Origin: Roseateles subflavus
Lineage (GTDB): Bacteria > Pseudomonadota > Gammaproteobacteria > Burkholderiales > Burkholderiaceae_C
NCBI RefSeq assembly: GCF_030285365.1
Contig: NZ_JASVDS010000006.1
Span: forward strand, 62,001 to 126,000
Direction of reading: 5' to 3'
Length of the DNA stretch: 64,000 bases
Shown here: positions 1 through 64,000 of the stretch, piece after piece
How the letters are laid out: every line of letters begins with the position of its first letter
Position numbering within the stretch: the stretch's first letter is position 1
Program-made: the position numbers and the translations under genes
The notes under the pieces: generated by a model
What the model was told of the DNA's origin: nothing
Database searches by the model: none
What the model saw: the letters and a program-made list of their open reading frames with translations, nothing else

Positions 1-700
1 ACTCGATCTGCGCCACTTCCGGCAGCTGGAACTTGGCGACGTTGGCCGGATCCTTGAAGTAGGCCTCGACCTCGGCATCCGTCGGCTTGACCTGGGCGGC
101 GAACTCCGCCGGGCTCACGGTCAGCAGGCGCACTTCACGGCGCTGGAAGAAGGCATCGAAGGCCTGGGCGGACAGCGTGGAGCCGGCGATGGCCGAACCC
201 GACACGCCGCGCAGCACCTGCTCCTGCGCCATCCCCTCGCGCAGGCGGCGCTCGAACATCTGCGGGCTCATGCCCTGGCTGGCCAGCAGCGCGGCATTGA
301 GCGAGCCATCCGGCTGACGGACCGCCGCGAACTGCGGGTCCGTGAGGAAGACGTGCTTGACCTGATCGTCGGACACCAGCCAGTGCTGGCGCTGCACGGC
401 CGCCTGCAGCACGCGCTCACGCACGAGGGCGTCGAGCGACTGCTGGCGCGCCTCGGGCGAGTCCAGCAGCTTGGGATCCAGGTTGGGCATCTGCTGGCGC
501 AGACGCTCCGACTGCTGGCGGTGGGCGTTGTCCCACTCGGCCTGCGTGATCTTCTGGCCGTCAATCTGGGCGACCGCGGCATTGCCGCCACCCATGAAGT
601 TGCTGTAGCCGTTGACACCCAGCGCCACAAAGGACGGCAGGATCAGGACCAGCAGGATCAGCTGGAACAGACGGTTGTGCTTGCGAACGAAATCAAACAT
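1..700 (-). CDS. ppiD: Peptidyl-prolyl isomerase PpiD, 5' part (runs off window start)
   Basis: Only the first 233 residues are inside the window. The protein begins MFDFVRKHNRLFQLILLVLI, with one inner-membrane anchor at about residues 11-32, followed by a periplasmic SurA-type N-terminal chaperone region (GQKITQAEWDNAHRQQSERL). This is the architecture of PpiD, the membrane-anchored periplasmic foldase that helps newly exported outer-membrane proteins. The parvulin domain would lie beyond the window edge. The ATG at 700 is preceded by a GAGG ribosome-binding sequence. The order hupB, tRNA-Val, ppiD is usual in Burkholderiales and supports the call. Confidence 0.9.
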   Translation of the reverse strand, partial: MFDFVRKHNRLFQLILLVLILPSFVALGVNGYSNFMGGGNAAVAQIDGQKITQAEWDNAHRQQSERLRQQMPNLDPKLLDSPEARQQSLDALVRERVLQAAVQRQHWLVSDDQVKHVFLTDPQFAAVRQPDGSLNAALLASQGMSPQMFERRLREGMAQEQVLRGVSGSAIAGSTLSAQAFDAFFQRREVRLLTVSPAEFAAQVKPTDAEVEAYFKDPANVAKFQLPEVAQIE

Positions 701-780
701 TCAAAACCTCGGAAGGGCCGAAGACGGACACCCCGTACTGGCGGATCACAAGGCCTGTCTCAGGCCACATCAATTGCGAC

Positions 781-804
781 AAAGGCGAACCGGAGTTCGC
801 CTTT
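781..804 (-). terminator. Hairpin downstream of tRNA-Val
   Basis: A perfect 10 bp stem (AAAGGCGAAC / GTTCGCCTTT) closes a 4-base loop. It lies about 75 bases past the tRNA 3' end on the minus strand and upstream of ppiD. Only a short T run follows, so it is a probable rather than certain intrinsic terminator of the tRNA transcript. Confidence 0.6.
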
Positions 805-877
805 GCTGCGTGGAATTCTACCCGCACCCCGCCCGAGCCCCGGAGACTGGCCGGAGCCTGGTCACGCGACGCGGAGG

Positions 878-953
878 TGGTGGGTGCTAACGGGCTCGAA
901 CCGCTGACATCTTCCGTGTAAGGGAAGCGCTCTACCAACTGAGCTAAGCACCC
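878..953 (-). tRNA. tRNA-Val (anticodon TAC)
   Basis: The 76-base cloverleaf reads from 953 down to 878. The acceptor stem GGGTGCT pairs with AGCACCC. The D arm contains AGCTCAGTTGGTAGAGC, the anticodon stem CTTCC/GGAAG encloses CTTACAC (anticodon TAC), and the T arm contains GGTTCGAGCC. The CCA end is encoded at 878-880. It decodes valine GUA/GUG codons. It sits between hupB and ppiD, all on the minus strand. Confidence 0.97.
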
Positions 954-965
954 GAAAACCGGGAT

Positions 966-1238
966 TCAGTTCACCGCGTCCTTGAGCGCCTTGCCGGGAC
1001 GGAACTTGGGCACCTTGGCGGACTTGATCTTGATCGTGTCACCGGTGCGGGGATTGCGTCCACTGCGGGCGGCGCGCTTGGTCACGCTGAAGGTGCCGAA
1101 GCCTACCAGAGAAACCGTGCCGTTTTTCTTGAGCGTGGTCTTCACGCCGCCGATGACGGCCTCCAGCGCGCGAGCGGCGGCGGCCTTGGAGATGTCGGCC
1201 TGCTTGGCGATGTGCTCGATCAATTCAGACTTGTTCAC
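966..1238 (-). CDS. hupB: DNA-binding protein HU-beta
   Basis: This is a 90-residue nucleoid protein starting [20 protein letters not shown] and ending in the HU signature [20 protein letters not shown] and [14 protein letters not shown] binds and bends DNA as a dimer. The start chosen is a GTG at 1238 with a GAGGGG ribosome-binding sequence nine bases upstream. This gives exactly the family length, whereas an in-frame upstream ATG would add 13 residues not seen in HU. The beta-type assignment rests on position next to ppiD. Confidence 0.95.
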
Positions 1239-1425
1239 GAACCTACCCCTCAACAACTTGCCTGGACGCGCAGGCACTCGGAATGGATGCCCTGACCTCG
1301 GGAGGCGAGCGCCGCACCTGCGTCAAGCGCCCCTCGGGGAAGCGGATTCTAGACCGAATCACCCCACGCGCCGGCCGGGTACAAGCCCGGATGTCACCGC
1401 CTCCGGCGCCCCGGCGGCCGCGCGT

Positions 1426-1992
1426 TCAGCGGGCCTTGGCCCGGATTTCCGGGACGGCCTTCTGCAGGTAGTAGACCATCGACCAGATGGTCAGCACCAC
1501 GGCGGCCAGGATGAGCCAGGTGCCCCAGGTGCGCGTGGGAATCAGGCCGAAGAGCTGGCCGTCATAGAGCAGGAAGGGAATCGCCACCATCTGCACGGTG
1601 GTCTTGAGCTTGCCCACCATGTGCACCGCCACGCTGCGGGAGGCGCCGATCTGCGCCATCCATTCGCGCAGCGCCGAGATCGCGATCTCCCGGCCGATGA
1701 TGACGAGCGCCACCAGCGCGTTCACCCGCCCGAGCTCCAGGAGGATCAGCAGCGCCGCGCACACGAGGAACTTGTCCGCCACCGGATCCAGGAAGGCGCC
1801 GAAGGAGGACGTCTGGTTGAGCTTGCGCGCCAGGTAGCCGTCGAGCCAGTCCGTCAGGGCCACCAGCACGAACAGCGAAGTCGCGAACAGGTTCTGGTGC
1901 CCCGGTGCGATGTCCACGTAGAACACGCCGACGATCAGCGGGATCGCCACGATGCGAGCCCAGGTCAGCAAGGTTGGCAGGGTCAGGAACAT
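1426..1992 (-). CDS. pgsA: CDP-diacylglycerol--glycerol-3-phosphate 3-phosphatidyltransferase
   Basis: This 188-residue membrane enzyme makes phosphatidylglycerol-phosphate, the first committed step to phosphatidylglycerol and cardiolipin. It carries the CDP-alcohol phosphotransferase motif DGYLARKLNQTSSFGAFLDP with the spaced aspartates, beginning DWLDG at about residue 50, plus several hydrophobic helices. The start MFLTLPTLLTWARIVAIPLI matches the family. A longer upstream start would add nine unrelated residues. It lies 63 bases downstream of the lipoprotein gene and may share a transcript with uvrC, an order common in proteobacteria. Confidence 0.95.
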   Translation of the reverse strand: MFLTLPTLLTWARIVAIPLIVGVFYVDIAPGHQNLFATSLFVLVALTDWLDGYLARKLNQTSSFGAFLDPVADKFLVCAALLILLELGRVNALVALVIIGREIAISALREWMAQIGASRSVAVHMVGKLKTTVQMVAIPFLLYDGQLFGLIPTRTWGTWLILAAVVLTIWSMVYYLQKAVPEIRAKAR

Positions 1993-2055
1993 GGGCGCAT
2001 TGTGCCCGACGCGGAACAACCTTCCGGGGAGTGCGTTGTTGTCGCGCCGCTGCGC

Positions 2056-2628
2056 TCATTCATCGAGCGTGCGGGGCTTGAATCGTCGCTGGTCGTTGAA
2101 CAGAAAGGTCTCGCTGAAGACCCAGGGACGAGGCAGCCCCGACACGTTGCCGAAGGGGGCGGCGCGATGCACGGCATCGATGGCCAGCTGAACGGTGTCG
2201 AGCGCCTGGCCCGGGCGGCGGAGCACCTTGACGTGGCGCACGTGGCCGTCCGCCGTCAGCTCGACCTCCAGCACGGGAATGGCCAGCAGCACCTCCGGCA
2301 CCGTGCCCATGTAGGTGCGATCCGGGTTGGCCGCCACGAGGCGCTGTGCCGCCTGGCGCCGCAGTTCCGCGTGGCTGCGCGGTTTCTTGGGCGGCCCCAG
2401 CGTCTGAGGCGTCGCGGCCGGTGCCTTGCCGGAGGGGGATGGCGTCGCGCCGGTAGCGCGCCCTGGCGCCGGCGAGGCCGTCGATGGCGGCGTGGATGCG
2501 CCCGGCGCCGCGCCACCGGACGTCGGCGAGTTGCTGCAGCCCGCCAGGGCCAGCATCAGCACCCACCCGCCGGACAGCACACAGCGCCAGGGCCGGCGTG
2601 CCGGCGAGCCCGATTCAATGCAGGACAC
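2056..2628 (-). CDS. Putative lipoprotein with TonB-like C-terminal domain
   Basis: This is a 190-residue protein with a lipoprotein signal: a basic n-region (RRPWR), a hydrophobic core and the lipobox LALAGC, so Cys31 should be lipidated. A Ser/Pro/Ala-rich linker follows (about 32-85). The C-terminal domain ([20 protein letters not shown] onward) resembles the TonB C-terminal fold used in cell-envelope proteins. The start is GTG at 2628, overlapping the end of uvrC by 14 bases, which suggests translational coupling. The function is unknown, and the TonB resemblance is by pattern only. Confidence 0.7.
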
Positions 2629-4711
2629 GATAGATCTCCTCTGCCAGTTCGCGCGAGATGCCCTTCACGGTGGCGATGTCCTCGATGCTGGCCGCCGCCA
2701 CGCCGCGCACGCCGCCGAAACGCTGCAGCAGCTGCGCCCGCTTCTTCGGCCCGACGCCCGGCACATCCTCCAGCCGCGAGCCGCCCGTGCGGACCGCCGC
2801 GCGCTTGGCCCGCATGCCGGTGATGGCGAAGCGGTGAGCTTCGTCGCGGATCTGCGCGACCAGCATCAACGCTGCCGAATCGCGCCCCAGGTAGACCTTC
2901 TCGCGACCATCGGCAAACACCAGCTCCTCGAGGCCGACCTTCCGCCCCTCGCCCTTCTCGACGCCGGCCAGCAGGCCGAGGTCCAGCCCGAGCTCTTCGA
3001 ACACCTCTCGCGCCATCGAGATCTGCCCCTTGCCGCCGTCGACCAGCACCAGATCCGGCATGCGGCCCGTGCCCAGCTGAACGGCCTCGGCGAGTTTGGC
3101 GTAGCGGCGTGTGAGCACCTGGCGCATCGCGGCGTAGTCGTCGCCGCCGGTGATGCCCTCGATGTTGTAGCGGCGGTATTCGCTGCTGACCATCTGGTGC
3201 CCCTGGAAGACGACGCAGGAGGCCTGCGTGGCCTCGCCCGCCGTGTGGCTGATGTCGAAGCATTCCACGCGGAAGGCGGCGAGGTCGACGACGTTGAGAT
3301 CCAGTGCCTCCACGAGCGCCCGTGTCCGCGCCTGCTGCGAACCCTCCTCGGAAAGCAGACGCGCCAGAGCGAGCTCGGCGCCCTTGATGCACATGTCCTG
3401 CCAGATCCGGCGCTGCCCGCGCGGCTGGGCCTGCACGGTGACCTTGCTGCCGGATTGCGCGCTGAGTGCGGCCGCAAGCCCGACATCCACTTCGTCGCTG
3501 ACCACGATCAGCGAGGGCACTGCCGCGTCGAGGTAGTGCTGCGCCATGAAGGCCTCCAGCACCTGGCGTTCGGGCGTGGGTCGCGCCTCGGCCTGCGCGA
3601 TCTCGTCGTCCTCGAGGTACAGCTGGGTCCCCTCCTCCACGTGCTTGGGGAAGAAGGCGCGATCCCCGAGATGCCGGCCACCGCGGACCATCGCCATGTT
3701 GACGCAGGCCCGGCCGCCCTGGACCTTGACGGCCAGCACGTCGACGTCGCGGTCGCGGCCCGTGGCGCTGCTCTCGTCAACGGCCTGCTGCTGCAGCACG
3801 CGCGACAGCGCCGTGATCTGGTTGCGCACCTCGGCCGCCTGCTCGTACTGCAGCGCCTCGGCATGCGCCATCATCTGGGACTGCAGGCCCTGCAGGACTT
3901 CATCCGTCTCGCCCAGCAGGAATCGCTCGGCATTGCGCACATCGCGCGCATAGGGCTCGCCCTGCCCCTCCGGCACGCAGGGGCCGGAACAGCGCCGGAT
4001 CTGGAACAGCAGACAGGGCCGGCTGCGGTTGTTGAAGACGCTGTCCTCGCAGGTCCGCAGGCGGAAGACCTTCTGGATCAGCTGGATCGATTCCTTCACC
4101 GCCCAGGCGCTCGGATAGGGTCCGAAGTAGCGATGCCGCCGGTCGACCGCCCCTCGGTAGTAGCTCACCCGCGGGTAGGCATGGGCACTGAGGCGCAGGT
4201 AGGGGTAGCTCTTGTCGTCCCGGAAGAGGATGTTGAAGCGCGGATTGAGCGCCTTGATCAGGTTGTTCTCAAGCAGCAGAGCCTCGGCCTCGGTGCGTAC
4301 CACCGTGGTTTCGAGCCTTGCGATGCGAGCGACCATCAGGCCGATGCGCGTGCCGCCGTGGTTCTTCTGGAAGTAGCTGGAGACCCGCTTCTTCAGGTTC
4401 TTGGCCTTGCCGACATACAGCACCTGGTCCTGCGCATCAAAGTAGCGGTAGACACCCGGCAGGCCGGGCAGCGCGGCGACCTCCGCCAGCACGCGTTCAC
4501 GGACCTTCAGCGCCGCAGCCTCGACCTCGGCCACGCGCTGCGCCTCGGCCTGCTCCACGATCTCGCGCTCCTCAGCCCAGGCGGAGATCTGCGCCTCGCC
4601 CAGGGAAGCGGCGCCGGCGCCTGCCACGGCGTCCGGCGCGACATCCGCCGTCTGCGTCGCGCCTGACTTCACATCCTCGTCCACCTCGGGACCCGGCTTC
4701 TTCTTGCTCAT
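2615..4711 (-). CDS. uvrC: UvrABC system protein C (excinuclease subunit)
   Basis: UvrC makes both incisions in nucleotide excision repair. The domains seen in order are: GIY-YIG nuclease ([20 protein letters not shown] from about residue 81, then GKAKNLKKR), the Cys-containing region ([13 protein letters not shown]), a UVR motif ([15 protein letters not shown]), the RNase H-like endonuclease ([39 protein letters not shown]) and a C-terminal helix-hairpin-helix pair ([16 protein letters not shown]). The protein is 698 residues, including an Ala/Glu-rich N-terminal extension of about 60 residues compared with typical UvrC. It is divergent from earP with only 33 bases between the starts. Confidence 0.97.
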
Positions 4712-4744
4712 GGCCGCGATTGTGCCGCCACCGATAATGCCCCG

Positions 4745-5836
4745 ATGAGCTCGCGAGACTGGGACGTGTTCTGCCGCGTCATCGACAACTACGGCGATGC
4801 CGGCGTCTGCTGGCGTCTGTGCAAGGACCTGGCAAGCCGCGGCCACCGCGTGCGACTGTGGATCGACGACGCAGCCCCGCTGCAGTGGATGGGGCCGGCG
4901 CGCGCCTTCGAGGCCATCGAGGTGCACGCCTGGGACCGCGCCGACGCCGACTTCGTGGCGCGGCCGGCGGGCGTCGTGATCGAAGCCTTCGGCTGCGAAC
5001 TGCCGGACGCCGTGAAGGCACGGATGGCGGCACTGCACCCCGCACCGCAGTGGATCAACCTGGAATACCTCAGTGCCGAAGACTACGTGGAGCGCAGCCA
5101 CGGCCTGCGCTCGCCGCAATGGCAGGGGCCGGCCGCCGGCCTGGAGAAGTTCTTCTTCTACCCGGGCTTCACCCGGAGGACGGGCGGCCTGCTGCGCGAG
5201 CCCGGGCTGATCGAGGCCCTGGATGCCGCCGCCGCGCCGGCCTCCGCCACCGCCTGGCTCCAGCGCCAGGGCATCGAGCGACAAGCGGGAGAACGCCTGG
5301 TCAGCCTGTTCTGCTACGAGAACTCCGCCCTGCCGGCGCTGCTCGACGGGCTGGCACCGGCGCTGATCCTGGCCTGTCCCGGGCCGGGCAGCCGGATGCT
5401 GCGTGCATTGCAAGACCGCGGCACCCTGCCCGCAGGCCTGCGGGTCCATCACCTGCCTTTCCTTGCGCAGGACGACTTCGACCAGATGCTCTGCGCCTGC
5501 GACCTGAATCTCGTCCGGGGTGAAGACTCCTTCGTGCGGGCCCAGTGGGCCGGCCGGCCCTTTGTCTGGCACATCTACCCGCAAGACGACGGTGCGCACG
5601 AGGCCAAGCTGGAGGCCTTCATGGCGCTGGCATTTGCCGACATGCCCGGCTCGGTGCGGCAGGAATGGCAGGTGCTGTGGCGCACCTGGAACGGCCTGCA
5701 TCCGCACAGCCCGGCCCCACGCCCCCTCACGGTGCCCTCCCCGCAGGCCGCCGAACCCGCCTTTCGCCAGTGGCGTGCCACGCTGCGGGCGCAGCCCGAT
5801 CTCGTGACGCAGTTACTGGGCTTTCTGGCACGCTGA
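4745..5836 (+). CDS. earP: EF-P arginine rhamnosyltransferase EarP
   Basis: This 363-residue protein begins [20 protein letters not shown], the hallmark N-terminus of EarP, an inverting GT-B enzyme. It transfers rhamnose from dTDP-L-rhamnose to Arg32 of elongation factor P. The conserved nucleotide-sugar-binding stretch [20 protein letters not shown] is present near residue 260. It lies directly upstream of efp, whose product has the target arginine. A GATAAT -10-like hexamer (4733-4738) sits only six bases before the ATG, so the transcript may be leaderless. Confidence 0.96.
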
Positions 5837-6040
5837 CGCCGCCGCTTTCGGCCATGTGCGCCACTTGCGGCTAGAATAGGGAGCTTTGCCGCGTCGACCC
5901 CTGCCTTCAGCTCTGTCATTTTGGCTTTGTCTTTAGTCCCGGGTGCGCGAGCTGCGATACAGCGCAAGGCCCTTCGTGGCCGCAGCGGCTGCATCGCCCC
6001 GAGTCAACGCTCCCCATCAAGACATCAGCAAGACATCACC

Positions 6041-6595
6041 ATGAAACTCGCACAGGAAATCCGCGCCGGCAACGTGATCATGCAGGGCAAGGACCCGATG
6101 GTCGTTCTGAAGACCGAATACAGCCGTGGTGGCCGCGGCGCCGCCACCGTGCGCATGAAGATGAAGAACCTGCTGAATGGCGCAGGTGCCGAAGTCGTCT
6201 TCAAGGCCGACGACAAGATGGACCAGATCATTCTGGACAAGAAGGAATGCACCTACACGTACTTCGCCGACCCGATGTACGTGTTCATGGACACCGAGTA
6301 CAACCAGTTCGAGGTGGAAGCCGAGAACATGGGCGACTCCCTGAACTACCTCGACGACAACATGGGCGTCGAAGTGGTGTTCTATGACGGCAAGGCCATC
6401 TCCGTCGAACTGCCGACCACCGTCGTGCGCGAAATCGAGACCGAACCCGCCGTCAAGGGCGACACCTCCGGCAAGGTCATGAAGCCCGCCCGCGTGAAGG
6501 GCACCGGCTTCGAGATCCCCGTGCCCCTGTTCGTGGAAAACGGCGACAAGATCGAAATCGACACCCGCACCAACGAATACCGCAAGCGCGTCTGA
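6041..6595 (+). CDS. efp: Translation elongation factor P (Arg32 type)
   Basis: This 184-residue EF-P ([20 protein letters not shown]...) rescues ribosomes stalled on polyproline. The tip loop reads [17 protein letters not shown] and places an arginine at position 32, where other lineages carry lysine. This is the form rhamnosylated by EarP, encoded just upstream. The ATG at 6041 gives the standard family length. A TAGAAT hexamer at 5872-5877 in the 204-base gap could be its own -10 element, but no good -35 is visible. A strong terminator follows. Confidence 0.97.
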
Positions 6596-6618
6596 GCTCC
6601 GGCCAGCCGCTTACTGCA

Positions 6619-6646
6619 AAAAGGCGCCTTCGGGCGCCTTTTCTTT
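6619..6646 (+). terminator. Intrinsic terminator of efp
   Basis: The stem AAAAGGCGCC / GGCGCCTTTT closes a TTCG tetraloop and runs into a T-rich tail, 24 bases after the efp stop codon. Confidence 0.92.
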
Positions 6647-6696
6647 TGCCCGACTCCCTGATCGCCTCCCCACCCGGAACCCGGCCTGCACAGACG

Positions 6697-6722
6697 AAAA
6701 AAATCCCCGCCGAGGCGGGGAT
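6697..6722 (-). terminator. Intrinsic terminator of the OmpA-domain gene
   Basis: Read on the minus strand, the stem ATCCCCGCC / GGCGGGGAT is followed by seven T residues, 37 bases after the stop codon. It faces the efp terminator, so the two convergent units are separately terminated. Confidence 0.92.
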
Positions 6723-6758
6723 TCTGTTCAGGCGCCAGCCACCAGGCCGGCAGTCTGA

Positions 6759-7412
6759 TTACTTCTTGGCGCGGGTACCGACCACTTCGATTTCCACGCG
6801 ACGGTTCTTGGCGCGGCCTTCGGTGGTCTTGTTGTCGGCCACGGGCTGCTTCTCGCCCTTGCCTTCGGTGTAGACGCGGTTCTTCTCGATGCCCTTGCCG
6901 ACCAGATAGGCCTTCACGGCTTCAGCGCGACGCACCGACAGCTTCTGGTTGTACTCGTCGGAACCGACGCTGTCGGTGTGGCCGACGGCGACGATGACTT
7001 CCAGGTTGATGCCGGAGGTCTTGGACACCAGGTCGTCCAGCTTGGCCTTGCCTTCGGGCTTCAGCACAGCCTTGTCGAAGTCGAACAGGGCGTCAGCGGC
7101 GAAGGTGACCTTCTCGCTTTGCACGACCGGGGCAACGACCGGTGCGGGCGGGGTGGCCGGCGCGACGACGGGAGCGGGAGCGACGGGCTTCGGCTCTTCA
7201 GCCTTCTTGACTTCCGGCTTCAGCGCGCCATCGCAATCCTTGGCAGCAGTGGCGGGCGTCCAGAAGTTGTTGCGCCAGCAGTATTCGTTGCTGCCGTTCT
7301 TCCACACGGTGCCGTCGGTCGAGCGCCAGTTGTCAACGTTCTGGGCGAAGGCGCCAGACGACAGGACAGCAGCCACTGCGAAGAGCGACGCCACACGGTT
7401 CAATTTCTTCAT
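6759..7412 (-). CDS. OmpA-family peptidoglycan-binding outer-membrane protein
   Basis: This is a 217-residue protein with a signal peptide (MKKLNRVASLFAVAAVLSSG, cleavage after AFA). A short N-terminal region holds two cysteines (NEYCWRN, KDCDGAL), followed by a Pro/Ala/Val linker. The C-terminal OmpA domain has TFAADALFDFDKAVLKPEGK and the peptidoglycan-binding stretch VGHTDSVGSDEYNQKLSVRR. No beta-barrel sequence is present, so it probably tethers peptidoglycan rather than forming a pore. The ATG at 7412 has a GAGAGGA ribosome-binding site. In related bacteria a similar protein sits divergently next to gyrA. Confidence 0.9.
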   Translation of the reverse strand: MKKLNRVASLFAVAAVLSSGAFAQNVDNWRSTDGTVWKNGSNEYCWRNNFWTPATAAKDCDGALKPEVKKAEEPKPVAPAPVVAPATPPAPVVAPVVQSEKVTFAADALFDFDKAVLKPEGKAKLDDLVSKTSGINLEVIVAVGHTDSVGSDEYNQKLSVRRAEAVKAYLVGKGIEKNRVYTEGKGEKQPVADNKTTEGRAKNRRVEIEVVGTRAKK

Positions 7413-7680
7413 GTTTATCCTCTCAAGGAAAGACGCAGTTGCCCTGCGAAATGTCCGGAACTTTGAAATGCCAAGCAGATTCCACCAGGCCAATGCCAAG
7501 GGTTTCCACTAGGGACTCAGCAATTGTGCCATAGCGCCCAGGGCCTCTCGCATTCTGCTGCCTACCTGCTGAAAGCCATGGATCCATGTTGTGCAAGAGC
7601 GACATGCCAGCCGACATAGAATCAACGCTTCCCGTCCGACCCAGATTCGGCGCCGGTTCGCTCCGTGCGCCGCAACGCGC

Positions 7681-10347
7681 ATGACTCAGTTCGCCAAGGA
7701 AACCCTGCCCATCAGCCTCGAAGAGGAGATGCGGCGCTCATACCTCGACTACGCCATGAGCGTGATCGTGGGGCGCGCCCTCCCCGATGCCCGGGATGGC
7801 TTGAAGCCCGTGCACCGGCGTGTGCTGTTCGCGATGAACGAGATGGGCAACACCTACAACGCCAAGTACCGCAAGAGTGCGCAGGCCGTGGGTGAGACGA
7901 TGGGTAAATACCACCCGCACGGTGACTCCGCCATCTACGACACCATCGTCCGGATGGCCCAGCCTTTCAGCCTGCGACACATGCTGATCGACGGTCAGGG
8001 CAACTTCGGCTCCATCGACGGCGACAACGCCGCGGCGATGCGATACACCGAAATCCGCCTGGACAAGATCGCCCATGAAATGCTGGCGGATATCGACAAG
8101 GAAACTGTCGATTTCGGCCCGAACTACGACGGCAGCCATAAAGAGCCGCTGGTACTGCCGACCCGCCTGCCGAATCTGCTGGTGAATGGTTCCGCGGGTA
8201 TTGCGGTGGGCATGGCGACGAATATCCCGCCGCACAACCTGAATGAGGTCGTCGACGCCTGCCTGCACGCGCTGAAGAATCCGGACTGCTCGATCGACGA
8301 GCTGATGGAGATCATCCCCGCGCCGGACTTCCCGACCGCCGGCATCATCTACGGCCTGTCCGGCGTGCGCGACGGCTACCGCACCGGCCGCGGCCGCGTC
8401 GTGATGCGCGCGAAGGTCCATTTCGAGGACATCGACAAGGGCAACCGCCAGGCGATCATCGTTGACGAGATCCCCTACCAGGTCAACAAGAAGTCCCTGC
8501 TGGAGCGCATCGCCGAGCTGGTCCACGAGAAGAAGATCGAGGGCATCAGCCACATCCAGGACGAGTCGGACAAGTCCGGCATGCGCGTGGTGATCGAGCT
8601 CAAGCGCGGCGAAGTGCCCGAGGTGGTGCTGAACAACCTGTACAAGCAGACGCAGCTGCAGGACACCTTCGGCATCAACATGGTCGCCCTGATCGACGGC
8701 CAGCCCAAGCTGTGCAACCTGAAGGACCTGGTGACGGTCTTCCTGGAGCACCGCCGCGAAGTGGTGACCCGCCGCACGGTGTTCGAGCTGCGCAAGGCGC
8801 GCGAGCGCGGCCACGTGCTGGAAGGCCTGGCCGTCGCGCTGGCCAACATCGACGAGTTCATCGAGACCATCAAGACCTCGCCGACGCCGCCCGTCGCCAA
8901 GGCCGCGCTGATGGCCAAGAGCTGGGATTCCTCGCTGGTGCGCGAGATGCTGTCCCGCGCCGAGAACGAGACCACCGGCGGCCGCAATGCCTACCGCCCC
9001 GAAGGCCTGCCGGCGCAGTACGGCATGCAGCCCGACGGCCTCTACCGCCTCTCCGACGACCAGGCCAGCGAAATCCTGCAGATGCGTCTGCAGCGCCTGA
9101 CCGGCCTCGAGCAGGACAAGATCGTCGGCGAGTACAAGGACGTGATGGCCCAGATCGCCGATCTGCTGCACATCCTGGCCACGCCCTCGCGCGTGACCAC
9201 CATCATCAGCGAGGAGCTGATCCAGCTGCGCCAGGAGTTCGGCCAGACCAAGCTGGGCGCCCGCCGCAGCGTGATCGAGCGCAACGCGCAGGAGCTGGGC
9301 ACCGAGGACCTCATCACCCCGACCGACATGGTCGTGACGCTGTCCCACACCGGATACATCAAGAGCCAGGCGCTGAGCGAGTACCGCGCCCAGCGCCGCG
9401 GCGGCCGCGGCAAGCAGGCCGCCGCCACGAAGGACGACGACTGGATCGACCAGCTCTTCATCGCCAACACGCACGACTGGATCCTGTGCTTCTCGAACCG
9501 CGGCCGCGTGTACTGGCTCAAGGTCTGGGAAGTGCCGCAGGGCTCGCGCAATTCGCGCGGCAAGCCCATCGTGAACATGTTCCCGCTGCAGCAGGACGAG
9601 AAGATCACCGTCGTGCTGCCGCTGACCGGCGAGTTCCGCACCTTCCCGGAAGATCACTTCATCTTCATGGCCACGGCCCTGGGCACGGTGAAGAAGACCT
9701 CGCTGAAGGACTTCAGCAATCCGCGCAAGGCCGGCATCATCGCCGTGGACCTCGATGACGGCGACTTCCTCATCGGCGCCGCGCTCACCGACGGCAAGCA
9801 CGATGTCATGCTGTTCAGCGACGGCGGCAAGGCCGTCCGCTTCGACGAGGACGACGTCCGTCCGATGGGTCGCCAGGCCCGCGGCGTGCGCGGCATGATG
9901 CTCGAGCCCGAGCAGCGCCTGATCGCGATGCTCGTGGCCGAGGACGAAAGCCAGAGCGTGCTGACCGCCACGGAGAACGGCTACGGCAAGCGCACCTCGA
10001 TCATCGAGTACACCCGCCATGGCCGCGGCACCAAGGGCATGATCGCCATCCAGCAGAGCGAGCGCAACGGCCGGGTGGTCGCGGCGACGCTGGTGCGTCC
10101 GGAAGACGAGATCATGCTGATCACCGACAAGGGCGTGCTGGTGCGCACCCGCGTCGCAGAGATCCGCGAGCTCGGCCGCGCCACCCAGGGTGTCACGCTG
10201 ATCGCGCTCGATGACGGCGCGAAGCTGTCGGGCCTGCAGCGCATCGTCGAGAACGATGCCAACGAGGCCAGCAATGAATCCGGCAGCGATGCCGCAGACG
10301 ACGGCAGCGCAGACGCGGCCGACGACCAGGACTCCACCAAGGAATGA
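7681..10347 (+). CDS. gyrA: DNA gyrase subunit A
   Basis: This 888-residue type II topoisomerase subunit cleaves and rejoins DNA to introduce negative supercoils together with GyrB. The catalytic tyrosine is Tyr122 ([10 protein letters not shown]). The quinolone-determining region reads [15 protein letters not shown] with Ser83 and Asp87, the drug-sensitive residues. The C-terminal wrapping domain has the GyrA box QRRGGRGK. The protein ends in an acidic, low-complexity tail rich in Asp, Ser and Ala (about the last 30 residues). The ATG at 7681 matches the family start [27 protein letters not shown] hexamer lies at 7617-7622 without an obvious -35. Confidence 0.98.
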
Positions 10348-10970
10348 ACGTGAAGGCACCCCGCATGAACGCAATCAAGCTGCTCGCAGCCGTCGCTACC
10401 CTGGCCTGCGCGAGCGTCGCGATCGCCCAGGGGCCTGCCCCCGCTCCCGCCACCAGCTCGCCGGCCAAGAAGGAGCTGATCGCCAAGCTGCTGCAGCATC
10501 AGCAGCAGGGCGTGGACATGCTGGCCCGCAACATGCTGCAGGCGCCCGTGGCCCAGCTGATGCAGGGTGCCGGCGGCATGCTCAAGCAGATGCCCGCGGA
10601 CAAGCGTGAGGCGGCCGCGAAGGCCATCGAGGCCGACGTCAAGAAGTTCATCGACGAGAACGCCCCCTTCCTGCGCGACAAGGCCACCAAGCTGGCCCCG
10701 AGCACCGTGGGCGCCATCCTCGACGAGAAGTTCACCGAGGACGAGCTCAAGCAGGTCGTGGCCTGGATGGACTCGCCCGTGAGCAAGAAGTTCGCCCAGC
10801 TGGGCCCGGACATGCAGAAGGCCCTGGGCGACAAGCTGCTGGCCGACAACGGCGCCCTGCTGGACACCCGCTTCAATGCCCTGCAGCAAAGCGTGGCCAA
10901 GCACCTGGGCGTGTCCGTGCCCGGCGCCGCCAGCAGCCCCGCGGCGAACAAGAACTCGCCCAAGAAGTAA
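10344..10970 (+). CDS. DUF2059-type periplasmic protein
   Basis: This is a 208-residue exported protein. After MNVKAPRM comes a signal peptide ([20 protein letters not shown]). The body is helical and Lys-rich and contains [20 protein letters not shown] and [20 protein letters not shown], the pattern of DUF2059 proteins of unknown function. It overlaps the gyrA stop by four bases (ATGA), so it is probably translationally coupled. An alternative ATG at 10365 would remove seven residues before the signal peptide. The same gene is commonly found between gyrA and serC in Burkholderiales. Confidence 0.8.
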
Positions 10971-11004
10971 TCCCGCGCCCCGCGCCACGCCTCGCCCTCA
11001 TGCC

Positions 11005-12126
11005 ATGACCCGACGCCCGTTCAATTTCTCCGCCGGACCCGCTGCCCTGCCCGAAGAGGTGCTGCAGCAAGTCGCCCGCGAGATGCTGGACTGGCACGGC
11101 TCGGGCATGAGCGTGATGGAGATGAGCCACCGCGGCAAGGAGTTCATCGCCATCTGCGAGCAGGCCGAAGCCGACCTGCGCGAGCTGCTGGCCGTGCCGA
11201 GCCACTTCCGCATCCTCTTCATGCAGGGCGGTGGCCTGGCCGAGAACGCCATCGTGCCCTTGAACCTCTCGCGCGGCGGGCAGGTGGACTTCGTGGTGAC
11301 GGGCTCCTGGTCCCGCAAGAGCGCCCAGGAGGCCCGCCGCTACGCCGACGTGCACATCGCGGCGGACGCGTCCCTGAGCGGCGCGGGCGCCATTCCCTCG
11401 CCCGCCAGCTGGACGCTGCGCCCAGGCACCTCCTACGTCCACCTGTGCAGCAACGAGACCATCGACGGCCTCGAGTTCCACGCCCTGCCCGACCTCCGGG
11501 CCCTGGGCTGCGACGCGCCGCTGGTCATCGACTTCTCCTCGCACGTGCTGTCGCGCCCGGTGGACTGGTCCCGCGTGGGGCTGGCCTTCGGCGGCGCACA
11601 GAAGAACATCGGCCCGGCCGGCCTGACGCTGGTCATCGTCCGCGAGGACCTGCTCGGCCGTGCACTGCCCATCTGCCCCTCCGCCTTCGACTACAAGACG
11701 GTGGCCGAGGCGCAGTCCATGTACAACACGCCCCCGACGTTCTCCATCTACGTCGCCGGCCTGGTGTTCCAGTGGCTCAAGCGCTTCGAGTACGGCGGCC
11801 AGCGTGGACTGGCAGCGATCGAGCAGCGCAACCTCGACAAGGCCACCCTGCTCTACGACGCGCTGGACCGCAGCGCCGTCTTCGAGAACCGGGTCGCGCG
11901 CGAGTGCCGTTCGCGCATGAACGTGCCCTTTTTCCTGCGCGGCGCGCACGACACGCCTGCGCTCCATCAAGCCTTCCTGGACGAAGCCCGGGACCGGCAA
12001 CTGCTGCAACTCAAAGGCCACAAGTCGGTGGGCGGCATGCGGGCGTCCATCTACAACGCGATGAGCCTCGACGGCGTGCATGCCCTCGTGGACTTCCTGA
12101 AGGATTTCGAGACCCGTCATGGCTGA
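11005..12126 (+). CDS. serC: Phosphoserine aminotransferase
   Basis: This 373-residue PLP enzyme converts 3-phosphohydroxypyruvate to phosphoserine in serine synthesis, and also acts in pyridoxal-phosphate synthesis. The N-terminus [17 protein letters not shown] and the PLP-lysine site [19 protein letters not shown] are typical. The ATG at 11005 gives the family start [12 protein letters not shown]. The upstream in-frame sequence lies within the previous gene and is not conserved. The end overlaps pheA by eight bases. Confidence 0.97.
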
Positions 12127-13231
12127 GGACAAGCCCCCCGCCCCCGTCGCCAATCCGGCGCTGCTCGCCCTGCGCGACGAGATCGATGCGCTGGACAAGC
12201 AGCTGCTGCGCCTGCTGAACGAGCGCGCCCACGTGGCCGAGCAGGTCGGCGAGGTCAAGCGCCGCGAGGGCACGCCCTTCTTCCGGCCCGACCGCGTCGC
12301 ACAGGTCATCCACAAGATCCAGGCGGCCAACGAAGGCCCGCTGAAGAACGAGCACGTCGCCGCGATCTGGCGCGAGATCATGTCCGCCTGCCTGGCCCTC
12401 GAGTCGCCGCAACGCGTGGCCGTGCTCGGCCCGATGGGCACCTTCTGCGAGCAGGCCGCCATCGAGTACTTCGGCGGCGCCGCGGACCTCATCTACTGCA
12501 GCAGCTTCGACGAGGTCTTCCATGCGACGGCCAGCGGCAGTGCGCAGTACGGCGTCGTCGGTGTCGAGAACATGACCGAGGGCGTGGTCACGCGCTCGCT
12601 GGACCTCTTCCTGCATACGCCCACGCACGTGGTCGGCGAGGTCAGCCTGCTGATCCGCCACAACCTGCTGCGCAAGGAAGACAGCCTGAACGGCATCAAG
12701 GTCGTGCTGGCGCACCCGCAGGCGCTGGCCCAGTGCCAGAACTGGATCAGCAAGCACCTGCCCGACGCCGAGCGTCGCGCCGTCTCCAGCAATGCCGAAG
12801 GGGCCCGCCTGGCCGCCGAGAACCCCGAGTTCTGCGCCATCGCCAGCGAGCGCGCGGCCACGCTGTTCGGACTTCACATCGTGGCGCATGCCATCCAGGA
12901 CGAGGCCTACAACCGCACACGCTTCGCCGTGATCACGCTGCCACAGACCATGGCCACGCCGCCCGCCACGGGGCGCGACTGCACGAGCCTGGTCGTCTCC
13001 GTCACCAACAAGCCCGGCGCCATGCACGACATGCTGGTGCCGCTGAAGAAGCACGGCGTGTCGATGACGCGACTCGAGTCCCGCCCGGCCCGTACCGGCC
13101 AGTGGGAGTACTACTTCTACATCGACCTCGACGGGCACCCGAGCGAACCGAACGTCGCCGCGGCCCTCGAAGAGCTGCGTGCCCTGTGCGCGTTCTACAA
13201 GGTCATCGGCGCCTACCCCCGCAAGGGTTGA
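12119..13231 (+). CDS. pheA: Bifunctional chorismate mutase / prephenate dehydratase
   Basis: This 370-residue enzyme takes chorismate to phenylpyruvate. The domains in order are: AroQ-type chorismate mutase (about 13-98, [20 protein letters not shown]), prephenate dehydratase (about 100-280, [19 protein letters not shown] and the catalytic NRTRFAVI) and a C-terminal ACT domain for phenylalanine feedback ([10 protein letters not shown]...SMTRLESRP). One oddity is that the usual P-x-E-N-S-T-E-G substrate loop reads GVENMTEG here (Gly148 and Met152). It overlaps serC by eight bases and is followed 17 bases later by tyrA. Confidence 0.96.
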
Positions 13232-13248
13232 GCCAAGCAAAGGACACA

Positions 13249-14133
13249 ATGTTCAATCAACTGGGTGTGATCGGCTGTGGATTGATGGGGGGCTCGTTCG
13301 CGCTCGCCCTGAAGAAGGCGGGCCTGGTCAAGCGGGTCGTCGGCTACAGCAAGTCCCCCTCGACGACCGAGACCGCCAAGCGTCTCGGCGTGATCGACAT
13401 CGCGGCCGAATCCGCCCTCCTGGCCGTCGCCAGCTCCGACATCGTGCTGCTGGCCGTGCCCGTGGCCGCCACCGAAGCCACCTTCCGCGCCGTCAAGCAC
13501 CTGGTCGACCCGAAGGTGCTGATCATGGACGTCGGCTCGACGAAGTGCGACGTCGTCGATGCCGCGCAGCGCGTGCTGGGCAAGCAGGTGAGCGCCTTCG
13601 TGCCCTGCCACCCCATCGCCGGCAAGGAGCAGTCCGGCGTGCAGGCCGCCGAGGCCACGCTCTACCAGGGCCGTCAGGTCATCCTCACGCCCCTGCCCCA
13701 GACCGACGCCACGCTGATCCAGAAGGCCACCGACGTCTGGTCGGCCCTGGGCTGCCAGGTCCTCAAGATGACGCCGCAGAACCATGACGCCGCCTTCGCC
13801 GCCGTCAGCCATCTGCCGCACCTGCTGGCGTACGCCTACTTCAGCACCATTGCCAACCAAGCCGCCGGGCGCGATTACCTCAGCCTGGCGGGACCGGGGT
13901 TCCGCGACTTCACCCGCATCGCGGCCAGTGACCCGGCCATCTGGCGCGACATCCTGCTCGCCAACAAGCAGGAAGTGCTGGCCCAGTCCCAGCGCTTCCG
14001 GGACATGCTCGCCCGCTTCGAGCAGCTCCTTCAGCAGGACAACGCCCAGGCGCTGGAAGCCATGCTGCAACTGGCCTCGGACGGCCGCTCGCAGTGGCAG
14101 ATGGGCCAGCTGCCGGGCGCGCGCCCGCGCTGA
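13249..14133 (+). CDS. tyrA: Prephenate dehydrogenase
   Basis: This 294-residue NAD(P)-dependent enzyme makes 4-hydroxyphenylpyruvate for tyrosine. The Rossmann motif GCGLMGGSFALAL is at the N-terminus and the conserved active-site histidine stretch CHPIAGKEQSGVQAA is in the middle. The C-terminal half is the helical dimerisation domain. The ATG at 13249, 17 bases after pheA, gives the typical start FNQLGVIGCGLMGG. It is part of the serC-pheA-tyrA-aroA aromatic amino acid run. Confidence 0.96.
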   Translation: MFNQLGVIGCGLMGGSFALALKKAGLVKRVVGYSKSPSTTETAKRLGVIDIAAESALLAVASSDIVLLAVPVAATEATFRAVKHLVDPKVLIMDVGSTKCDVVDAAQRVLGKQVSAFVPCHPIAGKEQSGVQAAEATLYQGRQVILTPLPQTDATLIQKATDVWSALGCQVLKMTPQNHDAAFAAVSHLPHLLAYAYFSTIANQAAGRDYLSLAGPGFRDFTRIAASDPAIWRDILLANKQEVLAQSQRFRDMLARFEQLLQQDNAQALEAMLQLASDGRSQWQMGQLPGARPR

Positions 14134-14223
14134 TCCCCTCGGGCACCGGCCCTGCCCGCTGACGATCGTCCGCCCTGCGCCGGCCGCGCCCCGCCTTCAC
14201 CGCCCCGCCATCGCCGTTTCGCC

Positions 14224-16236
14224 ATGTACAAGATCCCCTTCCTCGACCTGCCGCCCCTGCAGGCCGCCGCCGGCACCGTGCGCCTGCCGGGCTCCAAGAG
14301 CATCTCCAACCGCGTCCTGCTGCTGGCCGGCCTGGCCGAGGGCGAGACGCTCATCCAGGACCTCCTGGCCTCCGACGACACCGCCGTGATGCTGGAGGCC
14401 CTGCGGCAGCTGGGCTGCGACGTGCGGCAGGACGGCCCGGTGCTGCGCGTGCGTGGCATCGGCGCGCAGCTGAACGACGGCGTGCGCGCCGCGGGGCTGA
14501 AGCTCTTCCTCGGCAACGCCGGCACCGCGATGCGCCCGCTGGCCGCTGCGCTGGCGCTGCTGGCTGCGACGCAAGGCGCCACGTTCGAGCTCAGCGGCGT
14601 GCCGCGCATGCACGAGCGCCCCATCGGCGACCTCGTCGATGCACTGCGCGAGCTGGGCTGTGAGATCACCTGCCTCGGCCAGGAGGGCTTCCCGCCCCTG
14701 CGCCTGGGAGGTCCGACGCCGCTGACGCTGAACGCCCCCGTGCGGGTGCGGGGCGATGTCTCCAGCCAGTTCCTCACCGCGCTGCTGCTGGCGCTGCCGC
14801 TGGTGTCGGCCGAGGACGTGGTCATCGAGGTGGTCGGCGAGCTGATCTCCAAGCCCTACATCCACATCACGCTGGAGCTGCTCAAGCGCTTCGGCATCGA
14901 GGTCCGACGCGACGGCTGGGAGCGCTTCACGATTCCTGCCGGCAGCCGCTACCGCTCGCCCGGCGAGGTGCACGTCGAGGGCGATGCTTCGTCCGCCTCC
15001 TATTTCGTGGCGCTCGGCGCGCTGGCCGGCATCGAGGCCCCCGTGCGCATCGAAGGCGTGGGCACCGCCTCGCTGCAGGGGGACGTCCGCTTCGTGGAGG
15101 CTGCCGCGCTGATGGGCGCCACGGTGAGCCAGGGGCCGAACTGGGTGGAGGTGCGCCGCGGCGCCTGGCCGCTCAAGGCCCTGGACCTCGACTGCAACCA
15201 CATCCCCGACGCCGCCATGACGCTGGCCGTGATGGCACTCTATGCCGACGGCCCCAGCACGTTGCGCAACATCGCAAGCTGGCGCGTGAAGGAGACGGAC
15301 CGCATCGCCGCCATGGCCACCGAGCTGCAGAAGCTCGGCGCCACGGTCGAGGAAGGCCCGGACTGGCTGCGCGTGAACCCGCTGCACGACTGGAAGCCCG
15401 CCAGCATCCACACCTACGACGACCACCGCGTCGCCATGTGCTTCTCGCTGGCCGCCCTGAACCCGCTGGTGACGGACCGCCCGGTGCGGGTGCGCATCGA
15501 AGACCCCGCCTGCGTGGCCAAGACCTTCCCGGACTACTTCGAGACGCTGTTCGAGGTGGTGCGGGCCCGCCGCGCCGACATCCCGGTGATCACCATCGAC
15601 GGTCCCACCGCCTCCGGCAAGGGCACCCTGGCTGACGAGGTCGCCCATGCCCTGGGCTACATCGTCCTGGACTCCGGCGCCCTGTACCGCACGGCCGGCC
15701 TCGCCGCCTTCCATGCCGGGGTGAGCCTGGACGACGGCCCGGCGGTCGCGCAGATCGCCGCCACGCTGGACCTGCATTTCCGCAAGGGCCGGGCCATCCT
15801 GCAGGGCGAGGACATCACCGACCTCCTGCGCGAGGAAGCCACCGGCCTGATGGCCTCCCAGGTGGCCGCCCACCCGGAGGTGCGCCAGGCACTGCACCAG
15901 CTCCAGCTCGATTTCCGCCGCCTGCCCGGTCTCGTGGCCGATGGCCGCGACATGGGCACGGCCGTCTTCCCGGACGCACCGCTGAAGGTATTCCTCACGG
16001 CGAGCGCCCAGACGCGCGCCGAGCGGCGCTATAAGCAATTGATTGACAAGGGAATTTCGGCTAATATGGAAAGCTTGCGTTCGGACCTTGAGGCCCGGGA
16101 TGCGCGCGACAAAGGTCGCGCAGCGTCGCCGCTCAAGCCCGCGCAGGATGCGCAGCTGCTGGACAACTCCGGCCAGACCATCGAGGAATCGAAGGCGCTG
16201 GTGCTGGAATGGTGGCAGTCGCGACAGCCCTTCTGA
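14224..16236 (+). CDS. aroA-cmk: Fused EPSP synthase / cytidylate kinase (AroA-Cmk)
   Basis: This is one continuous 670-residue reading frame with two enzymes. Residues about 1-450 are 3-phosphoshikimate 1-carboxyvinyltransferase, the sixth step of the shikimate pathway ([45 protein letters not shown]). Residues about 453-670 are cytidylate kinase ([21 protein letters not shown]-loop, [26 protein letters not shown]), which phosphorylates CMP/dCMP. The kinase begins almost immediately after the EPSP synthase C-terminus, with a linker of only a few residues. In most bacteria these are separate adjacent genes, and fusions are known in some Burkholderiales. Confidence 0.95.
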
Positions 16237-16489
16237 GGCGGCCCACGGGCTGGCAAGGACGGGCCGGATCGGGTCCCCCGGCGATGACAGTTCGCGAACG
16301 GGCCCAAGAGATGGCGAGCGGAAGCAATGTGCAGAGGCACGCCATCGCATGAGCGGGCGCACCTGCCCTTCGGACGACAGTCCATCGGGTGCGTCCTGTC
16401 TGCAACCTAACCCGCAAGGCAACTTGCACTCACCGTCGGCGCTTCTTCAGAGTTCTTCCTACGCTGTGCTCGCCGATTCAGGAATCAAC

Positions 16490-18199
16490 ATGTCCCAAAC
16501 CCAAACCGCCACCGGCGGCGAATCCTTCGCCGCTCTCTTCGAAGAATCGCTGCAACGCGCTGACATGCGCTCGGGCGAAGTCATCTCGGCCGAAGTCGTC
16601 CGTGTTGACTACAACTTCGTGGTGGTGAACGCCGGCCTCAAGTCTGAAGCCTACGTGCCCATCGAAGAGTTCAAGAACGACCAGGGCGAGCTCGAAGTCA
16701 ACGTCGGCGACTTCGTGTCGGTGGCCATCGACGCCATCGAAAACGGCTACGGCGACACCATCCTGTCGCGCGACAAGGCCAAGCGTCTGGCTTCCTGGCT
16801 GAGCCTGGAAACCGCACTGGAGTCTGGCGACTTCGTGACCGGCACCGTCTCCGGCAAGGTCAAGGGCGGCCTGACCGTCCTGGTCAACGGCATCCGCGCC
16901 TTCCTGCCCGGTTCGCTGCTGGACACCCGCCCGGTGAAGGACATGAGCCCGTTCGAGGGCAAGACCATGGAATTCAAGGTCATCAAGCTGGACCGCAAGC
17001 GCAACAACGTTGTGCTGTCGCGTCGCGCTGTGGTGGAAGCCTCCATGGGTGAAGAGCGCGCCAAGCTGCTGGAAACGCTGTCGGAAGGCGCGATCGTCCA
17101 GGGCGTGGTCAAGAACATCACCGAGTACGGTGCGTTCGTGGACCTGGGCGGCATCGACGGCCTGCTGCACATCACCGACATGGCATGGCGCCGTGTCCGC
17201 CACCCGAGCGAAGTCGTTCAGGTCGGCCAGGAACTGACCGCTAAGGTCCTGAAGTTCGACGCCGAGAAGAACCGCGTCTCGCTGGGCCTGAAGCAGCTGG
17301 GCGACGACCCGTGGTTCGGCGTGTCGCGCCGCTACCCGGCCAACACCCGCCTGTTCGGCAAGGTCACCAACATCGCTGACTACGGCGCGTTCGTCGAGAT
17401 CGAGCCGGGCATCGAAGGCCTGGTGCACGTCTCCGAAATGGACTGGACCAACAAGAACGTGGCACCTTCCAAGATCGTCTCCCTGGGCGACGAAGTGGAA
17501 GTCATGGTCCTGGAAATCGACGAAGACAAGCGTCGCATCTCCCTGGGCATGAAGCAGTGCAAGGCCAATCCGTGGGAAGAGTTCGCTGAGAACGTCAAGC
17601 GCGGCGACAAGGTCAAGGGCCCCGTCAAGAGCATCACCGACTTCGGCGTGTTCGTGGGTCTGGCACAAGGCATCGACGGCCTGGTGCACCTGTCCGACCT
17701 GTCGTGGAACGAGCCGGGCGAAACCGCCGTTCGCAACTACAAGAAGGGCCAGGAAGTCGAAGCCGTGGTCCTGGCTGTGGATGTCGAGCGCGAGCGCATC
17801 TCCCTGGGCATCAAGCAGCTGGACGCTGACCCGTTCACCAGCTACACCTCGATCAACGATCGCGGCATGACCGTGACCGGCAAGGTGAAGACCGTCGACG
17901 CCCGTGGCGCCGAGATCGAGCTGGCTGAGGACGTGCTGGGCTACCTGCGCGCTTCGGAAATCTCCCGCGACCGCGTGGAAGACGCCCGCAACGTGCTGAA
18001 GGAAGGCGACGAAGTGACGACCCTGATCGTCAACATCGACCGCAAGACCCGCAACATCCAGCTGTCCATCAAGGCCAAGGACAGCGCCGACCAGCAGGAA
18101 GCCATGCAGCGCCTGTCGGCTTCGTCCGAGCGTGAAAACGCCGGCACGACCAGCCTGGGCGCCCTGCTGCGTGCCAAGCTGGACAACCAGAACAGCTAA
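16490..18199 (+). CDS. rpsA: 30S ribosomal protein S1
   Basis: This is a 569-residue protein made of six S1 RNA-binding repeats, for example [40 protein letters not shown] and [20 protein letters not shown]. It binds mRNA to the 30S subunit for initiation. The ATG at 16490 ([20 protein letters not shown]) fits the family. The codon usage shifts to the highly biased pattern of a strongly expressed gene. The 253-base gap upstream contains no gene and presumably holds the promoter. The order aroA-cmk-rpsA-ihfB is standard for proteobacteria. Confidence 0.98.
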
Positions 18200-18252
18200 T
18201 CCCTGTTCCGCGAAGGCCCGGGCTCTGGTAGCCTGGGCCCCAGCTGCCAACG

Positions 18253-18290
18253 CAGGCTCGCCACTCTCACGGGGGCGAGCCTGTTTTTCT
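18253..18290 (+). terminator. Intrinsic terminator after rpsA
   Basis: The stem CAGGCTCGCC / GGCGAGCCTG has an 11-base loop and is followed by TTTTT. It lies 54 bases past the rpsA stop and just before ihfB, so it should reduce but may not abolish readthrough. Confidence 0.88.
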
Positions 18291-18313
18291 CCCCCGACTG
18301 GAATTCCCTCGTC

Positions 18314-18619
18314 ATGACCCGTTCCGATCTCGTCGCGCACCTGGCAGACCGCTTTGGCCAGCTCACGCAGCGTGACACCGAATTCGCCGTCAAGACGATG
18401 CTGGACGCCATGTCCGATGCCCTGGCCCGCGGCCACCGCATCGAGATCCGTGGTTTCGGCAGTTTCTCCATCAACCGCCGTCCGCCCCGCATGGGTCGCA
18501 ACCCGCGCAGCGGCGAGCAGGTCCTGATTCCCGAAAAGCTGGTGCCTCACTTCAAGCCGGGCAAGGCCCTGCGCGAAGCCGTCGATGCCCAGCTGCCTGT
18601 CGAGGACGCCGCCGCCTGA
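18314..18619 (+). CDS. ihfB: Integration host factor subunit beta
   Basis: This 101-residue member of the HU/IHF family has [20 protein letters not shown] and NPRSGEQV, the DNA-minor-groove arm motif, and ends in [12 protein letters not shown] plus a short acidic tail. With IHF-alpha it bends DNA sharply at specific sites. The position directly after rpsA separates it from the HU gene at the window start. Confidence 0.96.
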
Positions 18620-18731
18620 GTCGCGCGCCCGTGGGCCCACGAGCCGGCCCGCCCGACAGCCTGAAACGAGATGCGGACGCCACAGTCCCCCCTCGCCTCC
18701 TCAGACTTTGCGAGCCGCGCCGCCTCCAAGG

Positions 18732-18760
18732 CTGACGCCCCCGCCCTCGCCCCTTAGAAT
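18732..18760 (+). promoter_or_regulatory. Promoter of lapA, probably giving a leaderless transcript
   Basis: CTGACG at 18732-18737 and TAGAAT at 18755-18760 are separated by 17 bases. Only eight bases separate the -10 from the lapA ATG at 18769, so transcription should begin at or within a base or two of the start codon. Nearly the same arrangement is found before trhO. Confidence 0.6.
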
Positions 18761-18768
18761 CCGCCACG

Positions 18769-19062
18769 ATGCGATTCATCGTCCGGCTCTTCTGGGCCTT
18801 CATCTTCTTCGCCCTGTTTTCCTTCGCGCTGAACAACAGCCAGGAGGTTGCCGTGCATTGGTTCTTCGGCCATGCCTGGCACTCGCCACTGGTGATCGTG
18901 GTGCTGCTGAGCTTTGGCCTCGGCTGTGCCTTCGGCGTGCTGGCCATGGTACCGGCCTGGTGGCGCCACCGCCGCGCAGCCACGCGCCAGATCGAGGCCC
19001 AGCAGAGCACCCTGGCAACCCCTGACCCCCTGGCCACGCCGGGCGTGCATGATGGGCTTTGA
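18769..19062 (+). CDS. lapA: LapA-type inner-membrane protein (DUF1049)
   Basis: This 97-residue protein has two transmembrane helices (FWAFIFFALFSFAL and SPLVIVVLLSFGLGCAFGVL) and the conserved intervening VHWFFGH segment. LapA partners with LapB in controlling LpxC turnover and LPS assembly. No Shine-Dalgarno sequence precedes the ATG, in keeping with the leaderless promoter. It overlaps lapB by 14 bases. Confidence 0.88.
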   Translation: MRFIVRLFWAFIFFALFSFALNNSQEVAVHWFFGHAWHSPLVIVVLLSFGLGCAFGVLAMVPAWWRHRRAATRQIEAQQSTLATPDPLATPGVHDGL

Positions 19063-20200
19063 ACTCAGCGCCCTCCTCGTCGCCCTGCCCCTGGTCTTCG
19101 CCCTTGGCTGGCTGGCCTCCAAGCTGGACTCCCGCCAATGGAAGCGCGAGCAGCGTGACGCACCCAAGGCCTATTTCAAGGGCCTGAACCTGCTGCTCAA
19201 CGAACAGCAGGACAAGGCCATCGATGCCTTCATCGAGGCCGTGCAGGCCGACCCCGACACCTCCGAGCTGCACTTTGCGCTGGGCAATCTCTTCCGCCGC
19301 CGAGGCGAGTACGAGCGGGCCGTGCGCGTGCACCAGCACCTGCTGCAGCGGGGTGATCTGCCCCAGGCCGAGCGCGACCGCGCGCAGCACGCCCTCGCCC
19401 AGGACTTCTACAAGGCCGGCCTCTTCGATCGCGCCGAGGAAGCCTTCGCGGCCCTGCGGGGCACGCGCTTCGAGAGCGAGGCCGAGCTCGCCCTGTTGTC
19501 GCTCTATGAACGCTCCCGCGAATGGCGCAAGGCCGCCGATGTGGCCCGCCACCTGGAACAGGGCGGCACCGGCTCCTTCGCCTCACGCATCGCCCACTAC
19601 CTCTGCGAGCAGGCCCTCGAGGCCCAGGCGCGCAACCAGGACACCGAGGCGCACGCCCTGCTTGCCGAGGCCCGCCAGGTGGCGCCGCAGTCCGCGCGCG
19701 CCCACGTCCTGGCCGGTCAGCTGCTGAGCCGGCGCGAGCAGCACGAGCAGGCCATGGCCGCCTACGCCGAGCTGCTGGCCGTCAACCCGGAGTCCTTCAA
19801 CCTCGTCGCCCGCGACTACGCCCAGGCGGCGGCCCAGACCGGCCGGCAGGCGGAAGCCCTGGGAGCGCTGCAGGCCCAGTACCAGCGCCATCCCAGCATG
19901 CACCTGCTGCAGGCCCTGGCGCTGCTGGAACCGGAAGGGGAGGCCCAGCGCCGCCGCCTGCGCCAGCATCTGCAGGCTGAGCCCGCGCTCTCTGCTGCTC
20001 GTGCCCTGCTGGCACAGTCGCAGTCCCGGCTGAGTGAGGACGAAGCCCCGCTGGTGGCCGGCGCCCTGGACAAGGCCGTCCGCCCCCTGCAGCGTTACCG
20101 CTGCGCCGCCTGCGGCTTTGAAGCGCAGCACTATTTCTGGCAGTGCCCTGGTTGCCTCAACTGGGACACCTACCCGCCTCGCCACGTCGAGGAACTCTGA
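19049..20200 (+). CDS. lapB: LPS assembly regulator LapB (YciM)
   Basis: This 383-residue protein has an N-terminal membrane anchor (LSALLVALPLVFALGWLASK), a long array of tetratricopeptide repeats in the cytoplasm (about 40-330, for example YFKGLNLLLNEQQDKAIDAF) and a C-terminal rubredoxin-like zinc module with CAAC and CPGC. LapB recruits FtsH to degrade LpxC and so balances LPS synthesis. It starts at ATG 19049 (a second ATG follows at 19052), inside the end of lapA. Its stop overlaps the start of the next glycosyltransferase by one base. Confidence 0.95.
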   Translation: MMGFELSALLVALPLVFALGWLASKLDSRQWKREQRDAPKAYFKGLNLLLNEQQDKAIDAFIEAVQADPDTSELHFALGNLFRRRGEYERAVRVHQHLLQRGDLPQAERDRAQHALAQDFYKAGLFDRAEEAFAALRGTRFESEAELALLSLYERSREWRKAADVARHLEQGGTGSFASRIAHYLCEQALEAQARNQDTEAHALLAEARQVAPQSARAHVLAGQLLSRREQHEQAMAAYAELLAVNPESFNLVARDYAQAAAQTGRQAEALGALQAQYQRHPSMHLLQALALLEPEGEAQRRRLRQHLQAEPALSAARALLAQSQSRLSEDEAPLVAGALDKAVRPLQRYRCAACGFEAQHYFWQCPGCLNWDTYPPRHVEEL

Positions 20201-20946
20201 TGAGCCCTTCCCAAGCAGCGAGCGATCGCGTCATCCTGTGCATGAAGTGGGGGACCAAGTACGGCCCCGAGTACGTGAATCGCCTTTACGGCATGGTGGC
20301 ACGGCATCTGCAAGGCCCCTTCCGCTTCGTGTGCCTCACCGACCGCAGCGAAGGCATCCGCCCGGAAGTGCAATGCCTGCCGATCCCCGAGCTGAAGCTG
20401 CCGGCCGGCATTCCGGAGCGCGGCTGGACCAAACTCACCACCTTCGAAGCCGATCTCCATGGCCTGCAGGGCACGGCGCTGTTTCTCGACCTTGATGTCG
20501 TGATCGTCGACGACATCACGCCCTTCTTCGAGGTGCCGGGCGAGTTCCTCATCATCCATGACTGGAAGCGGCCCTGGCGCATCACTGGCAATTCCTCGGT
20601 CTACCGCTTCCAGCTCGGCGCCCACGCTGACGTGCTGGCGAAGTTCCGCCGCGAGCACGAGGCCATCCGCGCCAAGTTCCGCAACGAGCAGGCCTACCTC
20701 TCCGACGAGATCCATCAGCAGGGCAAGCTTCAGTACTGGGACGCCGCCTGGTGCGCCAGCTACAAGTACCACTGCATCCCGACCTGGCCCAGCAACTACT
20801 GGAAGCCGCCGCACATTCCCCAGGGCGCACGCATCCTTATCTTCCACGGCGTGATGAATCCGCCGGACGCCCTGGCAGGCCGCAGCAACGGCAACTGGCG
20901 CAAGGCCAAGCCGGCGGCCTGGATCGCCGACCACTGGCGCGAATGA
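20200..20946 (+). CDS. Putative glycosyltransferase (GT-A fold)
   Basis: This 248-residue cytoplasmic protein contains ALFLDLDVVIVDDITPFF, the beta-strand plus D-x-D arrangement of metal-dependent GT-A glycosyltransferases. It also has conserved aromatic and acidic residues downstream (NEQAYLSDEI, YWDAAWCASYKYHC). It has no signal peptide or membrane helix. The ATG overlaps the lapB TGA by one base and the stop overlaps the next gene by four. The position suggests a role in LPS or surface-glycan assembly. The acceptor and donor cannot be read from the sequence. Confidence 0.75.
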   Translation: MSPSQAASDRVILCMKWGTKYGPEYVNRLYGMVARHLQGPFRFVCLTDRSEGIRPEVQCLPIPELKLPAGIPERGWTKLTTFEADLHGLQGTALFLDLDVVIVDDITPFFEVPGEFLIIHDWKRPWRITGNSSVYRFQLGAHADVLAKFRREHEAIRAKFRNEQAYLSDEIHQQGKLQYWDAAWCASYKYHCIPTWPSNYWKPPHIPQGARILIFHGVMNPPDALAGRSNGNWRKAKPAAWIADHWRE

Positions 20947-22016
20947 CGCTCGCCACCGGGCTGCTGCTCCTGCCCCTGGGCCTGCTGGCGCTCGTGCTGC
21001 TGGCCCTGGGCTGGGAGCTGCTGCGCCTGCTGCGCGCCCAGGCGCCCACGGAGGTTCGCAGCCTGCTCGTGGGCGGCGCCGCGCCGCTGGGCGGGCGGGC
21101 CATCGGCGCGGCCGCGGGTGCGCGCGCCGAGGCACCGCCCGATGCCGCGCCCGGTCTGGCCTCGGGATCGACGTCCGCCACGGCCTCCGCCATCCCCCGG
21201 GTTCTCTGGAGCTACTGGAACAGCGACACGCTGCCGCCTCTGATTCAGGCGTGCGCCGACAACTGGCGCACCCAGGCCCCGGATCACGAGCTGCGTTTCC
21301 TGACGCCCGCGACGCTGCGCCCCTGGCTGCCCGAGGGCACGGACACCGCGCTGCTGGAACGCCTGCCCCCGTTCCGCCAGGCCGACTGGCTGCGCCTGCA
21401 GCTGCTGCAGGCGCATGGCGGGATCTGGATCGACGCCTCCACGGTGCTCACCGGCCCGCTGGACTGGGTCCATGAGCAGCAGGCGCGCAGCCGTGCCGAG
21501 TTCGTCGGCTTCTACATCGACCGCCTGAGCCGCCGCATCGATCAGCCCATGGTCGAAAACTGGTTCCTGGCCGCGGTGCCAGGCAGCCGGTTCATGGCCG
21601 ATCTCAATGCCGAGTTCGTGCGCGCCCTCGAGATGGGCGAGGCCCGCTATCTGCAGGCCTTGCGCGACACTGGCCGCTTCGAGCGGGTGATCCAGGCCAT
21701 TGATCCCAGCCTGCACGAGTACCTCATCATGCACGTGGCGGCCTCCTCGCTGCTGGACGCCGGCGCCGAACGCTACCGACTGCAACTGCAGCGCGCCGAG
21801 GACAGTGCCTTTGCCCTCCAGCAGGCCCTGGCCTGGAAGAAGCGGCATCTGTACGTCCGGCTGGCGCTGATGCGGGAGCCCCGGCGCGTGCCGGCACTCG
21901 TGAAGCTGCGCGGCAATGACCGCCGCACGCTGGAGTCCCAGCTGCGCAAGCGCCCGCTGCGCCCCGGCAGCCTGCTGGCCCGCTACCTCCCCACCCTGCC
22001 CCGACAGCTGAACTGA
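20943..22016 (+). CDS. Capsular-polysaccharide-synthesis-type glycosyltransferase
   Basis: This is a 357-residue protein. An N-terminal hydrophobic helix (TGLLLLPLGLLALVLLALGW) is followed by a Gly/Ala-rich linker and then a domain with IPRVLWSYWNSDTLPPLIQA, RQADWLRLQLLQAHGGIWID and AS. This matches the pattern of the capsular synthesis / DXD-sugar transferase families, here with D-A-S in the metal-binding position. It overlaps the preceding gene by four bases (ATGA). It is likely membrane-anchored and acts on surface glycans. Confidence 0.75.
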   Translation: MTLATGLLLLPLGLLALVLLALGWELLRLLRAQAPTEVRSLLVGGAAPLGGRAIGAAAGARAEAPPDAAPGLASGSTSATASAIPRVLWSYWNSDTLPPLIQACADNWRTQAPDHELRFLTPATLRPWLPEGTDTALLERLPPFRQADWLRLQLLQAHGGIWIDASTVLTGPLDWVHEQQARSRAEFVGFYIDRLSRRIDQPMVENWFLAAVPGSRFMADLNAEFVRALEMGEARYLQALRDTGRFERVIQAIDPSLHEYLIMHVAASSLLDAGAERYRLQLQRAEDSAFALQQALAWKKRHLYVRLALMREPRRVPALVKLRGNDRRTLESQLRKRPLRPGSLLARYLPTLPRQLN

Positions 22017-22023
22017 CCCCGAC

Positions 22024-23040
22024 ATGAGCACTGCCCCCGCCCCCTGGCTGAGCCTGCTGGTGCCGGTCTACAACGTCGCCGAATGGCTCCCTGCCTGCCT
22101 GGACTCCATCGGCAGTCAGGACCTGCGCGGCGTCGAGCTGCTGCTGCTGGACGACTGCGCCACCGACGCCTCGCCGGCCCTGGCGCAGGACTGGCTGCAG
22201 CGCCATCCCGAGCTGGACGCCCGTCTGCTGCGCCATGAGCGCAACCAGGGCCTCAGCGCTGCACGCAACCACCTCCTCGAGGCCGCACGCGGCGACTACG
22301 TCTGGTTCCTGGACTCCGACGACGTGCTCACCCCCGGGGCCATCGCCTCGCTCCGGCGAACGCTCGACCGCCAGCCGGTGGATCTGGTGCTGTGCGACTT
22401 CGCCTATCTGCGGGCGCAGCCCAAGCTGAAGCACCGCCTGCGCGGCGAGCAGCACGTCCGCACCTTCGCCGGACCCTCGAACGCACCTCTCACTGACACC
22501 CCTGGCCTGCTGACCGGCCTGCTCGAGCTGGGCTATCTGCACAGCTGGAGCAAGGTCGCCCGCCGCTCACTGTGGAGCGACGACCTGCGCTTCCCCGTCG
22601 GGCGCACCTTCGAGGACATGGCAAGCACGCCGGACCTCGCGATGCGCGCCCGCAGCCATATCCATGTGCCGGAGGTCTGGATCGGCTATCGGCAGCGCGC
22701 CGGCAGCATCCTGGCAGGCGCCTCGCTGAACAAGACCGATGACATGATGCGGGCGCTGCATGACCTGCCGCAGCGGCTGCACCCTTACAGCGAGTCGGAG
22801 GCCGGCGTGCGCTTCGCCGCCTCCCATTTCGCGGCACGCAGCTTCATCGGCGCCGTCCGTTTTGCGAGCCGCCAGAGCGATGCCGAGCGGATGGGGCACT
22901 ACTGCCAGGCCTTCCTCGCCGCGCTGTGCATGCCCCTGGATGACCTGATGGCCCAGTACCTGCGGCGCGGATGGTGGTGGCGGGCGCTGCGTCTGCGTCA
23001 CTGGCTGTCGCGCAGCGCAGCGACGCCAAGGCCCGGCTGA
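22024..23040 (+). CDS. Family 2 glycosyltransferase
   Basis: This 338-residue GT2 enzyme begins LSLLVPVYNVAEWLPACLDS, with the nucleotide-binding aspartates in LLLDDCATDAS and the D-x-D motif in YVWFLDSDDVLTPG. It lacks membrane helices. It lies seven bases after the previous gene, forming a three-gene glycosyltransferase run behind lapB. It converges on the GT4 gene on the opposite strand. Confidence 0.88.
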   Translation: MSTAPAPWLSLLVPVYNVAEWLPACLDSIGSQDLRGVELLLLDDCATDASPALAQDWLQRHPELDARLLRHERNQGLSAARNHLLEAARGDYVWFLDSDDVLTPGAIASLRRTLDRQPVDLVLCDFAYLRAQPKLKHRLRGEQHVRTFAGPSNAPLTDTPGLLTGLLELGYLHSWSKVARRSLWSDDLRFPVGRTFEDMASTPDLAMRARSHIHVPEVWIGYRQRAGSILAGASLNKTDDMMRALHDLPQRLHPYSESEAGVRFAASHFAARSFIGAVRFASRQSDAERMGHYCQAFLAALCMPLDDLMAQYLRRGWWWRALRLRHWLSRSAATPRPG

Positions 23041-23041
23041 C

Positions 23042-23073
23042 GAGCTCCGCAGCCCTGGATGGGCCTGGAGCTC
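23042..23073. terminator. Hairpin between convergent glycosyltransferase genes
   Basis: The inverted repeat GAGCTCC ... GGAGCTC has an inner GCCC/GGGC pair. It lies just after the stop of the plus-strand gene and 36 bases from the stop of the minus-strand gene. It has no T run, so intrinsic termination is only a possibility. Confidence 0.4.
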
Positions 23074-23108
23074 CATGAAACGGCCCGCCGCCGCGGCTCG
23101 CCTGCGCC

Positions 23109-24251
23109 TCAGATCGACGCCAGCAGCGCCTGGTAGCGCAGACGCATCAGGTCGAGGCCGTGGGCCTGCACGGCCTGGGCACGGGCAGCCTGCGACAGCT
23201 GGGGGCCGAGGCCCGATTCGCTGAACACGCGCTCCAGCGCCAGGGCCAGCGAGGCCGGATCCGACTCCGGCACCAGCAGGCCGGTGCGGCCATGCTCGAT
23301 CACGCCCTCCACGCCCGGCACGTCCGAGGCGATGCAAGCACAGCCGGCGGCCATGGCCTCGACCAGCGCCAGCGGCATGCCTTCCCAGTGCGTCGCCAGC
23401 ACGAAGACCGCCGAGTTCATCAGGAGCTTGGGCATTTCCGAGTGGTGCCCCAGGAACTGCACCTGCTTCTCCAGGCCCAGGCGATGGACTTCGTCCTCGC
23501 ACTCCTTGCGGTAGCCGTCCTTGCCGGCGCCGGCCAGCAGCAGCGGCAACTTCAGGCCGCGCTGGTTGAGGATCGCCACGGCGCGGATCAGCGTCTTCTG
23601 GTCCTTCTGCCGCGCGAAGCGGGCCGACATCACGATGCAGGCCTGGCGCTGGGCAAAGCCGCGAATCTTGGATTCGGGGAACTTGGAGAGATCGATGCCG
23701 TTGGGAATCGCGTAGCTGCGCTCCTCCGGGAAGCCCAGTTCGACCAGGCGGCGGCGCACGCCCTCGGAGACCCCGATGAAGCGCGCCGTGTGCTTGGCGA
23801 GCCAGTGCGACTGCATGAGCCGCCAGCGGTTGTAGCGCTCACGGGTGTTGTGCTCCACATGCACCAGCGTCGGGACGCCGGCCAGCCAGCCCGCCAGCCG
23901 GCCCCAGATGTGGTCGCTGAAGCCGTGTGCCACCAGGACGTCCGGTTTCATCTGCTTGCAAAGACGGTACAGCGCCCAGACCGTCGCCGTGTGGGACCAC
24001 CCCGGCACCACATGGACGTCGATCCCGCGCTCCTGCAGGTCCAGCAGGCGCTTGGCATCAGTGTTGCGTTTACGACGCAGCACGAGCACCGCCCGCATGC
24101 CGCTGTTGGGCGTCTTGGCGGCGTTGCACAGATCCACGGCCACCTGCGTCGCGCCGGAGAAGCCCCCGGTGACGAAGTGCATGACCACCTGCTCCTGGAT
24201 GGGCAGGGAGCGGGTGAAGGGCTTGGACGAAGAGGAAGAAACATCCGACAT
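23109..24251 (-). CDS. Family 4 glycosyltransferase
   Basis: This 380-residue GT-B enzyme has the N-terminal glycine-rich stretch MHFVTGGFSGATQVAVDLCN, a central NGIDLSKFPES motif and the C-terminal donor-binding stretch HWEGMPLALVEAMAAGCACI with the E-x7-E spacing. Its start ATG at 24251 fits the domain boundary. TATACT on the minus strand (24258-24263) is six bases before the ATG, suggesting a leaderless message. It is divergent from the ABC exporter gene, with 64 bases between starts. The sugar specificity is unknown. Confidence 0.88.
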   Translation of the reverse strand: MSDVSSSSSKPFTRSLPIQEQVVMHFVTGGFSGATQVAVDLCNAAKTPNSGMRAVLVLRRKRNTDAKRLLDLQERGIDVHVVPGWSHTATVWALYRLCKQMKPDVLVAHGFSDHIWGRLAGWLAGVPTLVHVEHNTRERYNRWRLMQSHWLAKHTARFIGVSEGVRRRLVELGFPEERSYAIPNGIDLSKFPESKIRGFAQRQACIVMSARFARQKDQKTLIRAVAILNQRGLKLPLLLAGAGKDGYRKECEDEVHRLGLEKQVQFLGHHSEMPKLLMNSAVFVLATHWEGMPLALVEAMAAGCACIASDVPGVEGVIEHGRTGLLVPESDPASLALALERVFSESGLGPQLSQAARAQAVQAHGLDLMRLRYQALLASI

Positions 24252-24315
24252 GCGAACAGTATAGGCAGGGCCGTCAAGCCAAGGCGATCGGTATTCGCAG
24301 CGACAATGCAAGCAC

Positions 24316-26106
24316 ATGCAAGCAAGCCCGCCTTCCGCTCCCCATCCTCAGCCCCTGGATAGCCTGCCCCTGACGGCCAGCGCCTCGACGCCGGGCCTGC
24401 GCCAGACGGCGCGGCGGCTCCTGCCCTTCTTCTGGCCCCAGCGCTGGGGGTTGGCGCTGACGATGCTCGCCTACTTAGGGGCCGCGGCCACCGAGCCGCT
24501 GATCCCGGCCCTGATCCAGCGCGTGTTCGGCGATGGTTTCCGGGCGGACGCGTTCGCGATCGGGTGGGTGCCGGTCGTCCTGATCGGCCTGTTCATCCTG
24601 CGCGGCATCTTCAGCTTCCTCGGGCAGTACCTGCTGAACTGGACGAGCTCGCGCACCGTCATGCGCCTGCGCCTCAGCCTCGTGGACGCGCTGCTGCAGG
24701 CGGATGCCTCGGTCTACACGAGCCTGCAATCCGGCGTGGCGGTGTCCAAGGTCGTGAACGACCCGCAGCAGATCATGGACCGCCTCTCCACCAGCGTGAT
24801 CACGATGCTGCGCGACGGCCTGCCCGCGCTCGCGATGCTGGGCTACCTCTTCTACCTGAACTGGCAGCTGACCCTGCTGTCCATGGTCACCACGCCGGTG
24901 ATGGGCTTCGTCGTGAGCCGCGTCAGCAAGCGCGTGCGCGCCATGGGCAGCGCCGCCTATGACGCCCAGTTGAGCCTCGTGGCCAAGGTGGAGGACATCA
25001 GCCGCGCCTGGCGCGTGGTGCGCAGCTTCGACGCCGCCGACCACGAGCGGCAGCGCTTCGAGCAGCTGGCCCGCGAGGCCCAGCGCGCCTCCCTCAAGAC
25101 GGCCGCGGCCAATGCCTCGGCCCAGCCGCTGTCGCAGTTCGTCGCCAGCATCGGCCTGTCGGTGATCGTGAGCCTGGCCCTGCTGCAGGCCCGGGGCGCT
25201 CACACGGGCGTGGGCGAGTTCAGCGCCTTCATCACGGCCCTGCTGCTGCTGACGTCCCGTCTGCGCCACCTCACGGAGGTCAGCCAGCCCATCATCAACG
25301 GCCTGGTCATCGCCCAGGGCTGCCTGCAGCTGCTGGACACCCCACGCGAGCAGGACAGCGGCAGTGCCGAGTTCAAGGACTGCCGGGGCGCGCTGCAACT
25401 GCAGGCGGTCACCTTGCGCTACCCGAACGCGGACCGGCCGGCGCTGGACCGTCTGGACCTCGACATCCCCGCGGGGCGGACCATCGCACTGGTCGGATCG
25501 TCAGGTGCGGGCAAGAGCTCGGTGATCCAGCTGCTGCTGGGCTTCGCGCGCCCGCAGGAGGGCCGCATCCTGCTGGATGGCGCGGACATCGCCGCACACA
25601 CGCGCGCCAGCCTGCGCCGGCAGTTCGCCGTCGTCTCCCAGGACATCGTGCTGTTCGACGGCAGCATTGCCGACAACATCGCCTACGCCCAGGCCCGTGA
25701 CGACGCCCGCCTGGAGCAGGTGCTGCGCGCCGCGCATCTCTGGGACTTCGTCTGCCAGCAGCCGCAGGGGCTGGACTGCCCCGTCGGCGCCAATGGCAGC
25801 CTGCTCTCCGGCGGCCAGCGCCAGCGCCTCGCCATCGCCCGGGCGCTGTACAAGGAAGCGCCGATCTGGGTCTTCGACGAGGCCACCTCGGCACTCGACA
25901 CCGAGAGCGAGCGCGCCGTGCAGCAGGCCCTCGAGCAGTGGCAGGGCCGCAAGACGCTCATCGTGATCGCGCATCGCCTCTCGACCATCCGCCATGCGGA
26001 CTGCATCCACGTGATGAGCCAGGGCCGCGTGGTCGAGAGCGGCACGCACGAGGCCTTGCTGGCCCAGGACGGCCTCTATGCCGGCATGGTGCACGCCCAG
26101 CATTGA
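24316..26106 (+). CDS. MsbA-like ABC exporter (fused membrane and ATPase domains)
   Basis: This is a 596-residue half-transporter. Six membrane helices (about 40-330) are followed by a nucleotide-binding domain with Walker A GSSGAGKSS, the Q-loop VVSQDIVLFDG, signature LSGGQRQRLAIARAL, Walker B IWVFDEATSALD and switch histidine IAHRLST. This is the architecture of lipid A flippases and related lipid or glycolipid exporters. Placement beside glycosyltransferases supports an envelope-glycolipid substrate. GACAAT at 24302-24307 lies eight bases before the ATG. Confidence 0.88.
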   Translation: MQASPPSAPHPQPLDSLPLTASASTPGLRQTARRLLPFFWPQRWGLALTMLAYLGAAATEPLIPALIQRVFGDGFRADAFAIGWVPVVLIGLFILRGIFSFLGQYLLNWTSSRTVMRLRLSLVDALLQADASVYTSLQSGVAVSKVVNDPQQIMDRLSTSVITMLRDGLPALAMLGYLFYLNWQLTLLSMVTTPVMGFVVSRVSKRVRAMGSAAYDAQLSLVAKVEDISRAWRVVRSFDAADHERQRFEQLAREAQRASLKTAAANASAQPLSQFVASIGLSVIVSLALLQARGAHTGVGEFSAFITALLLLTSRLRHLTEVSQPIINGLVIAQGCLQLLDTPREQDSGSAEFKDCRGALQLQAVTLRYPNADRPALDRLDLDIPAGRTIALVGSSGAGKSSVIQLLLGFARPQEGRILLDGADIAAHTRASLRRQFAVVSQDIVLFDGSIADNIAYAQARDDARLEQVLRAAHLWDFVCQQPQGLDCPVGANGSLLSGGQRQRLAIARALYKEAPIWVFDEATSALDTESERAVQQALEQWQGRKTLIVIAHRLSTIRHADCIHVMSQGRVVESGTHEALLAQDGLYAGMVHAQH

Positions 26107-26464
26107 GCCCCCCGCGCGCAGGCGGCGACGGCTGCTGCGAGCGCTCGCCGCGCTGGCGTTGCTGCCGATCGGCATGGCCCCTGCGCAAGACCTGACCCCG
26201 TCGACGCTGGAGCTCAACCGCGCCAGCCGCGCGGAGCTGGAGTCCCTGCCCGGCCTCGGCCCGGCCTTGGCCGCGCAGCTGCTCGCGACACGCGAAGACG
26301 CGCCCTTCGCCGACTGGCAAGACCTGGCACAGCGGGTGCGCGGGATGGGGCCGAGGCTGCGGCGGCGCCTCTCGGACGCCGGCCTGCGCGTGAACGGGCG
26401 GGCCCTTGTGTCGCCCGGTGAGCCCGACGCCCCGCTCACACCGGCGTCGGTGCCTCGGTCCTGA
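26078..26464 (+). CDS. Small exported helix-hairpin-helix (ComEA-like) protein
   Basis: This is a 128-residue protein. A very basic n-region (RRRRR) and hydrophobic core (LLRALAALALLPIGMAPAQ) look like a signal peptide. The mature part is a pair of helix-hairpin-helix motifs (LELNRASRAELESLPGLGPA, LAAQLLATRE), the DNA-binding element of ComEA-type uptake proteins. The start is uncertain: ATG 26078 lies inside the end of the exporter gene (29-base overlap), but no better codon precedes the signal sequence. It also overlaps the convergent patatin gene by 29 bases. Confidence 0.65.
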   Translation: MPAWCTPSIEPPARRRRRLLRALAALALLPIGMAPAQDLTPSTLELNRASRAELESLPGLGPALAAQLLATREDAPFADWQDLAQRVRGMGPRLRRRLSDAGLRVNGRALVSPGEPDAPLTPASVPRS

Positions 26465-27740
26465 CCTCGCGCGCCGCCTCGGCTGGCCGGTCGCCGCCGC
26501 GGCGCAGGCGCGCCGGGTCGTTGCGCTGCGCCTGAGCGGGCCAGCCAAAGAAGCGCAGCACATCGCCGCGCCGCGCCAGGGTGTCCGCCATGCCGAGGTT
26601 GACAAGGTCCATGGTGAAGGACGGCTCGAAGAGCAGGTAGCTCGTCAGTGCCGAGCCCGTCGCCCCCTTGCCTTCGCCTGCCACACCGACGCTGCGCAGC
26701 ATCGCGCGGATGGGCGCCGGCAGGCTGCCCTGATGCTCGGCCGCCAAGTCGTCCAGGCGCCGGCTGGGGGCGATCACCAGCACGTCGATGGGCCGCAGCG
26801 GCGTGCCTTCGCGCGCCGCGGGCGGCAGCAGGGCCAGGGTCTTGTTGATCCGCTGCAGCCGTTCCACGTCCACCGCCAGCGCGTCCAGGAAGATGTTGGA
26901 CAGCGCATGCCCCGCGATCTGCGCCATGGACGGATGCCCCTCCACCAGCGTCACGCGCCGCCCGGGCGGCTCATGCATGCGCCCGGCGCCGATCACGAGC
27001 ACGCGATCCGCGCCCAGGTGCACGGCGGGCGAGATCGGCGCGCTCTGCCGCATGGAGCCGTCCCCGAACCATTCCAGCTGGCCATCGAGTTCCAGCTGCT
27101 GGGCCGGGAAGATGAAGGGGATGGCCGAGGAGGCCAGCAGGTGCTCGATGCCGAGCTTCGCCCGCACGGCGATGCGCTGCGAACGCAGCCAGGGCTCGTA
27201 GGGACGGTGCGTCTGGTAGAAGGTGACGTGCTGGCCGGAGGTGTAGCTGGAGCCGCTGATGGCGAGCGCGTCCAGGTGCTCGCTGTCCAGCATGGCATCG
27301 AGGCGCTCGAAGTTGATCCAGCGATGCAGCAGGTGGGAGAGCGGGTCGTTGTCGAGCAGGCTGCGCGGCTTGGTGCGGCGCCAGCGCGCCAGGGCCCAGC
27401 CGAGACTCATCATCGTCATCCAGCGCGCACCGGTGCGGATCACCCCCAGCGAGTCTGCCGCATAGACCTGCTCCACATGGATGTGGCGCCAGATGTGGAC
27501 CAGGCCGTCGACGGCCGCATCGAACTCGTCGGCCTGGCAGGCCAGCGTGGCCGCGTTGATGGCGCCGGCCGAGGTGCCGGCGATCACGGGAAAGGGATTG
27601 GCCCCCTGCACGCCCGCGTCGCGCCGCAGCTGGGCGATGGCCGCCAGCACCCCGACCTGGTAGGCCGCACGCGCGCCGCCTCCGGTGAGGATGAGGCCGG
27701 TGCGGGGCACGGCATGGGGCGAGTGGGCAGTGGCGCTCAA
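26436..27740 (-). CDS. Patatin-like phospholipase
   Basis: This 434-residue protein has the patatin catalytic layout: oxyanion-hole loop TGGGARAAYQVGV near residue 20, nucleophile serine in GTSAGAINAA (Ser58) and the aspartate of the dyad in WFGDGSMRQSAP. Such enzymes hydrolyse acyl chains of phospholipids. I chose the TTG at 27740 because a GGAGG ribosome-binding sequence lies six bases upstream. The ATG 51 bases further out has none and would add unconserved residues. There is no signal peptide, so it is probably cytoplasmic. Confidence 0.87.
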   Translation of the reverse strand: MSATAHSPHAVPRTGLILTGGGARAAYQVGVLAAIAQLRRDAGVQGANPFPVIAGTSAGAINAATLACQADEFDAAVDGLVHIWRHIHVEQVYAADSLGVIRTGARWMTMMSLGWALARWRRTKPRSLLDNDPLSHLLHRWINFERLDAMLDSEHLDALAISGSSYTSGQHVTFYQTHRPYEPWLRSQRIAVRAKLGIEHLLASSAIPFIFPAQQLELDGQLEWFGDGSMRQSAPISPAVHLGADRVLVIGAGRMHEPPGRRVTLVEGHPSMAQIAGHALSNIFLDALAVDVERLQRINKTLALLPPAAREGTPLRPIDVLVIAPSRRLDDLAAEHQGSLPAPIRAMLRSVGVAGEGKGATGSALTSYLLFEPSFTMDLVNLGMADTLARRGDVLRFFGWPAQAQRNDPARLRRGGDRPAEAAREVRTEAPTPV

Positions 27741-27921
27741 GAAGAACCTCCGCACAGAGAGCCGGCGCCAGATGGCGGGCCCCTGTGGCACTGATCATCG
27801 CAGCAAGCGCCTGCGGCAAGCCAGCGAAAGGTGTCGCGAAGTCCCCTAAATCTGGGGACCCGGCCGCAGCCGCCACACCCGGCCCCGCCGGGCAGCGTCC
27901 GTCAGCACCCCGCCGTGATCC

Positions 27922-30900
27922 TCACTCGTAGCTGATCTGCACCGGCTCGCCCTTGGGCCCGGCGAATTTCGCCAGGGCCTCGTCGCAGGGCCAGAACTTG
28001 CCGGCGTCACCCAGCTCCAGCTCGGCCACGGCGCCCTCCCGCTGGAGGCTCAGGCGCAAGCCCAGGCCTTGCGTGAGCGTGCCCTGCTCGGTCTGGATGA
28101 CCTTCGGGGGCCAGGTCTTGACCACCTCCTGCACCGGCGGCACCGTGCCGTTCACCGCCAGGCGCAGGAACTTGCCAAAGCGTGCTCGGGCACCGGCCAG
28201 GTCCCAGACCGCCTGCACATTCATGCGCAGGCCGCCGGAGAAGCGGTCGTTCTGCACCTTGCCGGAGACGATGAGCAGCTCGTCCTCGGCCAGCAGGCCC
28301 TTGGCGCTGTTGATCAGTTCCTCGTTGGCCACCGCCTCGATGGCGTCGGTCTTGTCGTCCAGCTTGAAGATGGCGACCTTGCCGCGGTTGCCGTTGACGA
28401 TGCGCATGTCCGAGAGAATGCCCGCCACCACCACCGGCTCGCGGCTGTCCTGCAGGTCCGCGATGCGGCGGCGCACCATGCGGCGCACTTCCTCGCCGGA
28501 CTGATCGAAGAGATGGCCGGAGAGGTAGAAGCCGATGGCGGTCTTCTCCAGGCTCAGCTTCTCCTTGATGCTCCAGTCGGGCGCGTTCACCAGCTCCGGC
28601 TCCGCGGTCGAGGAGCCATGGGTGTCGTCGAAATCGAAGAGCCCGCCCTGGTCCGCATTGGCCGCCAGGTTGTCGGCGTAGGTGTAGCCGAGGACCACGC
28701 TGGCCAGCAGGCGGGCGCGGTCCGGCTCGATGAGGTCGAAGGCGCCGGCCTTGATCAGGGCCTCCACCACGCGCTTGTTGACCGCCTTGCGGTCCACCCG
28801 GGCGCAGAAATCGAAGAAGCTCTTGAAGGCCCCGCCTTCCTTGCGCGCCCGCAGGATGGCCTCGATGGCGCCCTGGCCCGTGCCCTTGACGGCGCCGAGG
28901 CCGTAGTTGACGAGCTTGTCGCTGATGGGCTCGAAGCGATAGACGCCCCGGTTCACGCAAGGCGGCTGGAACTCGATGCCAAAGAGCTTGGCATCTTCCA
29001 GCAGGACCTTGAGCTTGTCCGTGTCGTCCATTTCGATGGTCATGTTCGCGGCGTAGAACTCGGCCGTGAAATGCGTCTTGAGCCAGGCCGTGTGGTACGA
29101 CAACAGGGCATAGGCCGCCGCGTGCGACTTGTTGAAGCCGTAGCCCGCGAACTTCTCCATCAGGTCGAAGACTTCGTCGGCCTTGGGCTGGTCGATGCCC
29201 TTCTCCGCGGCGCCCTTGCGGAACAGGTCGCGGTGCATGGCCATCTCTTCGGCCTTCTTCTTGCCCATCGCCCGGCGCAGCATGTCGGCGCCGCCGAGGC
29301 TGTAGCCGCCCAGCACCTGGGCCGCCTGCATCACCTGCTCCTGGTAGACGAAGACGCCGTAGGTCTCCTCCAGCACCTGGCCCAGCAGCGGGTGCGGGTA
29401 CTCGATGACTTCCTTGCCGTGCTTCCGGGCCACGAAGGACGGGATCAGGTCCATGGGACCGGGGCGGTACAGCGACACCAGGGCGATCAGGTCCTCGAAG
29501 CGCGAGGGGCGCGCATCCTTCAGCAGACGCTGCATGCCTGGAGATTCGAACTGGAACACGCTCTCCGAGAGGCCGTCGCCGAAGAGCTTGAAGGTCTTGC
29601 GGTCGTCCAGCGGCACCTTGACGAAGTCGAAGTCCTGGCGGTCCGCATGCCGGGCCACGATGAAGTTCTTGGCCAGCTCCAGGATGGTCAGCGTGGCCAG
29701 GCCCAGGAAGTCGAACTTCACCAGGCCGATGGCCTCGACGTCGTCCTTGTCGTACATGCTCACCGCGCTCGTCGAGCCCGGCTGCTGGTACATGGGGCAG
29801 AAGTCGGTGATGCGCCCCGGCGCGATCAGCACGCCCCCGGCGTGCATGCCGATGTTGCGCACCATGCCCTCGACGCGCGCCGCCAGCTTCAGCAGCTCGG
29901 CCACCTCCTCTTCCTGCTGCTCGCGCTCCTCGATCTCCGGCGCCTCGTGGCGCGCGTAGATGACCTTGGACTTCTCCGGATCGAAATCCGGCGGCAGCTT
30001 GGCCAGCGTCACGGTCTTGCCGGGCGGCGCGGGGATGAGCTTGGCGATGGAGTCCACATGCCCGAAGCCCATGCCCAGCACGCGGCCGATGTCGCGCAGC
30101 GCGGCTTTGGCCGCCATCGTGCCGAAGGTGGCGATCTGGCTCACGGCGGGGCGGCCGTACTTGTCCTTGACGTAGTCGATGACGCGGTCGCGGTTGCCCT
30201 GGCAGAAGTCGATGTCGAAGTCGGGCATGGAGACCCGCTCGGGATTCAGGAAACGCTCGAACAGCAGGTTGTAGCGCAGCGGGTCGAGGTCGGTGATCAG
30301 CAGCACGTAGGCGACGAGCGAACCGGCACCGGACCCCCGGCCCGGGCCCACCGGGCAGCCGTTCTGCTTGGCCCAGCGGATGAAGTCACCCACGATCAGG
30401 AAGTAGCCCGGGAAGCCCATCTTGATGATGGTGGCGAGCTCGAACTCCAGGCGCTCCACATACCGCGGCCGCTCGGCCTCGCGCCGGGCCTCGTCCGGGA
30501 AGAGCTGCTGCAGGCGGAACTCCAGCCCTTCGAAGCTCAGCTCCCGGAAGTAGCGGTCCATGGGCATGGGCTGGCCGTCATCCAGGATGGGCGTCGGGAA
30601 GTTCGGCAGCTGCGGCTTGCCCAGCACGAGCGACAGGCTGCAGCGTCGGGCGATCTCGACGGTGTTGGCCAGCGCCGAGGGGATGTCGGCGAACAGGGCC
30701 TCCATGTCGGCCTGCGAGCGGAAGAACTGGCCCGGCAGGAAGCGCTTGACGCGCTTGGGGTTGGCCAGCGTCTCGCCGTCGGCGATGCAGACGCGGGCCT
30801 CATGGGCGTCGTAGTCCTCCTCGGTCAGGAACTGCACCGGGTGGGTGGCCACGACCGGCAGCCCCAGCTCGGCCGCCAGCGGCACCGTGGCGGCGACAAC

Positions 30901-31431
30901 GGCCTCCTGGCCGGGCAGGCCGGCGCGCTGCAGCTCCAGATAGAAGCGGTTCGGGTAGATGGCGGACAGCCTGGTCGCCCAGTCGCGCGCCCGCGCCTGG
31001 TCGCCCACGAGCAGCGCCTGCCCGATGGCGCCCATCTGAGCGCCCGAAATGCAGATCAGCCCCTCGTTGAGCTCCTGCATCCACTCCGGCTTGAGGCAGG
31101 CCTGCGTGCGCTGCACGCCCTGGATCCAGGCCCGGGACAGCAGCTCCGAGAGGTTCAGATAGCCCGTCTTGTTCTGCACCAGCAGCAGCAGACGGTGCGG
31201 CGGCTTGTCCGCCACCTCCGCCTCGACCCAGCAGTCCGCGCCAAGAATGGGCTTGACGCCCTTCTTGCGGCAGGCGTTGTAGTGCTTGACGGCGCCGAAC
31301 ATGTTGGCGAGGTCGGTGACCGCGAGGGCCACCTGGCCGTCCTTGGCGGCGGCGGCGGCAGCATCGTCGATCAGCAGGGTGCCGTCGACGACGGAGAACT
31401 CGGTGTGGGTGCGCAGGTGAACAAAGGCCAT
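27922..31431 (-). CDS. dnaE: DNA polymerase III subunit alpha
   Basis: This 1169-residue protein is the replicative polymerase catalytic subunit. It has the N-terminal PHP domain (FVHLRTHTEFSVVDGTLLID), the palm catalytic aspartates in PDFDIDFCQGNRDRVIDYVK, the finger-domain stretch PGPMDLIPSFVARKHGKE, helix-hairpin-helix and a C-terminal OB fold. The ATG at 31431 gives the usual MAFVHLRTHTEFS start. TACAAT (minus strand 31438-31443) is six bases upstream of the ATG, another possible leaderless start. Confidence 0.98.
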   Translation of the reverse strand: MAFVHLRTHTEFSVVDGTLLIDDAAAAAAKDGQVALAVTDLANMFGAVKHYNACRKKGVKPILGADCWVEAEVADKPPHRLLLLVQNKTGYLNLSELLSRAWIQGVQRTQACLKPEWMQELNEGLICISGAQMGAIGQALLVGDQARARDWATRLSAIYPNRFYLELQRAGLPGQEAVVAATVPLAAELGLPVVATHPVQFLTEEDYDAHEARVCIADGETLANPKRVKRFLPGQFFRSQADMEALFADIPSALANTVEIARRCSLSLVLGKPQLPNFPTPILDDGQPMPMDRYFRELSFEGLEFRLQQLFPDEARREAERPRYVERLEFELATIIKMGFPGYFLIVGDFIRWAKQNGCPVGPGRGSGAGSLVAYVLLITDLDPLRYNLLFERFLNPERVSMPDFDIDFCQGNRDRVIDYVKDKYGRPAVSQIATFGTMAAKAALRDIGRVLGMGFGHVDSIAKLIPAPPGKTVTLAKLPPDFDPEKSKVIYARHEAPEIEEREQQEEEVAELLKLAARVEGMVRNIGMHAGGVLIAPGRITDFCPMYQQPGSTSAVSMYDKDDVEAIGLVKFDFLGLATLTILELAKNFIVARHADRQDFDFVKVPLDDRKTFKLFGDGLSESVFQFESPGMQRLLKDARPSRFEDLIALVSLYRPGPMDLIPSFVARKHGKEVIEYPHPLLGQVLEETYGVFVYQEQVMQAAQVLGGYSLGGADMLRRAMGKKKAEEMAMHRDLFRKGAAEKGIDQPKADEVFDLMEKFAGYGFNKSHAAAYALLSYHTAWLKTHFTAEFYAANMTIEMDDTDKLKVLLEDAKLFGIEFQPPCVNRGVYRFEPISDKLVNYGLGAVKGTGQGAIEAILRARKEGGAFKSFFDFCARVDRKAVNKRVVEALIKAGAFDLIEPDRARLLASVVLGYTYADNLAANADQGGLFDFDDTHGSSTAEPELVNAPDWSIKEKLSLEKTAIGFYLSGHLFDQSGEEVRRMVRRRIADLQDSREPVVVAGILSDMRIVNGNRGKVAIFKLDDKTDAIEAVANEELINSAKGLLAEDELLIVSGKVQNDRFSGGLRMNVQAVWDLAGARARFGKFLRLAVNGTVPPVQEVVKTWPPKVIQTEQGTLTQGLGLRLSLQREGAVAELELGDAGKFWPCDEALAKFAGPKGEPVQISYE

Positions 31432-31502
31432 CGGCGGATTGTAGAGAGCCGCCGCCCCACTTTCGCCCCACGGGCCGCTGCGGCACGCGGGCCGAAGGCT
31501 AC

Positions 31503-31517
31503 TGACAGATCCTGTCA
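31503..31517. promoter_or_regulatory. 15-base palindrome, candidate operator
   Basis: TGACAG-ATC-CTGTCA is a perfect inverted repeat with a 3-base centre, located in the 158-base region between the divergent dnaE and VOC-protein genes. It is 73 bases upstream of the VOC start and about 60 bases upstream of the dnaE -10-like hexamer. The symmetry and spacing fit a dimeric repressor site, but no cognate regulator gene is adjacent. Confidence 0.4.
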
Positions 31518-31589
31518 ATGCGCCTGCCTAGCATGGCCTCAGCGCCTCAGGACGAGGCGTCCGATCCACCCCCTCTCAGGGAGACCCCC

Positions 31590-31964
31590 ATGAACCTCAG
31601 CCCCAGCCTCCAGATCCTTTTCGTCGACCAGCCGGCGCGCAGCGCGGCCTTCTACCGCGAGCATGTCGGCGCCCGCGTGCTGGAATCGTCCCCCACCTTC
31701 GCGATGCTCGCGCTCGGGGACAGCGCCCGCCTGGGTCTGTGGTCTCGCCACACCGCCGAGCCGGCGCCCACGAGCGGCGGGGGCGGCACGGAGCTGGCCT
31801 TCGCCCAGCCGGACCGCGGCGCGGTGGACCAGCTGCACGCCCGCTGGACGGCGGCCGGCGTGCCGGTGGCGCAGGCGCCTGTCGCGCTGGACTTCGGCTA
31901 CACCTTCGTCGCCACGGACCCGGACGGCCACCGCCTGCGCGTGTTCCATCCCGAGGGCGACTGA
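31590..31964 (+). CDS. VOC (glyoxalase/bleomycin-resistance fold) protein
   Basis: This 124-residue protein has the paired beta-alpha-beta-beta-beta modules of the vicinal-oxygen-chelate fold. It begins LQILFVDQPARSAAFYREHV and ends YTFVATDPDGHRLRVFHPEG. Members bind a metal or sequester small molecules. The substrate cannot be told from the sequence. The ATG at 31590 follows a weak GGGAG sequence. It stands alone between dnaE and the cyclophilin gene. Confidence 0.8.
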   Translation: MNLSPSLQILFVDQPARSAAFYREHVGARVLESSPTFAMLALGDSARLGLWSRHTAEPAPTSGGGGTELAFAQPDRGAVDQLHARWTAAGVPVAQAPVALDFGYTFVATDPDGHRLRVFHPEGD

Positions 31965-32114
31965 GGCACGGGGCGCCGTCCCCGAGTGGCGGACATCGGG
32001 CGCGGCGGGGCGCCCAGCGCCCGGGCGACCCCGCCTCTCAGGGATGATGCGGTGCGAGGGCGATGCCCGCTGCCGTATGCTTCGCGACCATCCCTGCTGA
32101 CGCCGAGAGTCCCC

Positions 32115-33140
32115 ATGCCCCGCTTCGTGCCCGCCCCGCCCTCCGTCCGTCAAACCCTGCCCGCGCTGACGCTGGCCCTGAGCGCGGTGCTCGGCCTGAG
32201 CGCGCCGCGGGCGGTCCAGGCCCAGGCCGCCGCGGCGCCGGCCAGCCCGGCGGCTTCCACCGCGGCTTCGCCTGCCCCGGCGGCCAAGCCGGCCGGCCCC
32301 GCCGCAGGCAAGAAGCCGTCGAGCGCGGACATCCTCGCGGCCTCCAAGCCTGAGGACTGGCGCGCCGTGAACCCGGAGCAGGCCGTGCAGATGGAGCTGC
32401 CCGGCGGCAAGGTCGTCATCGAGCTGGCCAGCGCCTTCGCCCCGGCCCATGCCGCCAACATCGTCCAGCTGACCCGCGCCGGCTACTTCGACGGTCTGGC
32501 CATCATTCGCTCGCAGGAGAACTACGTCACCCAGTGGGGCGATGCCGAGGAGGACGACGCCAAGGCCCGCAAGAAGCCTGAGGACCTCGCCAAGGCACCG
32601 GCCGAGTTCGACCGCCCGCTCAAGGGGCTGAAAGTCACCGCCCTGCCCGAGCGCGACACCTGGGCCGCGCGCGTCGGCTTCGCGGACGGCTGGCCCGTCG
32701 CCATCGATCCGAAGAAGGGGCGCGCCTGGCTGACGCATTGCAACAGCATCGTGGGCGCGGCCCGCGGCAACGAGCCGGACTCCAGCGACGGCAGCGGGCT
32801 TTACGCCATCATCGGCCACGCCCCGCGGGCGCTGGACCTCAACATCACCACCGTCGGCCGCGTGCTGCAGGGCATGGACAAGCTCTCCAGCCTGCCTCGC
32901 GGCACCGGTGCGCTGGGCTTCTACGAGAAGGCCGAGGAGCGCACGCCCATCACCCGCGTGCGCGTGCTGGCCGACATCCCGGAAGCGGAGCGTCCGCGCC
33001 TGCAGGTGCTGCGTACCGACACCGCCACCTGGCAGGCCTGGCTCAACAGCCGCCGCTTCCGGGGCGGTGGCTGGTTCGTGCATGAGCCCTCCAAGGTGGA
33101 GCTCTGCGGCGCACTGCCGCCGGTGCGCACGGCGCCGTGA
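32115..33140 (+). CDS. Exported cyclophilin-type peptidyl-prolyl isomerase
   Basis: This 341-residue protein has a signal peptide ending near [10 protein letters not shown], an Ala/Pro/Ser linker (about 38-75) and a cyclophilin-like domain ([38 protein letters not shown]). The domain is divergent: the usual F-M-x-Q-G-G-D motif reads YVTQWGD, and the S-Q-F-F-I region is replaced by [11 protein letters not shown], so isomerase activity is uncertain. It is likely periplasmic. The ATG at 32115 directly precedes the signal peptide. Confidence 0.8.
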
Positions 33141-33171
33141 GGGCCCGGCGGGCGTCATCGGCTCCCGCGCG

Positions 33172-33201
33172 CTGACGCCCCAGGCGGGCCGCCCCTAGAA
33201 T
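33172..33201 (+). promoter_or_regulatory. Promoter of trhO, probably giving a leaderless transcript
   Basis: CTGACG (33172-33177) and TAGAAT (33196-33201) are 18 bases apart, and the ATG follows eight bases after the -10. The stretch TAGAATCCGCC before the ATG is the same as that before lapA. Confidence 0.6.
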
Positions 33202-33209
33202 CCGCCGCC

Positions 33210-33983
33210 ATGTCGTCCCCTGCGCCCATCCTCAACATCTCCTGCTACCTGTTCGTCGCCCTGCCCGATGCGGCCGAGCTGCGCGAGCGCCTGCACGCCG
33301 AGGCCCTGGCGCGCGAGCTCAAGGGCACGGTGCTGCTGGCCGAGGAAGGCATCAACCTCTTCCTAGCGGGCACGCCGGAGGCCGTGCGCGGCTGGGTGGC
33401 GATGCTCCAGGCCGACGCCCGCTTCGCCGGGCTCTCGCCCAAGGAAAGCTGGAGCGCCGCGGTGCCCTTCCGCAAGCTGCTCGTGAAGGTCAAGCCGGAG
33501 ATCATCCGCATGAACATGCCGGCGATCAGGCCGGACCAGCTGCCGCGCGCACCTGCCCTGCCCGCCGCCACGCTGCGCCGCTGGCTGGACCAGGGCCATG
33601 ATGACGAGGGCCGGCCCGTCGTGACGCTGGACACCCGCAACGCCTTCGAGGTGGACTACGGCACCTTCGACGGCGCCATCGACTGGCGCATCGGCAAGTT
33701 CACCGACTTCCCCGCCGCCCTTGCGGCCCACAAGAGCGAGCTGATGGGCAAGACGGTGGTGAGCTTCTGCACCGGCGGCATCCGCTGCGAGAAGGCGGCC
33801 ATCGTGCTGCAGCAGCAGGGGCTGGACGGGCCCGTCTATCAACTGGAGGGGGGCATCCTCAAGTACTTCGAGGAGACGGATGGCGCCCACTACCACGGCA
33901 GCTGCTTCGTCTTCGACCAGCGCGAGGCCCTGGACGCCGGGCTGGCGCCCTCCTCGGAAGTCAAGCCGGCAGGCAAGGCCTGA
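33210..33983 (+). CDS. trhO: tRNA uridine-34 hydroxylase TrhO (YceA, rhodanese family)
   Basis: This 257-residue protein has an N-terminal acylphosphatase-like domain (ELKGTVLLAEEGINLFLAGT) and a C-terminal rhodanese domain with active-site loop CTGGIRCEKAAIVL. TrhO catalyses O2-dependent 5-hydroxylation of tRNA U34, the step before 5-oxyacetic-acid modifications. The length and motif agree with the family. Its upstream promoter suggests a leaderless message. The following hydrolase gene starts five bases after the stop. Confidence 0.92.
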   Translation: MSSPAPILNISCYLFVALPDAAELRERLHAEALARELKGTVLLAEEGINLFLAGTPEAVRGWVAMLQADARFAGLSPKESWSAAVPFRKLLVKVKPEIIRMNMPAIRPDQLPRAPALPAATLRRWLDQGHDDEGRPVVTLDTRNAFEVDYGTFDGAIDWRIGKFTDFPAALAAHKSELMGKTVVSFCTGGIRCEKAAIVLQQQGLDGPVYQLEGGILKYFEETDGAHYHGSCFVFDQREALDAGLAPSSEVKPAGKA

Positions 33984-33987
33984 CCCC

Positions 33988-34956
33988 ATGAAGACCCTGG
34001 GCGCCTGGCTGCTGCGGGGACTGGGTCTCCTGATCCTGCTGCTGGCACTGGGTGCCGCGGCCTTCAAGGCGCCGGAGCGGCCGCTGACGTCCCTGGTGGC
34101 TCGCTGGGCCCCGCCGCCGTCCGACTTCATCGAGCTGCCCTGGCAAGGCCGCCGTCAGCTCGTCCATCTGCGTGACGAGGGTCCCCACGGGCCACTGCCG
34201 CCGCTGGTGCTGCTGCATGGCACGTCCTCGAGCCTGCACACCTGGGAGCCCTGGGTGAAGGCGCTGAGCCAGGAGCGGCGCGTCATCACCCTCGACCTGC
34301 CCGGCTTCGGCCTGACCGGCCCGAGCGTCGGGGGCGACTACCACGACGCCGCCTACCTCGACTTCCTCGACACCTTGCTCAAGCACCTGCAGCTCGGTCC
34401 GGTCGTCCTCGGGGGCAACTCGCTGGGCGGGCAGATCGCCTGGGAATACGCCGCCCACCATCCCGGGCGGGTCCAGGCCCTGGTCCTCGTGGATGCCGCG
34501 GGCCTAGCCTTCCAGTCGGAGTCCGTGCCGCTGGGCTTCCGCCTGGCGCGTCTGCCCGGGTTTCGTGCCGTGGCCACGCAGCTGTTGCCGCGCCAGATGA
34601 TCGAGCGCAGCGTGCGCAATGTGTATGGCGACCCCGGCCGGGTGAGCGAGGCCCTCGTCGACCGCTACTTCGAGCTGACCTTGCGCGAAGGCAACCGTGC
34701 AGCCCTCGTGCAACGATTCGAGCAGCTGGAGCCCGGGCGTTATGCGAACATGCTGGCCCAGATCCGGCAGCCGACGCTCATCCTCTGGGGCGGGCGCGAC
34801 CGTCTGATTCCGCTGGCCTATGGCCAGCAGCTGAAACAAAGACTTGCAAACAGCCGGCTGGTGGTCTTTGATACCCTGGGGCACGTGCCGCAGGAGGAGG
34901 ACCCGCAGCAGACCCTGACACCGGTGCAGGACTTCCTGCACTCGCTCAAACCCTGA
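33988..34956 (+). CDS. Membrane-anchored alpha/beta hydrolase
   Basis: This is a 322-residue protein with an N-terminal hydrophobic anchor (WLLRGLGLLILLLALGAAAF). The alpha/beta-hydrolase fold has oxyanion motif LLHGTSSS, nucleophile elbow GGNSLGGQIAWEYA, a catalytic aspartate in LWGGRDRLIP and the histidine in TLGHVPQEEDP. The catalytic triad is therefore complete. The substrate is unknown. It starts five bases after trhO and is probably cotranscribed with it. Confidence 0.87.
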   Translation: MKTLGAWLLRGLGLLILLLALGAAAFKAPERPLTSLVARWAPPPSDFIELPWQGRRQLVHLRDEGPHGPLPPLVLLHGTSSSLHTWEPWVKALSQERRVITLDLPGFGLTGPSVGGDYHDAAYLDFLDTLLKHLQLGPVVLGGNSLGGQIAWEYAAHHPGRVQALVLVDAAGLAFQSESVPLGFRLARLPGFRAVATQLLPRQMIERSVRNVYGDPGRVSEALVDRYFELTLREGNRAALVQRFEQLEPGRYANMLAQIRQPTLILWGGRDRLIPLAYGQQLKQRLANSRLVVFDTLGHVPQEEDPQQTLTPVQDFLHSLKP

Positions 34957-35027
34957 TGCGGCCGCCGTCGGCCGGCATGCAAGATCGAGTCTTACCAACC
35001 AGTCTCGCAAGACGAGCAGGAGTCCCC

Positions 35028-35819
35028 ATGAAGAAACGCCATCTGATCGCCCTGGCCGCCGTGGCCACCCTGGGTTTCAGCGCCCTGACCGCCTCGGCCC
35101 AGGCCCCCGATTGGAAGAAGATCCGCATCGGTGTGGAAGGCGCCTACCCCCCCTTCTCGGAAGTCGGGGCTGACGGCAAGCTCAAGGGCTTCGAGATCGA
35201 CCTGGCCATGGCTCTGTGCGCCGAGATGAAGGCCGAGTGCACCCTCGTGCAACAGGACTTCGACGGCCTGATCCCGGCCCTGCAGGCCAAGAAGATCGAC
35301 GCCATCATCGCGTCCATGTCCATCACGGACGACCGCAAGAAGGCCATCGGCTTCTCGAACCCCTACTACAACACCCCGGCCCGCTTCGCCGCCAAGGCCG
35401 ATGCCAAGTTCGACTTCAGCCCCGCCGGCCTGAAGGGCAAGAAGATCGGCGTGCAGCGCGCCACGATCCACGAGAAGTTCGTGGCCGAGACCTTCAAGCA
35501 AAGCAACATCGTGCGCTACGCCACCCAGGACCAGGCCTTCCTGGACCTGAAGTCCGGCCGCATCGACCTGACCATCGCCGACCTCGTGGCCATCGACCAG
35601 GGCTTCCTGAAGACCCCGGCCGGCAAGGGCTTCGCCTTCCAGGGCCCGAGCTATGACGACGTGAAGTACTTCGGCGTCGGTTCCGGCGTGGGCATGCGCA
35701 AGGCCGACGAGAAGGTGCTGGCCAAGAAGTTCAACGACGCCATCGCCGCCGTGAAGGCCAACGGCACGTTCAAGAAGCTGAACGACAAGTACTTCGAGTA
35801 CGACATCTCGGCCAAGTAA
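35028..35819 (+). CDS. Periplasmic basic amino acid-binding protein (HisJ/ArgT-like)
   Basis: This 263-residue protein has a signal peptide (MKKRHLIALAAVATLGFSAL, cleavage after ASA). The solute-binding family 3 domain follows (IRIGVEGAYPPFSEVGADGK, GFEIDLAMALCAEMKAECTL, DFDGLIPALQAKKIDAIIAS). This family captures arginine, lysine, ornithine or histidine for ABC uptake. It heads the transporter operon. An attenuator-like hairpin follows the stop codon, which would favour more binding protein than permease. Confidence 0.92.
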   Translation: MKKRHLIALAAVATLGFSALTASAQAPDWKKIRIGVEGAYPPFSEVGADGKLKGFEIDLAMALCAEMKAECTLVQQDFDGLIPALQAKKIDAIIASMSITDDRKKAIGFSNPYYNTPARFAAKADAKFDFSPAGLKGKKIGVQRATIHEKFVAETFKQSNIVRYATQDQAFLDLKSGRIDLTIADLVAIDQGFLKTPAGKGFAFQGPSYDDVKYFGVGSGVGMRKADEKVLAKKFNDAIAAVKANGTFKKLNDKYFEYDISAK

Positions 35820-35902
35820 GCCTGGACCCGGCCCGCCGGGCGGGCCGCGGCCTCGAGGTCCGGTTGCGCTGATAATGCGCCCCCAGACCTCGAATTCAAG
35901 GA

Positions 35903-35937
35903 GGCGCCCGCCGGCACCCGGGGGCGCCTTGGTTTTT
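35903..35937 (+). terminator. Hairpin with T run between binding-protein and permease genes
   Basis: AGGCGCCC pairs with GGGCGCCT across a GC-rich loop, followed by TGGTTTTTC. It lies 83 bases after the binding-protein stop and 22 bases before the first permease start. It is probably a partial terminator that lowers expression of the downstream genes. Confidence 0.75.
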
Positions 35938-35958
35938 CTATCTGCCGGCTCTCCCGCG

Positions 35959-36651
35959 ATGTTCCTGCACGGTTTCCTGCCCAGCCTGCTCCAGGGCTCG
36001 GTGATCACGCTCAGCGTGGCGCTCGCCTCCATGGCCCTGGCCATGGTGCTCGGGCTGCTCGGGGCCATGGCCAAGCTGTCCCGCTGGCGCTGGGCCAAGA
36101 GCCTGGCCTACGTCTACACCACGCTGATCCGCGGCGTGCCCGACCTGGTGCTGATGCTGCTGATCTTCTTTGGCGGCCAGGTGGCGGTCAACCAGATCGC
36201 GCAGTCGCTGGGGCACGAGGACTACATCGACATCGACCCCTACGTCGCCGGCGTGCTGACCATCGGCTTCATCTTCGGCGCCTATCTGACGGAAGCCTTC
36301 CGCGGCGCCTTCCTGGCCGTGCCGCCGGGGCAGCGCGAGGCGGGCCTCGCCTACGGCATGTCGCCCTCGCAGATCGCCTGGCGCATCACCTTCCCGCAGA
36401 TGTTCCGCCACGTGCTGCCGGGGCTGTCCAACAACTGGCTGGTGCTGATCAAGAGCACGGCCATCGTCTCCGTGATCGGCCTGCATGACCTGATGACCCG
36501 CGGCTCGCAGGCCGCCGGCACCACGCGCGAGCCCTTCGTCTTCTATGCTGCGGTGGCCGTGATCTACCTCGCCTTCACCTCGCTCTCCGAGCTGCTGTTC
36601 AACTGGCTGCAGAAGCGCCTGTCGATCGGCGTGCGCCAGAGCCACTTCTGA
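35959..36651 (+). CDS. Basic amino acid ABC transporter permease (HisQ-like)
   Basis: This 230-residue inner-membrane permease begins MFLHGFLPSLLQGSVITLSV and carries the EAA-type coupling loop EAFRGAFLAVPPGQREAGLA and YGMSPSQI. It pairs with the next permease in the His/Lys/Arg/Orn family uptake system. The ATG at 35959 gives the family N-terminus. Earlier in-frame codons would read through the hairpin. Confidence 0.92.
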   Translation: MFLHGFLPSLLQGSVITLSVALASMALAMVLGLLGAMAKLSRWRWAKSLAYVYTTLIRGVPDLVLMLLIFFGGQVAVNQIAQSLGHEDYIDIDPYVAGVLTIGFIFGAYLTEAFRGAFLAVPPGQREAGLAYGMSPSQIAWRITFPQMFRHVLPGLSNNWLVLIKSTAIVSVIGLHDLMTRGSQAAGTTREPFVFYAAVAVIYLAFTSLSELLFNWLQKRLSIGVRQSHF

Positions 36652-36664
36652 GCGGAGGCCGTCC

Positions 36665-37351
36665 ATGAATTTCGAAGCCATTCAAGAGAACTGGCCCCAC
36701 TATCTCGAGGGCGCCTGGATCACGCTGCAGCTGCTGGCCATCTCGCTCGCGCTGGGCCTGAGCCTCGCCATCCCGCTGGCCGTGCTGCGCGTGAGCCGGC
36801 GCAAGTGGATCTCCGGCCCGATCTGGTTCTACACCTACGTCTTCCGCGGCACGCCCATGCTGGTGCAGCTCTTCCTCATCTACTACGGCCTCGGCCAGTT
36901 CGAGTGGATGCAGCAGAGCTGGGCCTGGGAGTACTTCAGCTCGGCCTGGTTCTGTGCCTGCCTGAGCTTCGTGCTCAACACCTGCGCCTACACGGTCGAG
37001 ATCATCGCGGGCTCCATCCGCGCCCTGCCGGCCGGCGAGATCGAGGCGGCGCGCGCCCTGGGCATGAGCCCCTGGGTGATGTTCCGGCGCATCGTGCTGC
37101 CCTCCGCACTGCGCCGCTCGCTGCCGGCCTACAGCAATGAGGCCATCTTCATGCTGCACGGCACCTCGCTGGCCAGCATCGTCACGCTGATGGACCTCAC
37201 CGGCGTGGCGCGCGAGGTCAACTCGACCTACTACATCCCCTTCGAGGCCTTCATCACCGCGGCCGTCTTCTACTTCCTGATGACGCTGACGCTGGTCGGT
37301 CTCTTCCACAAGGCCGAGGCCCGCTGGCTCAAGCCGCTGATGCCGCGCTGA
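36665..37351 (+). CDS. Basic amino acid ABC transporter permease (HisM-like)
   Basis: This 228-residue permease has several membrane helices and the conserved loop EIIAGSIRALPAGEIEAARA, LGMSPW, which contacts the ATPase. It starts 13 bases after the first permease. Its stop codon is immediately followed by the deacylase gene. The two permeases form the membrane channel. Confidence 0.92.
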   Translation: MNFEAIQENWPHYLEGAWITLQLLAISLALGLSLAIPLAVLRVSRRKWISGPIWFYTYVFRGTPMLVQLFLIYYGLGQFEWMQQSWAWEYFSSAWFCACLSFVLNTCAYTVEIIAGSIRALPAGEIEAARALGMSPWVMFRRIVLPSALRRSLPAYSNEAIFMLHGTSLASIVTLMDLTGVAREVNSTYYIPFEAFITAAVFYFLMTLTLVGLFHKAEARWLKPLMPR

Positions 37352-37404
37352 TGACGGCGCTGACGGGCGGGCCCGCCCTGGCGTGCCCTGCCGGAGTCCT
37401 CACC

Positions 37405-38523
37405 ATGCAGATCCAGACTCATACCCTTCTCTCACCCGCCCCGGGCACGCAGCGCGAGCTGGTGTCGCTGCACTACGGCACGCCGGGCGCCGGTCCCAAG
37501 ATCTACATCCAGGCCTCGCTGCATGCCGACGAGCTGCCCGGCATGCTGACGGCCTGGCATCTGCGCCGGCAGCTCGATGCGCTGGACGCCGCCGGCCAGA
37601 TCACCGGCGAGATCGTGCTGGTCCCCATGGCCAACCCGATCGGCCTGTCCCAGTGGCTGCTGCAGGGGCACCTGGGGCGCTTCGAGCTGCTCTCGGGCGA
37701 GAACTTCAACCGTCACTACCCCGACCAGATCGAGGCCGCCGCCCGCGCCGCCGAGCCCGAGCTGGGCGCGGACGCCGCCCGCAACGTGGCGGTGCTGCGC
37801 CGCGAGCTCAAGCGCGCCGTGCTGGCTCATCCCGTGGACACCGAGCTGCAGAGCCTGCGCCGCACGCTCATGGGTCTGTCCTGCGATGCCGACGTCGTGC
37901 TGGACCTGCACTGCGACGCCCAGGCCGTGCTGCACCTCTACTGCGAGACGCCCGCCTGGGACCAGTGCGAGCCGCTGTCCCGCTTCCTTGGCTCGCGGGT
38001 CACGCTGCTGGCCACCGACTCGGGCGACAACCCCTTCGACGAGGCCTGCTCGCAGGTGTGGTGGAAGTGGCAGCAGCGCTTCGGGGACCGCTTCCCCATC
38101 CCGCAGGCGACGCTCGCCGTGACGGTCGAGCTGCGCGGTCAGCAGGATGTGGAGCATCCGCTCGCCGAGCAGGACGCCGCCAACATCCTCGACTACCTGC
38201 GCTGGCGCGGTGCCCTGGCCGGCGAGGCCAAGCCCGTGCCCGCCGCCGTGGGCGGTGCGCGGCCGCTGGCGGGATCCATGCCCATCAAGGCGCCCGTGGC
38301 CGGTGTGCTGACCTTCCTGCGCCAGCCCGGCGAGGAGGTGCGCGAGGGGGACGTGCTGGCCCACGTGATCGACCCCGTCACGGCCCGCCTGACCGAGCTG
38401 CGCAGCCCGGTGGACGGCCTGCTGTTCGCGCGGGACAACCTGCGCTTCGTCACCGCCGGCGCGCGTGTCGCCAAGGTGGCCGGATTGAATGCATTGCGCA
38501 GCGGCAAGCTGCTGGGAGCCTGA
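37405..38523 (+). CDS. Succinylglutamate desuccinylase/aspartoacylase-family protein
   Basis: This is a 372-residue zinc-dependent amidohydrolase-like protein of the M14-related AstE/AspA family. Metal-site motifs are [20 protein letters not shown] (H and E) and [10 protein letters not shown] (second H), with the substrate motif [10 protein letters not shown]. The last ~80 residues look like a biotinyl/lipoyl-type beta-barrel ([20 protein letters not shown]). The ATG at 37405 has GGAG eight bases upstream. Another ATG at 37351 is possible. It lies inside a basic amino acid transporter operon, so it probably deacylates an imported or N-acylated amino acid. Confidence 0.85.
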
Positions 38524-38527
38524 AGAG

Positions 38528-39295
38528 ATGAGTGCGAGCCTGAAAGTCGAGAACCTGCACAAGCGCTACGGCGACCGCGAGGTGCTCAAGGGCGTGTCGC
38601 TGACCGCCAACAAGGGCGACGTCATCACGCTGATCGGCTCCAGCGGCTCGGGCAAGAGCACCTTCCTGCGCTGCCTGAACCTGCTGGAGCAGCCCTTCGA
38701 GGGCCAGCTGTGGCTGCATGACGAGGAGCTGAAGCTCGTGCGCGACCGCGACGGCAGCCTCAAGGCGGCCGACGCGAAGCAGTTGCAGCACTGGCGCTCG
38801 CGCCTCGCGATGGTGTTCCAGAACTTCAACCTCTGGGCACACCGCACCGTGATCGAGAACGTCATCGAGGCCCCGGTGCATGTGCTGGGCGTGCCCAAGG
38901 CCGAGGCCGTGGACAAGGCGGAAGCCCTGCTGGCGCGCGTGGGCGTGGCGCACCGCAAGGATGTCTACCCGGCTCAGCTGTCCGGCGGTGAGCAGCAGCG
39001 CGTGGCGATCGCCCGCGCCCTGGCGGTCGAACCCGAGGTGATGCTGTTCGACGAACCCACCTCCGCCCTCGACCCGGAGCTGGTGGGCGAAGTGCTCAAG
39101 GTGATGCGCGATCTGGCCGCCGAGGGCCGCACCATGATCGTGGTGACCCACGAGATGGGCTTCGCGCGCGAGGTGTCCAACTACACGCTGTTCCTGCACC
39201 AGGGCCGCGTGGAGGAGCAGGGCCACCCCAAGGAGATCCTGGTACGGCCGCAGTGTGATCGCTTGAAGGCGTTCCTCAGTGGGGGATTGAAGTGA
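38528..39295 (+). CDS. Basic amino acid ABC transporter ATPase (HisP-like)
   Basis: This 255-residue ATPase has Walker [11 protein letters not shown]-loop [11 protein letters not shown], signature [15 protein letters not shown], Walker [13 protein letters not shown] and switch VTHEMGFA. It energises the two permeases upstream. It starts four bases after the deacylase gene and ends the operon, just before the repeat array with terminator-like hairpins. Confidence 0.94.
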
Positions 39296-39378
39296 CCCCC
39301 CCCTACCGGCTGCGCCGGCCCCCCCAGGGGGGCGAGCTCGGGAGCCCGGCATCGCCGGATCTCCGAGCTCCGCTGGGG

Positions 39379-39413
39379 AACAAAACGGGACCTTCGTCGG
39401 GTCCCGTTTTGTT
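39379..39413. terminator. Repeat hairpin 1 (bidirectional terminator-like)
   Basis: A perfect 14 bp stem AACAAAACGGGACC / GGTCCCGTTTTGTT with a 7-base loop, flanked by A-rich and T-rich sides so it could terminate on either strand. It is the first such hairpin after the hisP-like gene. Confidence 0.75.
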
Positions 39414-39539
39414 TTAAGCGTGAGGGGACACGCCGCCCGAGGGGCGAGCTTGAGTGACGCGCTCTTGCCAGCGGCGCCGGCCTGCCCAGGGGGCGAGCCC
39501 GTGAGCCCGGCATCGCCGGATCTCCGAGCTCCGCTGGGG

Positions 39540-39574
39540 AACAAAACGGGACCTTCGTCGGGTCCCGTTTTGTT
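39540..39574. terminator. Repeat hairpin 2 (bidirectional terminator-like)
   Basis: The 14 bp stem and loop are identical to hairpin 1, 161 bases further on. Confidence 0.7.
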
Positions 39575-39698
39575 GTGAGCGTGAGGAGGCACGCCAACCG
39601 GGGGCGAGCTTGAGTGACGCGCTGTTGCTTGCTGCGCCGCATGGCCGCGGAGGCGAGATCGGGGACCGGCACCGGCGGATCGTCGAGCACCGCTGGGG

Positions 39699-39733
39699 AA
39701 CAAAACGGGACCTTCGCCGGGTCCCGTTCTGCA
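39699..39733. terminator. Repeat hairpin 3, partly decayed
   Basis: The left arm is identical to the first two copies, but the loop reads TTCGCCG and the right arm continues GGTCCCGTTCTGCAA. Only the inner GC part and two A-T pairs remain, and the T tract is lost. It lies just beyond the 3' end of the small minus-strand gene and could act in its termination. Confidence 0.55.
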
Positions 39734-39795
39734 AGGAACGTGGGGGAGACGCCACCCAGCGTGAGCCTGAGCGGCGCGCTGCCGGGCATGTCCGG

Positions 39796-40047
39796 CTAGG
39801 CGGGGGGCTCGCCACCGGGCTTGCGGTAGGCACCGTCGACACCCGGCGCCTGTTGCAGGCGGGCCAGGGCGGCATCGAGGTCGCCGGGGCGGGTCTGGTG
39901 CAGGGTGTACCAGCCCTGGAGTGTCGGATCCGTGCTGCCCGGGTGCTGGGGCGCGGCCCGCAGGCCCAGGTGATCGAGGAGCGGCGCCAGCGAGGCCAGG
40001 GAGCCGCCGGGCATCAGCAGCAGCACGGCTTGTTCGGGTGTGTCCAT
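39796..40047 (-). CDS. Small stand-alone protein resembling the neighbouring protease propeptide
   Basis: This is an 83-residue protein starting MDTPEQAVLLLMPGGSLASL and ending DAALARLQQAPGVDGAYRKP, then GGEPPA. Its C-terminal half parallels residues ~79-119 of the adjacent S8 protease (PGSYYVLSGDV..., IEGAYLKPGGEPPV): aromatic Y-x-L strand, helix, then G-A-Y-x-K-P-G-G-E-P-P in the same spacing. Subtilisin propeptides act as chaperones and inhibitors, so this could be a trans-acting inhibitor. That is inference. The ATG at 40047 has AGGA seven bases upstream. It is divergent from the protease gene with 219 bases between. Confidence 0.7.
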   Translation of the reverse strand: MDTPEQAVLLLMPGGSLASLAPLLDHLGLRAAPQHPGSTDPTLQGWYTLHQTRPGDLDAALARLQQAPGVDGAYRKPGGEPPA

Positions 40048-40168
40048 GGGAAGTTCCTGAAGGTGTCCATGCGCAGCGTCGGCGCCTTCTCCCCCCAACG
40101 GGCCCCCTAGTCTTGGGCCCCAACCCCTCGAATGGCGGGCCTGCGATCTAGGGAGATGAGCGAACCGT

Positions 40169-40186
40169 GTCCTCAGGCTTGAGGAC
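40169..40186. promoter_or_regulatory. Inverted repeat in the divergent region upstream of the S8 protease
   Basis: GTCCTCA-GGCT-TGAGGAC is a perfect 7 bp inverted repeat in the 219-base gap between the small propeptide-like gene and the protease. It may be a regulator-binding site shared by both genes or an RNA hairpin in the protease leader. Confidence 0.4.
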
Positions 40187-40266
40187 GCCGTCGCTTGAGC
40201 GGCAGCGCTTCACTTTCGACACTGAGCCTAAGCCGGCAACCGCCGGTCCACAAGGAGGCTTACTCA

Positions 40267-42156
40267 ATGAAGGACTTTTACTCCGCCCCCGAGATCATCG
40301 TGGTGGCCAAGACATCCGCCGCCCTGCGATCGCCCAAGGGCATGCCCTCGGTCAGCGCTGGCGCCGGCGCCAAGGTCAGCGGGCTCAACAGCCTGCTCAA
40401 GAGCGCCAAGCTGAGCCTGGAACCCCTGTTCGGGGACAACGAGGCTGCCGTGCGGGCCGTCATGAGCGAACCCATGATGAAACACGCCGGCGGCGAGACG
40501 CCGGACCCGGGCAGCTACTACGTGCTCAGCGGCGATGTGAAGAACCCCAAGAAGGTCATCGCCGACCTGCTCAACGAGGAAGCCATCGAGGGCGCCTACC
40601 TGAAGCCGGGCGGCGAGCCGCCGGTGTTCCGCGAGCAGGGGGAGGCAGACGGCATGCCCGCCCCCACGGACGGCGCCCCCGCCCCCACGCCGGACTTCAA
40701 CGCCCGGCAGATCTACCTGGACGCCGCCCCCGCCGGCATCGACGCCCGCTTCGCCTGGACGAAGCCGGGCGGCCGGGGCGACGGCGGCCGCATCATCGAC
40801 CTCGAGTGGGGCTGGAACTTCAGCCACGAGGACCTGCTGGCGAACTCCGGCGGTCTGCTGGACGGCACCAACTCGGCCAACAACCACCACGGCACCGCCG
40901 TGCTGGGCGAGATCGGTGGAGACCACAACTCGCTGGGCATCATGGGCATCTCACCCAATGCCAAGCTCTCGACCATCTCCTTCGTGACCAACCCGTCCGC
41001 CGCCGCCATCCGCAAGGCTGCGGACCGCCTGGGCCCGGGGGACATCATCCTGCTGGAGATCCACCGCGCCGGGCCGCGCCACAATTTCCAGGCCCGCGAC
41101 GACCAGCTGGGCTACATCGGCATCGAGTGGTGGCCCGATGATTTCGCCGCCATCCTGTACGCCACTTCCAAGGGCATCCTCGTGGTCGAGGCTGCCGGCA
41201 ACGGGGCCGAGAACCTGGACGACGCGCTCTACAGCGTCCGCCCCAACGGCTTCCCGCAAAGCTGGCGCAATCCCTTCAATCGCAACAACCCGCAGTGCGG
41301 CGCCATCCTGGTGGGCGCCGGCGCACCGCCCCCGGGAACGCACGGCCGCAACCACGGCGCGGACCGCTCACGCCTGGGCTTCTCCAACTACGGCTCGGCC
41401 GTCGACTGCCAGGGCTGGGGCCGCGAGGTCACCTCGACCGGCTACGGTGACCTGCAGAACACCAGCACCAACACGCAGTACACCGACACCTTCTCGGGCA
41501 CGTCCAGCGCCTCGCCCATCGTCGTCGGCGCCCTGGGCTGCGTGCAGGGCTGGCTGCGCGCCGCCGGCAAGCCGCTGCTGACTCCCGCCACCGCGCGCCA
41601 GATGCTGCGCGACACGGGCTCCCCGCAGCAGGACGAACCCGGCCGCCCGGTGAGCCAGCGCATCGGCAAGCGCCCCAACCTGCGCCAGATCCACGGCAAG
41701 CTCTTCCCCAAGCCCATCCTCAAGGAGACGCTGAAGGAGATCAAGGACAAGGACCTGAAGGAAAAGGACCTCAAGGACCACATCAAGGACATCAAGGAGA
41801 AGGACACCAAGGAGATCAAGGACAAGGATCTCAAGGACATCAAGGAGCACAAGGAAAAGGACACCAAGGAGATCAAGGAACTCAAGGAGCACAAGGAGTT
41901 CAAGGAGATCGAGAAGCCCATCAAGGAGAAGGACAAGGAAAAGGACGTCTTCGAGGGCGGCATCGGCGGCGGCGGGGTCATCCGACCGCCGGCAGAGGGC
42001 GGTGCCAGCGAGGCGCGCCTGGCGGCGCTCGAGGCCACCGTGCAGAGCCTGGCGCAGATGCTGCAGCTGCAGGGTCTCGGGGCGCAGGAGCACTTCATCC
42101 CCCCGGAGCTGCGGCCGATGGTCGGCGGGGGTGGTGACGACGGCCAGGGCAGCTGA
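40267..42156 (+). CDS. S8 (subtilisin-like) serine protease with Lys/Glu/Asp repeat tail
   Basis: This is a 629-residue protein. Residues 1-~125 form a propeptide-like domain and ~145-475 the peptidase S8 domain. The catalytic residues are Asp178 (RIIDLEWGWNFSHEDL, with D-L-E instead of D-T-G), His208 (NNHHGTAVLGEI), oxyanion Asn312 (VVEAAGNGAE) and Ser413 (FSGTSSASPIVVGAL). Residues ~485-560 are almost only Lys, Glu, Asp, Ile and Leu in KEKDLKD/KEIK-type repeats, about a third lysine. A Gly-rich stretch and a short coiled coil (SEARLAALEATVQSLAQML) end the protein. There is no signal peptide, so it may be cytoplasmic. The ATG at 40267 has AAGGAGG upstream. It heads a tight operon with two ATP-grasp-like genes. 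Confidence 0.93.
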   Translation: MKDFYSAPEIIVVAKTSAALRSPKGMPSVSAGAGAKVSGLNSLLKSAKLSLEPLFGDNEAAVRAVMSEPMMKHAGGETPDPGSYYVLSGDVKNPKKVIADLLNEEAIEGAYLKPGGEPPVFREQGEADGMPAPTDGAPAPTPDFNARQIYLDAAPAGIDARFAWTKPGGRGDGGRIIDLEWGWNFSHEDLLANSGGLLDGTNSANNHHGTAVLGEIGGDHNSLGIMGISPNAKLSTISFVTNPSAAAIRKAADRLGPGDIILLEIHRAGPRHNFQARDDQLGYIGIEWWPDDFAAILYATSKGILVVEAAGNGAENLDDALYSVRPNGFPQSWRNPFNRNNPQCGAILVGAGAPPPGTHGRNHGADRSRLGFSNYGSAVDCQGWGREVTSTGYGDLQNTSTNTQYTDTFSGTSSASPIVVGALGCVQGWLRAAGKPLLTPATARQMLRDTGSPQQDEPGRPVSQRIGKRPNLRQIHGKLFPKPILKETLKEIKDKDLKEKDLKDHIKDIKEKDTKEIKDKDLKDIKEHKEKDTKEIKELKEHKEFKEIEKPIKEKDKEKDVFEGGIGGGGVIRPPAEGGASEARLAALEATVQSLAQMLQLQGLGAQEHFIPPELRPMVGGGGDDGQGS

Positions 42157-42157
42157 C

Positions 42158-43030
42158 GTGAGGGCCGCTGACGCGAACGCCGGGGTGCCCCCCGGCGGGG
42201 ACGAGCGGCCCGTGTGGCTCCTGCTGCACGAGCTGGACGACGCCAGTGCCGAGCCGCTGCGACGCGCCCTGGCACCGGCCGCCGAGGCGGCGGGTGGCAC
42301 GCTGCTCGCCGTGCCCGCACCCGCACTGCTGCAGGCGCGAGGCTGGTCGCTTCGCATGGACAGTCAGGGGGCCACGCAGAGCACCCTGCAGCTCGGGCCG
42401 CACCGCATCGCCAGCCACCGCCTGCGGGCGGTGCTGAACCGGCTGGGGCCGGTGCAGCTTGCGGGCGCAGAGGCCGATGCGGCCTACCTGCAGCAGGAAT
42501 GGCAGGCGGTGCTGGCCTTCTGGCTGGCCAGCCTGCCCTGCCCGGTGCTCAACGCCGCCCATCCGACCGGCCTGGGCGGGCCGCAGGCGTCGCCGAGCTG
42601 GTGGCGTCTGCAGGCGGCGCAGGCCGGGCTGGCCACGCGTGCAGAACCCGGCGCGGTCTTGGCCACGGGCCTGGTACGGACGCGCCTGCTCGTCCTCGGC
42701 GACCGTTGCCTGCCAGCGCCGGAGTCGGGGCCATCGGCCCGGCAAGACCCGACCCTGCAGCCCTGGCTGGACGCCCTGCCGGCCTTCGCCCGGCAGCTGG
42801 GTGTCGCGCTCCTGGAGGTGTGGCTGAGCCGTGAGCGCGGTGGCCCCTGGGTCTTCGACCATGCCGATCCGCGCCCGCTGCTGCGGGAGCTGGACGCCCC
42901 CGTCCACGAGGCCCTGCTCGACTGCCTGGCCCTGCGCCCGTCCCGACCCGCCCGGCCACTCTCACAGGCGCCGGTCGATGGCCCCGCCTTCCCTCTCCAT
43001 ACCGCCCCCGCCCGGGAGTGCCATCCATGA
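42158..43030 (+). CDS. Truncated ATP-grasp-like protein, probably catalytically inactive
   Basis: This is a 290-residue protein without a clear family by eye. Residues ~85-160 (AVLNRLGPVQL..., CPVLNAAHPTGLGGPQASPS, WWRLQAAQAGL) parallel the pre-ATP-grasp region of the next gene (VVNRISAMGSNASKPYQLRL). Residues ~209-240 (AFARQLGVALLEVW...WVFDHADPRP) parallel its C-terminal metal-site strand (VLGLPFVGLDLM...YCFEANPSPG). The intervening ATP-binding subdomain is about 60 residues shorter and lacks the lysines, and E-x-N is replaced by D-H-A-D. It starts with GTG at 42158, one base after the protease stop. The relation to the ATP-grasp fold is my inference. Confidence 0.72.
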   Translation: MRAADANAGVPPGGDERPVWLLLHELDDASAEPLRRALAPAAEAAGGTLLAVPAPALLQARGWSLRMDSQGATQSTLQLGPHRIASHRLRAVLNRLGPVQLAGAEADAAYLQQEWQAVLAFWLASLPCPVLNAAHPTGLGGPQASPSWWRLQAAQAGLATRAEPGAVLATGLVRTRLLVLGDRCLPAPESGPSARQDPTLQPWLDALPAFARQLGVALLEVWLSRERGGPWVFDHADPRPLLRELDAPVHEALLDCLALRPSRPARPLSQAPVDGPAFPLHTAPARECHP

Positions 43031-43947
43031 GCGACGAAACCGTACTGATCATCGGCAGCGATGCCCCCTGCGACATGCTTGTGCAGGCGCTGCGACACCA
43101 GGGCGCGCGCCCGCTGTGGCTGCAACCGGAGCGGGAGGCCGAGCACCTCCCGCACCATGCGCTGGCGCAGGGGCGACTCGTGGGGGGATTTGCCCACGAC
43201 GGTGCCGAGCGGGACTTCGACCAGATCCAGGGCCTCTACCTGCGCCCCTTCGGCCGCCCGGGCGCCCGGGTGAGCGTCGCGGCGCAGCATCGGCAGCAGC
43301 AGTGGTGCCAGGCCTGGTCGGACCTGGGCGAGCTGTTTCCGGGGATGGTGGTCAACCGCATCTCGGCCATGGGATCGAACGCCTCGAAGCCCTATCAGCT
43401 GCGCCTGCTGGCAGCACTCGGGTTCGCGGTGCCGCCCAGCCTTGTGAGCAATGACCCGGCGGAGGTGCTGGCCTTCGAGGCCGAGCACGGGCCGCTCATC
43501 TTCAAGTCGGCCAGCGGCGTGCGCTCCATCGTGCGCGAGCTGGACGTTGAGGCCCGCGGCCGCCTGGACCGCCTGCGCCACTGCCCGACGCTGTTCCAGC
43601 GGCGCCTGCGCGGCAGCAATGTCCGGGTGCATGTGGTGGGCCAGGAGGTCTATGCCACCGAGATCGACGCCGAGGTGGTGGACTACCGCTACGCCTCACG
43701 CCAGGGCGGCCACGCCGAGCTGCGGCCGACGACGCTCGAGCCGCGCACGCGCGAGCGCTGCCTGCGGGCCTCGCAGGTGCTGGGTCTGCCCTTCGTGGGC
43801 CTGGATCTGATGCTCGAGGAAGACGGCCAGACCTACTGCTTCGAGGCCAATCCTAGCCCCGGCTACAGCTTCTTCGAGGACGCCACGGGGCAGGACATCT
43901 CGGGCGCGCTGGCCCGCCTGCTGCGGGGTGCCGAGGCGCTGCACTGA
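43027..43947 (+). CDS. RimK/graspetide-ligase-like ATP-grasp enzyme
   Basis: This is a 306-residue protein with the ATP-grasp layout: pre-domain, Lys121 (SNASKPYQLRLLAALGF), ATP-binding Lys160 (PLIFKSASGVRS), Gln191/Arg200 strand (LFQRRLRGSNVRVHVVGQEV) and Mg ligands Asp260, Glu273, Asn275 (VGLDLMLEEDGQTYCFEANP). These resemble ligases that join carboxylates to amines or hydroxyls on peptides (RimK, MvdC/MvdD-type). The ATG at 43027 overlaps the previous stop as ATGA, with GGGAG eight bases upstream. The operon with a protease bearing Lys/Glu/Asp repeats suggests a peptide or protein substrate. The reaction is not established. Confidence 0.85.
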   Translation: MSDETVLIIGSDAPCDMLVQALRHQGARPLWLQPEREAEHLPHHALAQGRLVGGFAHDGAERDFDQIQGLYLRPFGRPGARVSVAAQHRQQQWCQAWSDLGELFPGMVVNRISAMGSNASKPYQLRLLAALGFAVPPSLVSNDPAEVLAFEAEHGPLIFKSASGVRSIVRELDVEARGRLDRLRHCPTLFQRRLRGSNVRVHVVGQEVYATEIDAEVVDYRYASRQGGHAELRPTTLEPRTRERCLRASQVLGLPFVGLDLMLEEDGQTYCFEANPSPGYSFFEDATGQDISGALARLLRGAEALH

Positions 43948-43962
43948 GCAAGGCAGGCCCCC

Positions 43963-43983
43963 ACCGGCGCGGGGTGCGCCGGT
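43963..43983. terminator. Hairpin between convergent operon ends
   Basis: A perfect 8 bp stem ACCGGCGC / GCGCCGGT with a GGGGT loop sits between the ATP-grasp stop (43947) and the DUF599 stop (43984). There is no T run, so its efficiency as a terminator is uncertain. Confidence 0.5.
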
Positions 43984-44703
43984 TCAGTGCCGGACGGCCT
44001 CGCGCAGGACGTCCAGCACCTCGGAGTGGAACTCGCGCTGGTAGAGGATGTAGATGACCCCCACCGTGGCGGCCACCATGGCCCAGGGCGAGAAGAACCA
44101 GGCGATGGCGGCAAACGCCAGGTAGTAGGCGCGCAGCCCGTCATTGAAGGTCTCCGCGGCCATGCCCACCACGCGTCCGGCGCGGTCGGCGAAGCTGTCG
44201 CGGTCCAGACCATCGCGCTCGTACTGTTCCGACTCCGGCGCCGAGGCCACCAGCAGCGCCCCGAAGGTGTACTGCCGCATGCTCCAGGTGAAGCGGAAGA
44301 AGGCGTAGATGAAGATGGCCGTCAGCAGCACCAGCTTGAGGTCGAACACGAGGTTGGTGGTGGTGGCGGCAAAGGGCAGCTCCTGGACCAGCTCACTGGC
44401 CTTGTCGCTGGCGCCCAGAGCGGCCAGCAGCCCGCCAAGGATCAGGATGGTGGTTGACGCGAAAAAGGACGGGCTCGACGCCAGGCTCTGCACCACCACA
44501 CCGTCGATCACCCGCACCTCGCGGTAGGTGACCTGCATCATCCAGCGGCGCCGGACCTGGTTGGTGATGGCCAGCAGCGAACCCTTCTGCTGCGCGCGGC
44601 GCTTGGCGAACTGGGCATAGCCCACCCAGGCCAGAAAGAAGCCGGCCAGCGCCAGCCAGTCGGCCAGGGGCAGCAGGCCCAGATGCGAGAACAGCTTTTG
44701 CAT
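43984..44703 (-). CDS. DUF599-family membrane protein
   Basis: This 239-residue inner-membrane protein has about four hydrophobic helices (WLALAGFFLAWVGYAQFA, FFASTTILILGGLLAALG, LKLVLLTAIFIYAFFRFTW, AFAAIAWFFSPWAMVAATVG). The conserved RRRWMMQV and RQYTFGALLVASAPE segments are typical of DUF599, a family of unknown function. The ATG at 44703 fits the first membrane helix. It is probably transcribed separately from pirin, 76 bases upstream. Confidence 0.82.
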   Translation of the reverse strand: MQKLFSHLGLLPLADWLALAGFFLAWVGYAQFAKRRAQQKGSLLAITNQVRRRWMMQVTYREVRVIDGVVVQSLASSPSFFASTTILILGGLLAALGASDKASELVQELPFAATTTNLVFDLKLVLLTAIFIYAFFRFTWSMRQYTFGALLVASAPESEQYERDGLDRDSFADRAGRVVGMAAETFNDGLRAYYLAFAAIAWFFSPWAMVAATVGVIYILYQREFHSEVLDVLREAVRH

Positions 44704-44779
44704 GGCAGCAGTGTAGCGAGCACGCCTGCCCGGCGAGGCTCGTGTCGAGCCGCGCCCCGACGGGGCGGCTCGATGGCGG

Positions 44780-45517
44780 TCAGGGCGCCAGGTCGAAGAC
44801 CAGCACTTCGGCGTTCTCGCCCGCCGAGAGCAGCAGCGCATCCGCCCCCTGCAGCTGCAGGGCGTCGCCCGCGGCCAGGCGCTGGCCGTTGACGCTCAGC
44901 GCACCGCGCACAAGATGCACATAGGCCAGGCGGTCCAAGGGCAGCGCCAGGGTCTCCTGCTCGTCGCCATCGAACAGGCCGGCATAGACCCGTGCATTGG
45001 CGTGGATCATCACGGCATCCGCCGCGCTGGCCTCGCCAGCGGGCGCGGCAATCAGCGCCAGTCGGCCGCGCTTGCGCTGCGCCTCGATGTGCTTCTGCTC
45101 GTACCCAGGCGCCACGCCGCGCTGGTTGGGCTGGATCCAGATCTGCAGGAAATGGGTCGCCCGGTCCTTGGCATGGTTGAACTCGCTGTGCAGCACGCCG
45201 GTGCCGGCGCTCATGCGCTGCACGTCGCCGGGGCGGATCACGCCGGCATTGGCCGCGCCGGACTCGCCATTGCCCATGCTGTCGCGATGGGCGAGCTCGC
45301 CGTCGAGGACGTAGCTGATGATCTCCATGTCCCGGTGGCCGTGCGTGCCGAAGCCGGTGCCCGGCGCAATGCGGTCCTCGTTGATGACCCGCAGGGCACC
45401 AAAGCCCATGCGGGCGGGGTCGTAGTAGTCGGCGAAGGAAAAGCTGTGGAAGCTCTTCAGCCAGCCATGGTCGGCATAGCCGCGGTCGCAGGAACGGATC
45501 AGCTGGGTCTGGGACAT
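44780..45517 (-). CDS. Pirin-family protein (YhhW-like)
   Basis: This 245-residue bicupin begins IRSCDRGYADHGWLKSFHSF and contains the metal-site motif THGHRDMEIISYVLDGELAH, then VQRMSAGTGVLHSEFN. These supply the three His and one Glu of pirin/quercetin 2,3-dioxygenase-like proteins. The ATG at 45517 has AGGAG ten bases upstream. It is divergent from a LysR-type regulator with an 89-base gap holding a T-N11-A site, so it is probably controlled by that regulator. Confidence 0.92.
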   Translation of the reverse strand: MSQTQLIRSCDRGYADHGWLKSFHSFSFADYYDPARMGFGALRVINEDRIAPGTGFGTHGHRDMEIISYVLDGELAHRDSMGNGESGAANAGVIRPGDVQRMSAGTGVLHSEFNHAKDRATHFLQIWIQPNQRGVAPGYEQKHIEAQRKRGRLALIAAPAGEASAADAVMIHANARVYAGLFDGDEQETLALPLDRLAYVHLVRGALSVNGQRLAAGDALQLQGADALLLSAGENAEVLVFDLAP

Positions 45518-45576
45518 GATGGGCAATCTCCTGCAGTGACTGTAGGGAAGCCCCGCCCATCCGGGGCCGCGTGCGC

Positions 45577-45593
45577 TTGAAGCCAGCATTCAA
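45577..45593. promoter_or_regulatory. Candidate LysR-type binding site (T-N11-A)
   Basis: TTGAAGCCAGCATTCAA has perfect TTGAA/TTCAA arms and the T-N11-A spacing of LysR-family operators. It lies 14 bases before the regulator start and 60 bases upstream of the pirin start, next to a TAAGAT -10-like hexamer (45595-45600) for the regulator. Autoregulation and pirin control from one site would be typical. Confidence 0.6.
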
Positions 45594-45606
45594 ATAAGAT
45601 GAAGCC

Positions 45607-46617
45607 ATGCCGCAGAAAGAACCCGCCAGCCCCTACGCCCTGGGCACGCTCTCACTGGAGGCCCACCAGGGCAGCCGGCGCGTGCTGACGCCCGAGGCGC
45701 TGTCGATGATGGACAGCATCGCCCGCACCGGCAGCTTCGCCGCGGCGGCCCGGGAAATGGGCAAGGTGCCGTCGGCCCTGACCTACAGCGTGCGGCAGCT
45801 CGAGGACGCCCTCGACGTGCTGCTCTTCGACCGCAGCTCCCGCCAGGCCGTGCTGACCGCCGCCGGCCTGGAGCTCCTGACCGAAGGCCGGCGCCTGCTG
45901 CAGGAGATGGACGCTGTCGCCAACCGCGTCCGCCGCGTGGCCACCGGCTGGGAGAGCACGCTGACCGTCGCCATCGACGACGCCATCGCCCGCCGTGCCG
46001 TGTACGACCTGATGGAGGCCTTCTACCAGCTGCGCGAGGACGGCCGGCCGCCGCCCACGCGCCTGAAGCTGCGCACCGAGGTGCTGGCCGGCACCTGGGA
46101 GGCGCTCAGCTCCGGGCAGGCGGACCTCGCCATCGGCACCACCACCCAGCCGCCGGGCAGCAGCTTCCACTGCGAGCCGCTGGGAGACATGGAGATGATC
46201 TTCGTCGTGGCGCCCCACCACCCGCTGGCGAGCCACGAAGGGCCGCTCGACCCGGGCACGATCGCCCATCACCGCATCATTGCCGTAGCCGACACGGCCC
46301 GGCAGCTCCTGCCCATGACGGTGGGCGTCATGCCCGGTCAGGAGGTGCTGACCATGCCGTCGATGGCCGCCAAGCTCGAAGCACTGCTGCGCGGTCTGGG
46401 CTGCGGCTCCCTGCCCCACTCCATGGTCCGGCGGCATGTGGAGGCCGGCCGGCTCGTGCACAAGCCTTACGCGCAGGTGCGCCCGCCCGTGCCGCTCAAC
46501 TACGCCTGGCGCGCCGGCCCCCAGCCGGCCCGGGCCCTGGCCTGGTGGCTGCAGCAGCTGCGCAGCCCCGTCACCCGTCTGGCCCTCCTGGAGCAGCACG
46601 AGGGCCTGCTGCTGTGA
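45607..46617 (+). CDS. LysR-type transcriptional regulator
   Basis: This 336-residue regulator has an N-terminal winged helix-turn-helix ([40 protein letters not shown]). A LysR effector-binding domain follows ([35 protein letters not shown]). It has a 28-residue N-terminal lead before the HTH. It is divergent from pirin, a common pairing. No Shine-Dalgarno sequence is visible. The end overlaps the GTG start of gluQ. Confidence 0.92.
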
Positions 46618-47543
46618 CGTCGACGGCTGCCGCCCCCTACCGCGGCCGCTTCGCCCCCTCGCCCACCGGCCTGCTGCACGCGGGCTCGCTGGTGGCGGCG
46701 CTGGCGAGCTGGCTCGACGCGCGCGCCCATGGCGGCCAGTGGCTCGTGCGCATCGAGGACCATGACCAGGGCCGTTGCGTGCCTGGTGCCGACGCCGCCA
46801 TCCTCGGCCAGCTCCAGGCGCTGAGCCTGGTGCCGGACGAGCCGCCGGTCTGGCAGTCGCGGCGCGAGCCGCTGTATGCCGCCGCCCTGCAGCGCCTCAT
46901 CGACGGCGGCTGGGCCTATGGCTGCGACTGCACGCGCAAGTCCATCGCCGAGGCCCTGGCCGCGCGGGAGATGGAACGTCCCCGCCATGGCGAGCTGGTC
47001 TACCCCGGCACCTGCCGCCATCGCCACCTGCCCGCCGCGCAGGCGCGGGCCTGGCGCCTGCTCAGCACGGCCGATCGTGCGGGCTGGCAAGACCTGACCC
47101 TCGACTGGCAGGACCGTCGCCTCGGCCCGCAGTGGCAGAACCTCACGCAGGCCGTGGGCGACTTCGTGCTGCGGCGCGCCGACGGTCTGTGGGCCTACCA
47201 GCTCTGCGTCGTGGTGGATGACGCCGCACAGGGCATCACGGACGTCGTGCGCGGCGAGGATCTGGCGGACAACACGCCCCGGCAGATCCGCCTGCAGCAG
47301 TTGCTGGACCTGCCGCAGCCTCGTTACCTGCACAGCCCGCTCGTGCGCGGCGCCAACGGCGAGAAGCTCTCGAAGCAGAACGGCGCCCAGGCGCTGGACC
47401 TGGCAGACCCGCTGGCCGCGCTGCGTTCGGCCGGCGCCGTGCTCGGCCTGCCGCCGCTGCCCGGCGAGCGGCCCGGCGACTGGCTCGCCGCTGCCGTGGC
47501 GGCCTGGGCCGCGCGGTCGGGGGGCCCTTCTTTGATGGCATGA
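46614..47543 (+). CDS. gluQ: Glutamyl-Q tRNA(Asp) synthetase
   Basis: This 309-residue paralogue of the GluRS catalytic core attaches glutamate to queuosine at position 34 of tRNA-Asp. It has the HIGH-type motif [18 protein letters not shown], the KMSKS-type GEKLSKQNG and zinc-binding cysteines in CDCTRK and YPGTCRHRH. The anticodon-binding domain of GluRS is absent, as expected. The start is the GTG at 46614, overlapping the LysR stop as GTGA. In-frame sequence upstream belongs to the regulator gene. Confidence 0.95.
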
Positions 47544-47577
47544 TCCCGGGATTCGCATTTCCCATGAGGCAATTTCC

Positions 47578-48300
47578 ATGATCACCACCTCCACCGGCCT
47601 GCAGTACGAAGACACCCAGGTCGGCGACGGCGCCGAGGCCAAGTCGGGCCATGACGTGCGCGTGCACTACACCGGCTGGCTCTACAAGGACGGCGTCAAG
47701 GGCGCCAAGTTCGATTCCAGCAAGGACCGCGGCCAGCCCTTCGAGTTCGAACTCGACGGCGGCATGGTCATCAAGGGCTGGGACGAAGGCGTGCAGGGCA
47801 TGAAGATCGGCGGCACCCGCGTGCTGGTCATCCCCGCGCAGCTGGGCTATGGCGCCCGCGGCGCGGGCGGCGTGATCCCGCCCAATGCCACGCTGATGTT
47901 CGAGGTGGAGCTGCTGGGCCTGTCCGGCGGCAGCGAACCCCTGAACCTCACCCTGCAGACGACCGCCAGCGGCCTGCAGTACGAGGACGTCGCCGTGGGT
48001 GACGGCGCCGATGCCGTGTCCGGCAAGCGCGTGACCGTGCACTACACCGGCTGGCTCTACAAGAACGGCCAGCGCGGCAAGAAGTTCGACTCCAGCAAGG
48101 ACCGCAACGACCCCTTCAAGTTCCACCTCGATGCCGGCCAGGTCATCAAGGGCTGGGACGAAGGCGTGCAGGGCATGAAGGTCGGCGGCAAGCGCATGCT
48201 GGTGATCCCGTCGGAGCTGGGCTATGGCGCCTACGGTGCCGGTGGCGTGATCCCGCCGAACGCCACGCTGCTGTTCGAGGTCGAGCTGCTGGCCGTCTGA
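47578..48300 (+). CDS. Tandem two-domain FKBP-type peptidyl-prolyl isomerase
   Basis: This 240-residue protein is made of two complete FKBP domains (about 5-118 and 128-240), each with [30 protein letters not shown] and [16 protein letters not shown]. The active-site residues (Tyr, Asp, Phe, Val-Ile, Trp, Tyr) are kept in both. There is no signal peptide, so it is cytoplasmic. Single-domain versions of this protein are usual, so an internal duplication is likely. It is 34 bases downstream of gluQ and convergent with the GNAT gene. Confidence 0.94.
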
Positions 48301-48319
48301 GGCCCGCCCTGACGCGGGC

Positions 48320-49387
48320 TCAGGCGCCGTCCTGGGCCGCGTCGTCCGCCGCTGCGCCCGCCTTGTGCGGGCGCAGGCGTTTCAGGACGCCCTTGAGCCA
48401 GCGCGCCCCGAAATGCCGCAGCGCCGGCCCCCAGGCCGCGGGACGCCGCAGGTCGAAGGCCACGAGGCCGACGAAGTCCCGCCGCTCGTCAACCCAGTCG
48501 CGCTTGTAGGGTTCCGAGCCGTTGAGGTAGTCGATCAGGCGCACCTCGCCGCTGTCCAGGGCCTCGCGGAACAAGGTGGCCGACAGCACCGTCCCCACGC
48601 CCAGCTTCGCGGCCGATTCGCGGTAGGCCAGCTTGTAGATGCTGGCCACGCCCTCGTGCACCCACCACAGCTGCGCGGCCTGCGCCACGCCCTGCAGACG
48701 CAGCACGCCCAGCCTCAGCCGGCCGTCCTCGGCCATCTGCTGCGCCAGCGCCCGGATGAAGTCGGGGCGGGCCTCGGCCTGCTTCCAGCTGTCCGCGTAG
48801 ACCGCCTCGAAGTCCTCGAGCGCCCGCTCGAGCGCCGGGCCCGGCGATCTCACGATCTCGATCTCCAGGGCCTGCTCGGCCGCCAGACGCTTGCGGGCCC
48901 GCCGCTCGGTGTTGCGCAGCCGGGAGCTGCGCGTGGCCCAGAAGGTCTCGAAGCGCAGCCCCTCGCAGCGCAGGACCCAGTTCTCGAAGCAGTGGTAGAC
49001 GTCGGTTCGGTAGCCGGCGGCCTGCAGCCCCTGCTGCAGCAGGCGCAGCTCATCGCTGTCGGCCTGCAGCGGCTGCAGGCTCAGCACGGCCCCGGCCGGA
49101 TCGCCGCGGAGCTGTGTCCCGAGCTGCACGGCGGCGGCCAGTGCCTCCCGGCTGGCCCAGGGCGGCGACTCGGCATCCACCACCGGGCCGAAGCGGGGGG
49201 TATAGAAATTGCCGAGAGCCGTGAGGCGCGCGCCGGCGGGCGCCACGGGCCTGTCATGGCGACACAGCCACAGGGACAGGCCCGCCCCCTGCCCGGCCGG
49301 CGACGAGAAGCGCACGGGCGTGCCCTGCCCCCCCAGACCGCGGGTGGCCATGAGGCGAAACCAGGGCTCGGTTTGGAAGCAGGACAT
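48320..49387 (-). CDS. GNAT/FemAB-like acyltransferase of the exopolysaccharide locus
   Basis: This 355-residue protein has a C-terminal Acetyltransf_6-like domain (ALEDFEAVYADSWKQAEARP, LRLQGVAQAAQLWWVHEGVA, IYKLAYRESAAKLGVGTVLS, YLNGSEPYKRDWVDERRDF). Such FemAB-related GNAT proteins are common in exosortase A loci and are thought to acylate sugars or peptides. The ATG at 49387 gives MSCFQTEPWF. It is divergent from the beta-helix gene with 126 bases between starts. Confidence 0.82.
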   Translation of the reverse strand: MSCFQTEPWFRLMATRGLGGQGTPVRFSSPAGQGAGLSLWLCRHDRPVAPAGARLTALGNFYTPRFGPVVDAESPPWASREALAAAVQLGTQLRGDPAGAVLSLQPLQADSDELRLLQQGLQAAGYRTDVYHCFENWVLRCEGLRFETFWATRSSRLRNTERRARKRLAAEQALEIEIVRSPGPALERALEDFEAVYADSWKQAEARPDFIRALAQQMAEDGRLRLGVLRLQGVAQAAQLWWVHEGVASIYKLAYRESAAKLGVGTVLSATLFREALDSGEVRLIDYLNGSEPYKRDWVDERRDFVGLVAFDLRRPAAWGPALRHFGARWLKGVLKRLRPHKAGAAADDAAQDGA

Positions 49388-49513
49388 CAGAGAATCGGGG
49401 CCTTGAAACGGCAAGCGGCCAGGGCCGGCGCCGCCGCTTCCTTGTGCCTGCCAGTTGACGGGGCACGGGCCCCCCACCTTGCTCGCCTCGCCATCATCGC
49501 CCCGTCCAAGTCC

Positions 49514-50827
49514 ATGAAAGTCCGACGACTGCCCCTCTTTGCCGCGGCGCTGTTGCTGCTCGTGCTCATCGTCTCGTTCAAGCTGATCTACGCCGACCTC
49601 GACCGCCTGGGCGGCACGCCCTGGACGTCCAAGCGCAGCAACGACTATGCCCGCTACCTGCTCAAGCGCCTGGAGGGCCATCCCAAGCTGGAGACGGTGT
49701 TCCAGCCCATGCTGCAGGGCTGGCAGTCCTGGCTCGAGCCCGAGGTGGACCTGCGCCAGCACCCCGATCACGGCCGTGGCGCACGCGCAGAGAGCGCCCG
49801 CAGTGTAAGACAGCAGGCGCAGGGCCTCCGTGCGAGAACGGACGAGGACCTCGGCCGCCGCCTCCGGCCCATCGACAGCACCGGCGCGCTGGAGCTGGCC
49901 TTGCAGGACGCCCGCCCTGGCGACGTGCTGGAGCTGGCGGATGGCCGCTACCTCATCACCCGGACCCTGTGGACGCGCCAGGCCGGCACCGCCGAGCAGC
50001 CGATCACGCTGCGGGCCGCGCACCCGCGCGCCGCCGTGCTGATGAGCGAGACCGCCACGCTGTTCGAGGTCACCGAGCCGCACTGGCATTTCGAGGATCT
50101 GGACATCGAGGGCCGCTGCCGCCCCCCCGGCTGCGAGCACGCGCTGCACATCACCGGCAAGGCCAGCCATTTCCGCGCCGAGAACAACGTCATCCGCGAC
50201 TTCGACTCGCACATCAAGGTCAATGGCAGCCAAGGCCTGTTCCCGGACCATGGCCGGCTGACGCACAACACCCTCACCAACGAGGGCGACCGACTCAGCA
50301 CGCGGCCGGCCAATCCGGTGGACATCGTCGCGGCCAGCCACTGGATCGTCGACGAGAACATCGTCCGTCACTTCATCCATCCGGACGACAGGACCAGCAG
50401 CTACGGCATCTTCATGAAGGGCGGCGGCAGCGGCGGACGCATCGAGCGCAACCTCGTGATCTGTGCCGCCGAGGGCGTCTCGGCTCGCGGCACGCGGCTG
50501 GGCATCTCCTTCGGTGGCGGCCTGACGGGCCCGAGCTACTGCCGCGACCAGCTGTGCCGCACCGAGCACGAGAACGGTCTGGCCCGCGCCAACATCATCG
50601 CCAACTGCAACGATGCGGGCCTGGACATCAACCACGCCACCAGCATCACGCTGGAGGGCAATGTGCTGGTCAACACCGCAGGCATCAACATCCGCGGCAC
50701 GAGCCCGGCTGCACGGCTGATCGGCAACCAGGGTGACGGCACGGTGCGCACCTTCGCCAACAAGGATGTCAGCAGCGACGGCCTCGCTGCCGCGCCGCTG
50801 GACCGCACGCTGAAGATCAAGCCCTGA
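49514..50827 (+). CDS. Exported or anchored parallel beta-helix protein
   Basis: This is a 437-residue protein. An N-terminal hydrophobic helix (LPLFAAALLLLVLIVSFKLI) anchors or exports it. From about residue 115 it has right-handed beta-helix repeats (WHFEDLDIEGRCRPPGCEHA, FRAENNVIRDFDSHIKVNGS, ANIIANCNDAGLDINHATSI, TLEGNVLVNTAGINIRG), with GxFMKGGGSGGRIERNLVIC in the middle. The fold is typical of polysaccharide lyases and epimerases, so it may trim or modify the exopolysaccharide. It is the only plus-strand gene inside this locus. Confidence 0.78.
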   Translation: MKVRRLPLFAAALLLLVLIVSFKLIYADLDRLGGTPWTSKRSNDYARYLLKRLEGHPKLETVFQPMLQGWQSWLEPEVDLRQHPDHGRGARAESARSVRQQAQGLRARTDEDLGRRLRPIDSTGALELALQDARPGDVLELADGRYLITRTLWTRQAGTAEQPITLRAAHPRAAVLMSETATLFEVTEPHWHFEDLDIEGRCRPPGCEHALHITGKASHFRAENNVIRDFDSHIKVNGSQGLFPDHGRLTHNTLTNEGDRLSTRPANPVDIVAASHWIVDENIVRHFIHPDDRTSSYGIFMKGGGSGGRIERNLVICAAEGVSARGTRLGISFGGGLTGPSYCRDQLCRTEHENGLARANIIANCNDAGLDINHATSITLEGNVLVNTAGINIRGTSPAARLIGNQGDGTVRTFANKDVSSDGLAAAPLDRTLKIKP

Positions 50828-50882
50828 GCGGCCGGGCCCTGGGTGGGCAGGTCGTCAGCGGCCCTGCCCGGCCCTCAGCCCC

Positions 50883-53126
50883 TTAGCCCCGCAGCGGTGC
50901 GTCGTTCGAGCGCGCGTCCACCGACGTCATCAGCTGGGCCAGCTGCCAGGCGCCATGCTGGCGTGAGGTGTGAGACACCGCCTCCACCGTCCGCACCGGT
51001 GCGCGGAAGGCGGCGGGGTCGGCCAGGAAGGCATCGTAGGACTGCAGCAGGGCTGCCTCGATCGCCTGCTCGTCGAGCACGTCGACGTTGCGCACGCCCT
51101 CGAACTGCGAGAGGCGCCGCGCGGTGATGCCCTCGCAATCCACCAGGGCCAGGATCGGGCGCAAGGCGCGCAGGTACTCGTAGATCTTGGCCGGGATCTG
51201 GTTGTTGAAGGCCGCCCCCTGGAACACCAGCAGCACCTCGGCGCCCATCATCTCCTGCAGCGCCTGACGGTAGGGGACGGGCCCGGCGACGTCGACCATG
51301 TCCTGCACCCCGAACTTCTGGGCCAGGTCCCGGATCGCCTGGTCGGCCCCGGGCGCACGGAAGCGCACGCACAGTCGGCTGGCGTCGATACGGCCGCTGT
51401 CCCGCAGGCGGGCCATCACACGGAAGAGGCTGCTCGGGTCGCGTTCCTTGGGATAGATCGCGCCGCTGTGCAGCATCAGCAGCCGCTCGGGGGCGAGGTC
51501 GAGGCGCTGCGCCTGGGCGCCGTCGAAGGAGCCTTCGTCGTAGCCGTTCTCGATCACATGGACGCGGCCGCGGGCCTCCGGATAGCGGCGCTCGAAGAGC
51601 TGGCGGGCACCGTCGGTCGTCACGACGCAGCAGGTGGCGCGCCGCACGGCCCAGCCTTCGAGACGGGGCAGCAGCCAGCGCTTGAGGCGGCTGGCCTCCC
51701 AGTCCTCGTGGTAGACGGGATCACGGAACTCGGCGATCCAGGGCCGGCCCGTCCAGCGGGCCACCATGCCGCCGATCAGGTGGGCGGACAGCAGCGGATA
51801 GGTGCTCCAGACGAGCTGGACCTGGCGGCTGCGCACGAGACGCACGCCACGCCGGATCCCGCCGAGGCACCAGCTGGACCAGCGGTCCGGCATGGCCAGC
51901 AGCTCGGGGTACTTGCCCCGGATGGAGAGGTCGCGCCGCACGTCCAGCGCCAAGGCACGGTCCAGGCGAATGTCCGGCGGCACCTGGGCCATGAGGTCCA
52001 CGCTGGTGCGCTCGTAGGCGTTCGCGGTGGCCGACAGGAGGCTCACATCCCAGCCGGCCTCGGGCAGGATCTTGGCGAAGTTCAGGCTGCGCAGGACGCC
52101 GCTCGAGCCGGCCTGGGGCGGGAAATGGAAGGCCACCATCAGCGCCGCATGCGGCCGGGCCGGCCGGGCCGGATCCGGCGCCGGCGCCCGCAGCAGATTG
52201 CCCAGCAGCTGGAAGGCCCGCGAGCCCGGCGTCGCGCCCCAGGGCGTGAAACGGCGCAGCTGCAGGAAGCAGCTGTCGAGCGAGGCATAGCCCTTCTGCG
52301 TACTGACACCGCAGGCGTAGCCGGCCTGGCGCACCATGTCGACATGGCGGCTGGTGTAGTCCTTGCCGGGCTCGCCGTTCGGGTAGGCGAAGGGCATGCG
52401 CATCGGACCCAGGATGGCCTCGATGTCGGCACGGCTGTCGCGGATCTCGCGCTCGGCCTCCTCCTCGGTGCAGCAGGACAGGATCGGGTGGTTGACCGAG
52501 TGAGCTCCGATCTCCATGCCCATGGCCTGCAGCGCCCGGAGGTCATCCGCATCGAAGCAGGCCGGCCCGACGTAGGACGGTCCGCACCGGCGCTCCAGCT
52601 CGGCCATCGCCTCGTGGCGGTGCGCCTGCGGCTGGTACTTCAGCGCCGCGGTCACGAGACGCACGGCATCGACGCGGCGCTCGCGGGTGCTGACGTCCAG
52701 CCCCAGCGTTGCGCCCGGCACGCCGGCGAGCTCCTTCTGCTCAGGCGGCAGGTGGTGGATGGCGCTCTCGATGCGTTCGTTCCACAGCGGCTGGCCGCGC
52801 AGCTGGGCGGTCGTGATGAAGAAGGTGCCGCGCAGGCCCTGCGCCTTCAGCCAGGGTGCCACATGCTCGATCCAGCTCTTGTAGCCGTCGTCGAAGGTCA
52901 GCACCACGGCCGGCTCCTTCAGCAGCCCGGCGCGCAGCAGGTCCACGGCCTCGGTCAGCGCCAGGATGCGGAAGGAGGCCTGCAGTTCCCGGACCAGGTC
53001 CTGGAAGCGCTCGAAGCTGTACTCGTGCGGGTCGATGCACTGCGCCTCCAGCGGAAGGCGATGGAAGGAGAGGATGGTCAGCTTGCCGCGACCGAACCTG
53101 CGGGTGAGGGAGAGCATCATGGGCAT
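50883..53126 (-). CDS. Fused polysaccharide deacetylase - glycosyltransferase
   Basis: This is one 747-residue frame. Residues about 15-310 are a NodB-type polysaccharide deacetylase: VVLTFDDGYKSW at 75-86 gives the catalytic aspartates, GAHSVNHPIL at 208-217 the metal histidines and MPFAYPNGEPGKDY the downstream motif. After a Pro/Ala linker (about 313-326), residues 327-747 form a GT4-like GT-B glycosyltransferase (FHFPPQAGSSGVLRSLNFAK, IENGYDEGSFDG, LLVFQGAAFNNQIPAKIYEY). The start is uncertain between ATGs at 53126 and 53120. The fusion suggests coupled sugar addition and deacetylation. Confidence 0.85.
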   Translation of the reverse strand: MPMMLSLTRRFGRGKLTILSFHRLPLEAQCIDPHEYSFERFQDLVRELQASFRILALTEAVDLLRAGLLKEPAVVLTFDDGYKSWIEHVAPWLKAQGLRGTFFITTAQLRGQPLWNERIESAIHHLPPEQKELAGVPGATLGLDVSTRERRVDAVRLVTAALKYQPQAHRHEAMAELERRCGPSYVGPACFDADDLRALQAMGMEIGAHSVNHPILSCCTEEEAEREIRDSRADIEAILGPMRMPFAYPNGEPGKDYTSRHVDMVRQAGYACGVSTQKGYASLDSCFLQLRRFTPWGATPGSRAFQLLGNLLRAPAPDPARPARPHAALMVAFHFPPQAGSSGVLRSLNFAKILPEAGWDVSLLSATANAYERTSVDLMAQVPPDIRLDRALALDVRRDLSIRGKYPELLAMPDRWSSWCLGGIRRGVRLVRSRQVQLVWSTYPLLSAHLIGGMVARWTGRPWIAEFRDPVYHEDWEASRLKRWLLPRLEGWAVRRATCCVVTTDGARQLFERRYPEARGRVHVIENGYDEGSFDGAQAQRLDLAPERLLMLHSGAIYPKERDPSSLFRVMARLRDSGRIDASRLCVRFRAPGADQAIRDLAQKFGVQDMVDVAGPVPYRQALQEMMGAEVLLVFQGAAFNNQIPAKIYEYLRALRPILALVDCEGITARRLSQFEGVRNVDVLDEQAIEAALLQSYDAFLADPAAFRAPVRTVEAVSHTSRQHGAWQLAQLMTSVDARSNDAPLRG

Positions 53127-53140
53127 GGGGCGGCGGCGGC

Positions 53141-54454
53141 TCAGGGCCGCAGGTTCGCCGTGGATTTCCGGGGGTTGACCTGCTGGCGGACATAGCGGCG
53201 CAGGCAATCGGCGAGCGCCACCAGCATGTACTGGAAGTCGTAGAAGGCGGCGCTCAGCGCTGCACCGGTGATCAGGAAGATGAACATGGCCCCCGCCACG
53301 GCGTTGACCATGTCGACGGACCAGGCCAGATCATCCCGCCCGGACTTCCTCACCAGTCGCTGCACCTCGGCGCGCGCCGTGAAGGCGGCCCCCATGAGGG
53401 CCACGAAGATGGCCAGGCCCACGAAGCCCATGTCTCCCAGCACCTCGAAGTAGATGCTGTGCGCCGCCGCCGGGTAGTTGACGTCCGGTGTCTCGACGAA
53501 GCCCAGCAGCCCTTGCTTGTAGCGGAACTTCTCGAAGATCACCGGCGCCTGCACCGCGCGGAATCCGCCCCCGAAGACGGGGTTCTCGACCGCGATGGCG
53601 CTGGCACGCTTCCACGCGGTCACCCGGCCCATGAACGAGGCATCCTCGTTGGCCGACTGCAGCGTCTCCATGCGCTCGAACCAGCTCGCTGGCGCCGCGG
53701 CGTAAATGGCCAGCCCGATGGCCAGGAAGATCATCAGGCCCTTGAACTTCTGGCGCCCCATCAGCACCATCCACACGCCGAAGCAGACGAAGCCGATCAG
53801 CCCGCCGCGGGACTTGGTGGCGATCACCGCCATGGCCACGAGGAACATGAAGCCCAGCAGGGCATGGCGCCACAGCCGCGACTTGCTGTACTGCCAGAGG
53901 TAGAAGGCCAGCGGCACCGACAGCAGCACCGACTGCGCGAAGTGGTTGTTGTCGCCCAGCTTCGGGTTGCCCAGCACGATGTGGGAGCCGCCCGAGGCCA
54001 GGAACTTCAGCCCCTCGACCACGCCGTGGCCCCCCAGGCCCAGCGCCATGATGATGACCATGGCCACCAGCCGCGCCCGGTTGACGAGGAGCAGCGGCAT
54101 CAGCAGGCACAGCAGGATGTTCTTGAACAGGTTGGTGGCGATCTCCCAGTTCCGCTCGATGCCGGGGTAGGCCAGGCTCGCCACGAACAGGGCATGCAGG
54201 GAGAACAGCAGGAAGAGGACCTGCGTCCCGCCGAGCTCCCACTTGCCCACGACCTGCTTGCGCTGGGTGAGCATCAGCACCAGCGTCGAGATGGCGAAGA
54301 CCATCACATAGGGCACGCCGGCCATGAAGCCGAACATGTAGAAGCCCAGGGCCGCGAGATTGGCCCAGGACCACAGCAGCAGGGACGCGAAGGCGCTGCG
54401 GATGACCAGCGGGGCGATGCCCGCCATGAAGATCAGGGTGACGATGTCACGCAT
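53141..54454 (-). CDS. O-antigen ligase-like protein of the XrtA locus
   Basis: This 437-residue polytopic protein has about ten or more hydrophobic segments. The N-terminus MRDIVTLIFMAGIAPLVIRS and the WANLAALGFYMFGF region are typical of the putative O-glycosylation ligase associated with exosortase A (TIGR03097-like, by pattern). The periplasmic loop carries GRVTAWKRASAIAVENPVFG and AAHSIYFEVLGDMGF, the Wzy_C ligase signature with its conserved His. It probably links or polymerises the exported glycan. It overlaps the upstream small gene by eight bases. Confidence 0.88.
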   Translation of the reverse strand: MRDIVTLIFMAGIAPLVIRSAFASLLLWSWANLAALGFYMFGFMAGVPYVMVFAISTLVLMLTQRKQVVGKWELGGTQVLFLLFSLHALFVASLAYPGIERNWEIATNLFKNILLCLLMPLLLVNRARLVAMVIIMALGLGGHGVVEGLKFLASGGSHIVLGNPKLGDNNHFAQSVLLSVPLAFYLWQYSKSRLWRHALLGFMFLVAMAVIATKSRGGLIGFVCFGVWMVLMGRQKFKGLMIFLAIGLAIYAAAPASWFERMETLQSANEDASFMGRVTAWKRASAIAVENPVFGGGFRAVQAPVIFEKFRYKQGLLGFVETPDVNYPAAAHSIYFEVLGDMGFVGLAIFVALMGAAFTARAEVQRLVRKSGRDDLAWSVDMVNAVAGAMFIFLITGAALSAAFYDFQYMLVALADCLRRYVRQQVNPRKSTANLRP

Positions 54455-54677
54455 GCGGCCCCCTGCCCTGCGGACGGCCCGGCCCCGCCGTGCGCGGGGC
54501 GGGCGGCTTCGGTGCGGGGGGCTTCGGTGCGGGTGGGTTCTTGCCGGGCTTGCTGCCGAGTCGGATGTCGAACCAGCCCAGCTCCTCCTTGTCCGGATTG
54601 CCACCGGCCTGGGCGAGGGTCTTGAGGAGCCACGCCACGGCCAGCATCTGGGCAAAGACGACCAGGTATTCCTTCAT
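54447..54677 (-). CDS. Small membrane protein with proline-rich tail
   Basis: This is a 76-residue protein beginning MKEYLVVFAQMLAVAWLLKT (one probable membrane helix), then NPDKEELGWFDIRLGSKPGK and a NPPAPKPPAPKPPAPR-type proline-rich tail. I do not recognise a family. It overlaps the upstream glycosyltransferase stop by four bases (ATGA) and the downstream ligase start by eight, so translation is coupled on both sides. This supports a real gene. It may assist the ligase or glycosyltransferase. Confidence 0.7.
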   Translation of the reverse strand: MKEYLVVFAQMLAVAWLLKTLAQAGGNPDKEELGWFDIRLGSKPGKNPPAPKPPAPKPPAPRTAGPGRPQGRGPHA

Positions 54678-55867
54678 CGCTGAACCTGCACTTTCTGCCC
54701 CGTGCGGGCGCTGGCGCCAGCCGGGCGGGTGAAGAGCCGCTCGTAGTGCCCGAGCATCGCCTGCAGGGAATAGGCCTGCAGGGCGCGCTCGCGCGCCGCG
54801 GTCTGCTGCGACTGCCGGGCGGCGCCGTCGAGCTGGCGGTTCAGTGCCTGCCGCAGGCCCTGGACCAGGGCCGCGGTGTCCGAGGGCGGGACGAGCAGCC
54901 CCGCACTGCCCTCGCCCAGCACGGCCGCATTGCCGCCGACGGTGGTGGCGACGATGCCCATGCCCGTAGCCAGGGCCTCCTGCAGGGCGCACGAGGTCCC
55001 CTCGGTCACCGAATTCAGCACGAAGACGTCGAGGGCCCGCAGCACGGCCGGCACGTCCTGGCGCTGGCCCGCAAAGCACACGCGGTCCTGCAGCCCGAGC
55101 TGCGCCACCTGCTCGCCCAGGGCCTGGCGCAGGGGGCCCTCGCCCACGAGCACGAGGCGCGCCCGGCGGCAGGCCTCGTCGTCCAGGCGCTGCAGTTCGG
55201 CAAAGGCCGCGACCAGCCGGGACTGGTCCTTCACGGGGTCCATGCGGCCGACGGTGCCCACCAGCAGGTGCTCCTGCGGGCGGAACGGCAGATCCGCCGG
55301 CCAGGCCTCACCGGGCCGGGGCGGGCGGAAACGCTCGGTGTCCACGCCATTGGTGATCAGGTGGATGCGATGGGCCGGCACCCGGATGGCGTCCCGCAGG
55401 TAGTCATGCACCTGGTCGGACACCGCGACGAAATCCTGCACGAAAGGCGCCATCAGGCGGCGGTTGCGCCGGTTCCTGAGGTTGCTGCCCCCCGGATCGC
55501 TGACGTCCCAGCCGTGCTCCGCGTGGATGCGACGCGGCACCCGGGCCAGCGCCGCCATCGGGGCGAAGTCCAGGGCCGCCAGGTTGCAGCTGTGCAGTAC
55601 GTCGGGTGCCTGCTCGCGGAACAGTCGCCAGGCCTGCGGCCAGTAGGGGATCGGGCCGCCGGGCTGCTTGTCCAGAGCGATGCACTGCACGTCCGGTACC
55701 TCGATGCGCGACCGGTAGACGGCATCCACCTCGGTCAGGGCGACCAGCGTGTGGCGGAAGCGGTCCCGGGGCAGGCCGTTGATGAGCTGCGTGACGACGT
55801 TCTCCAGCCCGCCGCTGGAGAAGCGGTAGAGCAGGTGCATCACGTGCAGGCGGGAATCGGTCTTCAT
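54674..55867 (-). CDS. XrtA-system family 4 glycosyltransferase (TIGR03088-like)
   Basis: This 397-residue GT-B enzyme begins HVMHLLYRFSSGGLENVVTQ, with the acceptor glycine-rich loop, and has AEHGWDVSDPGGSNLRNRR, NGVDTERFRPP and the donor site NSVTEGTSCALQEALATGMG. The sequence pattern matches the glycosyltransferase regularly found in PEP-CTERM/XrtA polysaccharide clusters. The ATG at 55867 gives MKTDSRLHVMHLL. It lies 34 bases downstream of the UDP-sugar dehydrogenase gene. Confidence 0.88.
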   Translation of the reverse strand: MKTDSRLHVMHLLYRFSSGGLENVVTQLINGLPRDRFRHTLVALTEVDAVYRSRIEVPDVQCIALDKQPGGPIPYWPQAWRLFREQAPDVLHSCNLAALDFAPMAALARVPRRIHAEHGWDVSDPGGSNLRNRRNRRLMAPFVQDFVAVSDQVHDYLRDAIRVPAHRIHLITNGVDTERFRPPRPGEAWPADLPFRPQEHLLVGTVGRMDPVKDQSRLVAAFAELQRLDDEACRRARLVLVGEGPLRQALGEQVAQLGLQDRVCFAGQRQDVPAVLRALDVFVLNSVTEGTSCALQEALATGMGIVATTVGGNAAVLGEGSAGLLVPPSDTAALVQGLRQALNRQLDGAARQSQQTAARERALQAYSLQAMLGHYERLFTRPAGASARTGQKVQVQR

Positions 55868-55901
55868 GGCCAGGAACGGACCCTCGGGGCAGCTCGGCCG
55901 C

Positions 55902-57220
<1,319 letters not shown>

Positions 57221-57224
<4 letters not shown>

Positions 57225-58450
57225 GACGCGCTCCGTGCAGGGGACCTGGCCTCATGCGCCTCCACCAGGCGGCGGAACAGCTGGTACTGCTGCTCGCTGG
57301 TGGCGTCCCAGGAAAAGTCCTCAGCATAGCGTCGGACGGCCTCCCGCCCGGGGTGGGCCAGCCACAGGGACGTGACGGCCTCGGCAATCCCCGCGCCATC
57401 GCGCGAGGGAATCAGCCGCCCGGCGACATCCCCCTGCACCAGCTCGGGCGAGCCCCCCACCGGCGTGGCCGCCACCGGCGCGCCGCAGGCCATGGCCTCG
57501 AGCAGCACGTTGGCCCAGCCCTCGCGGCTGGAGGCCAGCAGCAGCATGTCGGCCGCGCTGTACCAGCGCAGCAGCTCGGTGTTCGGCAGCGCACCGGTCA
57601 TGCGGACATGGTCCTGCACGCCCAGCCGCCGGATGGTGGCCTCGATGCGGGGACGGTCCACGCCCTCTCCGATGATGACGAGGCGCGCCTGAGGGAAGCG
57701 CGGCAGCAGCTGCGCCAGGGCCTCGACGCACAGGTCGTGCCCCTTCAGCGGCACCAGATGGCCCACGGACACCATCAGCGGCGCCCCCTCGAGGCCCAGC
57801 TCGCGACGCATCTGCGCCTGGTCCAGGGGCCGGAAACGCTGCAGGTCCACGCCGTTGCGGAACACATGCAGCTTCTCGCGCGGCTCGCCGAGCTCGTGCA
57901 GGCGTTCCATGAGGTCGGCGCACACGCCGATGGACGCGTCGGCCTGCCGGGCGGCGCCCTGGATCAGCCGGCGGGGCCACGGGAAAGTCGGAAACAGGTT
58001 CAGGTCGGAGCCACGCGCGGTGATGGTCAGCGGCTTGTCGAACAGGCGGGCCAGCCACGCCGCGGCGACGCCGTCCGGGTAGTAGTAGTGCGCGTCGATG
58101 ACGTCGAACTCGAGCCCCTCGCGCATCCAGCGCCGGATGGCCAGGGCCGAACGCAGGGCCAGCACATGGGGCGCGATGTTCATGCCCACCTTGGGCGGCA
58201 GCAGGTAGCGCGGGTAGCGCACCTCGATGCCGTTGTGCACCGCCTGACGGGGCGTGGCGGCCATCTTCGCCCAGGCCCCGAAGCGTGGGTTCGAGGAAGG
58301 GAACCACGGCACCGGCGCGAGCACCTTGGCCTCGACCTTTCCCGCCTTCAGCAGCTCGCGCAGACGGGTCTCCACGAAGATGCCGTGCCCCGGCCGGCTG
58401 GGGCTGGGGTAAAGCGTGGAGAACAGCAGCGTGCGGAGGGGACGATCCAT
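57221..58450 (-). CDS. Family 4 glycosyltransferase
   Basis: This 409-residue GT-B enzyme begins [20 protein letters not shown], has [20 protein letters not shown] and [13 protein letters not shown], and the donor motif [20 protein letters not shown]. It sits in the middle of the XrtA operon between another glycosyltransferase (32 bases upstream) and ugd (4-base overlap). The sugar specificity is unknown. Confidence 0.9.
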
Positions 58451-58482
58451 GCGGGGCGGGCGGTCCGGTGAAAGGCGGCGGG

Positions 58483-59712
58483 TCAGCGGACCGGGCGGCC
58501 GAGCAGTCGCTCGTAGACCGGCACGTAGTTCGCCGCGCTGTTGCGCCAGTTGCGCACATCCTCGACGAAGCGGCGGCCGTTGGCCTGCACGCGCGGCCAG
58601 TCCGCCGGCGCGCCCAGCACCTTCAGCACGACGTCCGACAGCGATTGCCGATCACCCGCCTTGAACAGGTGGCCGGTCTGGCCGTCCTCGATCAGCTCCT
58701 TGTGGCCACCGACGTCCGAGGCCACCAGCAGGCGGCCCTGCGCCATGGCTTCCAGCGGCTTGAGCGGCGTCACGAGCTCGGTCAGGCGCATGGGATGACG
58801 CGGGAAGACCAGCACGTCGATCAGGTCATAGTAGCGCTGCACCTGGGCATGCGGCACGCGGCCGGTGAACACGACCTTGTCGGCGAGGCCGAGCGCCTGG
58901 CACTGGGCCTTGAGCGCCGCATCCTGCGGGCCGCCGCCGACCAGCAGCAGGCGCACGGCGGGGTCACGTTGCAGCATCTGCGGCAGCGCTTCGAGCAGCA
59001 GGTCCAGGCCTTCGTAGGCGTAGAAGGAGCCGATGAAGCCCAGCACCTTGGCGCCCTGCAGGCCCAGTTGCGCCTGCAGCGCCGGATCGGGCTGGCCGCC
59101 GGGCTCGAAGCTGGCGATGTCGACCGCATTCGGGATCACGCTGACCTTCTGCGCGGGGATGCCGCGGCCGAGGATGTCGCTGCGCAGGCCCTCGCAGATC
59201 GTGAAGACGTGATCCACGCGATTCATCGCGCGGGTCTCGAGCGCGCGCGTGGCCCGGTAGCGAAGGCTGCCCTCGGAGGTGGTGCCATGGTCCACGGCGG
59301 CATCCTCCCAGAAGGCGCGGATCTCGTAGACCACCGGCAGGCCGGCCCGGCGTGCAGCGCGCACGGCGGGCAAGGCATTGAGCACGGGCGAGTGCGCATG
59401 CAGGATGTCCGGGCGATGCTCGCGGATCAGCGTGTCGAGGCGACGCTCCAGCGCGCGCATCAGCTGCATCTCCTTGACCACCGGCAGGCGGCTGGCTTCG
59501 GGCATGGGCGTGCGGTGGAAGGTCCAGGCATCGACCTGTTCCTGCAGCGCGCCGTCCTGCTGGCCGGCGCTCTGCTCGTGCTTCGGGCTGGTGACGTGCA
59601 CCGTCTCCCAGCCGAGCTTGCGCTGCTCGCGCAGCAGCGAGGCCGTCCGGAAGGTATAGCCGCTGTGCAGCGGCAGCGAGTGATCGAGGATGTGAAGGAC
59701 GCGGACGGTCAT
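58483..59712 (-). CDS. XrtA-associated family 4 glycosyltransferase (TIGR04063-like)
   Basis: This 409-residue enzyme begins RVLHILDHSLPLHSGYTFRT, a start highly characteristic of the exosortase A-associated glycosyltransferase family. It has NAVDIASFEPG, GSFYAYEGLDLLLEALP and the donor site PLKPLEAMAQGRLLVASDVG. The ATG at 59712 lies one base after the stop of the amidotransferase gene, so the two are tightly coupled. Confidence 0.9.
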   Translation of the reverse strand: MTVRVLHILDHSLPLHSGYTFRTASLLREQRKLGWETVHVTSPKHEQSAGQQDGALQEQVDAWTFHRTPMPEASRLPVVKEMQLMRALERRLDTLIREHRPDILHAHSPVLNALPAVRAARRAGLPVVYEIRAFWEDAAVDHGTTSEGSLRYRATRALETRAMNRVDHVFTICEGLRSDILGRGIPAQKVSVIPNAVDIASFEPGGQPDPALQAQLGLQGAKVLGFIGSFYAYEGLDLLLEALPQMLQRDPAVRLLLVGGGPQDAALKAQCQALGLADKVVFTGRVPHAQVQRYYDLIDVLVFPRHPMRLTELVTPLKPLEAMAQGRLLVASDVGGHKELIEDGQTGHLFKAGDRQSLSDVVLKVLGAPADWPRVQANGRRFVEDVRNWRNSAANYVPVYERLLGRPVR

Positions 59713-59713
59713 A

Positions 59714-61693
59714 TCAGAGGGCGGTCGGGGCGGCAGACGTGGAGGCATGGGCCGGCGGGGTCTTGCTGGCAATGGCGTGCTCAGGCACCACCGGATGCGG
59801 GCCATCCACCACCACGCGAAGGAAGGCCTCGAACATGGTCAGCGACCACAGCGCCGTGCTGTGGTCGGCGCGGCCGGACTGGTGCTGCTCGACAAGATCG
59901 CGCAGGCAGTCCGGGTTGAACCAGCCCGTGTCGGCCAGGCGCGGGCCGAGCACGGACTCGCGCACCTTGTCCTTTAGCGGCCCGCGGAACCACTGGGCCA
60001 GCGGCACGGAGAAGCCCATCTTGGGGCGGTACAGCACCTCGTTCGGCAGCTGCGGCTCCATGCTCTTCTTCAGCAGGTACTTGCCCTCCTGGCCATGCAG
60101 CTTCAACGAGGACGGCAGCGTGGCGAGCCACTCGAGCAGCTCGTGGTCCATCAGCGGCTCGCGCACCTCCAGCGAATGCGCCATGCTGGCTCGGTCCACC
60201 TTGGTGTTGATGTCACCGACGAGGTAGGTCTTGGTGTCCAGGTACTGGATCAGGGCGAGCTGGTCGTCCGTGTGGGCGTTCTTCGCGTGGCGATGGAAGA
60301 CCTGGTCCGCACCGTAGCCGGCCAGGGCCCGGTGCATGGCCGGGCTGAAGAGCCGCTGGCGCAGCGGCGCCTTGTTCTGCGAGACGGAATGGCAGTAGGC
60401 ACTGACCGGGTCCATGGCCATGCCCTGGAAGGTGGTCTTGGCACGCAGGAAGCGCGGCGCCCAGTCCAGCTTGGGATAGGCACGGCCCAGCGCACCGAAC
60501 ACCATCTGCCCCATGCGGCCTGGCAGCATGCCGCGAAGGCCCGACTCCAGCATGTGCAGCTTGTAGCGGCGGTAGCCACCGAAGGCCTCGTCGCCGCCAT
60601 CGCCCGACAGCGCGACCGTCACATGGCGGCGGGCCATCTCACAGACGCGGTAGGTCGGAATGGCCGAGCTGTCGGCATAGGGCTCGTCGTAGAGGCGGGC
60701 CAGCGTGTCGACCAGGTCGAAATCATTGCTGCCCACCGTGTGACAGACATGCGCCGTGCCGTGGCGCTTCGCGACCATGTCGGCGAACTCGGATTCGTTG
60801 AAGCGGGGGTCATCGAAGGCGATGGCGCAGGTACGCACGGGCTGGTCCGAGAGGCCGGCCATCGTGGCCACCACGGCGCTCGAATCCACGCCGCCGGACA
60901 GGAAGGCGCCCAGCGGCACCTCGGCGATCATGCGCAGGCGCACGGACTCGCGCAGGCGGTCCAGCAGCTCGGCCTGGGCATCCGCCAGGCTGATGCGGCT
61001 GTCCAGCGTGTAGCGCAGGTCCCAGTAGGACTTGGACGCGGGAATGGGCGCCCCGCGCTGGATGCGCAGCGTGTGCCCGACGTCCAGCTTGTGGATGCCC
61101 TTGAAGATGGTGCGCGGCTCCGGCACGTAGCCGAAGGCGAAGTACTCCTCCACGGCCTGCGGCTCGATCTCGCGGCGCAGCTGCGGATGGGCCAGCAGGG
61201 ACTTCAGCTCGGAGCCGAAGAGCAGCAGGCCGTCGTCCAGCAGCGTCCAGTAGAGCGGCTTCACCCCGAGGCGGTCACGGGCCATGAACAGGCACTGCTG
61301 CTTGCGGTCCCAGATCACGAAGGCGAACATGCCGCGCAGGCGGTCCACGCAGCGCTCGCCCCAGCTCTCCCAGGCATGAACGATGACCTCGGTGTCGCTG
61401 CGCGTGTGGAACTGGTGGCCCAGGGCCTGCAGCTCGGGGATGAGTGCCTGGTAGTTGTAGATCTCGCCATTGAAGACGATGGCGACGCTGCGGTCCGCGT
61501 TGAACAGCGGCTGCTGGCCCGTCGCGATGTCGATGATGGACAGGCGGCGGTGACCGAAACCGAGGCCGGGCTCGAGGTAGAGGTCGCCCTCGTCCGGGCC
61601 ACGGTGGTGCTGCGAGTCGTTCATGCGCCGCAGCACGCCGGCGTCGATGGCGCGCGCCTGGCGAGTGTCAAAGATGCCGGTGATGCCGCACAT
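59714..61693 (-). CDS. XrtA-associated asparagine-synthase-type amidotransferase
   Basis: This 659-residue protein has an N-terminal class II glutaminase domain with nucleophile Cys2 (MCGITGIFDTRQARAIDAGV) and RGPDEGD. The C-terminal asparagine synthetase domain has the PP-loop LSGGVDSSAVVATM and ALSGDGGDEAFGGYRRYK. This is the form (amidotransferase 1, exosortase A type) found in PEP-CTERM loci. It may amidate uronic acids of the polysaccharide, which would fit the two UDP-sugar dehydrogenases here. The C-terminal ~25 residues are low complexity. Confidence 0.9.
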   Translation of the reverse strand: MCGITGIFDTRQARAIDAGVLRRMNDSQHHRGPDEGDLYLEPGLGFGHRRLSIIDIATGQQPLFNADRSVAIVFNGEIYNYQALIPELQALGHQFHTRSDTEVIVHAWESWGERCVDRLRGMFAFVIWDRKQQCLFMARDRLGVKPLYWTLLDDGLLLFGSELKSLLAHPQLRREIEPQAVEEYFAFGYVPEPRTIFKGIHKLDVGHTLRIQRGAPIPASKSYWDLRYTLDSRISLADAQAELLDRLRESVRLRMIAEVPLGAFLSGGVDSSAVVATMAGLSDQPVRTCAIAFDDPRFNESEFADMVAKRHGTAHVCHTVGSNDFDLVDTLARLYDEPYADSSAIPTYRVCEMARRHVTVALSGDGGDEAFGGYRRYKLHMLESGLRGMLPGRMGQMVFGALGRAYPKLDWAPRFLRAKTTFQGMAMDPVSAYCHSVSQNKAPLRQRLFSPAMHRALAGYGADQVFHRHAKNAHTDDQLALIQYLDTKTYLVGDINTKVDRASMAHSLEVREPLMDHELLEWLATLPSSLKLHGQEGKYLLKKSMEPQLPNEVLYRPKMGFSVPLAQWFRGPLKDKVRESVLGPRLADTGWFNPDCLRDLVEQHQSGRADHSTALWSLTMFEAFLRVVVDGPHPVVPEHAIASKTPPAHASTSAAPTAL

Positions 61694-61759
61694 GGTCTGC
61701 CTTCATTCCGCATTGCCGCTGCCCGGCCGGCAGCACATGATCTGCCCAGGTCCGGAAAC

Positions 61760-61785
61760 GAGCTTGCCGAGCAAGCTCGGCAAGC
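61760..61785. repeat. Overlapping inverted repeats in the operon gap
   Basis: GAGCTTGC / GCAAGCTC (61760-61767 and 61771-61778) and GCTTGCCGAG / CTCGGCAAGC (61762-61771 and 61776-61785) share the same bases, so only one hairpin can form at a time. They lie in the 174-base gap between the dehydrogenase and amidotransferase genes, which also holds two further GC-rich hairpins. Confidence 0.55.
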
Positions 61786-61867
61786 AACTCATCATTGTCG
61801 TGGGTGGCGCCCCCTCGCGGGGCCGGCGCCGCGCCCGGGCGGCCCCTTGGGGAGGCCGCCGCAGACA

Positions 61868-63148
<1,281 letters not shown>

Positions 63149-63188
63149 ACACATGCCTTTCTTGAGATTCTTGAATTATGGCGAGTCA

Positions 63189-64000
63189 TCAGCGTTGAGA
63201 CTGTGACTGCAGGTAGCCCTGAATTGCGGGGGTCACGGCCGGCATCAGTTCTGCCAGTGCGGGCGCCCCCTCCTCCGCTGCGGGTGCATAGATGAACACG
63301 GCGGCGGCGTTGTCGACCCGCCCTGCCAGGCGGCACCAGGCCGTCAGCAGGCGGGCGCGCACCGCCGAGTTGGTGAAGCTGCCGTCGATCCAGTGGGTCT
63401 GCAGCACCTGCAGCTCCTCCCGCGCGCCCGACACATGCAGACGCTGGCGCAGGCCCGCGGCCTGCCACACCGGGGACAGCCCGGCGCTGCCAGCGCCCGC
63501 GCTGTCGGGCACCACGACCCACTCGTCCTTGAAGCCGGCCAGGCGGTTCTCGGAGTTCATCACCTTGCGCTCTTCGTCCTGCCCACGGTAGAACAGCACC
63601 CAGACGCAGAAGGAACGGCCGTCCTTCAGGTAGCAGGCATGCTCCTCGGCACTGGCGCCCCCGTAGGCGGGCTTCCAGCCGGACTTGGCCGGACTCTCCA
63701 GCCGGGTCCAGCCCTGCGCCGTCAGCGACAGGGGCGACAGGGCCACGGGCGCGGAGGCCCCGGCGAGGTGCTCGACGTGATAGGCCCAGCCCGCCGGGAG
63801 CGCCAGCAGCGCCACGACGAGCGCCGCCTGCGCCCAGGGGGCCCGGGGCGCGGCCGGCGAGACCGGCACGGCGGGCTGAGGCTCGACCAGCGGCGCATCC
63901 ACGTAGCGGATGCCGACCATGTAGAGCAGCGTCATCACGAGGCCGAAGAAGATCCAGCCGTAGATGATGTGATCGACGCCCGTGGCCAGCTCGTTGCCGG
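63189..64000 (-). CDS. xrtA: Exosortase A, C-terminal part with fused EpsI domain (runs off window end)
   Basis: The visible 270 residues begin inside the last exosortase membrane region (GNELATGVDHIIYGWIFFGL, VMTLLYMVGIRYVD). They then have another hydrophobic helix and an EpsI-like (DUF3485) periplasmic domain (GWTRLESPAKSGWKPAYGGA, CVWVLFYRGQDEERKVMNSE, LQVLQTHWIDGSFTNSAVRA). XrtA cleaves PEP-CTERM proteins and is coupled to exopolysaccharide production. The catalytic Cys/Arg/His core lies beyond the window. It is 40 bases upstream of the dehydrogenase gene on the same strand. Confidence 0.88.
   Translation of the reverse strand, partial: GNELATGVDHIIYGWIFFGLVMTLLYMVGIRYVDAPLVEPQPAVPVSPAAPRAPWAQAALVVALLALPAGWAYHVEHLAGASAPVALSPLSLTAQGWTRLESPAKSGWKPAYGGASAEEHACYLKDGRSFCVWVLFYRGQDEERKVMNSENRLAGFKDEWVVVPDSAGAGSAGLSPVWQAAGLRQRLHVSGAREELQVLQTHWIDGSFTNSAVRARLLTAWCRLAGRVDNAAAVFIYAPAAEEGAPALAELMPAVTPAIQGYLQSQSQR

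Follow-up and report, generated by a model that had tools for sequence, protein, structure and literature searches.

A compact group of four genes in Roseateles subflavus is best read, on sequence grounds, as a graspetide-synthetase system in which the precursor tail is built into a full-size protein. We consider it probable that a carrier protein forms a three-part protein-modification module with a live ATP-grasp ligase of the graspetide type and a dead ATP-grasp partner, and that the tail of the carrier is the precursor and becomes crosslinked from Lys to Asp/Glu. Comparison of the loci documents the module and its motif, their co-occurrence, the unrelated folds of the carriers, and the predicted live and dead active sites. 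In the window, which is the whole analysed stretch of 64,000 nucleotides, the group consists of a propeptide-like gene, a subtilase and two ATP-grasp-type genes, with the following features:

39796..40047, minus strand: propeptide-like protein, 83 aa from ATG, a relative of the subtilase N-terminal domain (small-protein HMM)
40267..42156, plus strand: S8 subtilase, 629 aa from ATG, with an N-terminal propeptide-like domain and a C-terminal tail (PF00082, triad, predicted model)
41722..41946, plus strand: K[DE]-repeat tail, aa 486-560, the core of the putative crosslinking substrate (composition; presence only with the ligase pair where the flank suffices)
42007..42072, plus strand: helix separating the tail from the motif, aa 581-602 (predicted model)
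42094..42120, plus strand: recognition-like motif FIPPELRPM, family form FI....RPD (carrier-restricted regex matches)
42158..43030, plus strand: partner of 290 aa with GTG start, putatively a truncated graspetide-type ATP-grasp without catalytic activity (profile comparison, predicted fold)
43027..43947, plus strand: ligase of 306 aa with ATG start, predicted to be a live ATP-grasp enzyme akin to graspetide synthetases (PDB and NCBIfam scores, signature residues)

The coordinates of the reading frames bear out the four-gene group described in the first-pass annotation, with a 1-base gap between subtilase and partner and a 4-base ATGA overlap between partner and ligase; the subtilase frame stays open upstream as far as a TTG at 40195. 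The same gene arrangement was found again in several phyla, which argues for more than chance, and the co-occurrence in distant taxa that had been named beforehand as a check was thus observed.

By sequence, the live ligase is closest to the graspetide macrocyclases, and its predicted site is intact. Among graspetide synthetases in the PDB its profile scored 146 bits with PsnB, 117 with PruB, 112 with CdnC, 107 with MdnC, 92 with MdnB and 86 with AMdnB, whereas RimK-type entries reached 30-59 bits, so that closest kinship to RimK was not found. The best NCBIfam model, TIGR04187, gave 113.6 bits, which is under its cutoff of 350, against 61 bits for TIGR00768, and the sole Pfam match above cutoff is PF08443 RimK (37.5 bits). 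CorB, which makes KxxxD isopeptide bonds, is assigned to TIGR04187 in PMC13097080. Fourteen signature positions are kept in 29 of 29 ligases, with one S-to-T change, and the invariant D-Y-R of the ligase aligns with D-F-R of PsnB. The DxR motif is a feature of graspetide synthesis.

No family matched the partner above cutoff. It is read as a dead ATP-grasp because profile comparison with the ligase gave 98.3% (E 1.5e-14) and because its predicted fold matches PruB, MdnB and MdnC, evidence that supports a truncated, dead relative of the ligase and accords with the pairing of a dead with a live ATP-grasp that had been proposed. The twin is present in 28 of 29 loci, namely the window plus 27 that were fetched; the exception is L114, where the partner is only 85 aa and there is no carrier.

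The carrier in the window has the Asp/His/Ser triad and the fold of an S8 subtilase: it scores 49 bits with PF00082, its D178, H208 and S413 are invariant in 27 aligned sequences, and no signal peptide was seen on inspection by eye. The likeness of the 83-aa protein to a propeptide is weak when that protein is compared singly with the subtilase N-terminal domain (phmmer E 3e-3) and clear for the family: its HMM has 71 matches among ORFs of 300 aa or more, and 70 of these are S8 genes. Small copies occur in 34 of 72 S8 loci. Since all 36 small matches in the 89 loci fall in S8 loci, and the gene adjoins subtilases both with and without tail and ligase, its distribution makes it a part of the subtilase family that stands outside the ligase module; the propeptide likeness claimed at first reading thus held, and membership in the ligase system gave way to that of an S8-family companion. 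Judging from its sequence, the protein probably inhibits the subtilase or helps it to fold; the stand-alone subtilisin propeptide-like inhibitor POIA1 (PDB title 1v5i) and the Plasmodium SUB1 propeptide-like protein (PMC6993865) are likewise free copies of a protease propeptide.

The tail of the window protein (aa 486-560) contains 27 Lys, 27 Asp+Glu and 3 Ser/Thr, and the counts of Lys and Asp+Glu are equal in 18 of the 22 tails that have at least five units. Across the 20 tails with 30 aa or more, 92% of Lys have an acid at +1 against 34% after shuffling, and 52% have one at +4 against 34% (sd 0.019), Ser/Thr being scarce at 0-4 per tail. Possible donors and acceptors (Ser/Thr/Lys with Asp/Glu) are thus offered in 20 of 30 carriers by tails of this length and in two by short ones. 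In the AlphaFold model most of the tail lies at pLDDT below 50. A K[DE] repeat has by nature a 1:1 ratio of Lys to acid, and the tail might be nothing more than a charged helix. DNA slippage as the sole origin of the tails was rejected, as both Lys codons are used in 9 of 10 carriers inspected (counts for L127, L118 and L014 took in sequence beyond the tail); all 23 Lys codons counted in the window carrier are AAG.

The Lys/Glu/Asp tail had been recognised from the start and is borne out; overlooked was the motif FI....RPD. Eight of 30 carriers have no K[DE] tail (L070, L088 and L129-L134, of which L088 is a DUF6519 protein, L134 a kelch protein and five are PqqD carriers), so that what stays constant is the motif rather than the tail, and modification may fall on residues outside the K[DE] tail. 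Among 9432 six-frame ORFs from 89 loci the motif has 28 matches, every one a carrier, with a regex that was fixed when most loci had already been inspected and from which L010 deviates; an earlier, looser regex matched unrelated ORFs, and the counts reported are those of the tightened version. The window yields a single match among 429 ORFs. A segment similar to the helix at aa 581-602 was seen by eye in the inspected carriers, and many carry a stretch resembling AK..KD.KD.E after the motif. The motif partially resembles the Phhx(1,2)h given in PMC8939145, with PFITADL in Nitrospirota proteins and HFI in most S8 carriers. Weaker graspetide-type ligases were rejected as members of the system, their nine short loci (3.5-3.9 kb) containing neither FI....RPD nor a K[DE] tail.

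Tail, motif and ligase pair come and go together. In 61 of the 72 S8 loci, those whose 3′ flank reaches 2.5 kb or more, all three are present in 11, none in 50, and mixed cases number 0 (Fisher p 2.4e-12 for tail and motif against pair). Two of the six peptide patterns used in the collection scan come from the tail, and tailed loci are therefore over-represented among the 73 loci, which by itself creates no link between tail and pair. Among the 11 loci excluded for their short flank, tail, motif and pair are all found in L013; L070 combines motif and pair but lacks a K[DE] tail; in L014 tail and motif lie on a contig that ends at the stop; and the remaining eight have neither tail and motif nor pair. 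The S8 tree requires 8 changes of the tail, at least 6 of them forced by well-supported branches. On the ligase tree carrier kinds are clustered and a single change is forced for S8, and free swapping of carriers is therefore unsupported there. The 61 concordant loci out of 61, the at least 6 tail changes and the graspetide-synthetase kinship strongly support the earlier suggestion that the ligase would act on the protease's own tail.

The module is not tied to the subtilase, as it had first appeared; other protease types and non-proteases bear the motif. Loci reached via the ligase alone have a motif protein adjacent in 12 of 13 cases, on unrelated folds. Non-S8 carriers comprise M6, trypsin-like and legumain-like proteases, a kelch protein, contractile-tail proteins and PqqD proteins, with the S8, M6 and trypsin-like carriers above Pfam cutoffs and the C13-like below; outside the PqqD loci most carriers of any kind are proteases, and the kelch, DUF6519 and PqqD carriers have no recognised protease domain. 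Carriers measure 446-988 aa, those of the PqqD kind being ORFs of 152-200 aa, and the motif usually lies near the C-terminus, being N-terminal in the PqqD carriers, which hold a PqqD domain. A short precursor with a cleaved N-terminal leader was not found: the motif-bearing neighbours, among ORFs of at least 40 aa, are full proteins. In a recurrence survey of pair-locus neighbours (rough ORF calling, blastp E 1e-6), the only other gene families in at least three pair loci within 6 kb were generic ATPases and a Nitrospirota group, outside which no transporter or leader peptidase recurred. A search for a substrate in trans with the window tail region matched only the subtilase itself in genome G000; across 15 genomes it gave one match each in nine, at the known carrier, and none in six, although five of these (all but G1426) contain a carrier that has at least some tail or motif; the search is therefore insensitive, and carriers in trans may exist. 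With regard to branch 7 of PMC8939145, two of three cyanobacterial genomes gave ligases of 163-194 bits, and the three loci have neither the strict motif nor a K[DE] tail. A defence role, considered earlier, is unsupported, as none of the four proteins matched a PADLOC family and no defence gene family occurs in at least three pair loci. Origin from a mobile element or virus was rejected on the basis of viral contigs and plasmids, the query P0001 having no relative in viral contigs; the query A1 had one there, L088, flanked by contractile-tail genes. Among plasmids, P0004 gave one partial match (31% identical) and P0001 nine, none covering 80%.

We propose that the usual carrier, ending in Lys-Asp/Glu units, then the helix, then FI....RPD, would present the motif as a graspetide leader placed C-terminally, which would recruit the ligase, probably complexed with its partner. 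The ligase would activate Asp/Glu side chains with ATP and join them to Lys side chains within the same tail, producing many isopeptide (lactam) crosslinks. How the carrier is recognised, which crosslinks form and what the tail does are points that we infer. The window carrier is a subtilase with an additional stand-alone propeptide-like protein, probably its inhibitor. The likeliest role, and the weakest step, would be that a stiff, protease-resistant tail tethers the carrier or holds copies together.

The ligase could instead extend the carrier tail or C-terminus with amino acids such as poly-glutamate, in the manner of RimK and without crosslinking, which would suit both PF08443 RimK as its sole above-cutoff Pfam match (37.5 bits) and the abundance of carboxylates in the tail. 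This is unlikely, given 86-146 bits with graspetide synthetases against 30-59 with RimK-type entries, the D-Y-R aligned to D-F-R of PsnB, 1:1 tails that fit internal pairing, and a dead twin whose predicted fold is nearest to graspetide macrocyclases. It also seems improbable that tail and motif are a mere docking platform, from which proteases feed peptides of another protein to the ligase (a guess in PMC8939145) or serve maturation or resistance (a guess in PMC13097080): kelch, DUF6519 and PqqD carriers have no recognised protease domain; generic ATPases and the Nitrospirota group aside, no further family recurs within 6 kb in at least three pair loci; and the tail has the composition of a donor/acceptor repeat, even though carriers outside the PqqD loci are mostly proteases, the ligase may dock on the leader-like motif, and the tails vary in sequence and could be linkers.

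Crosslinking within the tail is partly compatible with a further possibility, that the crosslinked tail inhibits the attached protease in cis as an intramolecular graspetide-type inhibitor. Proteases form the majority of carriers, and every graspetide characterised so far is a protease inhibitor according to PMC8939145; however, tails of one kind are shared by serine proteases, metalloproteases and a legumain-like protein, the motif occurs on non-proteases too, and S8 carriers come with a propeptide domain of their own, to which a free copy is often added. We regard such inhibition as quite unlikely. It is very unlikely indeed that operon history has joined a charged linker, left unmodified, to a ligase pair that serves some other small substrate. 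Small precursors can be overlooked, but 11 loci with, 50 without and 0 mixed, at least 6 forced tail changes on the S8 tree, and unrelated carriers bearing the same motif beside the same ligase family all speak against it.

Known graspetide systems (microviridin MdnB/MdnC, plesiocin PsnB, corallotide CorA/CorB) have the same kind of ligase with matching signature residues, repeats in which Lys and Asp/Glu could act as donors and acceptors, as here, and, with partial likeness to the present one, a short motif with Phe beside a hydrophobic residue; partner proteins are known for some (PMC13097080). Unlike their small precursors, a full-size protein here carries the motif, usually near its C-terminus; a dead ATP-grasp twin accompanies the ligase in 28 of 29 loci, and outside the Nitrospirota group the loci have no recurrent transporter or leader peptidase. 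In Makarova et al. (2022; PMC8939145), branch 8 combines an ATP-grasp, a truncated inactive ATP-grasp and unrelated peptidase families; its precursor was not found there, and peptides cut from other proteins were proposed. The truncated inactive ATP-grasp beside a live one and the peptidases of several unrelated families are also present here, whereas here the peptidases themselves bear the probable precursor. Likeness of gene content suggests that the present system is the same as branch 8, and the tail-bearing protein is very probably the missing precursor of those loci; of the novelty first claimed for the system, the putative precursor stands as new, while ligase, truncated twin and diverse peptidases match branch 8. 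Graspetide group 32 (Carter et al., 2026; PMC13097080) likewise has neighbouring proteases of diverse families, for which its authors suggest maturation or resistance. The synthetase ThfB works experimentally with a C-terminal leader (PMC13003496), and ThfB cyclisation with an N- or C-terminal leader (PMC12291112, PMC13003496) has a synthetase acting on whole proteins, as proposed here; that case is engineered, whereas the present one is apparently natural.

The broader claim is evenly poised in our judgement, namely that a synthetase with its dead twin puts multiple natural Lys-to-Asp/Glu crosslinks, perhaps from i to i+4 (helix-stapling spacing), into the tails of folded proteins, as a portable module on unrelated proteases, contractile-injection-type proteins and others, and that these tails are the precursor so far lacking for an entire ATP-grasp branch. 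The puzzle stated in PMC8939145, of ligases beside unrelated peptidases with no precursor, becomes directly testable. If true, graspetide chemistry would also be a natural means of crosslinking parts of large proteins, beyond small peptide products, and a short portable tag could serve to staple or couple proteins.

The four-gene layout that the first-pass annotation proposed at 39796-43947, including its 1-base gap and 4-base overlap, is borne out by the ORF coordinates in this Burkholderiales genome, which is close to Pelomonas sp. BJYL3:

39796-40047, minus strand: small ORF, propeptide-like protein; no family match above cutoff (Pfam, NCBIfam)
40267-42156, plus strand: subtilase (Pfam PF00082)
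42158-43030, plus strand: partner gene (third), 1-base gap after the subtilase; no match above cutoff (Pfam, NCBIfam)
43027-43947, plus strand: ligase gene (fourth), ATGA overlap with the partner; Pfam RimK-like

The top NCBIfam model for the ligase gene is TIGR04187, with a score under the model cutoff. Immediately beside the small gene lie three direct repeats (39279-39763, ~160-base spacing) in 116-nt copies, the later two resembling the first at 92% and 68%, with a second register of 57 nt.

A scan of species genomes with the window subtilase returned 73 loci, 71 with a subtilase core and two (L081 and L082, the latter truncated by the contig start) reached via the tail alone; two of the six peptide patterns used fall in this tail, and tailed loci are therefore over-represented. 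Family members were found in Bacteria and Archaea, with best-segment identities of 43-67% except for the sister genome (90%), and their C-terminus is modular, most members inspected ending in other C-terminal parts or none. In L026, L033, L037, L046, L065, L066, L068 and L071-L078 the same core is fused to other C-terminal repeats (by eye FG-GAP, tectonin- or hemopexin-like), and a free propeptide copy adjoins several of these. With L007 added, the S8 set comprised 72 loci, of which 61 with a 3′ flank of 2.5 kb or more were used for co-occurrence. The tail of Lys-Asp/Glu (K[DE]) repeats, a motif FI....RPD and the pair of partner and ligase genes occurred together in 11 of the 61, none of the three occurred in 50, and mixed cases numbered 0. 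Among the 11 short-flank loci set aside (L013, L014, L015, L029, L039, L060, L067, L070, L071, L077, L079), L013 carries tail, motif and pair; L070 carries motif and pair with no K[DE] tail, its S8 core appearing broken; L014 carries tail and motif on a contig that stops at the stop codon; and the remaining eight have neither tail/motif nor pair. In the maximum-likelihood phylogeny of 68 S8 cores (14 tailed rows including L014; five loci with incomplete cores left out), the tail needs 8 changes, at least 6 of them forced by well-supported branches. On the ligase tree the carrier kinds clustered, with five changes in total and one alone forced for S8.

Genomes were also searched from the ligase instead of the subtilase, with an alignment of 16 ligase sequences. 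Family members scored from ~284 bits upwards. Ligases of the graspetide type with weaker matches, which appear only in searches whose cutoff admitted them, reached at most 133 bits except in two cyanobacteria, where they scored 163-194 bits. Counting the seed genomes, a family member was present in 1/299 genomes of Pseudomonadota (cutoff E 1e-30; weaker ligases in three more), and in the phyla of six further genomes in 3/246 (G403), 2/235 (G398), 2/194 (G406), 1/198 (G395), 8/178 (G399) and 2/178 (G401, a sample overlapping that of G403, since G450 turns up again in it). Thirteen loci were reached via the ligase alone (L088, from IMG/VR, L113, L114, L115, L118 and L127-L134), and in 12 of them a protein matching the motif expression [FY]I.{4}RP[DMEN] adjoins the pair; in L114 the partner is shortened to 85 aa and the carrier is absent. 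Carriers other than the S8 proteases were the following:

L081, L127: M6 metalloproteases (PF05547, 86 and 90 bits)
L113, L118: trypsin/NAL1-like proteases (L113 above the Trypsin cutoff, L118 under all cutoffs)
L115: legumain-like C13 protein (under cutoff)
L116: B-lectin-like protein, 500 aa (under cutoff), in tandem with a tailed S8 protease
L134: kelch protein (Kelch_1 above cutoff)
L088: DUF6519 protein, two genes downstream of Baseplate_J
L128: protein without Pfam match, flanked by an AAA ATPase and a Tail_P2_I protein
L129-L133: PqqD proteins of five Nitrospirota loci, motif near the N-terminus (Pfam run on L130)

Because the motif expression was fixed after most carriers were known, the background count rather than the match rate is the fair statistic: 28 matches among 9432 six-frame ORFs of 89 loci, found in 26 of the 28 pair loci (twice in L116) and in L014. 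It is missing from two pair loci, L114 and L010, the latter reading RPL instead of RPD or RPM. In the window the subtilase is the single match among 429 ORFs. We consider action of the ligase on the carrier likely.

Several of these loci have further neighbours. In L088:1-8897 and L128:4645-12686 the pair adjoins contractile-tail genes (Baseplate_J and DUF6519; an AAA ATPase with WHD and Tail_P2_I), and the motif is on a neighbouring protein, possibly a modified part of an injection particle. In L129-L133 (e.g., L130:4898-8327) the PqqD protein and ligase pair are accompanied by an HPr-kinase-like gene (under Pfam cutoff); an ABC transporter and a lasso-B2-like gene were recognised by eye. The Nitrospira locus that holds two tailed carriers is followed downstream, at L116:11576-18065, by a C25-peptidase-like gene (under cutoff) and by genes judged by eye to resemble TIR and NACHT-type proteins.

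In 22 of 30 carriers the motif is preceded by a run of five or more K[DE] units, and Lys equals Asp plus Glu exactly in 18 of these 22 tails (27 and 27 in the window), being off by 1 or 2 in L014, L032, L081 and the second L116 carrier. Eight carriers (L070, L088, L129-L134) have no such tail, which makes the motif the constant part. For the 20 tails that reach 30 aa or more, an acid stands at Lys+1 in 92% of cases (34% when shuffled), at Lys+2 in 4%, and at Lys+4 in 52% (34% when shuffled, sd 0.019). Since each tail holds only 0-4 Ser and Thr, most crosslinks would need to be Lys-to-acid. We lean towards the ligase forming such crosslinks in the tail. Corallotide is described with Lys linked to Asp at +4, its synthetase being assigned to TIGR04187 (PMC13097080).

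The ligase profile scored 146 bits against PsnB, 86-117 against other graspetide synthetases and 30-59 against RimK-type enzymes. Fourteen signature residues are kept in 29/29 ligases with one Ser-to-Thr change, including a D-Y-R aligned with D-F-R of PsnB and Lys, Asp, Glu and Asn, which we take to be those expected for ATP and metal binding. In alignment with the ligase profile, most partners show gaps at these positions, the five from PqqD loci retaining few, and the partner profile matches the ligase profile with 98.3% probability. With 61 bits to the ligase model and 58 to the partner model, the L130 partner bridges the two. The predicted model of the window partner (pLDDT 85.9, pTM 0.83) is nearest in the PDB to PruB, MdnB, AMdnB, MdnC and CdnC (E 1.2e-10 to ~1e-7, TM mostly 0.5-0.6). 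The four-base partner/ligase overlap of the window is found in 16/28 loci (from the HMM-match start). Within 6 kb of the ligase, by rough ORF calling, no other family occurred in at least three pair loci except generic ATPases and the Nitrospirota group.

The small S8-specific protein, too sparse for this tally, was sought separately. Its homologues under 190 aa number 36, every one in S8 loci and two being fragments of S8 genes, and it is present in 34/72 S8 loci, tailed and untailed alike. The first-pass annotation was right in calling it propeptide-like, its HMM also matching 70 S8 genes, and its place in the proposed system is lost, as it belongs outside the ligase module. It is a free copy of the subtilase's propeptide-like domain, and is therefore likely an inhibitor or folding aid.

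A second, weaker ligase of graspetide type occurs in the window's genome (122 bits; G000:C12:141014-141943), and the sister genome holds three such weaker ligases; the short flanks fetched around them contain neither the motif nor a K[DE] tail, and nine short loci of this type show neither. Three cyanobacterial loci with 163-194-bit ligases (L145:7418-10408, L144:7802-9243, L146:7648-9289), also free of motif and tail, possibly represent other poorly known ATP-grasp branches. L145 reads small ORF with PFIDINQRYD, which resembles the motif only loosely, partner-like gene (weak, 11 bits) and ligase with a long C-terminal extension; the small ORF of L144 is built of GEEGG-type repeats.

According to Makarova et al. 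(2022, PMC8939145), no precursor was predictable for ATP-grasp branches 7 and 8, whose loci hold peptidases of several unrelated families, guessed to furnish the peptides, and branch 8 has a truncated, inactive ATP-grasp. Carter et al. (2026, PMC13097080) describe a graspetide group with diverse protease neighbours, for which maturation or resistance was guessed. In two engineering studies, a C-terminally placed graspetide leader was functional (PMC13003496) and a synthetase acted on whole proteins (PMC12291112). No description of a protease-fused precursor was found in the open-access literature searched. The system is real, widespread and unusually clean: a graspetide-type ligase and its dead twin, the ligase substrate very probably being a tail that forms part of a full-size protein, most often a protease.
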